From: [Mycobacterium] crassicus
GTDB lineage: Bacteria; Actinomycetota; Actinomycetes; Mycobacteriales; Mycobacteriaceae
Length of the DNA stretch: 64,000 nt
Direction of reading: 5' to 3'
Assembly: GCF_020181615.1 (NCBI RefSeq)
Contig: NZ_CP084029.1
Location: forward strand, 4,649,269 to 4,713,268
In this document: one piece after another, positions 1 through 64,000 of the stretch
How positions within the stretch are numbered: position 1 is the stretch's first letter
Layout: every line of letters starts with the position of its first letter
The notes under the pieces: generated by a model
The model's input: only the letters and a program-made list of their open reading frames with translations
Database searches by the model: none
What the model was told of the DNA's origin: nothing
Position numbers and translations under genes: made by a program

Positions 1-3000
1 GGCGACGTTGGTCGGGCTGAACCCGGCACCACCGTTGCCGCCGTTGCCGGAGGCCGTGCTCACCGCGGTGCCGTTGGCACCGGTTGTTCCGTCGAAGCCG
101 CCGGTGCCGCCGGTACCGTGCACGCCACCGGCGCCGCCGGTGCCCGCGACGTTGCCCGCGTCGCCACCACGACCGCCGTTGCCGCCGTTGGGGTTCGACG
201 CGTTTCCGGCCGCACCGTTGCCACCGTTGCCGCCCGCGCCGGCCACTCCGGCGTTGCCGCCGGCCCCGCCGTTGCCGTTGGCGCCCGCCGTGGCGGCACC
301 GTTGACCGCACCGGCGTTACCGCCGCCGCCGCCGATACCGCCGGAGCCGGCCTGACCGCCCTTGCCGCCGTCGCCGCCGGCCCCACCAGCCGTCGTCGCG
401 CTGAACCCGGCACCACCGGTGCCACCGGCTCCGCCGGCACCGCCCGCGCCGCCGTTGCCGCCGTTGCCGGCGTGGTTGATCCCCAGCGAGCCACTGGCCC
501 CGCCGTTGCCACCTTGACCGCCGTTGCCGCCGGACGTGCCGGATCCACCGGCGCCGCCGTTGGGGCTGGCCGCGGTACCGGCCGTACCGACCACACCCTT
601 GCCGCCGAGCCCGGTCGCGCCCGCACCACCGGCGCCGCCGTTGCCGCCGTTACCGGCCGAGCCACCCGCGCCACCGTTACCGCCGGCACCACCGTTGCCG
701 CCGTTGTCCGCCACCGTGGTCGGGCTGAACCCGGCACCACCGTTGCCGCCGTTACCCGACACCGTGGTCGCCGAGATGCCGTCGGCACCGTGGCCGCCGT
801 GGACGCCGCCGCCACCCGAGGTGGATCCGGCAGCTCCGCCGGCGCCGCCGGTTCCGGCGACATTGCCGGCGTCGCCGCCGCGACCGCCGTTGCCGCCGTT
901 GGGGTTCGCCGCGTTGCCGGCGGCGCCGTCGCCGCCGTTGCCGCCCTGTCCGGCGTCGCCGGCCTTGCCGCCGGCCCCACCGTTGCCGTTGTTGCCGACG
1001 GTTCCGTTGGCGGCACTGCCCGCGTTACCGCCGGCCCCGCCGATGCCTCCGGAACCGGCCTGACCACCCTTGCCGCCGTCGCCGCCGGTCCCACCGGCCA
1101 CCGTCGCGGTGAAGCCCTTGCCGCCGACCCCACCGTTGCCACCGGCACCGCCGCCGCCGCCGATACCGCCGTTACCGGCGGTGTTGATGCTCAGCGAGCC
1201 GCCGGCGCCACCGTCGCCGCCCTTGCCGCCGTTTCCGCCGGAACCGCCCTGGCCACCGTTGGTGCCGTTGACGCTGCCCACCGCGCCGTTGTCTCCGAGC
1301 GGACCGTTGGTTCCGGCCGCACCCACCGCACCGGCCCCGCCGTTGCCGCCGTTGCCGTGGGCGCCGCCGTTACCGCCCGCGCCGCCGTTGCCGCCGGATT
1401 GTCCTGCCGCGGTGGGGGTGAAGCCCGCGCCGCCCTGACCGCCGTTGCCCGATGCGCCGAGGATCTCCGCGCCGTGCGCGCCGGTGACACCGGCGGTGGC
1501 CCCGGCCCCGCCCGCCGCGCCGCCGTTGCCGCCCGCGGCCGCGGTGCCGACGTCGCCGCCGTCACCGCCCTTGCCGCCGTTGATGTTCGAGGCATTGCCG
1601 TTGCCGCCGGCACCACCGTTGCCGGCCACACCCGCGTCACCGCCGCGTCCACCGGCACCACCGGAGGCGTTCGCTCCAGCTACACCATTGCCGCCGTTAC
1701 CGGCGGAACCGCCCGCGCCACCGGCGCCGCCGGTGCCGCCCACGGCGCCGTCGCCACCGTCGCCACCGTTGGCGCCGTTGCCGCCGGCCGTCAGCGCGTT
1801 GGACCCGGTCACCCCGTTGCCACCGTTACCGCCCGCGCCACCGGCGCCACCGAGTCCGCCGGCACCGCCGTTGCCGGCCTCCGATCCGCCCTTGCCGCCG
1901 GCGCCGCCGATGCCACCGTTGCCGCCGACGGTGCCGTTGCCGCCGTCGGGGTTCACACCGTTGCCGGCGGCCCCGTTGGTTCCGGCCGCACCCGCTCCAC
2001 CGGCACCGCCGTGACCGCCGTTGCCGTGATCGCCACCGTTTCCGCCGACACCACCGTTGCCGCCGGATTCGCCTGCGGCGGTGGCGGTGAACCCGTCGCC
2101 ACCCACGCCGCCGTTGCCTTCGCCTGCCGTGCCGGTGCTGCCGGCCACGCCCGCAGCGCCGTTGCTCGACCCGGTGCCCGCGGTGCCGGCGTTGCCGCCG
2201 ACACCGGTGTCGCCGCCGTTACCGCCGGCGGCGCCGTCGCGATGCGCAGCCGTGCCGGCCGCCCCGGCGCCGCCGTCACCGGCAGTGCCCGCGTCGCCGC
2301 CGCTGCCCGCGTTGCCGCCGACGCCCGTGGCGCCCGCGGTGCCGTGGGCCGCGGTGCCGCCGGCCCCGCCGCTACCGCCGTTGCCGCCGAGGCCGCCGCT
2401 ACCGGCGTCGCCGCCGTTGCCGCCGAGGCCGCTGCCTCCGCCGTCGAAGGAGCCGGCCGCGCCGGTGACGCCGTCACCGCCCGCGCCGCCGTCCGCGCCG
2501 TGGCCGCCCCGGCCGCCGGCACCACCGTTGCCGGACAGCGCGCCACCCTTACCGCCGACGCCGCCGGCGCCGCCCGAACCGCCGTTGTGCCCGTCGGTGC
2601 CGTCGGCGTTGGTGGTGGTGCCGTCAACGCCGGCGACGCCGGTCGCGCCGTTACCACCGTTGCCGCCCGCTCCACCGTTGCCGTAGGCGCCACCGTCACC
2701 ACCGGCACCACCGTTGCCGCCGGATTCCCCTGCAGCCGTGGGGGCGAAGCCGTCACCGCCCGCACCACCGTTGCCGCCGACACCGGTCGCGTCGGCACCG
2801 TCGACGCCGTGCTGGCCGACCGAGGCGCCCACGCCACCGGCTTGGCCACCGGCACCACCGACACCCGCCACACCGGTGTCACCACCGGCGCCGCCCGCAC
2901 CACCGTTGAGGTGGCCCGCGATACCGGCCGCGCCCGCACCGCCGTTGCCACCGAGTCCGGCGACGCCACCGGCACCACCGTTGCCGCCGTCACCGGCCTC

Positions 3001-4110
3001 ACCGGCGGCACCGGCGGAGCCGTTTGTTCCGAACCACGCGCTCTTGGCGCCACCGGCGCCGGCCGTACCGGCCACGCCGCCGTTACCGCCCGCGCCGCCG
3101 TTGCCGCCATTCGTGCCGTCGGTACCGTCGCCGCCGTTGCCGGTGCCTCCGCCGGCGAAAGTGCCTCCCGCGCCGTCAGTTCCGTTCGCACCGGCCACGC
3201 CCGCACCACCGACGCCACCGTTGCCGCCGTCACCGGCCGCGCCGCCCTTGCCGCCGGCGCCGAAGATCATCGCCTTGGACGCGCCACCGGCACCACCGTT
3301 ACCGCCGGCACCACCGTTACCGGCCACGCCGCCGTCGCCGCCGTTGACACCGGCCACACCGACCGCGCCCGCAGCACCGACCAGGCCGTCGCCACCGACA
3401 CCGCCGGCACCACCGATACCGAACAGCAAACCGAGCGCGGCGCCGCCGTCGCCGCCATCGGCGCCGGTACCGCCGACACCGCCCGCACCACCGATACCCA
3501 TCCAGTTGCCGCCGGCACCACCGATACCGCCGTCGAAACCGACCCCACCGGCACCGCCGGCACCGCCGTTGCCGAACATGCCGGCCGCGCCGCCATCACC
3601 ACCGGCGACCCCGGTCAGCGAACCGTCGTAGCCGGCACCGCCGTCACCGAACAACCAACCGCCATGGCCGCCATCGGGATTGAGTTCGGTGCCCGCCGCG
3701 CCGTTGCCGATGATGAGCTGGCCGAACCCGAACGTGTTGTTGATGAACGTGTTCATCTGGCCGCCGAACGGACTGTTGATCCAGTCGACCATCGCGGCAT
3801 GCATCGGCTCGTAGAACCACTGGTCGACCATCGCGGTGATGTCGCTCGTGTCGGCCGCCGAACCGGCGGTCAGCGCGTCGGCCAGCTCATCACCGGTGAA
3901 CAACTGGCTCCAGTCGATGCCCGAATCCCATGTGCTGGAGTCGAACAGCGCCGACCAGGCGCTCGGGTCGAACAGGTCGTCGAACCCGAAGTCCGCCTGC
4001 GCGGCCGGGGCCATCCCGAACGCCAGGAAGGCGCTGACGGCTCCGGCTGCGCCGACGGTGCGACGACGCGCGTTGCCGCGGTGAGCTGCGCTGGAACGGT
4101 TACGTGCCAT
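1..4110 (-). CDS. PGRS-like glycine-rich secreted protein, partial (3' end outside window)
   Basis: The frame is open from the ATG at 4110 to the left edge, so 1,370 residues are visible and the C-terminus is missing. An in-frame ATG at 4119 is an alternative; AGATAGG lies ten bases before the 4110 codon. The N-terminus is basic (NARRRT), then hydrophobic ([15 protein letters not shown]), consistent with a signal peptide cut near residue 35. A non-repetitive acidic/aromatic stretch follows, ending in a segment like [16 protein letters not shown], which resembles the linker before the repeats in PE_PGRS proteins. The rest is GGxGG/NGG repeats with recurrent GFSPT-type inserts. There is no PE domain. 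PGRS proteins are generally surface-exposed or secreted; its specific role is unknown. It is the most downstream visible member of three tandem paralogues. Confidence 0.85.
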
Positions 4111-4180
4111 GTGTTGCATGCCTATCTGCGTGGGTTTGGGATTGGTCGGGTCAGGTTCTCGACGTCAACTCCGGCGACCG

Positions 4181-7100
4181 CTAGCCGTGGTCGCCCGTTG
4201 CGCCTGGCGTACCGGGTCCGCCCGGATTGCCCGGGGCGCCGGTTGTGCCGTTGCCGGCGGACCCGGTCCCGCCGCCACCACCGACGGAGCCGTTGCCGAC
4301 AGTGCCTGCGGCGCCGCCGCCGCCACCGTTGCTTGAGCCGTAGATGCCCGAGGCGCCGCCGCCGGTACCGCCCTTACCGCCGGTGCCGCCCTTACCGCCG
4401 TCGCCGCCGTCACCGCCGGTGCCGCCGGTGCCGTTCGCGCTGGTGCCACCGGTGCCACTGGCCCCGGCATTGCCGCCGGTACCGGCGCCACCACCGGATC
4501 CGCCTTCGCGTGAGCCGTAGACGCCCGAGGCATTGCCGCCGGCGCCACCCTGGCCACCGGTACCGCCGATGCCACCGTCACCGCTGTCACCGCCGGCACC
4601 GCCGTTGCCATTGGTGGCGGTGCCGCCGAGACCACCGGCGCCACCGAGCCCGCCGGTCCCTGCCTTGCCACCGACACCGCCGGCGCCGGCCTTGTAGACG
4701 GCGGTGGCGTTGAAGCCCTTGGCGCCGAGGCCGCCGGTGCCACCCTGGCCACCGGTACCGCCGTTACCGCCGGCGCCGCCGTCGCCGGAGACCGAGCCGC
4801 CGGCACCGCCGGCACCGCCTTGTCCGCCGGTACCACCGACCGCACCGCCACCGCCGATGGTGCCGGTGTAGCCGCCGCTGCCGCTGTCCTGGCCGACGCC
4901 ACTACCGCCGGTGCCACCCTGGCCGGCGCTACCGCCGTTACCCCCGGCGCCACCGGTACCGACCAGCCCGGCGTCGCCGCCCTTGCCGCCGGTACCGCCG
5001 CCACCACCGACCGCACCGGCGCTGCCGTTGCCCATCGAGCTGTTGTAGCCGCCGCCTCCGGTCCCGTCGGTGCCCCTGGTCCCGGCCCCGCCGACACCGC
5101 CGTCACCGCCGGCACCGCCGTCGCCGTTGCCGCCGGCGGCCACCGAGCCGCCGGCACCGCCATTCCCGCCGGCGGCACCGCCGGAGCTGGTCCAGCCGGG
5201 CGTGCCACCGGACCCACCGTTACCGCCGCCACCGCCGACGCTGCCGGTGCGGTCACCGCTGGCCGTACCACCGGCGCCACCGTTGCCGCCGGTCCCAGCG
5301 GCTGCACCGGAAGTGTTGCCGACCGAAGCGAGCGCGTTGGCGTTGCCGCCGTTGCCGCCGTCGCCACCGGCGCCACCGATGTGGCCGGTGCCGCCGTTAC
5401 CGCCGAGGCCGCCCTTGCCGGCCGCCCCCGCACTGCCCGGGATGCTGTGCGGGTTGCCGCCGCCGTCCGCCGATGCACCGCCGGTGCCGCCGTTGCCGCC
5501 GGCGCCACCGTTGCCGGTGACACCGGTCGCGCTCGGTCCGGTGCCGGCCGCTCCGCCGTTGCCGCCCAGTCCACCGTTGCCGCCGAGCCCGCCGGTACCC
5601 AAGGTCCAGTTATTCGTATCGGTGCGGCCGGCTATCCCGCCGGCACCGGCATTACCCCCGGCGCCGCCCTGGCCGCCGTCGCCGTTGACGCCATTGGCGC
5701 CGTGCACGGTGCCGCCCTGGGCCGTTCCGCCGGCTCCACCATTGCCACCGGCACCGCCCGCGGCGCCGGCACCGCCGTCGCCGCCGCGGCCGCCGTCCTT
5801 CTGAGTCGCGTTGCTGGTGCCGGTAGCGCCGGCACCGCCGTTGCCGCCGGCACCGCCTTCGCCGCCGTTACCGCCCTTGCCGGCGGTGTTGGCCGCCAAC
5901 AGGCCGCCGTTGCCGCCCGCACCGCCGTTGCCGCCCTTGCTGCCGGCCGTGCCGGTGCCACCGGTGGTTCCCAAGGTGGTCGCCGCCGCACCGTCGCCGC
6001 CGGCCACACCGTTGCCGCCGGCGCCACCGTTGCCGCCGTTGCCCGCGCTGCCGCCGTCGCCGCCCTTGCCGCCGTTGCCGCCGACAGCGCCCGCGGTGGT
6101 CGGGGTGAAGCCGTTGCCTCCGTCACCGCCGTTGCCGGACGGCCCCTGAACGGCAGTGCCACTGGCGCCGTTGCCACCGGCGATTCCGCCGCCGCCGACC
6201 GTGCTGCCGGCCGCACCACCGGTGCCACCGGAGCCGGCGACGCTGCCCGGGTCACCGCCCTTGCCGCCGTTGCCACCGTTGACGGTGGTGGCGTTGCCGT
6301 CGGCCCCGCGTCCGCCGTTGCCGCCCTGGCCGGCGCTGCCCGCGTTGCCGCCCTGGCCGCCGTTGCCGTTGGCGCCGAAGGTGCCGTGGGCGGTGGTTCC
6401 GGCGTTGCCACCGGCGCCTCCGATACCGCCCGAGCCGGCCTGGCCGCCGTTGCCGCCGTTGCCGCCGTTGGTGCCGGCCACGGTCGGGCTGAACCCGGCG
6501 CCACCGGTGCCGCCGTTGCCGCCGGCGCCACCGTCACCGCCGACGCCGCCGTTGCCGGCGATGTTGATCGCCAGGGAGCCGCCGTTACCGCCGGCGCCAC
6601 CCTTACCGCCGTCGCCGCCGCCGGTGCCCGAACCGCCGTCGCCGCCGTTGGGGCTGCCGACCGTGCCCGGCGTTCCCACGGCACCGTTGCCGCCGACGCC
6701 GGTCTTGCCGTCACCGCCCGCGCCGCCGTTGCCGCCGTTGCCGACGTTGCCGCCGTTGCCGCCCGCACCGCCGGTGCCACCGCTGGTGCCGCCGACCGCA
6801 TTCGAGTCACTGGCCGCGTCGTAACCGGCACCACCGTGGCCGCCGTTTCCGGCCGGGCCAGTGATCGCCGTGCCGGCGTCGCCGTCGGCCCCGGCGTTGC
6901 CGCCGCTGCCGCCGGTTCCGACCGCACCGCCCTGGCCGGCCGTGCCCGCGGTGCCGATGTTGCCGCCGTCACCGCCCCTGCCGCCGTTGATGTTTGCCGC
7001 GTTGCCGGCAATACCGTCGGAGCCGTCGCCGGCCGTGCCCGCGTTGCCGCCCGTGCCTCCCGCGCCACCGGTGCCGTTGGTGCCCGCACTGCCCGAACCG

Positions 7101-9571
7101 CCGACGGCCACACCGCCGGCGTTGCCGCCGGCGCCACCGGAGCCGGCGTTGCCGCCGGAGCCGCCGGAGCCGCCGTTGTTGCCGTTCGCCCCGGGTGCCG
7201 TCACCAGGGCGCCGTCCAGGCCGTCGCCACCGCTGCCGCCGGAACCGCCGGCGCCGCCCAGACCACCGTTGCCGCCGTTGCCCGCGATCGAGCCGCCCAG
7301 ACCGCCGGCGCCGCCCGCGCCGCCGTCGGTGCCGTTGCCGCCGCTGGTGCCCGAGCCGCCCGCCGCGGTGCTGCCGGCCGCACCGGTGAAGCCGTCACCG
7401 CCGGAGCCGCCGTTGCCGCCGTGGCCGTGGTCGCCGCCGTTGCCGCCCGCGCCGCCGGCGCCGCCGCTGACGCCCGAGGTGGCGGAGGTGAAGCCGTCGC
7501 CGCCGTCACCACCGTTGCCGCCGGTGGTCGGCGCGGTGCCGTCCGCACCGTGTGCACCGGCGTTGCCGCCGAGACCGCCGGTGCCTACTGCGCCGCCGGT
7601 GCCGCCGGTGCCGGCGGTCCCGATGTTGCCGCCGTTGCCGCCGTGCCCGCCGTCGACGTTGGTCGCGTCCCCGTCAGCGCCCCGGCCGCCGTCGCCGGCC
7701 GCGCCACCGGCGCCGCCCTGGCCGCCGGCCCCGCCGCTGCCGTTGTTTCCCACATTGCCTGTGCCGGTTGCGGTTCCGGCATCGCCACCGGCGCCGCCTT
7801 CACCACCGGAACCGCCCTGTCCACCGTTGGTGCCGTCGCCACCGGTGCCGTCGCCGTCGGCGTAACTGCCGGCCGCGCCGGTCATCCCGGCCCCGCCGGC
7901 CCCGCCGACGCCGCCCTTGCCGCCTACGCCGCCGCTGCCGGCATTGCTGTTGGCGCCGGTGCCGTTACCACCGTGGCCACCGACCCCGCCGGCGCCACCG
8001 TCGCCGCCCTTGCCGCCGTGACCGCCCAGCGCACCGCCCGCACCGCCGACGCCACCGTTGCCGCCGTCACCACCCGCGCCGCCGTTACCGCCGGACCAGC
8101 CACCGTTACCGCCGGGGCCTCCGGCCCCGCCGTCGCCTCCGGCGCCGCCGTCACCACCGATACCGAACAGCCCGGCCGCGCCACCGTTGCCGCCCATGCC
8201 AGCCCGCTCATAGGAGAACCGTGCGGTGTAGCCGACGCCGCCGTTGCCGCCGTTACCACCGTGGTCGGCCATCTGGCCGTCGGCTCCGCTGTCGGCACGC
8301 TCGGTGGTCGAGCCACCGTTCAGGCCGCCCTGGCCGCCGTGGCCGATTGCGCCCGGATCCCCACCCTGGCCACCGTTTCCGCCGTCGGGATGAGCACTGG
8401 TGGCATCCAGGCCGGCAGCGCCGTCACCGGCGATTCCTGCGTTACCGCCGCCACCACCGACGCCGCCGAGGCCGTGGACACCCGCTGAGCCCAGGCCCGC
8501 CGCGGTGCCCGCCGCACCGCCATTGCCGCCCTGGCCGCCCTGCGCGCCGTCGCCACCGCCGGCACCGTCACCACCATGACCGTTGCTGGCGTCCCAATCA
8601 CCTTGGGCGCCATCACCACCCCGGCCACCGCTACCGCCGGCCCCGCCGACTCCACCGGCTCCGCCGTTGCCGCCAGTGCCGAAGATGCCCGACGCCTTGC
8701 CGCCGGCACCACCGTTACCGCCGTTACCGCCGACAACACCGTTGCCCCCGACGACACCTTCGCCGGTACCGCCGTTGGCCCAGACTCCGGCCGCACCGGC
8801 CAGACCCGCCGCACCGGCAGCGCCGATCCCACCGGCTCCGCCGTTGCCGCCGGAACCGAACAACCAGCCCACACCGTCGCCACCGTTACCGCCGGCACCG
8901 CCGTCTTCACCGCCGGCACCACCGGCGCCACCGACACCCATCCAGGAGCCGCCCGCACCACCGTCGCCACCGGCCAGGCCCGCCAGACCCGCACCACCAG
9001 CACCACCATTGCCGAACAGCCCGGCCGCGCCACCATCACCACCGGCGACACCGGCACCACCATCACCGAACAACCAACCGCCCGCACCACCGTTACCACC
9101 GTCAACACCGGCCACACCCACAGCACCGTTGCCGATGATGATCGAGCCCATACCGAAGGTGTTGTTGATAAACGTGTCCACCTCGATGCCCAGCGGGCTC
9201 TCGATCCAGTCGACCATGCTCGCGTGCAACGGGGTGTAGAAGAACTCATCGACGAACCCGGTCAGGTCGAAGGCGCTCCCGCCGGCCGACCCGGCCGACA
9301 CGTCGAACAGCGCGGCCCAGTCGAAAGCGCTCCCGCCGGCCGACCCGGCCGACACGTCGAACAGCGCGGCCCAGTCGAAGCCGGCGTCACCCGCGTCGGC
9401 ACCCGGGGCCACCGCCGGAGTGAACATGTCCAGCAGCCAGTCCAGCTCGCCGTCCGCCTGTGCCACCGGCGCCGACGGTGTCAGGCCGAACGCCAAGAAC
9501 GCGCTCACTGCGGAGCCCGCCCCCAACAACCGACGACCAGCCCGAGTTACGTTGTGGCGCTTATCAATCAC
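4181..9571 (-). CDS. PGRS-like glycine-rich secreted protein (1,796 aa), no PE domain
   Basis: Begins with GTG at 9571, seven bases after GAGG. Residues 1-39 look like a signal peptide: a twin-arginine-containing basic start (RAGRRLLGAG), the core AVSAFLAFG, and APVAQA before the probable cut. The unique N-terminal region (about 40-150) carries an exact 18-residue duplication (FDWAALFDVSAGSAGGSA) and then FINNTFGMGSIIIGNG, shared with its two neighbours. From about residue 150 to the end it is PGRS-type Gly-Gly-X/Asn-Gly-Gly repeat with longer-period modules such as NGGRGGDGGNIGTAGT. Export is presumably through Sec or Tat and not ESX, because the PE secretion domain is absent. Only 53 bp separate it from the next upstream gene, so co-transcription is plausible. 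Function unknown. Confidence 0.9.
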   Translation of the reverse strand: MIDKRHNVTRAGRRLLGAGSAVSAFLAFGLTPSAPVAQADGELDWLLDMFTPAVAPGADAGDAGFDWAALFDVSAGSAGGSAFDWAALFDVSAGSAGGSAFDLTGFVDEFFYTPLHASMVDWIESPLGIEVDTFINNTFGMGSIIIGNGAVGVAGVDGGNGGAGGWLFGDGGAGVAGGDGGAAGLFGNGGAGGAGLAGLAGGDGGAGGSWMGVGGAGGAGGEDGGAGGNGGDGVGWLFGSGGNGGAGGIGAAGAAGLAGAAGVWANGGTGEGVVGGNGVVGGNGGNGGAGGKASGIFGTGGNGGAGGVGGAGGSGGRGGDGAQGDWDASNGHGGDGAGGGDGAQGGQGGNGGAAGTAAGLGSAGVHGLGGVGGGGGNAGIAGDGAAGLDATSAHPDGGNGGQGGDPGAIGHGGQGGLNGGSTTERADSGADGQMADHGGNGGNGGVGYTARFSYERAGMGGNGGAAGLFGIGGDGGAGGDGGAGGPGGNGGWSGGNGGAGGDGGNGGVGGAGGALGGHGGKGGDGGAGGVGGHGGNGTGANSNAGSGGVGGKGGVGGAGGAGMTGAAGSYADGDGTGGDGTNGGQGGSGGEGGAGGDAGTATGTGNVGNNGSGGAGGQGGAGGAAGDGGRGADGDATNVDGGHGGNGGNIGTAGTGGTGGAVGTGGLGGNAGAHGADGTAPTTGGNGGDGGDGFTSATSGVSGGAGGAGGNGGDHGHGGNGGSGGDGFTGAAGSTAAGGSGTSGGNGTDGGAGGAGGLGGSIAGNGGNGGLGGAGGSGGSGGDGLDGALVTAPGANGNNGGSGGSGGNAGSGGAGGNAGGVAVGGSGSAGTNGTGGAGGTGGNAGTAGDGSDGIAGNAANINGGRGGDGGNIGTAGTAGQGGAVGTGGSGGNAGADGDAGTAITGPAGNGGHGGAGYDAASDSNAVGGTSGGTGGAGGNGGNVGNGGNGGAGGDGKTGVGGNGAVGTPGTVGSPNGGDGGSGTGGGDGGKGGAGGNGGSLAINIAGNGGVGGDGGAGGNGGTGGAGFSPTVAGTNGGNGGNGGQAGSGGIGGAGGNAGTTAHGTFGANGNGGQGGNAGSAGQGGNGGRGADGNATTVNGGNGGKGGDPGSVAGSGGTGGAAGSTVGGGGIAGGNGASGTAVQGPSGNGGDGGNGFTPTTAGAVGGNGGKGGDGGSAGNGGNGGAGGNGVAGGDGAAATTLGTTGGTGTAGSKGGNGGAGGNGGLLAANTAGKGGNGGEGGAGGNGGAGATGTSNATQKDGGRGGDGGAGAAGGAGGNGGAGGTAQGGTVHGANGVNGDGGQGGAGGNAGAGGIAGRTDTNNWTLGTGGLGGNGGLGGNGGAAGTGPSATGVTGNGGAGGNGGTGGASADGGGNPHSIPGSAGAAGKGGLGGNGGTGHIGGAGGDGGNGGNANALASVGNTSGAAAGTGGNGGAGGTASGDRTGSVGGGGGNGGSGGTPGWTSSGGAAGGNGGAGGSVAAGGNGDGGAGGDGGVGGAGTRGTDGTGGGGYNSSMGNGSAGAVGGGGGTGGKGGDAGLVGTGGAGGNGGSAGQGGTGGSGVGQDSGSGGYTGTIGGGGAVGGTGGQGGAGGAGGSVSGDGGAGGNGGTGGQGGTGGLGAKGFNATAVYKAGAGGVGGKAGTGGLGGAGGLGGTATNGNGGAGGDSGDGGIGGTGGQGGAGGNASGVYGSREGGSGGGAGTGGNAGASGTGGTSANGTGGTGGDGGDGGKGGTGGKGGTGGGASGIYGSSNGGGGGAAGTVGNGSVGGGGGTGSAGNGTTGAPGNPGGPGTPGATGDHG
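9273..9380 (-). repeat. 54-bp perfect tandem duplication in PGRS-like gene
   Basis: Two adjacent 54-bp units (9273-9326 and 9327-9380) are identical apart from one base at the junction. They encode 18 residues each, so the frame is kept. The unit sits in the non-repetitive N-terminal domain, not in the glycine-rich tail. Confidence 0.9.
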
Positions 9572-9624
9572 AGGAGGACCTCTATTACTTGAACTGGGAT
9601 GGTTGATTCGTCGATCGATGGGGC

Positions 9625-12600
9625 TTAGCCGGTGGTTCCGGTTGACCCGCCAGTGCCGACGGTGCCGTTGACGCCGTCAGTCCCGGTGGTGCCGCCCGCA
9701 CCACCAGATGCCGTCGAGCCGTCGGCGTTCTGGCCGCCGGCGCCACCGGCGCCGGCCGTGCCGCCGGTTCCGCCGGAGTCCGCGGTCCCTCCGGTACCGC
9801 CCTTGCCGCCCGTCTGGCTGCCGAACGCGCTACCGCGGCTGGTGTTGCCGCCGTTGCCGCCGTCACCGCCGTTACCGCCGTGACCACCGGCACCACCGCT
9901 GCCGCCGGCTCCACCGACTCCGGCCTGACCGGCGCCGTCGGCACCGGCCGCGCCCGCGTTACCGCCCTGGCCACCGACACCGCCGCTGCCGCCGTTACCG
10001 CCGTACCCGCCGTTACCGCCGTTACCGCCCTGGCCACCGACCGCGGAGGTGGCGCCGATCGGCGCCGACATGTAGGCCTGTCCGCCGGTACCGCCGTCGC
10101 CGCCGTCACCGCCGACGGTGCCGTCGCCGCCGTTGCCGGCCGCACCGCCGACACCACCGTTGCCGCCGACACCCGACACCGACCCACCGGCGCCGCCGGC
10201 TCCACCGGCACCGCCGTTGCCGCCGGTCACACCGCTGATGCCGTTGCCGCCGTTGCCGCCGGTACCGCCGGTACCGCCGTGCGCGCTGCTGGAGCTGCCG
10301 CCGACGTAGGCGTAGCCGCCGGTGCCGCCGTCGCCGCCGTCGCCGGCGACCCCGCCGTTGCCGCCGTTGCCGCCCTTGCCGCCGGTGGCCGTCTGGCCCA
10401 ACGGCGCACCGGTGTTGGCCCGGCCGCCGGTGCCACCGTTGCCGCCGTCCTGGATGTGCCCGCCGTTGTTGGCGTTGTTGCCGACGGTGCCGTTGATGCC
10501 GCCTCCGGCCGTGCACGAACCGATGCTCACGGAGTTGCCGCAGTCGCCGCCGTTGGCGCCGTTGCCGGCCGACGGGCTGACCCCGCCCGAGGTCGGCGCG
10601 ATCGGGTTGGTGCCCAACGCGCCCTTGCCTCCGGCGCCGCCGTCACCACCGTTGCCGTTGCTGCCGGCCGCACCACCGAGACCGCCGTTGCCGCCGTACT
10701 GGCCGACGTTGTTGATCACGCCGACGCCGTTGCCGCCCGCGCCGCCGGTGCCGCCGTTACCGCCGCCGCCGACCGCGCCGACGCCGCCGTGCGCGCCGGC
10801 GCCGAGGCTGCCGACGCCGCCGTCGCCGCCCTGCCCGGCCGTGCCGCGTTCGCCGCCCGTACCACCGTTGCCGCCGTTGCTCGCGCTGATGGCGGAGCCG
10901 CCGCCGACGCCCATGCCGCCCTGGCCACCGGTGCCGGCGTCACCGGCAGCACCGCCGCGCCCACCGGCCCCGCCGTTGCCGTTGACCGCCGTGCCGCCCT
11001 GACCACCGACGCCGCCCTGACCACCGTTGCCGGCGTCACCGGCGTTGCCGCCGTTCTGGCCCGCGATGGAGGCATTGAGCCCGGCGCCGCCGAGGCCGCC
11101 GGCACCGCCCACGCCGCCCTGACCGCCGACGCCGCCGTCACCGGCCACACTGCCGCCGGCACCACCGGTACCGCCGTTGCCGCCGAGGCCGCCGTTGCCG
11201 CCGTGCGTGCCGGTGCCCGAGGCATCGGTGACACCGGCCGCGCCGGTGGCACCCGCGCCGCCGTTACCGCCCGCACCACCGGTGCCGACCGTTCCGGCGT
11301 CGCCGCCGTTGCCGCCCTGGCCGCCGATCTGGACGCTGCCGTCCACCAGCACCTGCCCGGCGCCGCCGTTACCGCCGGCGCCACCGTTGGAAACTCCTGC
11401 CGCACCGGCCGCGCCGTTGGCCGCATGGGTGCCGTCGGCCCCGACGCCGCCGGCCCCTGCCTGGCCCGCCTGCCCGATCTCGCCGCCGTCGCCGCCGTCA
11501 CCGCCGGTGCCGGCCACCGCGTTGAGTCCGCCGCCGGCACCGTCGCCGCCGCGACCACCGGTACCGCCGTTACCGGCCGCACCGCCGTTGCCGCCCGCGC
11601 CGCCCGCGCCCGACTGGCCGGTGGCGCCGTTCACGGCCGAACCGCCGGCCCCGCCGTTGCCGCCGGTACCGGCGTTGCCGCCATCGCCACCGCTGTGTCC
11701 GTCGCCGCCGTCGGTGCCGTCGCCCGCGGCGTCGGTGACGCCCGCGGTGCCGGCCACGCCGTTACCGCCCGCGCCGCCGCTGCCGCCTACGCCACCGCTG
11801 CCGCCGGCACCGCCGTTGCCGGAGGTGGTGCCGCCCAAACCGCCCGCACCGCCGCTGCCGCCGGCCGCGCCGTGGCCGCCGTGGCTGCCGTCGCCTCCGG
11901 CGTCGGTGCCGCCGGCGTTGCCGCTCGCACCCGCACCACCGTCACCACCGGCTCCACCGACACCGATCGCACCCGCGTTACCGCCGGCGCCACCGTTGCC
12001 GCCGGCCTGGGACGCGCCGTTGGACAGCACCTGTCCCACACCACCGGCACCACCGGCGCCGCCGTTGCCGCCGCCGACCGACGCCACTCCCGCGATACCG
12101 CCGGCGCGCTGGGTGGCACCGTCACCGCTGAAACCGCCCTGCCCGGCGGCGGCACCACTGCCCGCACTGCCGGCATTGCCGCCGGCACCGCCGTTGCCGG
12201 CCACCAGGTTCAAGCCGCCGCCCGCGCCGCTGCCGCCGACGCCGCCGTTGCCGCCGTCGCCGCCGCTGCCGCCGTTGCCGCCGATCCCGCCGATCCCGGC
12301 CTTGCCGGACGTGCCGTTGACCGCGCTGCCGCCGACACCGCCATTGCCGCCGGCGGCACCCGTGCCACCGTTGCCACCGTTGGCGCCCGTACCGCCGTTG
12401 CCGCCGGCCAGTCCGCTGCCGGCCGCGGCATCGATGCCGGCGGTGCCGGTCGCGCCGGTCGCGCCGTTACCACCGTTACCGCCGTGGCCGCCGACACCGC
12501 CGGCACCACCGTTACCGGCGATCGAACCGCCGGAACCGCCGGCACCGCCCACGCCGCCGATGGCGCCGTTGGCACCGTTGACGCTGTTGAACGAGCCGAT

Positions 12601-15600
12601 TCCGCCGCTGGCGCCCGCGCCGCCGTCACCACCGCGGCCACCGTTGCCGATCGACCCGGCGCTGCCGCCGTGGCCACCCGCACCGCCGACCTGCATGGTG
12701 CCGTCGGCCAGTTCACGTCCGTCGCCGCCGCGACCGCCTTCGCCGCCGTTACCGCCGGCGCCCGCGCCGCCGGTGGCACCCGTCGCGCCGTTGTGGCCGG
12801 ATCCGGCTCCGTTGCCGCCGGCGCCACCGGCACCCGCGGTACCGCGCTCGCCGCCGGTGCCGCCGTTACCGCCCGCACCGGCCGCGGCTCCACTGCCACC
12901 GCCGGTCCCGACACCACCGTTACCGCCGTTGCCCGCAGCGCCCGCGGCGCCGCCCTGGCCGCCGGCCCCACCGTTGCCGTTGGTCGCCGAACCACCGATA
13001 CCGCCGGCCGCGCCGACACCGCCGGTGCCGCCGTTTCCGCCGGTTGCGCCGGCCGCGCCGCTGCCCGGGGTGACGAAGCCGGCGTTGCCGCCGTTGCCGC
13101 CCGCACCGCCCGCGCCGCCCTTACCGCCGACACCACCGTCACCGGAGGTGGTGCCGCCCGCGCCGCCGTTGCCGCCGACACCGCCGGCCGCACCGACACC
13201 GCCGGTCAGTCCGTTACCACCCGCGTCGCGTCCACCGGTCACACCGGTCGCGCCGCTGCCGCCGTTGCCGCCCGCGCCGCCGGTGCCGATCGCACCCGCG
13301 TTGCCGCCGTTGCCTCCGGCGCCGCCGGCCTGCACCGTACCGTCGGCCAGGATCTGGCCGTTTCCGCCGTTACCGCCGGCGCCGCCGATCGCGCTGCCCG
13401 CGGCACCCGCGGCACCCGCGGCGGCCTGGCCGCCCGCACCGACACCGCCTGCGCCGCCGCCACCGGCCACACCCGCGGCGCCTCCGCTGCCGCCGTTGCC
13501 ACCGTGGCCGGCAGTCGCGTTCGCACCGCCACCGGCACCATCGCCACCGGCACCACCGGTGCCGCCGTCACCGGCCGCGCCGCCCGCACCGCCGACGCCG
13601 CCGACGCCCTGGCCGCCCGCAGTGCCGTGGGCCGCGGTACCGCCCGCACCGCCCGCGCCACCGACACCACCGGTGCCGCCGTTGCCGCCGACACTGCTGG
13701 TGCTGCCACCGTCGCCGCCGTTGCCGCCGCTGCCGGCGGCCGCATCCGTTCCGTCGATCCCGTCGGCGCCGTCGCCACCGGCTCCACCGGCACCGCCCAC
13801 GCCGCCGGCACCACCGGTACCGCCGTTGCCCGAAGTCGAACCACCGGCGCCGCCCACGCCGCCGGCGCCGCCCTGGCCACCGACCGCACCGTTGGTGCCG
13901 TTGCCCGAACCGCTGGTGATCCCGGCCGCGCCGGTCGCTCCCGCACCACCGGTGCCGCCCGCGCCGCCGTCGCCGACCGCACCGGCGTTACCGCCGTGAC
14001 CGCCGACGCCGCCGGACTGCGCGGTGCCGTTGGCCAGCAGCTGCCCGGCGCCACCGATGCCACCGGCACCGCCGTCGCCACCGGTGCCCGCCGCGCCCTT
14101 GGCACCTGCGTGCGCACCGCCGGCACCCTGGCCGCCGGCACCTCCGTTGCCGCCGGCACCGACCGAACCACCGTTGCCGCCGAGGCCACCGGCACCGGCC
14201 GCGGCGGCACTGCCACCACCGGCACCCGTGCCGCCGCGGCCACCGTTTCCGGCGTCGCCGCCCTCACCGCCGGCGCCGCCGACACCGCTGGCGCCCTGGA
14301 CACCCGCGACGCCGTGCGCCGCAGCGCCGCCGGCACCGCCGTTGCCGCCCAGGCCACCGACGCCGCCCTGGCCGCCGTTGCCTCCGTTGAGGCCGGTCCC
14401 ACCGGCGGCACCGCTGCCGGTGATCGCGTTCTGCCCGTCTCCACCGGTCTGCCCGTCACCACCGGCACCACCGATGCCACCGGTACCGCCCCCGCCGCCG
14501 GCACCGCCGTTGCCCGACACCGAGCCACCGGCACCGCCGGCACCACCGTTGCCCGCGACGCCGCCGGCGCCGCCCTGCAGGCCGTTTCCGTTGACGTCGA
14601 CGCCGCCGGCCGCGCCCGCGAGACCGTTGCCGCCGGCACCGCCGACACCACCGTTGCCGGTCGAACCGCCGTCACCGCCCTTACCGCCGTTGCCGGCGAC
14701 CTGACCCGGGTTCGTCGCGCTGAAGCCCGCGCCACCGTTTCCGCCGTTGCCGGTGACGGTGGCCGCGTCGCCGGCGCTGCCCGCCGCGCCCGCGACACCG
14801 CCGGTGCCGCTGCCGGCCGCGCCGCCCTGGCCCGCGGCACCGGCCGTGCCGACCTCGCCGCCGCGACCGCCGTTGCCGCCGTTGATGTGTGCGGCGGTTC
14901 CGGCCGCGCCGTTTCCGCCGTTGCCGCCCGCGCCGCTCTCGCCGCCGTCGCCACCGGCACCGCCGGAGCCACTGGAGCCGGCGCCGCCGAAGATGCCGCC
15001 GGCACCCGCGTTGCCGCCGACGCCACCGGTGCCGCCGACCCCGCCGGCGCCGCCGTTGGTCCCGTTGCCGCCGTTGCCGTCACCGCCGCCGGTGAAGGTG
15101 CCCTGGGTCCCGTCGGTCCCGGCCGCGCCCTCGGCTCCGTCGCCGCCGGCACCGCCGTTGCCGCCGGATCCGCCCTTGCCCATCCAGTTGCCGCCGCGAC
15201 CGCCGGCGCCGCCCGCCCCACCGGTGCCACCGTCGACGTGCGCCACGGTGCCGGCCAGACCGACACCACCGTCGCCGCCGTTGCCGCCGAAGCCGAAGAC
15301 CGAGCCGCCGTTGCCGCCCGCGCCGCCGGCACTGCCCTCGGCGCCCTCGGCGCCGTCGCCGCCGTGACCGAACAGACCACCGCCGTTGCCGCCGTGACCG
15401 GCGATCCCGGAGGTCACCGACCCGGCGTCGTGGATGCTGCCGGCGTCGCCGCCGTTGCCGAACAGCCAGCCGGCGCTGCCTCCGCTGCCGGTCAGGCCGT
15501 AGCCCTCGCCGCCGTCGCCGAGCCACAGGCCGCCGTTGCCGCCGTTGGGGTCGTCGACGGTGCCGTTGACACCGTTGCCGATCAGGTACTGACCGGTCAG

Positions 15601-16047
15601 GTTGTTGACGAAGTCGGCGGTCTGCATGCCGAACGGGCTGGTGATCCAGTTGTCGATGTTGGCGTGCATCGGCTCGTAGAACATGGTGTTGAACATGTCC
15701 GTGAACGGGTCACCGGCCGCTGCCGACATCGGTGCCAGCGCGGCTTCCCAACCGCCGTCGAGCTGCGCGAACAGCGGGGCCCAGGAGTCCACGTCGAAGA
15801 TCGTCTGCCACGACGACGGATCACCCAGGGTGGCGAAGGCCTCACTGAGGCTGGAGCCGAAAAGGTCTGAGGCCCAGTCCAGTTCATCCGCGTGGGACGC
15901 CGGCGCAGCAGATATCGGACTCATCCCGAATGCCAGGAACGCACCCACCGCGGTTCCGGCCCCAGCGATGCGTTTGCGCCGCCGCGTCCCGGCTGCGTTC
16001 GCCGTCCGCCGTGCTGCACCTTCGCGCCTGCCACCCATTGCTGTCAT
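9625..16047 (-). CDS. PGRS-like glycine-rich secreted protein (2,140 aa), no PE domain
   Basis: The first of the three tandem PGRS-like genes in transcription order. The start is ATG at 16047 or the in-frame ATG at 16038; AAGGGCGG lies just upstream. A long basic leader (TRRRKRIAGAG) precedes the hydrophobic core VGAFLAFGMSPISAAP and a probable cut after SHA (residue 53). The unique region to about residue 165 ends in FVNNLTGQYLIGNGVNG, matching the pre-repeat linker of its paralogues. The remaining roughly 1,950 residues are glycine-rich. They are organised into about 225-residue supermodules marked by five copies of a QxLADGTxQxGG-type insert. The last 250 residues contain Tyr-bearing inserts (GGYAYVGG, GGQAYMSAP). 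Probably cell-wall associated or secreted; the actual role is not known. Confidence 0.9.
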   Translation of the reverse strand: MTAMGGRREGAARRTANAAGTRRRKRIAGAGTAVGAFLAFGMSPISAAPASHADELDWASDLFGSSLSEAFATLGDPSSWQTIFDVDSWAPLFAQLDGGWEAALAPMSAAAGDPFTDMFNTMFYEPMHANIDNWITSPFGMQTADFVNNLTGQYLIGNGVNGTVDDPNGGNGGLWLGDGGEGYGLTGSGGSAGWLFGNGGDAGSIHDAGSVTSGIAGHGGNGGGLFGHGGDGAEGAEGSAGGAGGNGGSVFGFGGNGGDGGVGLAGTVAHVDGGTGGAGGAGGRGGNWMGKGGSGGNGGAGGDGAEGAAGTDGTQGTFTGGGDGNGGNGTNGGAGGVGGTGGVGGNAGAGGIFGGAGSSGSGGAGGDGGESGAGGNGGNGAAGTAAHINGGNGGRGGEVGTAGAAGQGGAAGSGTGGVAGAAGSAGDAATVTGNGGNGGAGFSATNPGQVAGNGGKGGDGGSTGNGGVGGAGGNGLAGAAGGVDVNGNGLQGGAGGVAGNGGAGGAGGSVSGNGGAGGGGGTGGIGGAGGDGQTGGDGQNAITGSGAAGGTGLNGGNGGQGGVGGLGGNGGAGGAAAHGVAGVQGASGVGGAGGEGGDAGNGGRGGTGAGGGSAAAAGAGGLGGNGGSVGAGGNGGAGGQGAGGAHAGAKGAAGTGGDGGAGGIGGAGQLLANGTAQSGGVGGHGGNAGAVGDGGAGGTGGAGATGAAGITSGSGNGTNGAVGGQGGAGGVGGAGGSTSGNGGTGGAGGVGGAGGAGGDGADGIDGTDAAAGSGGNGGDGGSTSSVGGNGGTGGVGGAGGAGGTAAHGTAGGQGVGGVGGAGGAAGDGGTGGAGGDGAGGGANATAGHGGNGGSGGAAGVAGGGGAGGVGAGGQAAAGAAGAAGSAIGGAGGNGGNGQILADGTVQAGGAGGNGGNAGAIGTGGAGGNGGSGATGVTGGRDAGGNGLTGGVGAAGGVGGNGGAGGTTSGDGGVGGKGGAGGAGGNGGNAGFVTPGSGAAGATGGNGGTGGVGAAGGIGGSATNGNGGAGGQGGAAGAAGNGGNGGVGTGGGSGAAAGAGGNGGTGGERGTAGAGGAGGNGAGSGHNGATGATGGAGAGGNGGEGGRGGDGRELADGTMQVGGAGGHGGSAGSIGNGGRGGDGGAGASGGIGSFNSVNGANGAIGGVGGAGGSGGSIAGNGGAGGVGGHGGNGGNGATGATGTAGIDAAAGSGLAGGNGGTGANGGNGGTGAAGGNGGVGGSAVNGTSGKAGIGGIGGNGGSGGDGGNGGVGGSGAGGGLNLVAGNGGAGGNAGSAGSGAAAGQGGFSGDGATQRAGGIAGVASVGGGNGGAGGAGGVGQVLSNGASQAGGNGGAGGNAGAIGVGGAGGDGGAGASGNAGGTDAGGDGSHGGHGAAGGSGGAGGLGGTTSGNGGAGGSGGVGGSGGAGGNGVAGTAGVTDAAGDGTDGGDGHSGGDGGNAGTGGNGGAGGSAVNGATGQSGAGGAGGNGGAAGNGGTGGRGGDGAGGGLNAVAGTGGDGGDGGEIGQAGQAGAGGVGADGTHAANGAAGAAGVSNGGAGGNGGAGQVLVDGSVQIGGQGGNGGDAGTVGTGGAGGNGGAGATGAAGVTDASGTGTHGGNGGLGGNGGTGGAGGSVAGDGGVGGQGGVGGAGGLGGAGLNASIAGQNGGNAGDAGNGGQGGVGGQGGTAVNGNGGAGGRGGAAGDAGTGGQGGMGVGGGSAISASNGGNGGTGGERGTAGQGGDGGVGSLGAGAHGGVGAVGGGGNGGTGGAGGNGVGVINNVGQYGGNGGLGGAAGSNGNGGDGGAGGKGALGTNPIAPTSGGVSPSAGNGANGGDCGNSVSIGSCTAGGGINGTVGNNANNGGHIQDGGNGGTGGRANTGAPLGQTATGGKGGNGGNGGVAGDGGDGGTGGYAYVGGSSSSAHGGTGGTGGNGGNGISGVTGGNGGAGGAGGAGGSVSGVGGNGGVGGAAGNGGDGTVGGDGGDGGTGGQAYMSAPIGATSAVGGQGGNGGNGGYGGNGGSGGVGGQGGNAGAAGADGAGQAGVGGAGGSGGAGGHGGNGGDGGNGGNTSRGSAFGSQTGGKGGTGGTADSGGTGGTAGAGGAGGQNADGSTASGGAGGTTGTDGVNGTVGTGGSTGTTG
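11329..14040 (-). repeat. Five long-period (about 640-690 bp) modules in PGRS-like gene
   Basis: The rare non-glycine marker (variants QLLANGTAQS, QILADGTVQA, RELADGTMQV, QVLSNGASQA, QVLVDGSVQI) occurs near 14016, 13330, 12691, 12007 and 11329. This gives spacings of about 686, 639, 684 and 678 bp. Flanking inserts such as SGNGG and AHG/VNG recur at matching offsets. The sequence therefore arose by duplication of about 225-residue blocks, not only of short GGX units. Confidence 0.8.
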
Positions 16048-16097
16048 CCGCCCTTGTTTTCGTGAAGTGATGGTTTGCCGAGGTCGTGTGGACCGGG

Positions 16098-18359
16098 TCA
16101 GAAGCCGAACAGGCCGCCGAGCTGTCCGATGCTGACCGAGATCAGATCGGTGCCGGCGATGCCCATGTTCGACAGCAGACCGTCGAGGTCCAGGCCACCG
16201 AGGCCCAGGCCGTCGATCACGTCGTTGACCGTCAGGCCATCCAGGCCCAGGGTGGCGACCAGCGAGTCGAGGGTGACGGTGCCCAGGCCCAGCGAGTTGG
16301 CGATGTCGTTGACCGTGACCCCGCCGAGCAGGCGCTCGAGAATCTCGTCCAGGTGGACGCTGTTGAGGTTCAGGTCGTCGAGCAGGTCGCCGACCTTGGT
16401 GCCGCCCAGCAGGCTCTCCAAGAACCCGTCCAGATGAATGTTGTTCAGGCCCAAGTCATTTGCGATCGAGCCGAGTGTCATTCCACCCAACACATGGTCG
16501 AGGTGGCTGCCGATGTCGACCTGGTTGAGGCCGAGGTTGCCCAGCAGCCCGTTGATCGTGACGTCCAGGCCCAGCCGGTCGATCACGGTGTCGATGTTCA
16601 GGTTGTTCAGGCCCCAGGAGTTCAGGATCGACATCAGCGACATGTTCATCAGCTGCGGGAGACCGTTGTGCACGACGTCGCTGAGGGTGACGTTGTCCAG
16701 CCCCAGGTTGTGCATGACCGTGTCGAAGGGGGTGCTCAGGTTCAGGCCGGTCAGGATCTCACTGAGCTTCTCGTCGGACACGCCGGTCGCCCCCAGCAGC
16801 TGGCCGAGGGTGATGTCGGACAGCGGGGTGCCGGGTGCCACGCCCAGGGCCGGAGCGCCGGCACTGTAGAGCCGCTGCAGGGTCTGCAACAGGCTGTTGG
16901 GCCCCATCAAGCTGTTGAGGGTCTGGTAGCAGGACACGTTGTACAACCCCGGCAGGAGGGGGCAGGTGATGTCGGGGATGGGGATCGCGCCGTTCGCGAG
17001 CTCGAGCAGGGTCTTGTCACCCACCCCGGCCTGCGTCAGCAGGTCGGTGAACTTCTGGTCGCCTGCCTCGGTGCCTGCGAGCAGGTCGCCCAGCGTCATG
17101 CCGGCCATCTGCGAGCTCTGCAGCACCTCCGAGATCGACATGTCGTAGCCGGCGCCCTGCAGGATCTCGATCACCAGGTCGCCGACGGTCATGCTGCCGG
17201 CAGGGCCGCCGCCCAACATGCCGCCCAGCAGTTCGTCGATCAGCTCGGCGATGCTCTGGTCACCGAAACCGGAGGCGTCCAGCAGCGGGGTGATCATGCT
17301 GCCGAGCGTCAGGTCCTGGCCACCGAACTGGCCGAGCAGGTCGGTGATGGTCGCGTCGGGGCCCACCGCGACGTGCACGAGATCCTTGAGCGCGTCGCCC
17401 AGGGTCAGGTCGCCGACGCCGAGCTGGCCGAGCAGGCCGGTGATGGTGGTGTCGGTCATCCCGGCGGCGTGCAGCAGGCCGGTGGCCAGCTCGCCGATCG
17501 ACTGGTCGCCGAGCCCGAACTGGTCGAGCAGGCCGGCCAGGGTCGGGTTGCCGATGCCGGCCTCCCCGAGCAGCCCGGCCAGTACCTCGGCGATCGACTT
17601 GTCGCCCAGCCCCACCTGGTCGGCCAGGCCGGAGATCGTCGGGTTTCCGATACCCATCACATCGAGCAGGTTGGCCGCCAGGCCCGCGATCGGCTGGTCG
17701 CCGATCCCGAATTCGGACAGCAGCCCGGTGACGCTCATGTGGCCGAAGCCCAGGGTGTCGAGCAGGCCGGTCAGCAGGCCGCCCACCGACTGGCCCCCGA
17801 CGCCGAACTCACCGAGCAGGTCCCCGAGTGTCTTGTTGCCGACGCCCGCCAGGTCCACCAACTGGCCCAGCTGCAACTCCACAGTCGCGGTGTGCGGTGC
17901 GACGAGCAGGCCGTTGAACAGCGGGATGGTCATCCCCGCCACGTCGACGCCGGCCGTGCCGTAGAGGAAGGCGTTGATGAGGGTGCCCGGAGCGTTGAAC
18001 AGGATCATGAAGGCGTTGGCCGGGTCGGCGGCGAGCTGATCGGCGATCTGGCTCCACGCGTTGCTCACGGTGATGAACGGGCCGATCATCGCCAGCAGGC
18101 TGTGCAGCGTCGAGCCCAGCTCGATGTTGATCTGCGCCGGCAGCGGCACCGCGTTGACGGTGATCGTCGGCAGCAGGCCCCAGCTGGTCAGCAGGCCGGT
18201 CACGTCGTTCGCCGGGTCGGCGGTCAGCACCACCGAGTGCTGCTGGGTGAAGGGCGCCGCGATGGCGGGCATGGGCGCCGCCGAGGGTACGACGGCGATC
18301 ATGGCGGCGCCGACGACGGCGACGCCCGGGGTCAGGTAGGGGCGAAGGGTCTGCAGCAT
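16098..18359 (-). CDS. Secreted Leu/Gly-repeat protein (753 aa), GjpA-like N-terminus
   Basis: ATG at 18359 is preceded by GGAG at six bases. The N-terminus LRPYLTPGVAVVGAAMIAV resembles the leader of mycobacterial proteins annotated as GjpA-type porins and related exported proteins (recalled similarity, not searched). It should act as a signal peptide. Residues of about 90-165 include DPANAFMILFNAPGTLINA and IPLFNGLLV, conserved in the neighbouring paralogue. The body consists of about 32-residue units, each two half-repeats of pattern LLxxxGIGNxTxxxLL, with Ser/Thr/Asp at probable helix starts and Gly at helix ends. I infer an alpha-solenoid. Two cysteines lie near the middle (TCPLLPGLYNVSC). 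Function unknown. A 39-bp gap separates it from the upstream paralogue. Confidence 0.85.
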   Translation of the reverse strand: MLQTLRPYLTPGVAVVGAAMIAVVPSAAPMPAIAAPFTQQHSVVLTADPANDVTGLLTSWGLLPTITVNAVPLPAQINIELGSTLHSLLAMIGPFITVSNAWSQIADQLAADPANAFMILFNAPGTLINAFLYGTAGVDVAGMTIPLFNGLLVAPHTATVELQLGQLVDLAGVGNKTLGDLLGEFGVGGQSVGGLLTGLLDTLGFGHMSVTGLLSEFGIGDQPIAGLAANLLDVMGIGNPTISGLADQVGLGDKSIAEVLAGLLGEAGIGNPTLAGLLDQFGLGDQSIGELATGLLHAAGMTDTTITGLLGQLGVGDLTLGDALKDLVHVAVGPDATITDLLGQFGGQDLTLGSMITPLLDASGFGDQSIAELIDELLGGMLGGGPAGSMTVGDLVIEILQGAGYDMSISEVLQSSQMAGMTLGDLLAGTEAGDQKFTDLLTQAGVGDKTLLELANGAIPIPDITCPLLPGLYNVSCYQTLNSLMGPNSLLQTLQRLYSAGAPALGVAPGTPLSDITLGQLLGATGVSDEKLSEILTGLNLSTPFDTVMHNLGLDNVTLSDVVHNGLPQLMNMSLMSILNSWGLNNLNIDTVIDRLGLDVTINGLLGNLGLNQVDIGSHLDHVLGGMTLGSIANDLGLNNIHLDGFLESLLGGTKVGDLLDDLNLNSVHLDEILERLLGGVTVNDIANSLGLGTVTLDSLVATLGLDGLTVNDVIDGLGLGGLDLDGLLSNMGIAGTDLISVSIGQLGGLFGF

Positions 18360-18398
18360 CAGGTTCTCCGAATCGATTCCTGGTCGAGGGTGGGTCGG

Positions 18399-20582
18399 CT
18401 AGCCGCCGAACAGGGAGGCGAACAGGCCCCCGAAATCGCCGATATGGGTGTTGATCAGCACCATGTCCGACAGACCGAACTGGTCCAGCAGGTCGTTGAG
18501 GGTGTCGCTGCCCAGGCCCATGTTGGTGAGCAGCGAGTTCAGCGTCCCGTCGCCGAACAGGTCGCCGAGCAGCGTGTCGAGGTCCGTGGTGGCCAGCTCG
18601 AAGCCGCTGAGCAGGTCGCCGATGGTCTGCCCGCCCAGGAAGTCGCCGACCAGTGTGTTGAGGTCGGTGGTGGCGAATCCGAAACCGCCCAGCACCGAGC
18701 CCACGGTCATGTCGCCGAGCAGGTTGTGCAGCAGGGTGTCGAGGTGGGTGTCACCGAGGTCGGTGCTGCCGAGCAGTGAACCCAGCGTCTGGCCGCTGAA
18801 GATGCCGTCCAGCAGGTCGCTCAGGTGCTGGTTGCCGATGCCCGCGTCGTTGAGCAGCTGCCCCAGGGTGCCGGTGCCCAACAGGTCGCCGAGCATCTGG
18901 TTCAGGGTGGTGTCGCCGAAGCCCAGGTCGGTGAGCAGCTGGCCGAGGCTGGTGCTGCCCAGTCCGAAGCTGGCGACCAGCTCGTCGAGCGTCTGGTCGT
19001 TGAAGCCCATGCCGGTCAGCAGCGAGCCCACGGTCATGGACAGGTTCTCGGTCAGCAGGTCGCTGAGCTTCTGGTCGGCCATCGGCCCGAGCAGTTCGGC
19101 AATGGTCTGGTTGCCCATGCCCTGGCCCGCCAGGATGCTGTTGATCGTCTGGTCGTTGAACCCGTCGATCATGCCCTGGCCGCCGATCTTGGCGGCGACG
19201 GTGTCGCCGCCGGTGGCCCAGATCAGGTTGTTCAGGGTCAAGCCGCCGAAGCCCAGGTTGGTGAAGATCGTGCCCAGCGAGACCTCGCCCAGGTTGGCGG
19301 CGTCGACGATGTTCTGCATGGTCAGACCACCCAGGCCGGCGGCGTTCACCAGGTCGCCGACGGTGGTGTCGCCCAGTCCGGCGCCACCGAGGAAGTCGAA
19401 GGCCAGCGAGCCCACGCTGACGTCGCCCAGGCCCATCGCGTCGACGAGGTCGACCGGAGTCCGCTGACCGAGGTCCAGTGCGTCGAGCACCTTCGGCAGG
19501 ATGTCGCCGACGGTCAGGCCGGAGATGCCCAGCGCGTCGAGCAGCTCCACCGGAGACCGCTGGCCCAGGCCGAGCCCGTCGAGCAGGTTGCCGGCCAGGT
19601 CGGCGACCGGCTGGTCGGCGAAGCCGAGCTGGCCGAGCAGGCCGGTGACGGTCGGGTCGCCGATGCCGGCCGCTTCGAGCACCGCCAGCAGCGCACCCGA
19701 CACCGACTGGTCGGCCAGGCCGACATTGCCCAGCAGGTCACCCAGTGTCGGGTTGCCGATACCGATCGCGTCGAGCAGCTTGGTGCCCAGGTCGGCCACC
19801 GACTGGTCGCTCAGGCCGACGTTGCCCAGGATGTCGATCAGGTTCTTCTGGCCCAGGCCCATGGCGTCGAGCAGCCCGGTCGCGAGCTGCGCCGCCGGCT
19901 GAGTGCCGATGCCGATCGCGTTGATCAGGTCCAGCGGGGTCTTGTGGCCCAGTCCCACCCCGTCGAGCAGGCCGGTGACCATCGACCCGATCGGCAGATC
20001 GCCGATCCCGATCCCGGTGAGGATCGCGGTCAGGCTCTTGTCGCCGAGGTTCACCGTGTCCAGGACCTGGCTCAGGCTGATGTTGATGTCGAACGGCTGC
20101 GCCCCGACCAGCAGACCGTTGAACGCCGGGACGACGACGCCGAACAGGTCGATCGTGTTGGTGCCGTTGAGCCACGCGTTGAGCAGGGTGGCCGGCGCAT
20201 TCATCAGGATGCTCAGCGTGTTGGCCGGGTCGACGGCGATCGCGGCCCAGATCTCGTTCCAGGCGTTGGTGACCGTGACGAACGGTGCGACCGACGACAA
20301 GATGAGCCCCAGCTCGGACGGCAGTGAACCAGAGTCCACGTGCTGACCAAGATTCGCCAGGTTGGCGGCCGTGTTGCCGAAGAGTTCATCCCACGTGACC
20401 AGAACATCGGACGAGGTGGCGGTGAGCCGGAGTTCCGGCTGCTGCACCGGAGCGAGCTCCGGCCGCGGCGCCGGCAAGAGGTGCGCATTGACCTGCGGAA
20501 TCGGCACAGCCGTGACAGCGACGAGGCTGGCACCGGCCAGCGCGACACCCGTCGTGACGTAGGGACGAAGTATCTGCTGCAT
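18399..20582 (-). CDS. Secreted Leu/Gly-repeat protein (727 aa), paralogue of its neighbour
   Basis: I place the start at the ATG at 20582 (MQQILRPYVTTGVALAGA), nine bases after GGTGGAAG, not at a longer in-frame ATG at 20642. The result aligns with the downstream paralogue's N-terminus. A signal peptide is followed by a Pro-rich stretch, a conserved block (NAWNEIWAAIAVDPANTLS, NAPATLLNAWLNG, VPAFNGLLVG) and then about 32-residue repeats such as LLDAIGIGNPTLGDLLGNVG. Regularly spaced Gly and Asp-Gln-Ser/Thr turns suggest stacked short helices. No cysteines or catalytic motif stand out. It probably forms a transcription unit with the following gene. Biological role unknown; an envelope or secreted location is inferred from the leader. 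Confidence 0.85.
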   Translation of the reverse strand: MQQILRPYVTTGVALAGASLVAVTAVPIPQVNAHLLPAPRPELAPVQQPELRLTATSSDVLVTWDELFGNTAANLANLGQHVDSGSLPSELGLILSSVAPFVTVTNAWNEIWAAIAVDPANTLSILMNAPATLLNAWLNGTNTIDLFGVVVPAFNGLLVGAQPFDINISLSQVLDTVNLGDKSLTAILTGIGIGDLPIGSMVTGLLDGVGLGHKTPLDLINAIGIGTQPAAQLATGLLDAMGLGQKNLIDILGNVGLSDQSVADLGTKLLDAIGIGNPTLGDLLGNVGLADQSVSGALLAVLEAAGIGDPTVTGLLGQLGFADQPVADLAGNLLDGLGLGQRSPVELLDALGISGLTVGDILPKVLDALDLGQRTPVDLVDAMGLGDVSVGSLAFDFLGGAGLGDTTVGDLVNAAGLGGLTMQNIVDAANLGEVSLGTIFTNLGFGGLTLNNLIWATGGDTVAAKIGGQGMIDGFNDQTINSILAGQGMGNQTIAELLGPMADQKLSDLLTENLSMTVGSLLTGMGFNDQTLDELVASFGLGSTSLGQLLTDLGFGDTTLNQMLGDLLGTGTLGQLLNDAGIGNQHLSDLLDGIFSGQTLGSLLGSTDLGDTHLDTLLHNLLGDMTVGSVLGGFGFATTDLNTLVGDFLGGQTIGDLLSGFELATTDLDTLLGDLFGDGTLNSLLTNMGLGSDTLNDLLDQFGLSDMVLINTHIGDFGGLFASLFGG

Positions 20583-21139
20583 CGGCGCTTTCTTCCACCT
20601 CGGAGGACTTAACTTTTCGAGACAGTACATGAGCATCGTCACATTCCCAACATGGAATTCTCAGTTACAAGGTGACTTCGGAATAAGCTCACGTGTTGCG
20701 AGTTTGGAACGTCCCTGAATATTAATTAACTTGATCTCGGGGCCGGTCAGCCGCGGCGAGGCGCCTCAAAGGAGGGCCAATCCGACATCGCGTGTTGTCA
20801 AAAAAGCACTTGTGACCAGGGAAGCCGTGGTTAGGGCCGACGACAGCGGCCGGAACCGGCCGCGCCGACGGGCGATACCAGGCCGATATCCTGGGAACTC
20901 CCATTCGCGCGAACGAACACCGTTAGTTCGATCTGGATATCTACAGGCTTCTCACAGAAAAGTTACCTTGACCCGGCTCGGCTGCCACTTAGAGTTGGAA
21001 GATTGCTGCGGACAACTGTCCGCCAGAGTTCCACCAGAATCACGCGGTGACGGCCACATCCGTGGCGCCGTTGGGAGACAGATCACCGCCGGGCAGGTGC
21101 CTATTCCTTGCCCGCTACCGCCCTGAGCACACGCTCGAG
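20583..21139. other. Non-coding stretch between repeat proteins and FAAL gene
   Basis: I see no convincing gene in these 557 bases. The first 130 bases are AT-richer than the surroundings (around TTAATTAAC at 20723-20731) and probably hold the promoter of the minus-strand repeat-protein genes. A short GC palindrome (8-bp arms, AA loop) lies at 20846-20863 but lacks a T-tract. Confidence 0.5.
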
Positions 21140-23065
21140 CTAGTCCGGCTCGCGCCGCTGGCGCACCAGCCTGCCCACGAACCGGGCCAGGCCGAGCGCC
21201 GCCTGCTGCCTGGCCGCCAGGTCCGGATCCGGCACCGGGCCTTCGGCCTCCGGTGCGCTCCACTGCGCCACCGCCACCAGCTCACCCCCGGTGAACTTGT
21301 CCCGGCAGGCGGCCCGCTGGATCTTGCCGCTGGACGTGGTGGGGATGCTCATCGGCTTGACCAGGAGCACGTCATGCGCCTCGGTCCGGTGGTGCCGGCG
21401 GACCGCGTCCCGGATCGCATCCAGCACCGCGTCCAGGTCGGTGTCACCGGACCGGTGGCGCTGCATCTCCTGCACCACCACCAACCGTTCGGTGGCGTGG
21501 GGATCCCCGGGATCGCCGGTGATGGCGAACACCGCGCCGCGGCCGGGCAGCAACACCGGATCACAGTCGGCCACGGTGCGTTCGATGTCGTTGGGGTAGT
21601 GGTTGACGTCGCCGATGACCACCAGGTCCTTGCAGCGTCCGGTGACGAACAGTTCGCCGTCACGCAGGAATCCGCGGTCGCCGGTGCGCAGGAACGGGCC
21701 TTGAAACTCTTGGCCGGTGTCGGCCAGGTGCGCGGCGAAGGTCTGGTCGGTCTCCTCGCCGCGCCGCCAATACCCTTGTCCCACACTGGGTCCGGACACC
21801 CAGATCTCGCCGACCCCGTCGGGGTCGCACTCGATGCGGGTCTCCGGGTCGACGATGACGACCCGTTGCCCGCCCCGCGGCCGACCGCATCCGACCACCG
21901 CCGAGGCGGCCGGATCATCCGGCTCGGCGTCGGCGACCCGGTCTTGTCCGAGTGCCCCGCGATCGATGTGGGCGATCACCGGCGGCACCCGCACTCCCCC
22001 CTCCGATCCGCCGGACACCCCCAGCGTCGCCTCGGCCAGGCCGTACACCGGCAGGAACGTCTCGGGGGCGAACCCGGCCGGCGCGAACGCCTCGGAAAAG
22101 GCTTGCAGCGTCGCGGGATTCACCGGTTCACCGCCGTTGAGGGCAACCTGCCAGTCGGACAGGTCCAGCGCCGCCCGCTCCTGCGGTGTGCTGCGCTTGA
22201 CGCACCAGTCATAGGCGAAATTGGGTGCCCCGGAGATGACGGCACGGTGCCGCGACATCGCTTCGAGCCAGCGCACCGGGCGTATCAGGAAGGCGCCCGG
22301 CGACATCACCACCGTGGTCGTCCCGACATACAGCGTCATCAGGACACCGCCGATCAGACCCAGGTCGTGATACTGCGGCAGCCAGGTCACCGAACCCACC
22401 GGGCGATGGAAGACCGGGTTGTCCGGCGCGGGATTCCAGGTCTGCAGGACGGTCTCGAGGTTGTGGATGAAGTTGCCGTGCGTCAGCACCACGCCCTTGG
22501 GCACCCTGGTGGTTCCCGAGGTGTATTGGATCGCGGCGACGGTCGCCGGGGTCACCGGCGGCAACGCCCAGCGCTCGGCGGCGTCGGCGACCACGTCGTC
22601 AGCGGTCAGTTCGTCGGTGGCGAACCACTGCAGGGGCTTCAAACCGCCCGCGGCCGCGGCGTCGTCTGCCGCGGACCGCATGGTGGCCTGCGTCTTCGTG
22701 GTGGCCAAGGCGATTTCGGCGCGCGCATCGGGCACGATCGCCGCGATCCGCGCCGACGTCCACTGCGCGTCCACCGGAATCGCGACAGCGCGGGCGTACA
22801 GGCAACCGAAGAAGGCGACGATGCTGTCCAGGCCCGGGCGGCAGAAGATCAGTACCCGCTGCCCGGCACCGCCATGTTGTTGCAGGCCGGCGGCGACGGC
22901 GCGGGCCCGACGATCAAGTTCGCGATAGGTCAGCCGGTCGCGTTCCTCATCGCCCTCCGGGCAGTAGCTGAACGCGACCTTGTCGCCGTGCCGCTCGGCC
23001 TGCTGCGACAGCAGGTCCACCAACGTAAATGCGCTGGGCTCTGTCATCGACATCGCCCAGCGCAC
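21140..23065 (-). CDS. Fatty-acyl-AMP ligase (FAAL, FadD family)
   Basis: 641 residues from GTG at 23065; ATG codons at 23053 and 23047 (giving MTEPSAF) are credible alternative starts. It activates a fatty acid as its acyl-adenylate, usually for loading onto a carrier protein or polyketide synthase. Visible ANL-superfamily motifs are [18 protein letters not shown] (about residue 187), [36 protein letters not shown] and the terminal TSSGKIQR lysine motif. The NHYPNDIE segment is typical of FAALs as opposed to CoA ligases. No polyketide synthase or acyl carrier gene is adjacent, so the partner cannot be inferred locally; the mycolate FAAL is the separate fadD32 in this window. The 3' neighbours are the repeat-protein genes, and a small membrane protein gene lies 32 bp upstream on the same strand. 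Confidence 0.9.
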
Positions 23066-23097
23066 CTAACAGATCGAACGGAATTACTGCTGCTGAA

Positions 23098-23658
23098 TTA
23101 CTGCGACTGGCAGAGGTTGTCGAGAACGTCGATCTCGCCGCGCAGCTGGTCGCGCAGCGGCTGCTGAACCGCGTCGTCGGGCGAGTGGCCGGCCAGGTAG
23201 TTGATGCTCAGCGCCTCCAGCGTGTCGGCCATGTCGCCGACGGCCGTGGCCAGATCGGCCGGCGCGGCCGGGTTGGCCTCCAGACGCTGGTGCAGGTACG
23301 CACCACCGGCGAACAGCGACAGCCGGGCGTTGGTGCCGACCGCCAGGTCGCCGGCCAGGTCACCCGGAACCGGGTTCTGCAGGTTGGTGTTGAACTGGGT
23401 CCCCTGCCGCACGACGGCCTGCGCGTCGCAGACCTTGCCCTTGGCTTCAGTGCGCTGGTCATCGGAGAACTTCTGACCGCTCGAGGGGTAGAACCATCCG
23501 AAGACCGCCAACACGATGCCGATCACAGCCAGCGCGAGCGCGGCGATCGTCGGCACCGACAGGGCCTGCGAAGAAGTGGAAGATTTCGGAAAACCCGGGG
23601 TCTTGGGCTTGGGGGCCTTGGCCGTGGAAGCAGATTCTGTGGGCGAAGTCTCAGGCAT
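23098..23658 (-). CDS. Conserved-looking membrane-anchored hypothetical protein
   Basis: 186 residues if started at ATG 23658 (MPETSPTES); a longer in-frame start at 23700 adds 14 unlikely residues. A Ser/Thr/Pro/Lys-rich cytoplasmic N-terminus (about 1-35) is followed by one transmembrane helix (about 36-60, [18 protein letters not shown]) and a roughly 125-residue outer domain. Two cysteines (VCDAQ and LCQSQ) could form a disulfide. The outer domain looks helical. I recognise no enzyme motif. It is divergent from dprE1 (78 bp between starts), so the two share a promoter region, and it may be co-transcribed with the FAAL gene. Confidence 0.75.
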
Positions 23659-23736
23659 TGCGCGATCGTAGCGGTTGCCACTGCGAATAGTCACGCGCAC
23701 CCGGGATCCGGCGCGTTGGCGGTACCCTCATGTGCG

Positions 23737-25128
23737 ATGTTGAGCACCGAGTTACAGACCACCACGCGACGACTGACCGGCTGGGGACGTACCTCGCCGA
23801 GCGTCGCGCAGGTGCTGTCCACCCCGGATGTCGAGGTGATCGCCAAGGCGGTCGCCCGCGCGGCCGACGGCGGACCCACCAAGAATCGCGGCGTGATCGC
23901 CCGCGGCCTTGGCCGTTCCTATGGCGACAACGCGCAGAACGGCGGCGGCCTGGTCGTCGATATGACCGCGCTGAACCGGATCCACTCCATGGACGCCGCC
24001 ACCGCGCTGGTCGACGTCGACGCCGGGGTCAACCTGGACCAGTTGATGCGGGCCGCGCTGCCGCTGGGCCTGTGGGTGCCGGTGCTTCCCGGTACCCGGC
24101 AGGTCACCGTCGGCGGGGCGATCGCCTGCGACATCCACGGCAAGAACCATCACAGTGCCGGCAGTTTCGGCAACCACGTGGTGTCGATGGAGCTGTTGAC
24201 CGCTGACGGTTCGGTGCGGCACCTGACCCCGGACGGGTCCGAGTCGGAGCTGTTCTGGGCCACCGTCGGCGGCAACGGACTGACCGGGATCGTGCTGCGC
24301 GCGACCATCGCGATGACGCCGACCGAGACGGCGTACTTCATCGCCGACGGCGATGTCACCGCCGGCCTGGATGAGACCATCGCCTTCCACAGCGACGGCA
24401 GCGAAGCCGACTACACCTACTCTTCGGCGTGGTTCGACGCGATCAGCGCGCCACCCAAGCTGGGCCGGGCCGCGATCTCGCGCGGATCGCTGGCGACGCT
24501 GGACCAGCTGCCCGACAAGCTGGCCCGCAACCCGCTGAAGTTCGATGCTCCGCAGTTCTTCACCGCGCCCGACATCTTCCCGAACGGGCTGGGCAACAAG
24601 TACATCTTCGGGGCGATGACCGAGCTCTGGTACCGCAAGTCCGGCAGCTACCGCGCCAAGGCCCAGAACCTGACGCAGTTCTATCACCCGCTGGACATGA
24701 TCGGTGAGTGGAATCGGGCCTACGGCTCAGCCGGATTCGGGCAGTACCAGTTCGTGGTGCCGACCGAGGCGGTCGAAGAGTTCAAGGGCATCATGTACGA
24801 CATCCAGGCCAGCGGACACTACTCGTTCCTGAACGTGTTCAAGCTGTTCGGGCCGGGGAACCAAGCGCCACTGAGCTTCCCGATCCCGGGCTGGAACGTC
24901 TGCGTGGACTTCGCGATCAAACCCGGCCTCAACGAGTTCCTCAACGAGCTTGACCGCCGGGTGCTGGAGTTCGGCGGGCGGCTGTACACCGCCAAGGACT
25001 CCCGCACCACCGCGGAGAACTTCCACGCTATGTACCCGCGCATCGACGAATGGATCGCGGTGCGTCGCAAGGTGGATCCCGACGGGATCTTCGCCTCCGA
25101 TATGGCCAGACGTTTGGAGCTTGTGTAG
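23737..25128 (+). CDS. dprE1: Decaprenylphosphoryl-beta-D-ribose 2'-oxidase
   Basis: 463 residues (M. tuberculosis DprE1: 461). FAD-dependent oxidation of decaprenyl-phospho-ribose to the 2-keto intermediate, the first half of the epimerisation that makes the arabinose donor DPA, thought to act at the periplasmic side. The FAD-binding motif [13 protein letters not shown] is near residue 59. [17 protein letters not shown] follows. The C-terminal half has [10 protein letters not shown] with Cys389, equivalent to Cys387 that benzothiazinones modify in M. tuberculosis, and YTAKDSRTT with the active-site lysine. The start at ATG 23737 matches the family N-terminus; an open frame extends far upstream but is not conserved coding. 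The stop codon abuts the dprE2 start. Confidence 0.97.
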
Positions 25129-25893
25129 ATGGTGTTCGACGCGACCGGAAACCCCCAGTCGATTCTGGTGCTGGGCGGCACGTCAGAGATAGGCCTGGCG
25201 ATCAGTGCGCGCTACCTGCGCAACGCCTCGGCGAACGTGGTCCTGGCCTGCCTGCCCGGCGATCCCGGCCGCGACGCCGCCGTGGCCGCCATGGAGGCGG
25301 CCGGTGCGAAGTCGGTGCGGATCGTCGACTTCGACGCGCTGGACACCGCCGGCCACCCGGCGATGATCGACTCCGCTTTCAGCGACGGCGACATTGACGT
25401 GGCGATCGTCGCGTTCGGCATGGACGCCGACGCCGAGGAGCTCTGGCACAACCAGACCAAGGCCGTGCAGGTCGCGCAGATCAACTACACCGCAGCGGTG
25501 TCGGTGGGCGTGCTGCTGGCACAGCGGATGGGCGCCCAGGGCTTCGGGCAGATCATCGCGATGAGCTCGGTGGCCGGTGAGCGGGTACGCCGGACCAACT
25601 TCGTCTACGGCTCCACCAAGGCCGGCCTCGACGGTTTCTACCTCGGCCTGGGCGAGGCGCTGCGCGACGACGGGGTGCGGGTGCTGGTGATCCGGCCCGG
25701 CCAGGTGCGCACCCGGTTCTCCGCGCACGTCAAGGAAGCGCCGTTGACCGTCGACAAGGAGGACGTCGCCGAACTGGCGGTGACCGCTGCCGCCAAGGGC
25801 AAGGAGATCGTCTGGGCGCCAGGGGCATTCCGCTACGTGATGATGGTGCTGCGGCACGTCCCGCGAGCGATCTTCCGCAAGCTGCCCATCTGA
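25129..25893 (+). CDS. dprE2: Decaprenylphosphoryl-2-keto-D-erythro-pentose reductase
   Basis: 254 residues, the same length as M. tuberculosis DprE2. A short-chain dehydrogenase that reduces the DprE1 product with NAD(P)H to decaprenyl-phospho-arabinose. The nucleotide-binding motif [10 protein letters not shown] is at about residues 15-24. The catalytic Ser is in AMSSVAGE, and Tyr and Lys are in VYGSTKAG. The start immediately follows the dprE1 stop, and its stop overlaps the aftA start by one base (TGATG), so the three genes are translationally coupled. DprE1 and DprE2 work as a pair. Confidence 0.97.
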
Positions 25894-27812
25894 TGCGCAC
25901 CGCGCTGGCCACCGTCGGTCAGATGATGCTGGCCGCCGCGGTGGCCGTCGTCGTCGCGGTGGTCGCGCTGGTGGCCATCTCCCGGGTGGAATGGCCGGCG
26001 TATCCGTCCTCGAACCAACTGCACGCGCTGACCACGGTCGGGCAGGTCGGCTGCCTGGCCGCCCTCGTCGGGGCCGGATGGCTGTGGCGGCGGAGCCGAC
26101 GGGCGTTGGCGTGGCTGGCCGGCGTGGTGTTCACCGCCGCGTTCGCGGTGGTGACGCTGGCGATGCCGTTGGGCGCCACCAGGCTCTACCTGTTCGGCAT
26201 CTCGGTCGACCAGCAGTTCCGCACCGAGTACCTGACCCGATTCACCGACAGCCCCGCGTTGGCCGACATGACCTACCTCGGGTTGCCGCCGTTCTATCCG
26301 CCCGGCTGGTTCTGGCTGGGTGGGCGGGCCGCCGCGTTGACCGGCCTCCCGGCCTGGGAGATGTACAAACCGTGGGCGATCACCTCGATGGCCGTGGCCG
26401 TGGCGATCGCCCTGGTGCTGTGGAACACCATGATCCGCTTCGAGTACGCGCTGGCGGTCACCATCGCCGGCGCCGCGGTGACGCTGGCCTACAGCTCCCC
26501 GGAGCCCTACGCGGCGATGATCACCGTGCTGCTGCCGCCGGTGCTGGTGCTGACCTGGTCGGGCCTGGGGGCCGGCGGGCGACTCCCCTCGCCGAGCGTG
26601 AAGTCCGCTTCACACTCGGACACCGACGGTGAAGCTGACTTCACACTCGGCACGGCCAACGGCTGGGCAGCGGTGGTGGGCGCCGGAATGTTTCTCGGGT
26701 TCGCGGCCACCTTCTACACCCTGCTGGTGGCCTACACCGCATTCACCGTGATCCTGATGGCGCTGCTGCTGGCGGCCATCCAGCGACGTCTCGACCCGCT
26801 GGTACGGCTGGTGGTGATCGGGGTGATCGCCTTGGCCATCGCGTCGATCACCTGGACGCCGTACCTACTGCAGGCCCTGGGCCACCCGGTCAGCGACACC
26901 GGCAGCGCCCGGCACTACCTACCCGGCGACGGCGCCGAACTGAGCTTCCCGATGCTGCAGTTCACCCTGCTCGGGGCGCTGTGTCTGCTCGGCACCCTGT
27001 GGCTGGTGGTCCGCGCCACCAAGTCGACCCGCGCGGCGGCACTGGCGATCGGCGTCGTCGGCATCTACCTGTGGTCGCTGTTGTCCATGCTGTCCACCCT
27101 GGCCCGCACCACGCTGCTCAGTTTCCGGCTGCAGCCGGCGCTGACCGTGCTGCTGGCCACCGCCGGGGTGTTCGGGTTCATCGAGGGCGCCCGGGCGCTG
27201 GGCCGCGCCGGCCACGGCTGGCACACCATCGTGCACCCGGCGGCGACCGCGGTGGGCCTGGTCGGCGCGTTGGCATTCAGTCAGGACATCCCCGAGGTGC
27301 TGCGGCCCGACATCACCGTCGCCTACACCGACACCGACGGCCACGGCGAGCGCGGTGACCGGCGGGCACCCGGCGCGGCCAAGTACTACGAGGCCATTGA
27401 TGCCGCAGTCGCCGCCGCCACCGGCAAGCCCCGCAACCAGACCGTGGTGCTCACCGCCGACTACAGCTTCCTGTCCTTCTACCCCTACTGGGGATTTCAG
27501 GGCCTGACGTCGCACTACGCCAACCCGCTGGCGCAGTTCTCGGCGCGCTCCGCTGCCATCGAGGCCTGGTCCAAGCTGGAGACCTCCGAGCAGTTCACCC
27601 GAGCACTCGACGATCTGCCGTGGCCGGCGCCGACGGTGTTTCTGATGCGGCACGGTGCCGGCGACACCTACACCCTGCGCCTGGCCAAGGACGTCTACCC
27701 CAACCACCCCAACGTGCGGCGCTACACCGTCGAGCTGGATATGGCGCTGTTCGACGGGCCGGCATTCAGGGTGGAAAAGATCGGCCCGTTCGTGCTTGCC
27801 ATCCGCACCTGA
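25893..27812 (+). CDS. aftA: Galactan 5-O-arabinofuranosyltransferase
   Basis: 639 residues (M. tuberculosis AftA about 643). A polytopic GT-C glycosyltransferase that uses decaprenyl-phospho-arabinose to attach the first arabinose residues to the galactan. Many transmembrane segments are visible in the first 430 residues, with the conserved first extracytoplasmic loop [16 protein letters not shown]. The last 200 residues form a soluble periplasmic domain ([20 protein letters not shown]). An unusual 20-residue hydrophilic insert at about residues 233-253 is encoded by two tandem imperfect palindromes and separates conserved membrane segments. It overlaps dprE2 by one base and is followed by embC after 36 bp. 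Confidence 0.95.
26592..26650. repeat. Two tandem 28-bp imperfect palindromes inside aftA
   Basis: Unit 1 (26592-26619) has 12-bp arms, CCGAGCGTGAAG and CTTCACACTCGG, with one mismatch and a 4-base loop. Unit 2 (26623-26650) has the same right arm and a left arm with two mismatches. The units are in direct order, three bases apart, and the reading frame stays open through both, adding a Ser/Asp-rich loop to AftA. Confidence 0.85.
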
Positions 27813-27848
27813 CGAACGCGCTCGACCATCCCGATAGCATCTAGGCCC

Positions 27849-30800
27849 GTGACCGAAACGCGCGCCGACTACCGGATCGCCCGGACTGTCGCCGTCGTCG
27901 CCGGCATCCTGGGCACCCTGCTGGCGATCCTCACCCCGTTACTGCCGGTGAAGCAGACCACCGCCGAACTGAACTGGCCGCAGAACGGTGCCCTGGCCAG
28001 TGTGCAGGCACCGCTGATCGGTTACGTCGCCACCGATCTGAACATCAGCGTGCCGTGCCAGGTGGCGGCGGGCCTGACCAAGACCAAGACGGTGCTGTTG
28101 TCCACGGTGCCCAAGCAGGCCCCCAAGGCCGTCGACCGCGGACTGCTCATCGAACGCGCCAACGACGACCTGGTCCTGGTGGTGCGCAACGTGCCGGTGG
28201 TGGTCGCACCGCTGTCGCAGGTGTTGGGGCCGGACTGTCAGAAGCTGACGTTCACCGCGCACGCCGACCGGGTCACCGCCGAGTTCGTCGGCCTCAAGTA
28301 CGGGCCCAACGCCGAGCACCCCGGCTCCCCGCTGACCGGTACCCGCAGCGGCTACGACTTCCGGCCGCAGATCGTCGGCGTCTACACCGACCTGGCCGGG
28401 CCGGCGCCGGACGGACTGGCGTTCAACGCCACCGTCGACAGCCGTTTCTCCAGCGCCCCCACGCCGCTCAAGCTGGCCGCGATGATCCTCGGGGTGGCGC
28501 TGACGATCATCGCGCTGATCGCCCTGCACGTTTTGGACACCGCCGACGGCAGCCGGCACCGCCGCTTCCTGCCGGCCCGCTGGTGGTCGATGTCACCGCT
28601 GGACGCGCTGGTCACGCTGGTGCTGGTGTGGTGGCACTTCGTCGGCGCCAACACCAGCGACGACGGCTACATCCTGACCATGGCGCGGGTGTCGGAGAAC
28701 GCCGGCTACATGGCCAACTTCTACCGCTGGTTCGGCACCCCGGAGGCGCCGTTCGGCTGGTACTACGACCTGCTGGCGGTGTGGTCGCACGTGTCCACCA
28801 CCAGCATCTGGATGCGGCTGCCCACCCTGGGTATGGCGCTGGCCTGTTGGTGGCTGATCAGCCGCGAGGTGATCCCCCGCCTGGGCCACGCCGTCAAACA
28901 CAGCCGGGCGGCGGCCTGGACCGCGGCCGGCATGTTCCTGGCGTTCTGGCTGCCGCTGAACAACGGGCTGCGCCCCGAGCCGATCATCGCGCTGGGCATC
29001 CTGGCGACCTGGTGTTCGGTGGAGCGGGCGGTCGCCACCAGCCGGCTGCTGCCGCTGGCGATCGCCTGCATCATCGGCGCGATGACGCTGTTCTCCGGGC
29101 CGACGGGGATCGCCTCGATCGGTGCCCTGCTGGTGGCGATCGGGCCGCTGCGCACCATCTTGCACCGGCGTTCCAAGCAGTTCGGGCTGGCACCGCTGCT
29201 GGCGCCGATCGCCGCGGCGATCAGCATCACCGCGATCGTCATCTTCCGGGATCAGACCCTGGCCGGTGAGATCGAGGCCAGCACACTGAAGTCCGCGGTC
29301 GGACCCAGCCTGGCCTGGTTCGAGGAGCACGTCCGCTACGAACGGCTGTTCCTGGCCACCCCCGACGGCTCGGTGGCGCGCCGGTTCCCGGTGCTGGCCC
29401 TGGGGATCGCGCTGGTGGTGTCGGTGGCGATGGCGTTGCGCAAGGGCCGGATTCCCGGCACCGCGGCCGGGCCCAGCCGACGCATCATCGGGATCACCAT
29501 CATCTCGTTCATCGCGATGATGTTCACCCCGACCAAGTGGACGCATCACTTCGGGGTGTTCGCCGGGCTGGCCGGGTCGTTGGGTGCCCTGGCCGCCGTC
29601 GCGGTCGGCGCCGCGGCGATGCGCTCCCGCCGCAATCGCACGCTGTTCACCGCGCTGGTGCTGTTCATCACCGCACTGTCGTTCGCCAGCGTCAACGGCT
29701 GGTGGTACGTCTCCAACTTCGGGGTGCCGTGGTCCAACGCCTTCCCCAAGTGGCATCTGGCGTTCGCCACCATCGGTGTCGGGCTGACACTGCTGGCGCT
29801 GCTGGTGGCGGCCTGGTTCCACTTCGTCAACGGTGAAGACCGGCCGCCGCGCTTCGCGGCGCTGTCCGGCTACCCGCTGGCGATCGCGTCCTGGGTACTG
29901 ATCGTGTTCCAGGTGGTGTCGCTGACGGTTTCGATGCTCGGCCAGTACCCGGCGTGGACGGTGGGCCGGTCGAATCTGGATGCCATCCCTGTTCTGGGGG
30001 CGGGCAAGACCTGCGGGCTCGCCGACGACGTGCTGGTCGAGCAGGACCCCAATGCCGGGATTCTCTCGCCGGTGGATGCGCCGGCCGCCGATGCACTTGG
30101 GGCGACGTTCTCGATCGGGTTCACGCCCAACGGGATTCCCGCCGACGTCTCCGCCGATCAGGTGATCGGGCCGCCCGGACTGGGCAGGCTGGCCGATGAC
30201 GACGCGCAGTCCGCCGCTGAGAACGCCGGCGAGGCGGGCACCGAGGGCGGCACCACGGCTGCCGAGGGAATCAACGGCTCCCGGGCCCGGCTGCCCTACA
30301 AGCTGGACCCGGCCCGGGTGCCGGTGCTGGGCAGTTGGCGCCCCGGCATGCAGATGCCGTCGCTGCTGCGCTCGGCGTGGTACCGGCTGCCCGCCGACCG
30401 GGCCGATGCGGGGCCGCTGCTGGTGGTGGCCGCCGCGGGCCGGTTCGACCGTGGCGAGGTCACCGCGCAGTGGGCCACCGACGCCGGCGCCGCGAACGAC
30501 AAGCCCGGCGGCACCGTCGACTTCGGTGACATCGGGGCGGTCCCGGCGTGGCGCAACCTGCGCGCACCGATGTCGGCGATCCCGGCCGAGGCCACCCAGA
30601 TTCGGCTGGTGGTCCGCGATGACGACCTGGCGCCTCAGCACTGGATCGCGGTGACCCCGCCGCGCGTCCCGCAGCTGCGCAGCCTGCAGGACCTGGTCGG
30701 CTCGTCGGATCCGGTGCTGCTGGACTGGCTGGTGGGCCTGGCGTTCCCGTGCCAGCGGCCGTTCGGCCACCGCAACGGGGTGACCGAGGTGCCCAAGTGG

Positions 30801-31055
30801 CGAATCCTGCCGGACCGGTTCGGCGCCGAGGCGAACTCGCCGGTGATGGACAACAACGGTGGCGGCCCGCTGGGGATCACCGAGCTGCTGGTGCGCGCGA
30901 CCACCGTGCCCAGCTATCTGAACCACGACTGGTTCCGTGACTGGGGCGCCCTGCAGCAGTTGACGCCGTACTACCCGGCGGCGACGGTCGCGGAACTGGA
31001 TCTGGGGACCGCGGTCCGGTCCGGGCTGTGGAGCCCCGCGCCGCTGCGGCACTGA
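27849..31055 (+). CDS. embC: Arabinosyltransferase EmbC
   Basis: 1,068 residues from GTG at 27849 (M. tuberculosis EmbC about 1,094). A GT-C enzyme that extends the arabinan of lipoarabinomannan with decaprenyl-phospho-arabinose. The N-terminal helix is followed by a periplasmic domain (about 40-210). The GT-C motif NTSDDGYILTMARV is at about residue 266, with ENAGYMANFYRWFG after it; thirteen or so membrane segments follow. The C-terminal half is soluble, carries the carbohydrate-binding region (FPCQRPFGHRNGVTEVPKWR) and ends NHDWFRDWGALQQL. First of three emb paralogues. The gap to embA is 694 bp, far wider than the short spacer known in M. tuberculosis, because a small gene has been inserted. 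Confidence 0.96.
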   Translation: MTETRADYRIARTVAVVAGILGTLLAILTPLLPVKQTTAELNWPQNGALASVQAPLIGYVATDLNISVPCQVAAGLTKTKTVLLSTVPKQAPKAVDRGLLIERANDDLVLVVRNVPVVVAPLSQVLGPDCQKLTFTAHADRVTAEFVGLKYGPNAEHPGSPLTGTRSGYDFRPQIVGVYTDLAGPAPDGLAFNATVDSRFSSAPTPLKLAAMILGVALTIIALIALHVLDTADGSRHRRFLPARWWSMSPLDALVTLVLVWWHFVGANTSDDGYILTMARVSENAGYMANFYRWFGTPEAPFGWYYDLLAVWSHVSTTSIWMRLPTLGMALACWWLISREVIPRLGHAVKHSRAAAWTAAGMFLAFWLPLNNGLRPEPIIALGILATWCSVERAVATSRLLPLAIACIIGAMTLFSGPTGIASIGALLVAIGPLRTILHRRSKQFGLAPLLAPIAAAISITAIVIFRDQTLAGEIEASTLKSAVGPSLAWFEEHVRYERLFLATPDGSVARRFPVLALGIALVVSVAMALRKGRIPGTAAGPSRRIIGITIISFIAMMFTPTKWTHHFGVFAGLAGSLGALAAVAVGAAAMRSRRNRTLFTALVLFITALSFASVNGWWYVSNFGVPWSNAFPKWHLAFATIGVGLTLLALLVAAWFHFVNGEDRPPRFAALSGYPLAIASWVLIVFQVVSLTVSMLGQYPAWTVGRSNLDAIPVLGAGKTCGLADDVLVEQDPNAGILSPVDAPAADALGATFSIGFTPNGIPADVSADQVIGPPGLGRLADDDAQSAAENAGEAGTEGGTTAAEGINGSRARLPYKLDPARVPVLGSWRPGMQMPSLLRSAWYRLPADRADAGPLLVVAAAGRFDRGEVTAQWATDAGAANDKPGGTVDFGDIGAVPAWRNLRAPMSAIPAEATQIRLVVRDDDLAPQHWIAVTPPRVPQLRSLQDLVGSSDPVLLDWLVGLAFPCQRPFGHRNGVTEVPKWRILPDRFGAEANSPVMDNNGGGPLGITELLVRATTVPSYLNHDWFRDWGALQQLTPYYPAATVAELDLGTAVRSGLWSPAPLRH

Positions 31056-31118
31056 GCGGTTTCCACGCGCCGCATCTGTAGCAGGCGTCGCCGCCCCATC
31101 TGCCCAGTCGTCACCGCC

Positions 31119-31166
31119 CCACCAGCCCCAGCCGTCACCGGACCACCAGCCCCAGCCGTCACCGGA
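31119..31166. repeat. 24-bp tandem repeat, two copies, downstream of embC
   Basis: Identical 24-bp units at 31119-31142 and 31143-31166, beginning CCACCAGCCCCAGCC. A partial third copy precedes them. They lie immediately before the left inverted repeat of the inserted gene. Confidence 0.85.
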
Positions 31167-31176
31167 CCTCGGGCAC

Positions 31177-31206
31177 GTGTTTGTTGCCCACCTCTGAGCG
31201 ACAACG
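31177..31206 (+). repeat. Left terminal inverted repeat of the embC-embA cassette
   Basis: 30 bp starting GTGTTTGTTGCCCACC. It pairs with the right arm with 28 of 30 matches and lies 35 bp upstream of the winged-helix start codon. Confidence 0.9.
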
Positions 31207-31241
31207 CGCCTGATGTCAGACCCCGGTGGCAGGGTCCGGTC

Positions 31242-31652
31242 ATGACGAACGCGATAAGGTTGCGCGGCATCGAGCTGCGCTACGTGCTGACCCACTACCT
31301 GCAGCATCACGGCACGTGCAGCATCAGCGAACTCGCCGCGGAGCTGGACTCCCGAGGCTTCGCGGTTGACGGCCGACGGTCCAAGGCGATCTCGGATGCC
31401 CTGCGCTGGGAACGCGAGCGCGGCCGGGTGTACCGGCGCGGCCGGGGGCTCTACGGCCCGGCTTCGATGCCCCGCAGCACCGAGCACCGGATCCACCAGC
31501 GCGTGATGGCGCTGCGCTCCCGGGCCGCGAGCCACACCCCCGGCACTCCCCCCGGCCACGCGGGAACCGCCCCTCGACAGACCCGCCCCGGCCGCCCGCG
31601 ATACGAACTCCTCCTCGCCAACGAGCCCCCTCCGCCCACCGACCTGACATAA
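31242..31652 (+). CDS. Small winged-helix DNA-binding-like protein in repeat-bounded cassette
   Basis: 136 residues from ATG 31242. Residues 1-75 look like a winged helix: helices around [27 protein letters not shown] and [15 protein letters not shown], then a wing ending [13 protein letters not shown] basic, helix-forming segment ([14 protein letters not shown]) and a Pro/Arg-rich tail follow. The wing resembles the N-terminal domain of AbiEi-type antitoxins, but no nuclease or toxin domain follows. I recall similar small mycobacterial hypothetical proteins, but none with a known function. It has the same orientation as the emb genes, so it may be read from embC or from its own promoter. Regulatory or repeat-binding activity is only inferred. 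Confidence 0.7.
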
Positions 31653-31656
31653 CACC

Positions 31657-31686
31657 CGTTGTCGCTCAGAGGTGGGCAATAATCAC
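31657..31686 (-). repeat. Right terminal inverted repeat of the embC-embA cassette
   Basis: 30 bp, reverse complement of the left arm. It ends 63 bp before the embA start codon, so it sits in the region expected to contain embAB control sequences. Confidence 0.9.
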
Positions 31687-31749
31687 ATATATCCCGGCCC
31701 CGGGACGGGTCCCCCGCATCGCAGAGCACGTCGCATAGCATCAGGGCTC

Positions 31750-34700
31750 GTGTCCTCCACCTACGACCAGCCCCAGCAGCGTTATCGGATCGCCCGGCTG
31801 ATCGCGGTGGTCGCAGGCATCGCCGGCGTGCTGCTGTGCGGCGTCACCCCGCTGCTCCCGGTCAAACAGACCACCGCCACCATCGTCTGGCCGCAGGGCG
31901 GCCTCAATGCCGACGGCTACGTCAGCGACGTCACCGCTCCGCTGGTGTCCGGCGCGCCCCGCAGCCTGGACATCACCATTCCCTGCTCGGCGATAGCCAC
32001 CCTGGGCGAAAAGGGCGGCCTGGTGCTGTCGACGGTGCCGGCCGGCGGCGTCGACGCCACCGCGCACGGCCTGTTCGTGCGGGCCAACAAGACCGCCGTG
32101 TTCGCCGCCTACCGCGACCACGTGGCCGCGGCCACCCCACGCACCAAAATCGCCGACTGCAGCGAATTGCACCTGTGGGCCAACGCCGGCGAAGTCGGCG
32201 CGGATTTCGTCGGCATCCCCGGCGCGGCCGGCACCCTGCCCCCGGAGAACAAGCCGCAGATCGGCGGCATCTTCACTGAACTGAAGATCGGCCCACAGCC
32301 CGGCCTGAGCGCCCGCATCGACGTCGACACCCGGTTCATCAGCGCACCCACCACCCTCAAGGCCGGCGTGATGGCACTGGGGGTGCTGGCGGTGCTGGCG
32401 TCGATCATCGCGCTGGCCGTCCTGGACCGCCGCCGATGCCACCGCACCCCGCGCAGCTGGCGGCACTGGTTGAAGGCCAACCCGATCACCTGGCTGGCCG
32501 ACATCGGTGTGCTGGGCACCTTGGCGTTGTGGCACGTCATCGGCGCGATCTCCAGCGACGACGGCTACAACCTGACGATGGCGCGCAACGTCGCGCACGC
32601 CGGCTATGTGGCCAACTACTACCGGTTCTTCGGCGCCACCGAGGCTCCATTCGACTGGTACCCCTCGCTGCTGGGCCAGTTGAGCACGATCAGCACCGCC
32701 GGGGTGTGGATGCGGCTGCCCGCCACGCTGGCCGGCATGGCCTGCTGGCTGATCATCAGCCGCCGGATCCTGCCCCGGCTGGGCCGGCTGTCCGGCAACC
32801 GGGTGGCGGTGTTCACCGCCGCGGCCATGTTCGCGGCGGCCTGGCTGCCGTTCAACAACGGCCTGCGTCCCGAGCCGCTGATCGCGCTGGGCACGCTGCT
32901 GGTCTGGGTGCTGGTGGAACGCACCATCGCCACCCGGCGGCTGGTGCCCACAGCGCTCGCGATCGTGGTCGCGGTCTTCACCGTCACGCTGGCCCCGCAC
33001 GGCCTGATCGCGCTGGCTCCGCTGCTGACCGGCTCCCGGGCCATCGAAGCGGTGATCCGCAAGCGCCGCGGCAGCGACGGTCTGCTGGCTCCACTGGCCG
33101 TGCTCGCCGCGGCCGCCTCGATGATCGCCGTGGTGGTCTGCAGGTCCCAAACCCTGGCCGCGGTCGCCGAATCGGCCCGGATCAAGTACGTGGTCGGTCC
33201 GACCATCGCCTGGTACCAGGAGTTCCTGCGGTACTACTTCCTGACCGTCGAGGAGAACGTCGACGCCTCGCTGACCCGCCGGTTCGCCGTGCTGGTGCTG
33301 CTGTTCTGCATGTTCGCCATGCTGGTGATCCTGCTGCGGCGCGGCCGGATCAACGGGGTGGCCAGCGGCCCGGCTTGGCGGCTGATCGGCTCGACCGCGG
33401 TGGGCCTGCTGCTGCTGACGTTCACCCCGACCAAGTGGGCGGTGCAGTTCGGCGGGTTCGCCGGGCTGGCCGGGGCGCTGGCGGCGCTCACCGCGTTCAC
33501 CTTCGCCCGGGTCGGGCTGCACAGCCGACGCAACATGACCCTGTATGTGACCGCGCTGCTGTTCCTGGTGGCCGTGGCGACCTCGGGGGTCAACGGCTGG
33601 TTCTACGTCGGCGGCTACGGGGTTCCGTGGTTCGACATCCCGCCGGTGATCGCCAGCCGACCGGTGACCTCGATGTTCCTGGCGGCCTCGATCGCCACCG
33701 GTCTGCTGGCCGGCTGGCAGCACTTCCGGTTGGACTACACCGGGCACACCGAGGTGACGCCCAACCGGCGCAACCGGATCCTGGCGTCCACCCCACTGCT
33801 GATCGTGGCGAGCCTGATGGTGCTGCTGATGGTCGGCTCGATGGCCAAGGCCGCCGCGGGACGCTACCCGGCCTACACCACCGCCCGGGCCAACGCCGAC
33901 GCACTCGTGTCGGGCTTGAGCAGCTGCGCCATGGCCGATGACGTGCTGGCTGAGCCCGATGTCAATGCCGGTCTGCTGCAACCGGTTCCGGGCCAGACCT
34001 ACGGCGAGCTCGGACCGCTCGGCGGCTCCGACCCGTACGGCTTCGACCCCAACGCCGTCGACGAGGACCTGACCTCGCTGGCCGTCATCGCCAAGCCGGG
34101 CGTGCCCAACGCCGACGCCTCCCCCAACAAGCCCAGCGCCAACCAGAGCGACGCGGCGGGCACCGCCGGCGGCAAGATCCCCGACGACGCCCCGGACGGG
34201 GTGAACGGCTCGCGGGTGGCCCTGCCGTTCGGTCTGGACCCGGCCGTCACCCCGGTGCTCGGCTCCTACAAGGAGCAGGTCGCCGCGCACGCCACCTCGG
34301 TCTGGTACCGGCTGCCGGAGCAGTCGAAGGACCGGGCCCCGATCGTTGTGGTCACCGCCGCCGGCGCCATCTGGTCGCACGGCGAGGACGGCAAGCTCGA
34401 CTACGGTCAGCCGCTGAAGCTGCAGTGGGGCATCACCGCCGAAGACGGGACCGTGAAGGCCCAGGGTGAGATGGAGCCGATCGACATCGGGCCGCAGAAC
34501 TCCTGGCGCAACCTGCGATTCCCGTTGGCCTGGGCACCGCCGGGCACCGACGTGGTGCGCATCGTCGCCAACGACCCGAACCTGTCCACCGAGCAGTGGA
34601 TCGCGTTCACCCCGCCGCGGGTGCCGGTGGTCAAGACCATCACCGAGCTGATGGGCTCGCAGACCCCGGTGCTGATGGACATCGCCGTCGCGGCGAACTT

Positions 34701-35025
34701 CCCGTGCCAGCGGCCGTTCACCGAGCACCTGGGCATCGCCGAGCTGCCGGAGTACCGGATCATGCCCGACCACAAGCAGACCGCCGCGTCGTCGAACCTG
34801 TGGCAATCCGCCGAGGACGGTGGGCCGTTCATGATCACCCAGGCCATGCTGTGGACGACCACCGTCCCGACCTACCTGCGCAATGACTGGTATCGCGACT
34901 GGGGTGCGGTGGAGGCCTACCACCGGTTGATCCCCACCAAAACCGCGCCCGATGCCGTCATCGAGCAGGGCACCGTCACTGTTACCGGCTGGAGCCGGCC
35001 CGGACCGATTCGAGCACTGCCATGA
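31750..35025 (+). CDS. embA: Arabinosyltransferase EmbA
   Basis: 1,091 residues from GTG at 31750 ([20 protein letters not shown]), matching the family length of about 1,094; a longer in-frame ATG at 31672 overlaps the inverted repeat and is rejected. A GT-C arabinosyltransferase that forms a heterodimer with EmbB to build the branched arabinan of arabinogalactan. The motif [20 protein letters not shown] is near residue 265. The membrane region ends near residue 720. The C-terminal domain has [20 protein letters not shown] and [14 protein letters not shown], both characteristic of EmbA. Its last four bases overlap the embB start (ATGA). The inserted cassette lies directly upstream. Confidence 0.96.
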
Positions 35026-38000
35026 CGCCGCCCGTGACCGACCGCGATCTGAAACTGACCCGCTGGGTGGCCGCCATCGCCGGCCTGGTCGGCTTCCTGC
35101 TGTCGGTGGCCACTCCGCTGCTGCCGGTGGTGCAGACCACCGCGACGCTGAGCTGGCCGCAGCACGGCGAGCTGAACAGCGTGACCGCGCCGCTGATCTC
35201 GCAGACCCCGATCTCGATGTCGGTGAAGGTGCCGTGTGCACTGGTGAGCGAGTTGCCCGCCGAAGGCGGCACGCTGCTGTCCACCGCGCCGGCCAAGGGC
35301 AAGGACGCCGCGCTCAACGGGCTGTTCATCAGCGTCACCGAGAAGCGGGTGGACGTCACCGACCGCAACGTGGTGCTGGCCACCGCGCCGCGGGCCAAGG
35401 TGGCAGGCCCCGGCTGTACCGACATCGAGGTCACCTCGTCGCACGCCGGAACCTTCGCCACCATCGGCGGGATCACCCAGCGCTACGGCTGGGCCGACCC
35501 GAACCTGCGCCCGCAGATCGTTGGGGTGTTCACCGACCTGGCCGGCCCGGCGCCGGAAGGCCTTTCGCTGACCGCCGACATCGACACCCGGTTCTCCACC
35601 AAGCCGACGGCGCTCAAGCGGGCCGCGATCTACGCGGCGATCCTGGCCACGGTGATCGCGGTGCTGGCGCTGTGGCGCCTGGACCGCCTCGACGGTCGCC
35701 GGATGCACCGGCTGATCCCGAGTCGCTGGCGGTTCTTCTCACTGGCCGACGTCGCGGTGGTGTTCGGGTTCGTCCTCTGGTACGTGATCGGCGCGAACTC
35801 CTCCGACGACGGCTACATCCTCGGAATGGCCCGGGTGGCCGACCACGCCGGCTACATGAGCAACTACTTCCGCTGGTTCGGCAGTCCGGAGGACCCGTTC
35901 GGCTGGTACTACAACCTGCTGGCGCTGATGACGCACGTGTCCGACGCCAGCATCTGGATCCGGCTGCCGGACCTGGTCGCCGGGCTGGTGTGCTGGCTGC
36001 TGCTGTCCCGCGAGGTGTTGCCCCGATTCGGCCCGGCCGTCGCGGCGAGCAAGCCCGCACTGTGGGCCGGCGGCCTGGTGCTGCTGGCGGCGTGGATGCC
36101 GTTCAACAACGGCCTTCGGCCCGAGGGCATCATCGCGGTCGGCGCACTGATCACCTGGGTGCTGGTGGAACGGGCGATCATCTCCGGCCGACTGACCCCG
36201 GCGGCGCTGGCGATCATCTGCGCGGCATTCACCCTGGGCATCCAGCCGACCGGGCTGATCGCGGTGGCCGCGCTGCTGGCCGGTGGCCGGCCGCTGCTGC
36301 GGATCCTGGTGCGCCGGCACCGCATTCACGGCACCTGGGCGCTGGTGGCGCCGCTGTTGGCGGCCGGCGCGGTGATCCTGACCGTGGTCTTCGCCGACCA
36401 GACCATTCGGGCGGTGCTGGAAGCCACCCGGGTTCGCACCGCGATCGGCCCGAGCCAGGCCTGGTACACCGAGAACCTGCGCTACTACTACCTGATCCTG
36501 CCGACCGTCGACGGTTCGCTGTCGCGGCGGTTCGGCTTCCTGATCTGCGCGCTGTGCCTGTTCACCGCGATGTTCATCATGTTGCGGCGCAAGCGCGTTG
36601 CCGGCGTCGCCAGCGGTCCGGTGTGGCGACTGATGGGCGTGATCCTGGCGACCATGTTCTCGCTGATGTTCGCCCCCACCAAGTGGGTGCACCACTTCGG
36701 TCTGTTCGCCGCGGTGGCCGGTGCCATGGCGGCGCTGACCACGGTGCTGGTCTCGCGACAAGTGGTGCACTGGTCGAGAAACCGCATGGCATTCGCGGCG
36801 GCGGTGCTGTTCATACTCGCGCTGTGTTTCGCCACCACCAACGGCTGGTGGTACGTCTCGAGCTACGGGGTGCCGTTCAACGCCGACATGCCGCGGATCG
36901 GCGGGATCACCGTCAGCACAATCCTGTTCGCCATGTTCGCCGTGGCAGCCGGATGGGCGGCCTGGTTGCACTTCGCGCCGCGTGACCGCGGCGAGGGCCG
37001 GCTGGCCCGGACGCTGACCGCCGCGCCCATTCCGGTGGCGGCCGGCTTCATGGTGTGCGTGTTCGTGGCCTCGATGGTGGCCGGGATCATCCGCGAGTAC
37101 CCGACCTACTCCAACGGCCTGGCCAATGTGCGCGCGTTCGTGGGCGGCTGCGGGCTGGCCGACAACGTGCTGGTCGAGCCTGACCCCAACGACGGCGCGC
37201 TGACGCCGCTGCCCGGTGAGTACGGGGACCTGGGACCGCTGGGCGGTGTGGACCCGGTCGGCTTCACCGCCGGCGGGGTACCGGAGAAGGTGGTGGCCGA
37301 AGCACTGCGGATGCCGATCACCCAGCCCGGCACCGACTACGACTGGGACGCCCCGAAGAAGCTGAAGACGGCCGGCATCAATGGCTCGACCGTCCCACTG
37401 CCCTACGGACTGGACCCGGCCCGAATTCCGTTGGCCGGCAGCTACAGCACCGACGGCCAGCAGGAGTCCAAGCTGACGTCGGCGTGGTACTCCCTGCCCC
37501 CGGCCGATGACGGCCACCCGTTGGTGGCGGTGACGGCGGCGGGCACCATCGCCGGCAACAGTGTCCTGAAGGGCTACACCACCGGCCAGGACGTGCACCT
37601 GGAGTACGGGGTGCCCGGCCCGGACGGCGCGCCGGTGGCCGGCGGTCGACTGGTGCCCTACGACCTGTTCGGCGAGTGGCCGCGGATGTGGCGCAACCTG
37701 CGCTACCCGCGGGCGCAGATTCCCGCCCAGGCCGTCGCGGTTCGTATTGTGGCCGTGGACAAGTCGCTGAATCCACGGGACTGGATCGCGTTCACCCCGC
37801 CGCGTCTGCCCGAGGTGAAGACCATCCAGGAGTACATCGGCTCCGACAAGCCGGTGCTGCTGGACTGGGCGGTGGGCCTGGCGTTCCCGTGCCAGCACCC
37901 GATGCTGCACGCCAACGGTGTCACCGAGGTGCCGGAGTACCGGATCACCCCGGACTACAACGCCAAGAAGCAGGACACCGACACCTGGCAGGACGGGGTG

Positions 38001-38201
38001 AACGGCGGCTTGCTGGGCATCTCCGACATGCTGCTGCGGGCACACGTGATGGCCACCTACCTGAACTACGACTGGGGCCGGGACTGGGGTTCGCTGCGGA
38101 TGTTCGACGTGATCACCCCGGCGCAGCCGGCGGAGTTGGAGTTGGGCAGCGCGACCCGCAGCGGCTGGTGGTCACCGGGCCAGATCCGCATCAGTCCGTA
38201 G
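35022..38201 (+). CDS. embB: Arabinosyltransferase EmbB (ethambutol target)
   Basis: 1,059 residues (M. tuberculosis EmbB 1,098). GT-C enzyme forming the alpha-1,3 branched arabinan with EmbA. The ethambutol-resistance-determining stretch reads [20 protein letters not shown]; Met269 corresponds to M. tuberculosis Met306, and the preceding Ile and Leu are the residues found in drug-susceptible species. [13 protein letters not shown] (Gly406 region) and [15 protein letters not shown] (Gln497 region) are also unmodified. The C-terminal periplasmic domain contains [20 protein letters not shown]. It overlaps embA by four bases and is followed by a GC-rich inverted repeat before the convergent cytochrome-oxidase-like genes. 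Confidence 0.97.
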
Positions 38202-38215
38202 CGCCGCTTTGGCGC

Positions 38216-38240
38216 GGGGCCCCGATCTGCGCGGGGCCCC
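38216..38240. terminator. Possible bidirectional terminator between embB and the cox-like genes
   Basis: Two copies of GGGGCCCC (38216-38223 and 38233-38240) separated by nine bases can form an 8-bp GC stem between two convergent genes. There is no T-tract, as is common for mycobacterial terminators. Confidence 0.45.
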
Positions 38241-38250
38241 ACCGAGCGGA

Positions 38251-38550
38251 TCAGAACAGGTAGATGACGAAGATCGTCGCTACCAACGCGATCAGCCAGC
38301 CGTCGGTGGCCCGCTTGAGCCAGCGCGGCGCGGTGTGGACCTCCATGAAATGGCTGATGATCATGCGCGACTTGATGAAGGTCAGCGCCAACACCAGCGC
38401 GGTGACCGGCACACTGGCCTGCGCGGTGTGGGTGATGTGCGCCGGCGCCAGCGTCCACGATCCGATGGTGATCGCCACCAGCGCGAGCCAGACCCAGGTC
38501 AACGACCGCTCGGTGTCGTCCCGATGTTGGCGGTAGCCCAAGACTTTCAT
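38251..38550 (-). CDS. Cytochrome c oxidase subunit IV-like small membrane protein
   Basis: 99 residues from ATG 38550, with GATGAGG upstream overlapping the end of the previous gene. Three transmembrane helices: LTWVWLALVAITIGSWTLA, ASVPVTALVLALTFIKSRM and WLIALVATIFVIYLF. The segment FIKSRMIISHFMEVHTAPRWL between helices two and three is typical of the bacterial COX4 (prokaryotic cytochrome c oxidase subunit IV) family. It probably associates with the subunit III-like protein encoded two bases upstream. No subunit I or II gene is nearby, so it may serve a nitric-oxide reductase-type or other haem-copper enzyme encoded elsewhere. Confidence 0.85.
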   Translation of the reverse strand: MKVLGYRQHRDDTERSLTWVWLALVAITIGSWTLAPAHITHTAQASVPVTALVLALTFIKSRMIISHFMEVHTAPRWLKRATDGWLIALVATIFVIYLF

Positions 38551-38552
38551 GT

Positions 38553-39128
38553 TCACCTCATCACGTAGAGCAGGCCGAAGATGATGACCCACAGCAGATC
38601 CACCATGTGCCAATAGATCGCCGCCGATTCGACCACCATGACGCGGCGCCGGCCCGGGTTGCCCAGCTCCCGGACGACCACGGCCAGCGCGATCAACCCG
38701 ATCAGCACGTGGACCAGGTGTACACCGGTGATCACGTAATAGAACGAGAAGAACAGGTCGGAGTTGGTGTGTCCGGCACTGATCTTGGCGACCCATTCGT
38801 AGCTCTTGAGGATCATGAACAACACCCCGCCGGCCGCTCCGGCATAGGCATGCCGAATCGCCGAGCGGTGGTTTCCGGCCCTGGCCGCCAGCACACAGCG
38901 GACCACGAACCAGGAACTGGTCAGCAGTACCACCGTGTTGATCACACCGATGTTGACGTTGAGATGCTGTTGAGCCGCGAGGAAGTCAGCCGGATTCAGC
39001 GTCCGGTAGACCATGAAGATGATGAAGTAGCCGCTGAAGATGACCAGATCGCCCAGCACCATGACCCAGATGTGGCCGTCGCCGGGCAGTCGGGCTCGCG
39101 TCGTGGTCGGGACGTCAAGTTGCAGCAT
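38553..39128 (-). CDS. Cytochrome c oxidase subunit III-family protein (NorE-like)
   Basis: 191 residues from ATG 39128, six bases after AAGGA. Five transmembrane segments. Family motifs include LPGDGHIWVMVLGDLVIFSG at the start, FSFYYVITGVHLVHVLIGL in the middle and AIYWHMVDLLWVIIFGLLY at the end. Its short length and lone position with a subunit IV-like protein recall NorE-type accessory proteins, not the full-length aa3 oxidase subunit III. It lies between the paralogous membrane protein genes and the subunit IV gene, in one apparent transcription unit divergent from a TetR regulator. Confidence 0.85.
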   Translation of the reverse strand: MLQLDVPTTTRARLPGDGHIWVMVLGDLVIFSGYFIIFMVYRTLNPADFLAAQQHLNVNIGVINTVVLLTSSWFVVRCVLAARAGNHRSAIRHAYAGAAGGVLFMILKSYEWVAKISAGHTNSDLFFSFYYVITGVHLVHVLIGLIALAVVVRELGNPGRRRVMVVESAAIYWHMVDLLWVIIFGLLYVMR

Positions 39129-39145
39129 GGGTTTCCTTCCGGTTT

Positions 39146-39895
39146 TCAGTCCAGGCCTGGCGTGTCGACCGGCTCCCGCACGGTGGCCGCCCGGAGCACG
39201 AAGATCAGCGCACCCAGCCACACCGAGAACACCACGACCGCCCACCAGAGGCTGAGCACCCCATTCCAGGCCAGCGGCCCGGAGTAGAACAGGAAGAACT
39301 GCGTGGCGATGACCTCGGTGACGACCTGCCAAATAGTCACGTAGCCAAACCATTTCGGGAAGACGTTGTTCTTGTCGTACAGGATGGCGATAGCCAGCAC
39401 CACGTAGGCGGTGGTGAAACAACCCAGCGAACCGTTGTAGGACAGGTTGCCCAGGTCGTAGAGCCAGGCGATGAGCTCCGGATCACGGTCGAGCCGAAAC
39501 GTCGCCGTCAGGTAGCAGACACCGACCAGCAGGAACCCGGGCAGCGCACCGACACTCATACCGGCGATGTAGCCGTAGGCGAACACCGACCCCACCGACA
39601 TCCGTTTCATGTGGTACATGACCAGGCCGTTGGTGAGCGGGGCGCCGCCCAGCAGGATCAGCAGCAGCAGGAACCCGATCTGGATGGTCAGCTGATGTTC
39701 GGTGAAGAACGCGACCTTCCCGGCCGTCGAGACGTCCGGCCGCGGCGGCGGTGTCACCCGGGTCAACACGCAGATGATGACGCCGAAGACGGTGTACCAG
39801 ACCGGGAAGAACCAGGTCAGAAAGCGCACATCGGATTTGCCGGCCGGAGCGCCGTCGGTTGTCGTGACGTACCGGTCAGGGGTCAGGAGGTTCAC
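39146..39895 (-). CDS. Polytopic membrane protein of unknown function, paralogue B
   Basis: 249 residues from GTG 39895, overlapping the upstream gene's stop by four bases (GTGA). Six or seven transmembrane helices. It shares MKRM, DRDPEL, VFPKWFGY and SGPLAWNGVLSLWW with the preceding gene, so the two arose by tandem duplication. I do not recognise a characterised family. Genes of this kind next to subunit III/IV-like genes suggest a respiratory or gas-reactive membrane complex, but no haem- or copper-binding histidine pattern is evident. Role unknown. Confidence 0.8.
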   Translation of the reverse strand: MNLLTPDRYVTTTDGAPAGKSDVRFLTWFFPVWYTVFGVIICVLTRVTPPPRPDVSTAGKVAFFTEHQLTIQIGFLLLLILLGGAPLTNGLVMYHMKRMSVGSVFAYGYIAGMSVGALPGFLLVGVCYLTATFRLDRDPELIAWLYDLGNLSYNGSLGCFTTAYVVLAIAILYDKNNVFPKWFGYVTIWQVVTEVIATQFFLFYSGPLAWNGVLSLWWAVVVFSVWLGALIFVLRAATVREPVDTPGLD

Positions 39896-40638
39896 CCGGC
39901 CACCACTCCCTCGTCCGCCGCCTGGCGCAGTACCGCCCGGCGCAGCACGAAGAACATCACCACGACATAGACCGCGAATGCCCCGTTGCGCAACCAGAAC
40001 GACAGCAGTCCATCCCAGGCCAGCGGTCCGGTCTGCCACACCGCGGCGCCGGCGGACGGCATGATCGCCACCCCGGTGGCCAGCGAGTAGTACCCGACCC
40101 AGCGCGGGAAGACCGGGTCAGGATCATCGTCGAAATGTACGGCGGCGGCCAGCAGCAGGAACTGGGCCAGCACCATCCCGATCGGTGCGATGAACACGAT
40201 CCAGGCCAGGTCGTTGAGCAGCATGGTCAGTTCCGGGTCGCGGTCCGGCCGAAACGCCGCGACCAGAAAGAAGACGTTCGACAGCGCGAAGATGGTGGCA
40301 CCGCTGACTATCGCGGTCAGGTAGCAGTAGGCGAAGATGTGGCTCTGGGTCTTCATGCGTTTCATCTGGACGACGATCACCATGAAGAACGGCAGCAGCA
40401 TGATCCCGCAGAGGTTGAAGGTGATCTGGCTGAACCGGATCCAGTCGGTGTGTTCGGCGTAGTATCGCGCGACCTGCTCTGCGGTCATGGTGGGCGACAT
40501 CGGGGGCCAGAAGCCGGGGAACATCAGCAGCGCGAGCACCAGGATGGCGCCGACCGCCGGTCCGGTCCACAAACTGACCCACTGGGCTTTGATGTTGCCC
40601 GCGCTGGGCGAGTCTTGAACTTCCTGCAGAATCTGCAC
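39892..40638 (-). CDS. Polytopic membrane protein of unknown function, paralogue A
   Basis: 248 residues from GTG 40638, seven bases after GGAGGGG. First gene of the four-gene membrane cluster. After an N-terminal helix (GPAVGAILVLALLMFPGFW) there is a soluble loop (MTAEQVARYYAEHTDWIRF), then about six more helices. It shares MKRM, DRDPEL, VFPRWVGYY and TGPLAWDGLLSFWL with paralogue B. The loop resembles sequences in actinobacterial hypothetical membrane proteins, but I cannot name a function. Expression is probably controlled by the divergent TetR gene. Confidence 0.8.
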   Translation of the reverse strand: MQILQEVQDSPSAGNIKAQWVSLWTGPAVGAILVLALLMFPGFWPPMSPTMTAEQVARYYAEHTDWIRFSQITFNLCGIMLLPFFMVIVVQMKRMKTQSHIFAYCYLTAIVSGATIFALSNVFFLVAAFRPDRDPELTMLLNDLAWIVFIAPIGMVLAQFLLLAAAVHFDDDPDPVFPRWVGYYSLATGVAIMPSAGAAVWQTGPLAWDGLLSFWLRNGAFAVYVVVMFFVLRRAVLRQAADEGVVAG

Positions 40639-40855
40639 CGAACCCCTCCGAAATGACTAGAGTCAACGCTCTTACGCTCGCTGTCGAGCTGCGATATGCC
40701 CCAGATGTCACCAGAAAGTCTTGCTACCCCCGGGTTTACGCCATCTGTACCGTAGCGGTCTATGTCTCGCATGCCAAGCATTTTTCTGATTTCAGTCAGT
40801 TAGCTGATGGTCTAGACTCGACCGAGCCCGTTCGCGAACCCGGAGGTGACTGCCT
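40639..40855. promoter_or_regulatory. Divergent promoter/operator region between membrane cluster and tetR
   Basis: 217 bp between two divergent starts. Two short palindromes stand out: TGACTAGAGTCA at 40654-40665, close to the membrane-cluster start, and GTCTAGAC at 40810-40817, about 40 bp upstream of the regulator. They share the TAGA(C/G)TC element. These are candidate TetR binding sites by position only. Confidence 0.4.
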
Positions 40856-41464
40856 GTGCCCAACCAGAAGCCCGACAGTCGCAACCGCAAAGGCCCCCAG
40901 ACCCGAGAACGGCTGCTGGGTGCGGCCACCGCTGAGTTCAAGCGCGCAGGCATGGCCGCCGCCGACATCGGCGCCGTGGTCGCGGCGGCGGGCGTGGCCC
41001 ATGGCACGTTCTTCTTTCACTTCCCCACCAAAGAGCACGTGCTGCTGGAGCTGGAGCGCCGCGAAGAAGAGCGGATGGCCGCCGAACTGGCGCGGTTCTT
41101 CGCCCGCGAGCACGATGTGCGGGCCACCCTGGCACAGATCGTGCACCTGCTGGAGAAACTAGAACGTCGTCTGGGCAGTCATCTGTTCAACGACCTTCTG
41201 GTGCTGCACTTCTCGCCCACCCGTCCGCCGGCGGAGGTGTGGCCCACCCACCCGATGATCGTGGCGGTCATCGAGGAACTGCAGCGGGCCCGCGACCGCG
41301 GCGAGATCCCGGCCGAGGTCGACGTCATGCACAACGGCATCTCATTTCTGGTCGGGCTGTACGCCCTGCTCATCACGATCCCCGGGGCCAAGGAGGTCCG
41401 GGCCCCGGTGATCGAGGAATACCTGACCACCTACATCTACGGAATGCGGGTGATCAACCCCTGA
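40856..41464 (+). CDS. TetR/AcrR family transcriptional regulator
   Basis: 202 residues from GTG 40856, with GGAGGT nine bases upstream. The N-terminal helix-turn-helix is clear: TRERLLGAATAEFKRAG, then ADIGAVVAAAGVAHGTFFFHF and PTKEHVLLEL (about residues 15-65). The C-terminal ligand/dimer domain is divergent. It faces away from the four-gene membrane cluster and is probably its local repressor. Its 3' end overlaps the convergent transporter gene by 11 bp. The effector is unknown. Confidence 0.92.
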   Translation: MPNQKPDSRNRKGPQTRERLLGAATAEFKRAGMAAADIGAVVAAAGVAHGTFFFHFPTKEHVLLELERREEERMAAELARFFAREHDVRATLAQIVHLLEKLERRLGSHLFNDLLVLHFSPTRPPAEVWPTHPMIVAVIEELQRARDRGEIPAEVDVMHNGISFLVGLYALLITIPGAKEVRAPVIEEYLTTYIYGMRVINP

Positions 41465-43004
41465 TCCGGGGGCCGCTCACACCGGCGAGTTGCGGGACGC
41501 CCCGATAGCCCGCGGCCATCCGCTGCTGCGGCCGGACGTACCTGTCGACGGCCCAGACCTCGTCGACCACCGGGTTTCGGCGCACTGTGACCGGCGGGGC
41601 GGCAGTCAGGGCCGAGAGCTCGCGTTCCAGCTCCCCCGGCATGCCCGGAATCCCCGTCCCCCGCAACGAGCACCCGGCCGTCTCGGGCAGGAAGCGCAAC
41701 GCGAACAGACCGATGATCGCGGCCAACACCAGATAGCCGGCGGGAAACAGCTGCCACCCGGTGCGGTCGATGACCGTGTCGGCCACCATCGGTGCGGTGC
41801 CGCCGAACACCGCCACCGCCGCGTTGTCGGCGATCGCAAAACCCGCGTAACGCACCTGGGTGGGGAACATCGCCGGGAACGTCGCCGCCACCGTCGCCAA
41901 CGGCGCCGCCAACAACATGCTGAGCACTGTGAAACCGACTACCGCCCAACCGAATCCCTGCCCCATCAGCCAGTACATCGGCAGCGCCAACACCACGAAC
42001 GCCAGTAGCGAGCCGCGCCAGAGCGGCTTGCGGCCGATCCGGTCCGACCACGCCCCGGCGAACGGGATGCAGGCCATCATCGCCAGCTCCCCGATCAGCA
42101 CCACCGCCGTCCGGCTGCGCTCATCCAGGCCGGCCGAGGCGTGCAGGTAGGTCGGCTGATAGGTCACCAGGGTGTAGTCGATGATGTTGAGCGCCACCAG
42201 CAACGCGACCGTCACCGCGATCGGTCGGGTGTAGTTGGTCAGCAGGTCCACCAGGCGGTCCCACGCCGATCCGGTGATCTCGTCGCAGGCGACGCATTCG
42301 GCGAACACCGGCGTCTCCTCCATCCGGCTGCGCATCGCCAGGCCTATCGCACCCAGCGGCAGCGCCAGCAGGAACGGGATGCGCCAGCCCCAGGCGGCCA
42401 TCTGCTCATGGGACAGCATCGCCTCCAGCACCAGTACGACGGCGCTGCCCAGCACGAAGCCGCCCACCGCACCGAATTCCAGGAAGCTGCCGTAGGTGCC
42501 GCGTTTGTCATCGGGCGCGCTCTCGGCCATGAACGTTGCCGCGCCGCCGTATTCGCCCCCGGTGGAGAATCCCTGCACCACCCGCAGGGCGATCAGCAGG
42601 CCCGGTGCCCACCAGCCCGCAACGGCGTAGGTGGGCAGCACCCCGATCAGGGTGGTCGCCACCGCGATCAGCGCGATGGTCGCGACCAGCACCGATTTGC
42701 GTCCGAACCGGTCGCCGATCGGACCCCAGACCATACCCCCCAACGGCCGCAGCACGAAGGACACCGCGAAGCCCAGCATGGTTCCCAGGCTGCCCAGCGC
42801 GTCCGGAAAGAACGCCTCGGTCAGATAGGTCGCCACGACGGCATAGACGCCGTAGTCATACCATTCGGTCGCGTTGCCGACCGCCGACGCCATGATCGCC
42901 TTGCGCAGCACTCGGTTACGGTCTTGCGGGCGTTGCGGGTCTTGCGGGCGTTGCGTCGTTGCGACCTGCGCCGCCGGTCGCGGCGCGGGCAGCAACAGAC
43001 TCAT
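41454..43004 (-). CDS. MFS transporter, metabolite:H+ symporter (ProP-like) family
   Basis: 516 residues from ATG 43004, with GAGG four bases before. Twelve predicted membrane helices. Signature motifs include NATEWYDYGVYAVVATYLTE near the start, PLGGMVWGPIGDRFGRKSVL after helix two, RVVQGFSTGGEYGGAATFMAE, and SDRIGRKPLW in the second half, all typical of the sugar-porter/MHS branch that includes ProP. The substrate could be proline/betaine or a dicarboxylate and cannot be decided from sequence alone. A Pro/Gln/Arg-rich cytoplasmic extension (PQRPQDRNR) precedes helix one. A nested inverted repeat lies in its leader. Its 3' end overlaps tetR convergently. Confidence 0.9.
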   Translation of the reverse strand: MSLLLPAPRPAAQVATTQRPQDPQRPQDRNRVLRKAIMASAVGNATEWYDYGVYAVVATYLTEAFFPDALGSLGTMLGFAVSFVLRPLGGMVWGPIGDRFGRKSVLVATIALIAVATTLIGVLPTYAVAGWWAPGLLIALRVVQGFSTGGEYGGAATFMAESAPDDKRGTYGSFLEFGAVGGFVLGSAVVLVLEAMLSHEQMAAWGWRIPFLLALPLGAIGLAMRSRMEETPVFAECVACDEITGSAWDRLVDLLTNYTRPIAVTVALLVALNIIDYTLVTYQPTYLHASAGLDERSRTAVVLIGELAMMACIPFAGAWSDRIGRKPLWRGSLLAFVVLALPMYWLMGQGFGWAVVGFTVLSMLLAAPLATVAATFPAMFPTQVRYAGFAIADNAAVAVFGGTAPMVADTVIDRTGWQLFPAGYLVLAAIIGLFALRFLPETAGCSLRGTGIPGMPGELERELSALTAAPPVTVRRNPVVDEVWAVDRYVRPQQRMAAGYRGVPQLAGVSGPRIRG

Positions 43005-43005
43005 C

Positions 43006-43055
43006 GAGCCTCGCTATGGCACACGGTGTCCCCCTCATCACACCGTCGGAGGCTC
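43006..43055 (-). promoter_or_regulatory. Nested inverted repeat in leader of MFS transporter gene
   Basis: The outer arms GAGCCTC (43006-43012) and GAGGCTC (43049-43055) enclose the inner arms ACGGTGT (43023-43029) and ACACCGT (43040-43046). If transcribed, the hairpin would place the ribosome-binding GAGG in the stem, so it could affect translation. Speculative. Confidence 0.35.
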
Positions 43056-43247
43056 GCTCAGCGATCCGCGCAGCCGGGAATCACGTTCCGGCCCCGGCTA
43101 ATTGGAACCTCGGCGGATAGCCCTCTCATGGGATCGCCTGGGGGATAACACTAGTGATTCTGAGACAAAAGTGACTGGTGTTGCTCAAGCGTTACGCAAC
43201 ACTTACCCGGCCGAGACCGGTTATTCGGTGACGACCCGGAATCGGGC

Positions 43248-44522
43248 CTAACCCAAGGCCGCCAACGGGTCGCCGACCAGCGAGGCCCAGAACATGTCCG
43301 TCAGGCCCTGAAGCAGCTCCGGCACCGAGGGATTGTCGGCGTCCACAAAACCGACGTTGGCCGCCGCCGCCAGCAGGGTGGCCACCACGGGGCTGTCGAT
43401 CATCGCCGGAACCTGGTAGGTCTCCGGGTTCACCAAGTCGGCGGTGAAGGCGTCCCAACCGGTCTGCGCCGCATTCTGCAGGGCGGTCGAGACCTCCGAC
43501 CAGTCGAGGTTGGGCCCATCCGGTGACATGGCGGTCGGCACGTCGGCCGGGCCGTCGTTCCAGCCGTGCTCGATGTTGCCGTAACCCAGATTCACCAGAA
43601 TCCGCATGGTCGGCTCCATCAGGTCATAGAGCGGTTTCCCGATGACCGGGACGAACAGCATCGGCCACAGCAGCGGGAGGTACTCACTGGAGATCATGTA
43701 GGAGTTGACCAGGCTGTCCGGGCTCGATTCCAGCAGGGTTGCCGAAGCGATCTGCTCGGGGGTCAGGCCCAGGTAGGCCAGGTGCTGGGTGACCATGCCC
43801 ATGACCGCGTTGAGGCTCGACAGCAGATTCATCGAGTAGCGCGGGAAGTCGGCGTAGCCGTCGTACTCCAGGGTGTAGACGTCGGTCGGGTACAGGTCGC
43901 TCGGCGTGGGATTGCCGACGGTGACGTCGCTTTGCAGCAGCCACTCCGCCAAGCCGGGCAGGTCGAAGCCGGGCAGGATGCCACCGTTGGGATTCGCCGA
44001 ATCACCGATCAGCACGAAGTGCACCGCGTCGCTCGGCACCCCCGCCTCGTGCAACTGCTGCATCGCCAGGGTCGTCAGGGCGGCGCTCTGCGAGTAGCCG
44101 AACACCGTCACCGGATGATCGGCGCCGATCTCTCCGGTCTCGAACAGGCTCTGCACCCTGGCCGTCAGAATCTCCGCGCCCTGGGCCAGTGAGTTGTCCA
44201 GAAGGTACGGCGATGCGGGGGTGGTCAGTACCTCGAGTTCGCCGGCAAACCCGTGCGGCTGAAGGAACAGCGACGCCACGGTCTCGGCGTACTGCTGACC
44301 CGGCGTCGGCATCATGCTGGGGCCCATGATCAACGCGATGTCGGATGCGGAGAGGCTTCCGCCCTCGGCGGCGGCCAACTGCACACCCACCGGGCTCGTC
44401 GCCGCTGCCGGCGCCGTCACCGCGGGGATCCCACCGAGAGCGACTGCCAACGCGGCGGCGCCCACCGCGGCTCGCACGCCGGGCGCGTGGCGGCGAGGCA
44501 AGGCCGTTACCGCATCGAACAT
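43248..44522 (-). CDS. Secreted PE-PPE domain (alpha/beta hydrolase-like) protein
   Basis: 424 residues from ATG 44522 (MFDAVTALPRRH), with GAGGAAG four bases upstream; a longer frame from 44594 is rejected. A signal peptide with an arginine pair (PRRHAPGVRAAVGAAALAV) ends near APAAA. The domain begins with ALIMGPSMMPTPGQQYAE, typical of the PE-PPE C-terminal domain (serine hydrolase fold). The nucleophile elbow is GYSQSA with Ser144; FVLIGDSANPNGGILPGF and GYADFP follow. Family members have shown esterase activity. No PE or PPE N-terminal domain is present, so export is probably by Sec or Tat. It is monocistronic as far as visible, between the MFS gene and accD4. Confidence 0.88.
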   Translation of the reverse strand: MFDAVTALPRRHAPGVRAAVGAAALAVALGGIPAVTAPAAATSPVGVQLAAAEGGSLSASDIALIMGPSMMPTPGQQYAETVASLFLQPHGFAGELEVLTTPASPYLLDNSLAQGAEILTARVQSLFETGEIGADHPVTVFGYSQSAALTTLAMQQLHEAGVPSDAVHFVLIGDSANPNGGILPGFDLPGLAEWLLQSDVTVGNPTPSDLYPTDVYTLEYDGYADFPRYSMNLLSSLNAVMGMVTQHLAYLGLTPEQIASATLLESSPDSLVNSYMISSEYLPLLWPMLFVPVIGKPLYDLMEPTMRILVNLGYGNIEHGWNDGPADVPTAMSPDGPNLDWSEVSTALQNAAQTGWDAFTADLVNPETYQVPAMIDSPVVATLLAAAANVGFVDADNPSVPELLQGLTDMFWASLVGDPLAALG

Positions 44523-44697
44523 CAGACTTCCTCGCCCCTGACCAAAGGACCTCACACCAGCGTGGCGCCCATCGGAGGTGATGATTTCAATCACACTCTG
44601 TTATGTCAAATTAAGGTACGACGAGGTTGGCTCCCGCATCTCACCAGGCAGAAGGCCCACACACGCCCAGAACGAAGGCTCCGCGGCGTGACGCACC

Positions 44698-44713
44698 CTA
44701 AGCGTTAACTTAG
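44698..44713 (-). terminator. Weak hairpin downstream of accD4
   Basis: CTAAG (44698-44702) and CTTAG (44709-44713) form a 5-bp stem 11 bases after the accD4 stop. It contains the palindrome GTTAAC. It is a weak candidate for ending the fadD32-pks13-accD4 transcript. Confidence 0.25.
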
Positions 44714-44724
44714 TGCGCTAAAGC

Positions 44725-46298
44725 CTAGATCGGCGTCAGACCGTGCTTGCGCTGCACCTTGGGATAGTTCTGCTTGTCGCGCAGCAGTCGCAGCGACTTA
44801 CGCAGCAGCAGCCGGGTCTCGTGCGGCTGGATCACCGCATCGATGTAGCCCCGCTCGGCGGCGGTCCAGGGGATCGCCAGGTTCTCGTTGTAGCCGTCGA
44901 TGAAGTCCTTCTTGATCGCCTGCGCCTCGGGCGTGGTCGGGTCGGGGAAGCGCTTCATCAGCAACTGGGCGGCCCCGTCGGCGCCGATCACCGCGATCCG
45001 GGCCGTCGGCCAGGCGAAGTTCAGGTCCGCCGACAGCTGTTTGGAGCCCATCACCGCATACCCGCCGCCATAGGCCTTGCGGATGATCACGGTCACCTTG
45101 GGCACGTCGGCCTCGACGATGGCGTTGAAGAACCGGCCGCCGCGCTTGATGATTCCGCTGGCCTCCTGCTCCACTCCGGGCATGGCGCCGGGGGTGTCGA
45201 CGACGAAGACCAGTGGCAGATTGAAGGAGTCGCAGAACCGGATGAAGCTGGCCGCCTTGTCGGAGGCCTCGGTGTCCACCACCCCGGACATCTGCATCGG
45301 CTGGTTGGCGATCACCCCGACCGAGTGCCCGTCGACGCGGGCGAAGGCGGTGATCATCGCCGGCCCGCGCTGCTCGCCGATCTCGAAGACGTCTCCGTCG
45401 TCGAAGATCCGCAGCAGGATCTCGTGCATGTCGTAGGCGGTGTTGTCGTTGTCCGGCACGATCGCGTCCAGCTCCAGATCGTGCGGGGTGAGCTCCGGCT
45501 CCAGTCCGGGGTTGACCACCGGCGCGTCGTCGAAGTGGTTGGCGGGCAGGAACGACAGGTAGTCACGCACGTATTGGAAGGCCGCCGCCTCGTCCTCGAC
45601 CACCTTGTGGATGTTGCCGCGCTGCGCCTGTACATCGGCGCCGCCGAGCTCGTCGAACGTCACGTCCTCACCGGTGACGTCCTTGATCACGTCGGGTCCG
45701 GTGATGAACATGTAGCCCTGGTCGCGAACCGCCACCAGCAGGTCGGTCTGGATGGGCGAATACACCGCTCCCCCAGCACATTTACCCAGAATGATGGAGA
45801 TCTCCGGCACCAGACCGCGCAGCATCTCGTGGCGCCGGCCCAACTCGGCGTACCAGGCCAGCGACGTCACCGCATCCTGGATGCGGGCACCGGCGGAGTC
45901 GTTGATGCCGATGATCGGGCAGCCGACCATGGCCACCCACTCCATCAGCTTGGCCACCTTGCGGCCGAACATCTCCCCGACCGAACCCTGAAACACCGTC
46001 TGGTCGTGGCTGAACACCCCGACCGGCCGGCCGTTGATCCGGCCGTGCCCGGTCACCACGCCGTCGCCGTAGAGCGCGTTCGGGTCGCCGGGGGTCTTGG
46101 CCAGCGCTCCGATCTCCAAGAAGGTGCCCGGATCCAGCAGCGCGTGGATACGGTCCCGGGCGCTGGGGATGCCCTTCTTCGCGCGCTTGGCGACGGCAGC
46201 CTCGCCGCCGGGTTCCTTGGCCAGCTCCAGCTTTTCGCGCAGGTCGGCCAGCAATTGCGCAGTGGTCTTTGACGGGCGGGTGGGTGGGAACTCTGTAG

Positions 46299-46302
<4 letters not shown>
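44725..46302 (-). CDS. accD4: Long-chain acyl-CoA carboxylase, carboxyltransferase subunit
   Basis: 525 residues from GTG 46302 (M. tuberculosis AccD4 about 522). Carboxyltransferase of the acyl-CoA carboxylase that makes the carboxylated alpha-chain for mycolate condensation by Pks13, working with AccA3, AccD5 and AccE. Two crotonase-like carboxyltransferase domains are visible: the N-terminal one with [30 protein letters not shown] and [14 protein letters not shown], and the C-terminal one with [20 protein letters not shown] and [14 protein letters not shown]. Its start overlaps the pks13 stop by four bases (GTGA), so translation is coupled. Last gene of the fadD32-pks13-accD4 operon. Confidence 0.96.
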
Positions 46303-51626
<5,324 letters not shown>

Positions 51627-51632
51627 CTGGGA

Positions 51633-53540
51633 TTACGCCTGGTCGGGGAAGGAGTTCACAGTGGTACCGCCGCGCAGGCTGCCGTCCAGGTAGGCGGCCC
51701 GGCAGGCGCGGCGACCGATCTTGCCGCTGGAGGTGCGCGGCACCGTGCCCGCCGACACCAGCAGCACGTCGCGCACGGTCACGCCGTGGCGCACCGCGAT
51801 CGCGGCCCGGATGTCGTCGGCGATCGGCTGGTAGTCCAGCTTGTGGGCGCCCACGGCCCGCTCAGCGACGATCACCAACTGCTCGGAGCTGTCGTCGGCG
51901 TCGTACTTCAGGCCGGTGTGCGGGTTGTCGAACACCTCCGCCGGCAGCTGGTTGGCCGGCACCGAGAACGCCGCGACGTAGCCGGCGCGCAGGGCCCGGC
52001 TGGCCTCCTGCGCCGAGTACTCCAGGTCCTGCGGGTAGTGGTTGCGGCCGTCGACGATCACCAGGTCCTTCACCCGGCCGGTGATGTAGAGGTCGCCCTG
52101 GAAGTAGGTGCCGTAGTCACCGGTGCGCACCCAAAGGCCGCCGTCCTTGGAGCCCTCGGCACGTGACGGGGTGGTCCGGGACTTCAGCACGTTCTGGAAG
52201 GTGTCGACGGTCTCCTCGTCGCGGTTCCAGTAGCCGACGCCCATGTTGTTGCCCTGCAGCCAGATCTCGCCGATCTGGCCGTCGGGCAGTTCCGCGCCGG
52301 TCTCGTAGTCGACGATCACCGCCCACTGGTCGACGCTGACCTTGCCGGCCGAGGCCTGGCTGACCGCGTTCGGGGCGTCCGCGGGGACCTCCACGAACCG
52401 GTTGGAGTTGTTGAGCTCCTCGCGGTCGACGTAGACGATCTTGGGCGACTCGTCCATCGCGATCATCGAGACGAACAGGGTGGCTTCGGCCAGTCCGTAG
52501 GACGGCTTGATGACGCGGTCACGCAGGCCGTAGGGGCCGAACGCGTCCATGAACTTGCGCACCGACGCCGCCGAGACCGGCTCGCTGCCGTTCATGATCG
52601 CCTTGACGTTGGACAGGTCCAGGGGCGGGTCGCCCTCCTTGGGCAGGCCACGGAGGGCGGCGTGCTCGAAGGCGAAGTTCGGCGAGACGGTGTAGCACTC
52701 GCCGGTCTCGCCCTCCTTGCGGGCCATCTCCCGGATCCAGCGGTAGGGCCGGCGCACGAACGCGGCGGGGGTCATGAACGTCATCTGCTGGCCCATCACG
52801 CTCGACAGCGTGATGGTGACCAGACCCATGTCGTGGAAGAACGGCAGCCAGGTCACCGCACGGTCGCCCTCGCGGCCCTGCAGCCGCTCCAGCAGCTGCA
52901 CGACGTTGGTGGGCAGGTTCAGCTGGGTGATCTTCACGCCGGTGGGCGTGCGGGTGGAGCCGGAGGTGTACTGCAGGTAGCTGACCGCGTCCATGTCGGC
53001 CTCGGGCAGCACCCAGGTGGCGCCGACCTCTTCCGGCACCGCGTCGACGGCGATCACGCGCGGGCGGGCGTTGGCCGGGCGACTGCGCAGGAACTTGCGC
53101 ACCCCCTCGGCCGAGTCGCTGGTGGTCAGCACCGCCGACGGGGTGCAGTCGTCGAGGACGGCGTGCAGGCGGCCGACGTGGCCGGGCTCGCCCGGGTCGA
53201 ACAGCGGCACCGCGATCCGGCCGGAGTACAGCGTGCCGAAGAACGAGACCAGGTAGTCCAGGTTCTGACCGCACAGGATCGCCACCCGGTCGCCGGGCTG
53301 GGTGACCTGCTGCAGCCGGGCGCCGACGGCGCGGTTGCGGGCACCGAACTCCGCCCAGGAGATGTCGCGGGCCACGCCGTCGCGCTCGGTGGAGAAGTCC
53401 AGGAACCGATAGGCCACCTTGTCGCCGCGCAGTGCCGACCAGCGCTCGACGGTGCGCACCAGGTTGGCGTTGTCCGGGAACCGGATCTTGCCATCCTTGA
53501 CGAAGGGATTACGGTATGCGGCCTGGGCTGCCGGGACCAT
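51633..53540 (-). CDS. fadD32: Long-chain fatty-acyl-AMP ligase/acyl-ACP synthetase FadD32
   Basis: 635 residues (M. tuberculosis 637) from ATG 53540, with AGGAG about seven bases upstream; a ten-residue longer frame is not favoured. It adenylates meromycolic acid and loads it on the N-terminal ACP of Pks13. The family N-terminus [19 protein letters not shown] is present, followed by [84 protein letters not shown] (a FAAL signature) and [12 protein letters not shown]. First gene of the mycolate condensation operon. Upstream lie an AT-rich block and a 57-bp tandem repeat. Confidence 0.97.
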
Positions 53541-53771
53541 GCAAAACTCCTGTCGCGAACAAACGTTCAATATGCTGCCGGGCGCATCTGGCCACCCCGA
53601 AGTGGTTCACCGCGCGGACCCGGGACCTCACAGATGTTAGCTGGGTTCGAATACCCGGCGACGCGATGCTGCCCCGCGGCCACCGGCCGCCAGCTCTTAA
53701 ATTGTTCTTAATGTTAGAGGCCGGTGCGGCCCATGCCAAATCAAACGGTACCGCGTGTGACTCCCGTCTCC
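53541..53771 (-). promoter_or_regulatory. fadD32 upstream region with AT-rich block
   Basis: No gene seen. A sharply AT-rich block at 53694-53719, with CTCT at one end and AGAG at the other and TTAA repeated inside, contrasts with the GC-rich surroundings and lies about 155-180 bp before the fadD32 start. It is a candidate promoter or regulator-binding area; no consensus box is certain. Confidence 0.35.
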
Positions 53772-53942
53772 GGGTCACGCGACGGTCCCAGCTTCGCCTC
53801 TCCTTCGTCGAGCCTCGCTGAACCGCCCGGGTCACGCGACGGTCCCAGCTTCGCCTCTCCTTCGTCGAGCCTCGCTGAACCGCCCGGGTCACGCGACGGT
53901 CCCAGCTTCGCCTCTCCTTCGTCGAGCCTCGCTGAACCGCCC
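53772..53942. repeat. Three perfect 57-bp tandem repeats (VNTR-like) between culp6 and fadD32
   Basis: Identical units at 53772-53828, 53829-53885 and 53886-53942, each starting GGGTCACGCGACGGTCCC and ending GCTGAACCGCCC. The array ends five bases before the culp6 stop codon. 57 is a multiple of three and the units lack stops in some frames, but codon context does not suggest a protein. The layout is like mycobacterial MIRU/VNTR loci. Confidence 0.9.
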
Positions 53943-53947
53943 GGGCT

Positions 53948-55033
53948 TCAGCCGTGCGGTGGATGCGGCGCGTTCTCAACGAGGCCCCGCGCCCAGTTCA
54001 GCGTCCACTGGGTTGCGGACAGCCCGTCCTGGCTCCAGACGTCGGTGGTGCCGTACAGCGCGTGCACCGGCTGAGCGGCACCGCCGGCCAGCGTCGACAG
54101 GGTCGCCGGCAGCTTGCCCACGCTGAACGCCTCCTGCGGGGCCGCACAGATCAGATCACCGGGCGCGCAGATCTCATAGGTGCGCTGGTCGAGGTCGCCG
54201 AAACCGCCCTGGCGCGCACCGGTCATGGTCAGCCCCATCCCGGACAGGATCGGCAGTTCATGCAGGGTCACCTCGGCGCCCTGACCGGCCGGGCTCGGCG
54301 GCACGTCTATTCCCACGCCGGTCTGGCGGCGGCCGTCGGCGATCAGCGCCACGCCCAGCACCAGATCCTCCTCGACCGGACCGTCCCAGTTGCCGATCTT
54401 GCTGGCCACGTCGCCGGCGATCACCGCGCCCTGCGAGAAGCCGATCAGCACGTAGCTGGTCAGCGGGCACCGCGCGTTCATCTCGGTCATCGCCTTGATG
54501 GTGGCGCGGGTGCCCTCCTCGCGGCTGTCGTTGTAGCTCATCTGCTTATCGGCCGACAGCGGATTGTGGAACTGCGCGGTGTAGGGAACCGTGTAGGTCT
54601 GCACCCGGGCGGCGTCGAACTGTTGGGCGATCGGGCGGGTCACGGTCAGCAGCAGCGCCATCGGGAACTGGGTGGGGTCGAGCGGGTTGTCCGTCGGCGA
54701 CGTCTCCCAGGTGCCGGGAACCGACACCAACTGCACATCCGGGCAGCTGGCGTCCTGTGAGGCCGGGCGCGGCTTCTTGGTCCGCGGCGGCACCGAGGCG
54801 GTGGGCGGGACGCCCTCCGACGGCGAGTCCGCGATCGGCGGTGAGGACGGGTGGCGAATCCAGATCACCACCATCACGGCCACCAGTGCGACTACCAGTG
54901 CCATCGCCCCGGCGGCCACCCACGCCAACAGGCGACGACGATCGCGCGGCGATTTACGCGGTGATTTCGTCGCTTTTCCGGGCGATTTCGCCGGTGATTT
55001 CCGGGGGGACTTCGGGGTCTTCTTGTTGGCCAT
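53948..55033 (-). CDS. culp6: Cutinase-like envelope lipase/thioesterase (Rv3802c homologue)
   Basis: 361 residues from ATG 55033. Essential cutinase-family enzyme in M. tuberculosis with phospholipase/thioesterase activity linked to mycolate and envelope metabolism. An N-terminal cytoplasmic tail is unusually rich in Ser-Pro-x-Lys units ([20 protein letters not shown]), then one membrane anchor (about 38-60, [19 protein letters not shown]), a Pro-rich linker and the cutinase domain. The nucleophile is Ser200 in [11 protein letters not shown]; the expected later Asp is near [10 protein letters not shown] and the His is probably in the HALYGTTD region. It sits between fbpD and fadD32 as in M. 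tuberculosis, but an opposite-strand gene cassette has entered upstream and a tandem repeat downstream. Confidence 0.93.
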
Positions 55034-55072
55034 ATCGCCTATCACGGTACAGATCGACGGGTCGGCCTCATC

Positions 55073-55127
55073 GACTCTGCGTCCACCAGGCCCACTACTC
55101 GTACTTTCGTCTGCTGTACGCAGAGTC
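55073..55127. repeat. Left 55-bp hairpin repeat of the DUF559 cassette
   Basis: Starts GACTCTGCGTCCACCAGG and ends TACGCAGAGTC. The outer arms pair for about 19 bp with some mismatches around a 17-base loop containing TACTCGTACTT. It lies 45 bp upstream of the chosen start codon of the enclosed gene and 39 bp upstream of the culp6 start on the other strand, so it may also contribute to promoter structure. Confidence 0.9.
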
Positions 55128-55172
55128 AACGGGTGAAGTGTGCGCTGGACGCATCGCTGGCACGATCCCGGC

Positions 55173-56027
55173 ATGCGCGGATCGTGCAGCTGGCCGTTCG
55201 TCGGCTCCGAGGCGCTGGCCGCCGGTGCGGTCAGCTGGCATGAGCTCGGCCGTGATCACCGCGCGATCCTGCCCAACGTCTACCTGGACAAGCGGGTGAA
55301 ACCCCGCCTGCGGCAGCGAATAGTCGCCGCCTGGCTGTGGTCGCATCGCCAGGCTGTGGTCGCCGGGGTGGCGGCATCGGCACTACACGGCGCCGACTGG
55401 GTGGACGACGACGCCGTCATCGAGCTGATCTGGCGCAACGCCCGGACGCCGGACGGCGTCAAGACGTATGCCGACCTGCTGCTGGACGGGGAGACCCGTT
55501 CGTGGGGCCCGGTGAGATTGACGACGCCGGAGCGCACCGCCTTCGATCTCGGCCGGCGCGGCCCGCTCGGCCAAGCCGTGGCCAGGCTCGATGCGCTGGC
55601 GCGGGCCACCGGGTTCAAGATCGGTGACGTTGCCGCGCTCGCCGCACGGCACCCGGGCGCCCGCGGGCTGCGCCAACTCGAGGTGGCGCTGGATCTCGTC
55701 GACGCCGGTGCCGGCTCACCCAGGGAGACCTGGCTGCGGCTCCGACTGATCACAGCCGGATTGCCGCGACCGCAGACCCAGATACCGCTGCTCCGCCCGA
55801 ACGGCCGCTGGTACTTCCTGGACATGGGGTGGGAGGACATCAAGCTGGCCGTCGAATACGACGGCGACCAACACCGGACCAGCCGTCCACAGTTTGTCAG
55901 GGACGCCGAACGCCAGGAGTACATAGTCGGCGTCGGCTGGACACACATCAGGGTGCTCGCCGAGCACCGCGGCGACGACGTCGTCCGCCGGGTCCGACAA
56001 GCGTGGGAACACCTGACCAGGCGCTGA
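55173..56027 (+). CDS. DUF559/Vsr-fold nuclease-like protein with AbiEi-type N-terminus
   Basis: 284 residues from ATG 55173; a GTG at 55140 would add 11 residues. The N-terminus ([28 protein letters not shown]) resembles the winged-helix domain of type IV AbiEi-like antitoxins. The middle contains [17 protein letters not shown] and [14 protein letters not shown], a conserved block of this mycobacterial family. The C-terminus carries [20 protein letters not shown], matching the Asp...Glu-Tyr-Asp-Gly-x-x-His pattern of DUF559/Vsr-like endonucleases. Activity is not demonstrated for this family as far as I know. The gene runs against the surrounding operon and is flanked by 55-bp hairpin repeats, with its stop codon in the right one. 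No partner toxin gene is adjacent. Confidence 0.8.
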
Positions 56028-56080
56028 CTCTGCGCCCACCAGACGATCTACTCGTACTTGTGTCTGGTGGACGCAGAGTC
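56026..56080. repeat. Right 55-bp hairpin repeat of the DUF559 cassette
   Basis: A near-perfect palindrome: 19-bp arms beginning GACTCTGCGCCCACCAGAC pair with one mismatch around a 17-base loop. Its first two bases overlap the enclosed gene's stop codon, and it lies 26 bp past the fbpD stop, so it may also end transcription from both sides. Confidence 0.92.
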
Positions 56081-56106
56081 AACGGCAGTTACCGGCCGGC
56101 GCCGCT

Positions 56107-57000
56107 CTAGCGGATCGCGCCGACGATGTCGCCGGACATCGCCCCGAGCTGCGACGCCCACGAACCCCAGCCGTTGTCACCGGCGGAGAAGTCGAAATGG
56201 CCGTTGCGCCCGCGCACCTGGCGGTACTGCATGTTGAAGTAGCGGCCACTGCCGGCCGCCTCGCCCGGGTCGCCGATCATCGCGGCCGGGTTGGAAGCGC
56301 CGCCCACCGGGTTGTAGATCCACACCCGGGTGTTGTTCTGCGCCAGCAGGGTGGCGTGCACCGTCGGGTCGTGCCACTTCCAGCGGCCCAGCTGCGGGGC
56401 ACCCCACATGCCGTAGGGGTCCACGCCGCCGAAGTTCTGCAGGCCGGCGCTGATCACACCGCTCTCGGTGGTGTGCGACGGCCCGAGGAAGCCCGACATC
56501 GAGCCGGCGAAGCCGAACCGGTCCGGGTGGAAGGTGGCCAGCGCCAGCGCGCCGTAGCCGCCCTGGGCCGCACCGACCACGGCGTGACCGCCCGGGGCCA
56601 GACCCCGATTGGCGGCCAGCCAGTCCGGCAACTCGGACGACAGGAAGGTGTCCCACTGCTTGCTGCCGTCCTGCTCCCAGTTGGTGTACATGCTGAATGC
56701 CCCACCGGCCGGTGCCACCACCGAGACACCCTTGCCGGCCAAGGTGTTCATCGCGTTGCCCGCGGTCACCCAGTTGCTCAGGTCGGGGTGGGCGTCGAAG
56801 GCGTCGAGCAGGTACACCGCGTGCGGGCCCTGGTTGAGGAAGGCCACCGGGATGTCGCGGCCCATCGACGGCGACGGCACCATCAGGTTCTCGAACTGAG
56901 CGGCCTGCGCGCCTGCGCCGACGACCGTGCCGCTGGTCCACATTCCCAGTGTCAGCACGGCCACACACAGCGCCCGCATCAACTTCGACAGTCCGCTCAT
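56107..57000 (-). CDS. fbpD: MPT51/FbpD, antigen 85-like non-mycolyltransferase
   Basis: 297 residues from ATG 57000, with GAGG shortly upstream. A signal peptide (LMRALCVAVLTLGMWTSGTV) ends near AQAAQ; mature length fits MPT51. Alpha/beta hydrolase fold of the antigen 85 family: FENLMVPSPSMGRDIPVAFL, VVAPAGGAFSMYTNWEQDG, VVGAAQGGYGALALATFHP. The elbow GAAQGG replaces the GLSMAG of active mycolyltransferases, so the catalytic serine is missing. This is typical of MPT51, which is proposed to bind fibronectin or sugars. It follows fbpA in the same direction after a strong terminator, and precedes culp6 with a foreign cassette between. Confidence 0.94.
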   Translation of the reverse strand: MSGLSKLMRALCVAVLTLGMWTSGTVVGAGAQAAQFENLMVPSPSMGRDIPVAFLNQGPHAVYLLDAFDAHPDLSNWVTAGNAMNTLAGKGVSVVAPAGGAFSMYTNWEQDGSKQWDTFLSSELPDWLAANRGLAPGGHAVVGAAQGGYGALALATFHPDRFGFAGSMSGFLGPSHTTESGVISAGLQNFGGVDPYGMWGAPQLGRWKWHDPTVHATLLAQNNTRVWIYNPVGGASNPAAMIGDPGEAAGSGRYFNMQYRQVRGRNGHFDFSAGDNGWGSWASQLGAMSGDIVGAIR

Positions 57001-57112
57001 ACCCACCTCGTTCGTCGGGACAGATCAGTTGGGGGATCATCCGCTGGTCGCGCGCCCGGATCCCGCAAGGTAGTCAATCACACGGCACCAGCGACCAGGG
57101 CCGAAAACCACC

Positions 57113-57145
57113 GACGGCGGCGACCCCGGAAGGGTCGCCGCCGTC
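57113..57145 (-). terminator. Strong intrinsic terminator after fbpA
   Basis: A perfect 14-bp stem (57113-57126 with 57132-57145; arm GACGGCGGCGACCC) with a five-base loop. On the minus strand it is followed within a few bases by TTTT. It starts 19 bp after the fbpA stop and separates fbpA from fbpD transcription. Confidence 0.8.
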
Positions 57146-57164
57146 AGCGGTGATTCTGTGGCTA

Positions 57165-60440
<3,276 letters not shown>

Positions 60441-60463
<23 letters not shown>

Positions 60464-61346
60464 CGATTGTTCCGATCCACGCCAGCGCGGACAGCTGCAG
60501 CACCCGATCGTGGCGCAGAATGTCCTCCGCTTCGCCGGCCATGCCGCCGTCGACGTCGACCGCGTAGCGCAGGATCCCGACGATGATCGGGATGATCGAC
60601 ACCGCGAACCAGGAGCCGGAGCCGTTGTCGCGCTCGAACGCGAACAGGCTGTAACAGACCACCGCCGCGGTGGCCGCCAGCGTCCACACAAACCGCAGGT
60701 AGGTGCTGGTGTAGTTCTCCAGCGATTTGCGGATCTTGGCCCCGGTCTGCTCGGCGATCTGCAGTTCGGCGTAGCGCTTACCGGCCGCCATGAACAGCGA
60801 TCCGAACGCCATCACCAACAGGAACCATTGCGAAAGCGGGATGTTGGCGGCCACACCGCCGGCGATGGCGCGGATCAGGAACCCGGAGGAGACGATGCAG
60901 ATATCCAGCACCGCCTGGTGTTTCAGCCCAAAGCAGTACGCCAGTTGGATGGCCAGGTAGATCGCCATCACCAACGCCAGGTTCGGGGTCAGCCACCAGG
61001 AGATGGCCAGCGATGCGGCCGCCAGGACCGCGGCCAGGAGATAGGCCAGGGGCTCGGGAACCACCCCGGCGGCGATCGGCCGGAACCGTTTGGTGGGGTG
61101 CGCCCGGTCGGCCTCCACGTCGCGGGCGTCGTTGACCAGGTAGGTCGCCGACGCCGCCAAGGAGAACACCACGAATGCGATCAGCGACTTGCGCGCCAGG
61201 TCGGAGTAGTCGTAGTGGATGCCACCGCCCAGGGCGGCCAACGGCGCCGCCACCACCAGTACGTTCTTCACCCACTGGCGGGGCCGCATCGCCTTGATGA
61301 TCCCGATGGCCAGGTTCGCCGGCGGGCCGGGCTGCTTCTCAGTCAT
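60441..61346 (-). CDS. ubiA: Decaprenyl-phosphate phosphoribosyltransferase (DPPR synthase)
   Basis: 301 residues (M. tuberculosis Rv3806c 302). It transfers 5-phosphoribose from PRPP to decaprenyl phosphate, the first committed step to the arabinose donor. UbiA-superfamily membrane enzyme of about nine helices. The first Asp-rich motif is NDARDVEADRAHPTKRFRPI. The second conserved region is AAGKRYAEL and ENYTSTYLRF. Its start overlaps the phosphatase gene's stop by eight bases, and aftB begins within its end, so the genes are tightly coupled. Confidence 0.96.
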
Positions 61347-61891
61347 CTGACGCTCCCGAATCGTCCAGTCCGCCCACTCGGCTCGTCAGGGCGGCGACGG
61401 TCGCGCCGACCGCGACGCCGGCAGCCACATCACTGGGGTAGTGCACCCCGAGCACCAGCCGAGACAGCGCCATCGGCGGCACCAGCACCGCCGGCAGCAC
61501 CCACTTCGGCAGTCCGGCCGCCTGCCCCAACAGCACCGCCGCGGCGGTGGTGGAGGTGGCGTGCGCCGACGGGAAACTCAACCGGCTGGGCGTCGCGACA
61601 TTAACCGCGATCGCCGGATGATGCGGCCGCTCGCGGCGCACCACCCGTTTGATCAGCACAGCGGCGGCGTGCGCGGCGAACGCTCCCGCCCCGGCGGCCA
61701 GCCAGGCCCGGCGCCGCCGCGGCTGGGCCAGCGCCCCGGCCGCCGACACCGCCAGCCAGCCCAGGCTGTGCTCACCGAAGTGCGACAACCCGCGCGCACC
61801 GGTCAGCACCCCGGTCCGGCCCGTCAGCGCGGACTGCACACCGACCAGCACGGCGTCCTCACCGTGCGGCGGCCCGACCGGCGCCAGATCC

Positions 61892-61905
<14 letters not shown>
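61339..61905 (-). CDS. PAP2-type phosphatase, decaprenylphosphoryl-5-phosphoribose phosphatase
   Basis: 188 residues from ATG 61905, overlapping glfT2's 3' end by 14 bp (Rv3807c homologue, slightly longer than the 165-residue M. tuberculosis protein). It removes the 5-phosphate from decaprenyl-phospho-phosphoribose to give the DprE1 substrate. The three acid-phosphatase motifs are present: KRVVRRERPHH, PSAHAT (usual PSGH has Ala here) and SRLVLGVHYPSDV. Four or five membrane helices. Its place between glfT2 and ubiA matches M. tuberculosis. Confidence 0.9.

Positions 61906-64000
<2,095 letters not shown>

Follow-up and report, generated by a model that had tools for sequence, protein, structure and literature searches.

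The locus raises the question of why a nuclease gene should stand between two copies of one long palindrome in the interval between culp6 and fbpD of [Mycobacterium] crassicus, and whether gene and palindromes belong together. The window, by which we mean the whole stretch of 64,000 nucleotides that was analysed, holds a 5' palindrome (P5, 55073-55127) and a 3' palindrome (P3, 56022-56084, core 56026-56080), both annotated on the plus strand, which are direct copies with 46 of 55 bases identical. P5 is imperfect and lies 45 bases upstream of the ATG of the gene; P3 is near perfect and overlaps its stop codon. The loop ACTCGTACTT reads in the direction of the gene in P5 (55097-55106) and recurs in P3 (56050-56059). 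Between them the nuclease gene (55173-56027) encodes a 284-amino-acid AbiEi-like/DUF559 protein on the plus strand, and its TGA (56025-56027) shares its end with the first two bases of P3, counted from the core. Both neighbours lie on the minus strand: culp6 (53948-55033), a conserved anchor of the site that was matched in 118/118 genomes of the genus, and fbpD (56107-57006, from the open reading frame list). These two names come from the preliminary description and are used here as labels, both genes having been tracked by similarity; a match to fbpD adjoins culp6 in 29 of 30 loci, in one of them as a short and weak match, and the remaining locus ends earlier. The ATG at 55173 is the likely start of the gene as aligned homologues begin there, which disfavours a GTG at 55140. 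The layout reported in the preliminary description, two 55-bp direct palindromic copies with the right one near perfect and a gene opposite in strand to its neighbours whose stop overlaps the right copy, was reproduced by the coordinates and by hairpin scoring. The P3 hairpin scores 18, the joint highest value in the window, as against maxima of 12 to 15 in ten Markov resamplings, and the more imperfect P5 hairpin scores 12; hairpins scoring at least 12 number 20 in the real window versus 1 to 4 per resampling, several of those listed being GC-rich repeats elsewhere in the window. The common loop motif CTACTCGTACTTNNGTCTG, allowing up to 3 mismatches, has two matches, compared with a mean of 0.03 in shuffled sequence, where 1 of 100 shuffles reached 2. 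A further long palindrome with arms GCCGAGCGTGAAG and CTTCACACTCGGC lies at 26591-26651 and shares the highest hairpin score in the window; it resembles the palindromes at L209 and L210, which adjoin DUF559 genes of a different lineage, is probably a solo copy of another palindrome family and may lie within a gene.

The naming of the protein as DUF559/AbiEi-like, with a C-terminal EYDGDQH motif, held against Pfam, PADLOC and an alignment of 37 family members. The window protein scores 23.6 bits against the DUF559 model, above the curated cut-off of 20.6, and matches MTES_1575 with a score under the cut-off of that model. A Pfam scan of the 37 members (E up to 0.1) matched MTES_1575 in 36, DUF559 in 28 and, as the only other model, AbiEi_1; no transposase model was matched in any of them. 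The nuclease region (residues 214-265, 55812-55967, plus strand) carries the LDMGW and EYDGDQH motifs, and E185, D217, Y229, G231, H234 and D244 are invariant in all 37 aligned relatives; the protein is predicted to be a nuclease of the PD-(D/E)XK type (Vsr-like). The AbiEi-like N-terminal region (residues 36-131, 55278-55565, plus strand; PADLOC PDLC02228, E 1.8e-7), which is presumed to bind DNA, matches the PADLOC model in 37/37 members at E up to 0.1. A structure prediction from two sequences gave a mean pLDDT of 36.3, too poor for fold comparison. Pairwise dN/dS values of 0.14-0.37 among gene copies at two sites point to purifying selection, and the nuclease protein is therefore maintained. 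Each of the 36 other genomes of the genus that were searched has two to twelve DUF559 genes, and among relatives with a name Mycolicibacter sp. MYC123 and MYC017 came closest.

The pairing of gene and palindromes recurs well beyond this locus. We examined 116 gene loci (four from this genome, 29, 40 and 40 from relatives in match order, and three from the culp6 site), which are the best matches to the window protein and not a random sample; the last 40 were not strictly in match order, three having been picked first for a second palindrome family. A repeat between the 5' and the 3' flank scoring at least 20 was present at 73 of the 115 loci with both flanks, compared with 90 of 2300 mismatched pairs of flanks and with 1 of 107 control positions at a distance of 840-1100 bases. 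Hairpins were detected at a gene end at 87/116 loci, 41 of them at both ends, and neither a hairpin nor a flank repeat was found at 21/116. Among the first 73 loci, hairpins scoring at least 13 occurred in 28/72 5' flanks and 36/73 3' flanks versus 2/73 and 0/71 control stretches. Some of the 5' hairpins counted (L061, L064, L081) resemble ordinary terminators. Across 87 loci, palindrome similarity tracks protein identity (Mantel r 0.55); none of 2000 permutations reached 0.55 and none exceeded 0.09.

The palindromes are also dispersed away from their genes. Window-type copies in this 4.87 Mb genome number at least 14: one pair flanks the gene, another pair flanks a gene scar at a second site, and ten are solo. 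This count is a lower bound as it covers the loci brought in by one genome search. The GC-richness of the genome makes the length of open frames uninformative, so a codon-position heuristic was used instead; by this measure a coding-like open frame runs across one of the 14 copies and is lacking in the other 13, and the copies would be mostly extragenic. Among the matches listed at E 0.001, window-type places number 15 in G093, 16 in G097, 6 in G102, 5 in G022, two each in G125 and G016 and none in G110. A second palindrome family, searched for in 61 genomes with a query from G013, has at least 15 places in both G013 and G033, 14 in G027 and 10 in G021, several of those in G021 and G027 being partial, and at most three matches in each of the other 57. 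All four of these genomes have a DUF559 gene between two copies of this family; the 5' copy in G027 has diverged and the 3' copy in G021 is inverted. For a third family this genome has five places, one of them next to the gene of that family, and nine relatives gave 1 to 6 matches apiece. The preliminary description had likened the locus to a REP/RAYT unit with a different class of enzyme, and this is supported: the element is not confined to the locus, solo and gene-bearing copies are both present, and copies elsewhere are associated with DUF559-type genes, as seen in the flank repeats, the second family and the Mantel correlation.

The arrangement also occurs in other actinomycetes, outside the genus. 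In the class, 89 of 246 genomes have a protein match at E 1e-15; the 14 of these that belong to the genus of the window have from 4 to at least 10 matches each and the other 75 have one to five. Strong palindromes were present at the gene in six of 16 loci outside the genus, on both sides in three of these, and were not found at the gene in the other ten. The genome G314 has at least 40 copies of its palindrome (all 40 scored candidates matched, of 168 candidate places), which stands on both sides of its DUF559 gene and overlaps the end of the gene; it had no match in seven genomes of the same family. In the loci read from G314 (L298-L305) this genome-specific palindrome is about 58-72 bp long, and two copies lie under 2 kb apart. 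A search for empty sites around two of the G314 palindromes found no close relative. In Tsukamurella tyrosinosolvens NCTC13231 two 64-bp palindromes closely flank an annotated DUF559 gene, and the repeat occurs at 13 places in all in six records of the species. A single upstream palindrome was seen at an Arthrobacter locus and none at a Nonomuraea locus.

The history of the unit can be followed at single sites. The culp6-fbpD interval was read in 30 genomes of the genus: palindrome, gene and palindrome (P-gene-P) are present in this genome, G125 and G110; G093 has a gene fragment between two palindromes; G016 has the gene with the 3' palindrome; G022 and G097 have a solo palindrome; and in G102 the palindrome breaks off near a contig end. 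The gene in G110 stands at this site in a genome that gave no window-type element match. In the other 22 genomes the interval has no DUF559 match, and no such palindrome was seen in the sequence displayed for them, two long intergenic stretches among these having been viewed in part. MYC123 has P-gene-P at the culp6 site; MYC017 lacks the 5' palindrome there and has a shortened gene, which is followed (L246, 3240-3430) by other sequence and masked bases. The copies in G125, G110 and G016 belong together in gene lineage and in the type of inner stem, and differ in both from those of this genome. Synonymous divergence of the gene from that of this genome is 1.01, 1.07 and 0.69, respectively, as against 0.41-0.45 for culp6 and 0.20-0.35 for fbpD in the same comparisons. 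The gene dS also exceeds that of the neighbours in a pair with G142 (0.62 versus 0.38 and 0.23), so faster change may explain part of the excess; replacement of the unit at this site between those three genomes and this one is only suggested. At a second site, P-gene-P is present in G022, G093, G097 and G102 and in this genome only a short remnant separates the two palindromes (P-scar-P). When two of its solo sites were compared with five and two relatives, the palindrome was absent in two, an unrelated palindrome occupied the corresponding place in three and a collapsed remnant was left in two. About 18 bp remain at a solo site in L252 and L253 (near 5410-5440) and resemble the joined outer ends of the palindrome. 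A search of 348 loci for collapsed palindromes gave four matches, of which two had been known before, a third lay within an intact palindrome and the fourth is probably due to chance. Differing palindromes occupy one intergenic place in L248 (1501-1561) and the matching places of L259, L260 and L264. At a given site the gene seems to have been passed on mainly by vertical descent, and movement is therefore rare.

One explanation for these states is that the protein is a homing endonuclease proper, which would cut a palindrome lacking the gene so that the gene is copied in, dispersed palindromes then being no more than former landing sites or what lost genes have left behind. The occurrence of P-gene-P, solo and P-scar-P states at matching sites fits this, as does the Vsr-like character of DUF559. 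For the EDxHD family, the available part of PMC3943268 gives a target length just short of 60 bp. The similarity of profile A1 to the mobile intron protein 3r3p can be counted on the same side, at an E of 0.99 that two unrelated designed proteins better. However, both flanking palindromes remain around the gene, and insertion would therefore not protect the site; there are 14 window-type palindromes to one gene here, and the palindrome of G314 has no fewer than 40 copies to the one gene whose surroundings were read. Gene loss alone hardly accounts for such an excess, and we regard homing in this strict sense as quite improbable.

Another possibility is an ordinary insertion sequence or passenger cassette, in which an unrelated enzyme moves the palindromic ends in trans and the DUF559 gene is cargo. 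In outline P-gene-P does look like a small transposon, and the solo palindromes like non-autonomous versions of one. Against this, the window unit contains no second gene between its palindromes in the open reading frame list, and palindrome type follows the DUF559 protein. Neither a target-site duplication nor a clean insertion was seen at the few sites compared, where relatives are too distant to provide a clean empty site. Plasmid and phage records gave six and one weak protein matches, respectively, and no element match, and no relative of the protein was found in viral contigs. This explanation appears very unlikely indeed.

The form of the palindrome itself is informative on what may recognize it. 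All 41 elements examined are 57 nt long, even though the search pattern, which constrains the outer arms and leaves the inner stem free, permitted 53 to 61 nt. The window-type element pairs over 10 bp in its outer stem and, beyond a 3x3 internal loop, over 7 bp in its inner stem, and it ends in a 17-nt loop, in which TACTCGCACTT is the most frequent sequence; comparable loops were found in palindrome families with different stems. The preliminary description had asked whether the stem is conserved by compensatory change, and this proved so for the inner stem: in 43 window-type 57-nt elements 256 of 301 cells are Watson-Crick pairs, versus a mean of 186 and a maximum of 218 in 2000 shuffles of the 3' arms among elements. 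As a control, 64 of 129 cells pair in the internal loop (shuffled mean 53, maximum 69). Kinship among element copies inflates this test, and yet one pair is swapped whole, with C-G in 25 of the 41 elements and G-C in the other 16; we take such whole swaps as direct signs of compensation. On the loop-oriented strand the inner stem has 15 G-T pairs versus 10 A-C mismatches, which is not a clear excess, so RNA is not favoured over DNA; an Rfam search gave three matches, all under their gathering scores. Where it can be read, the loop motif runs in gene direction in 22/23 5' and 19/21 3' palindromes. The two flanking palindromes are direct, as in the window, in eight of nine loci with the motif on both sides, and inverted at L207 and, judged by eye, at L281. 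Matching palindromes differ in loop direction among genomes in two cases. For the palindrome of one and the same gene (L033, L327, L330, L337, L338), the loop reads one way in two genomes and the opposite way in three.

These features bear on a third explanation, that the palindromes are operators and transcription terminators: the AbiEi-like protein would bind them and so control the gene that encodes it along with a small regulon, with the nuclease serving, for example, in defence. AbiEi antitoxins bind inverted repeats, and the AbiEi-like region is found throughout the family. The positions are also suitable, as 5' palindromes end a median of 44 nt upstream of the start codon, where an operator might lie, and 54 of the 61 3' palindromes found overlap the stop codon, as a terminator might. 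Co-variation of palindrome and protein is equally expected of a regulator and its sites. In contrast, the fixed 57-nt plan with its 3x3 internal loop, compensation and conserved apical loop suits recognition of a folded strand over that of a duplex operator, and neither the copy number in G314 nor the alternation of solo and gene-bearing states at one site is readily accommodated by a regulon. Regulation is unlikely to be the answer, if still an explanation to be reckoned with.

We propose instead that P-gene-P is the gene-bearing form of an independently evolved partnership resembling that of REPs and RAYTs, with hairpin cutting and repair, and would put the probability of this reading at roughly 0.6. 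The protein, an AbiEi-like and presumably DNA-binding part fused to a DUF559 nuclease of the PD-(D/E)XK type, would recognize its own palindrome folded as a hairpin, either in single-stranded DNA at a replication fork or as a cruciform, and would nick or cut it. Host repair of the cut may then use another copy of the palindrome as template, which would homogenize the palindromes, interconvert solo palindromes and P-gene-P, and occasionally seed a palindrome at a new place. Cutting followed by repair from another copy would also put the gene exactly between two palindromes. Such a scheme fits because the gene is accompanied by a hairpin of its own, solo copies outnumber genes and flanking copies are closer to each other than to those at different loci, and because matching sites have differing inner stems and flipped loops. 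A hydrolytic nuclease has no joining chemistry, and spread would therefore have to rely on host repair. Binding of the hairpin, its cleavage and spread driven by repair are what we infer from these sequence patterns. Perhaps, and here we would go a little short of even odds, actinomycetes harbour an independent class of palindrome-nuclease systems, in which an AbiEi-DUF559 nuclease spreads its own hairpins, and sometimes its own gene, by cutting and repair copying.

A search of the open-licence literature, the coverage of which is partial, found no report linking DUF559 genes with palindromic repeats, so that an earlier description is possible, and nothing on DUF559 together with Mycobacterium; the available part of PMC3733652 mentions neither mycobacteria nor DUF559. 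Were the proposal true, the REP/RAYT arrangement would have evolved at least twice with unrelated enzymes, so that scattered hairpins accompanied by a cognate nuclease would represent a general type of genomic parasite or partner. DUF559 genes would gain a testable function and the long intergenic palindromes of actinomycetes an origin, and the spread of hairpin repeats would become testable with a second, chemically different enzyme.

Three known systems invite comparison. With AbiE the window protein shares the AbiEi-like N-terminal region seen in all 37 members, but it carries a C-terminal DUF559 nuclease, and its gene is neighboured by culp6 and fbpD with no AbiEii partner. The EDxHD (Vsr-like) homing endonucleases such as I-Bth0305I are, we presume, a nuclease class related to the window protein. 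They also resemble it in having a long DNA target, as far as the accessible text of PMC3943268 goes. Unlike these, the window gene is not in an intron and does not split its site, both palindromes being present; the palindromes are dispersed, and the sequence similarity stands at the E of 0.99 given above. The closest likeness in arrangement is to REP/RAYT systems, for which the available parts of PMC2817692 and PMC8266576 describe RAYT genes as having a REP on either side, co-evolving with these repeats, tracking their abundance and changing faster than neighbouring genes. The window gene, too, is flanked by two cognate hairpin repeats, as are its relatives at the 73 of 115 loci; the copies are dispersed, genome-specific and, here, mostly extragenic by the heuristic applied, their number tracks the cognate gene, and repeat and protein co-evolve. 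A further parallel with RAYTs, as described in those parts of the two papers (PMC2817692; PMC8266576), is that the gene diverges more quickly than the genes around it and palindromy persists. The RAYT enzyme, however, is an HUH tyrosine transposase related to IS200/IS605, whereas here DUF559/MTES_1575 is joined to an AbiEi-like part; the flanking repeats of a REPtron are inverted and those here mostly direct; and a GTAG-type head with a palindrome of 20-50 nt contrasts with a window-type element of 57 nt that has a conserved apical loop and, at the window copies, no adjacent GTAG, the window loop containing GTAG when read backwards. As the inverted orientation, the GTAG head and the HUH enzyme are not seen in the window, the unit would be REPtron-like in its working, yet it is no REPtron.
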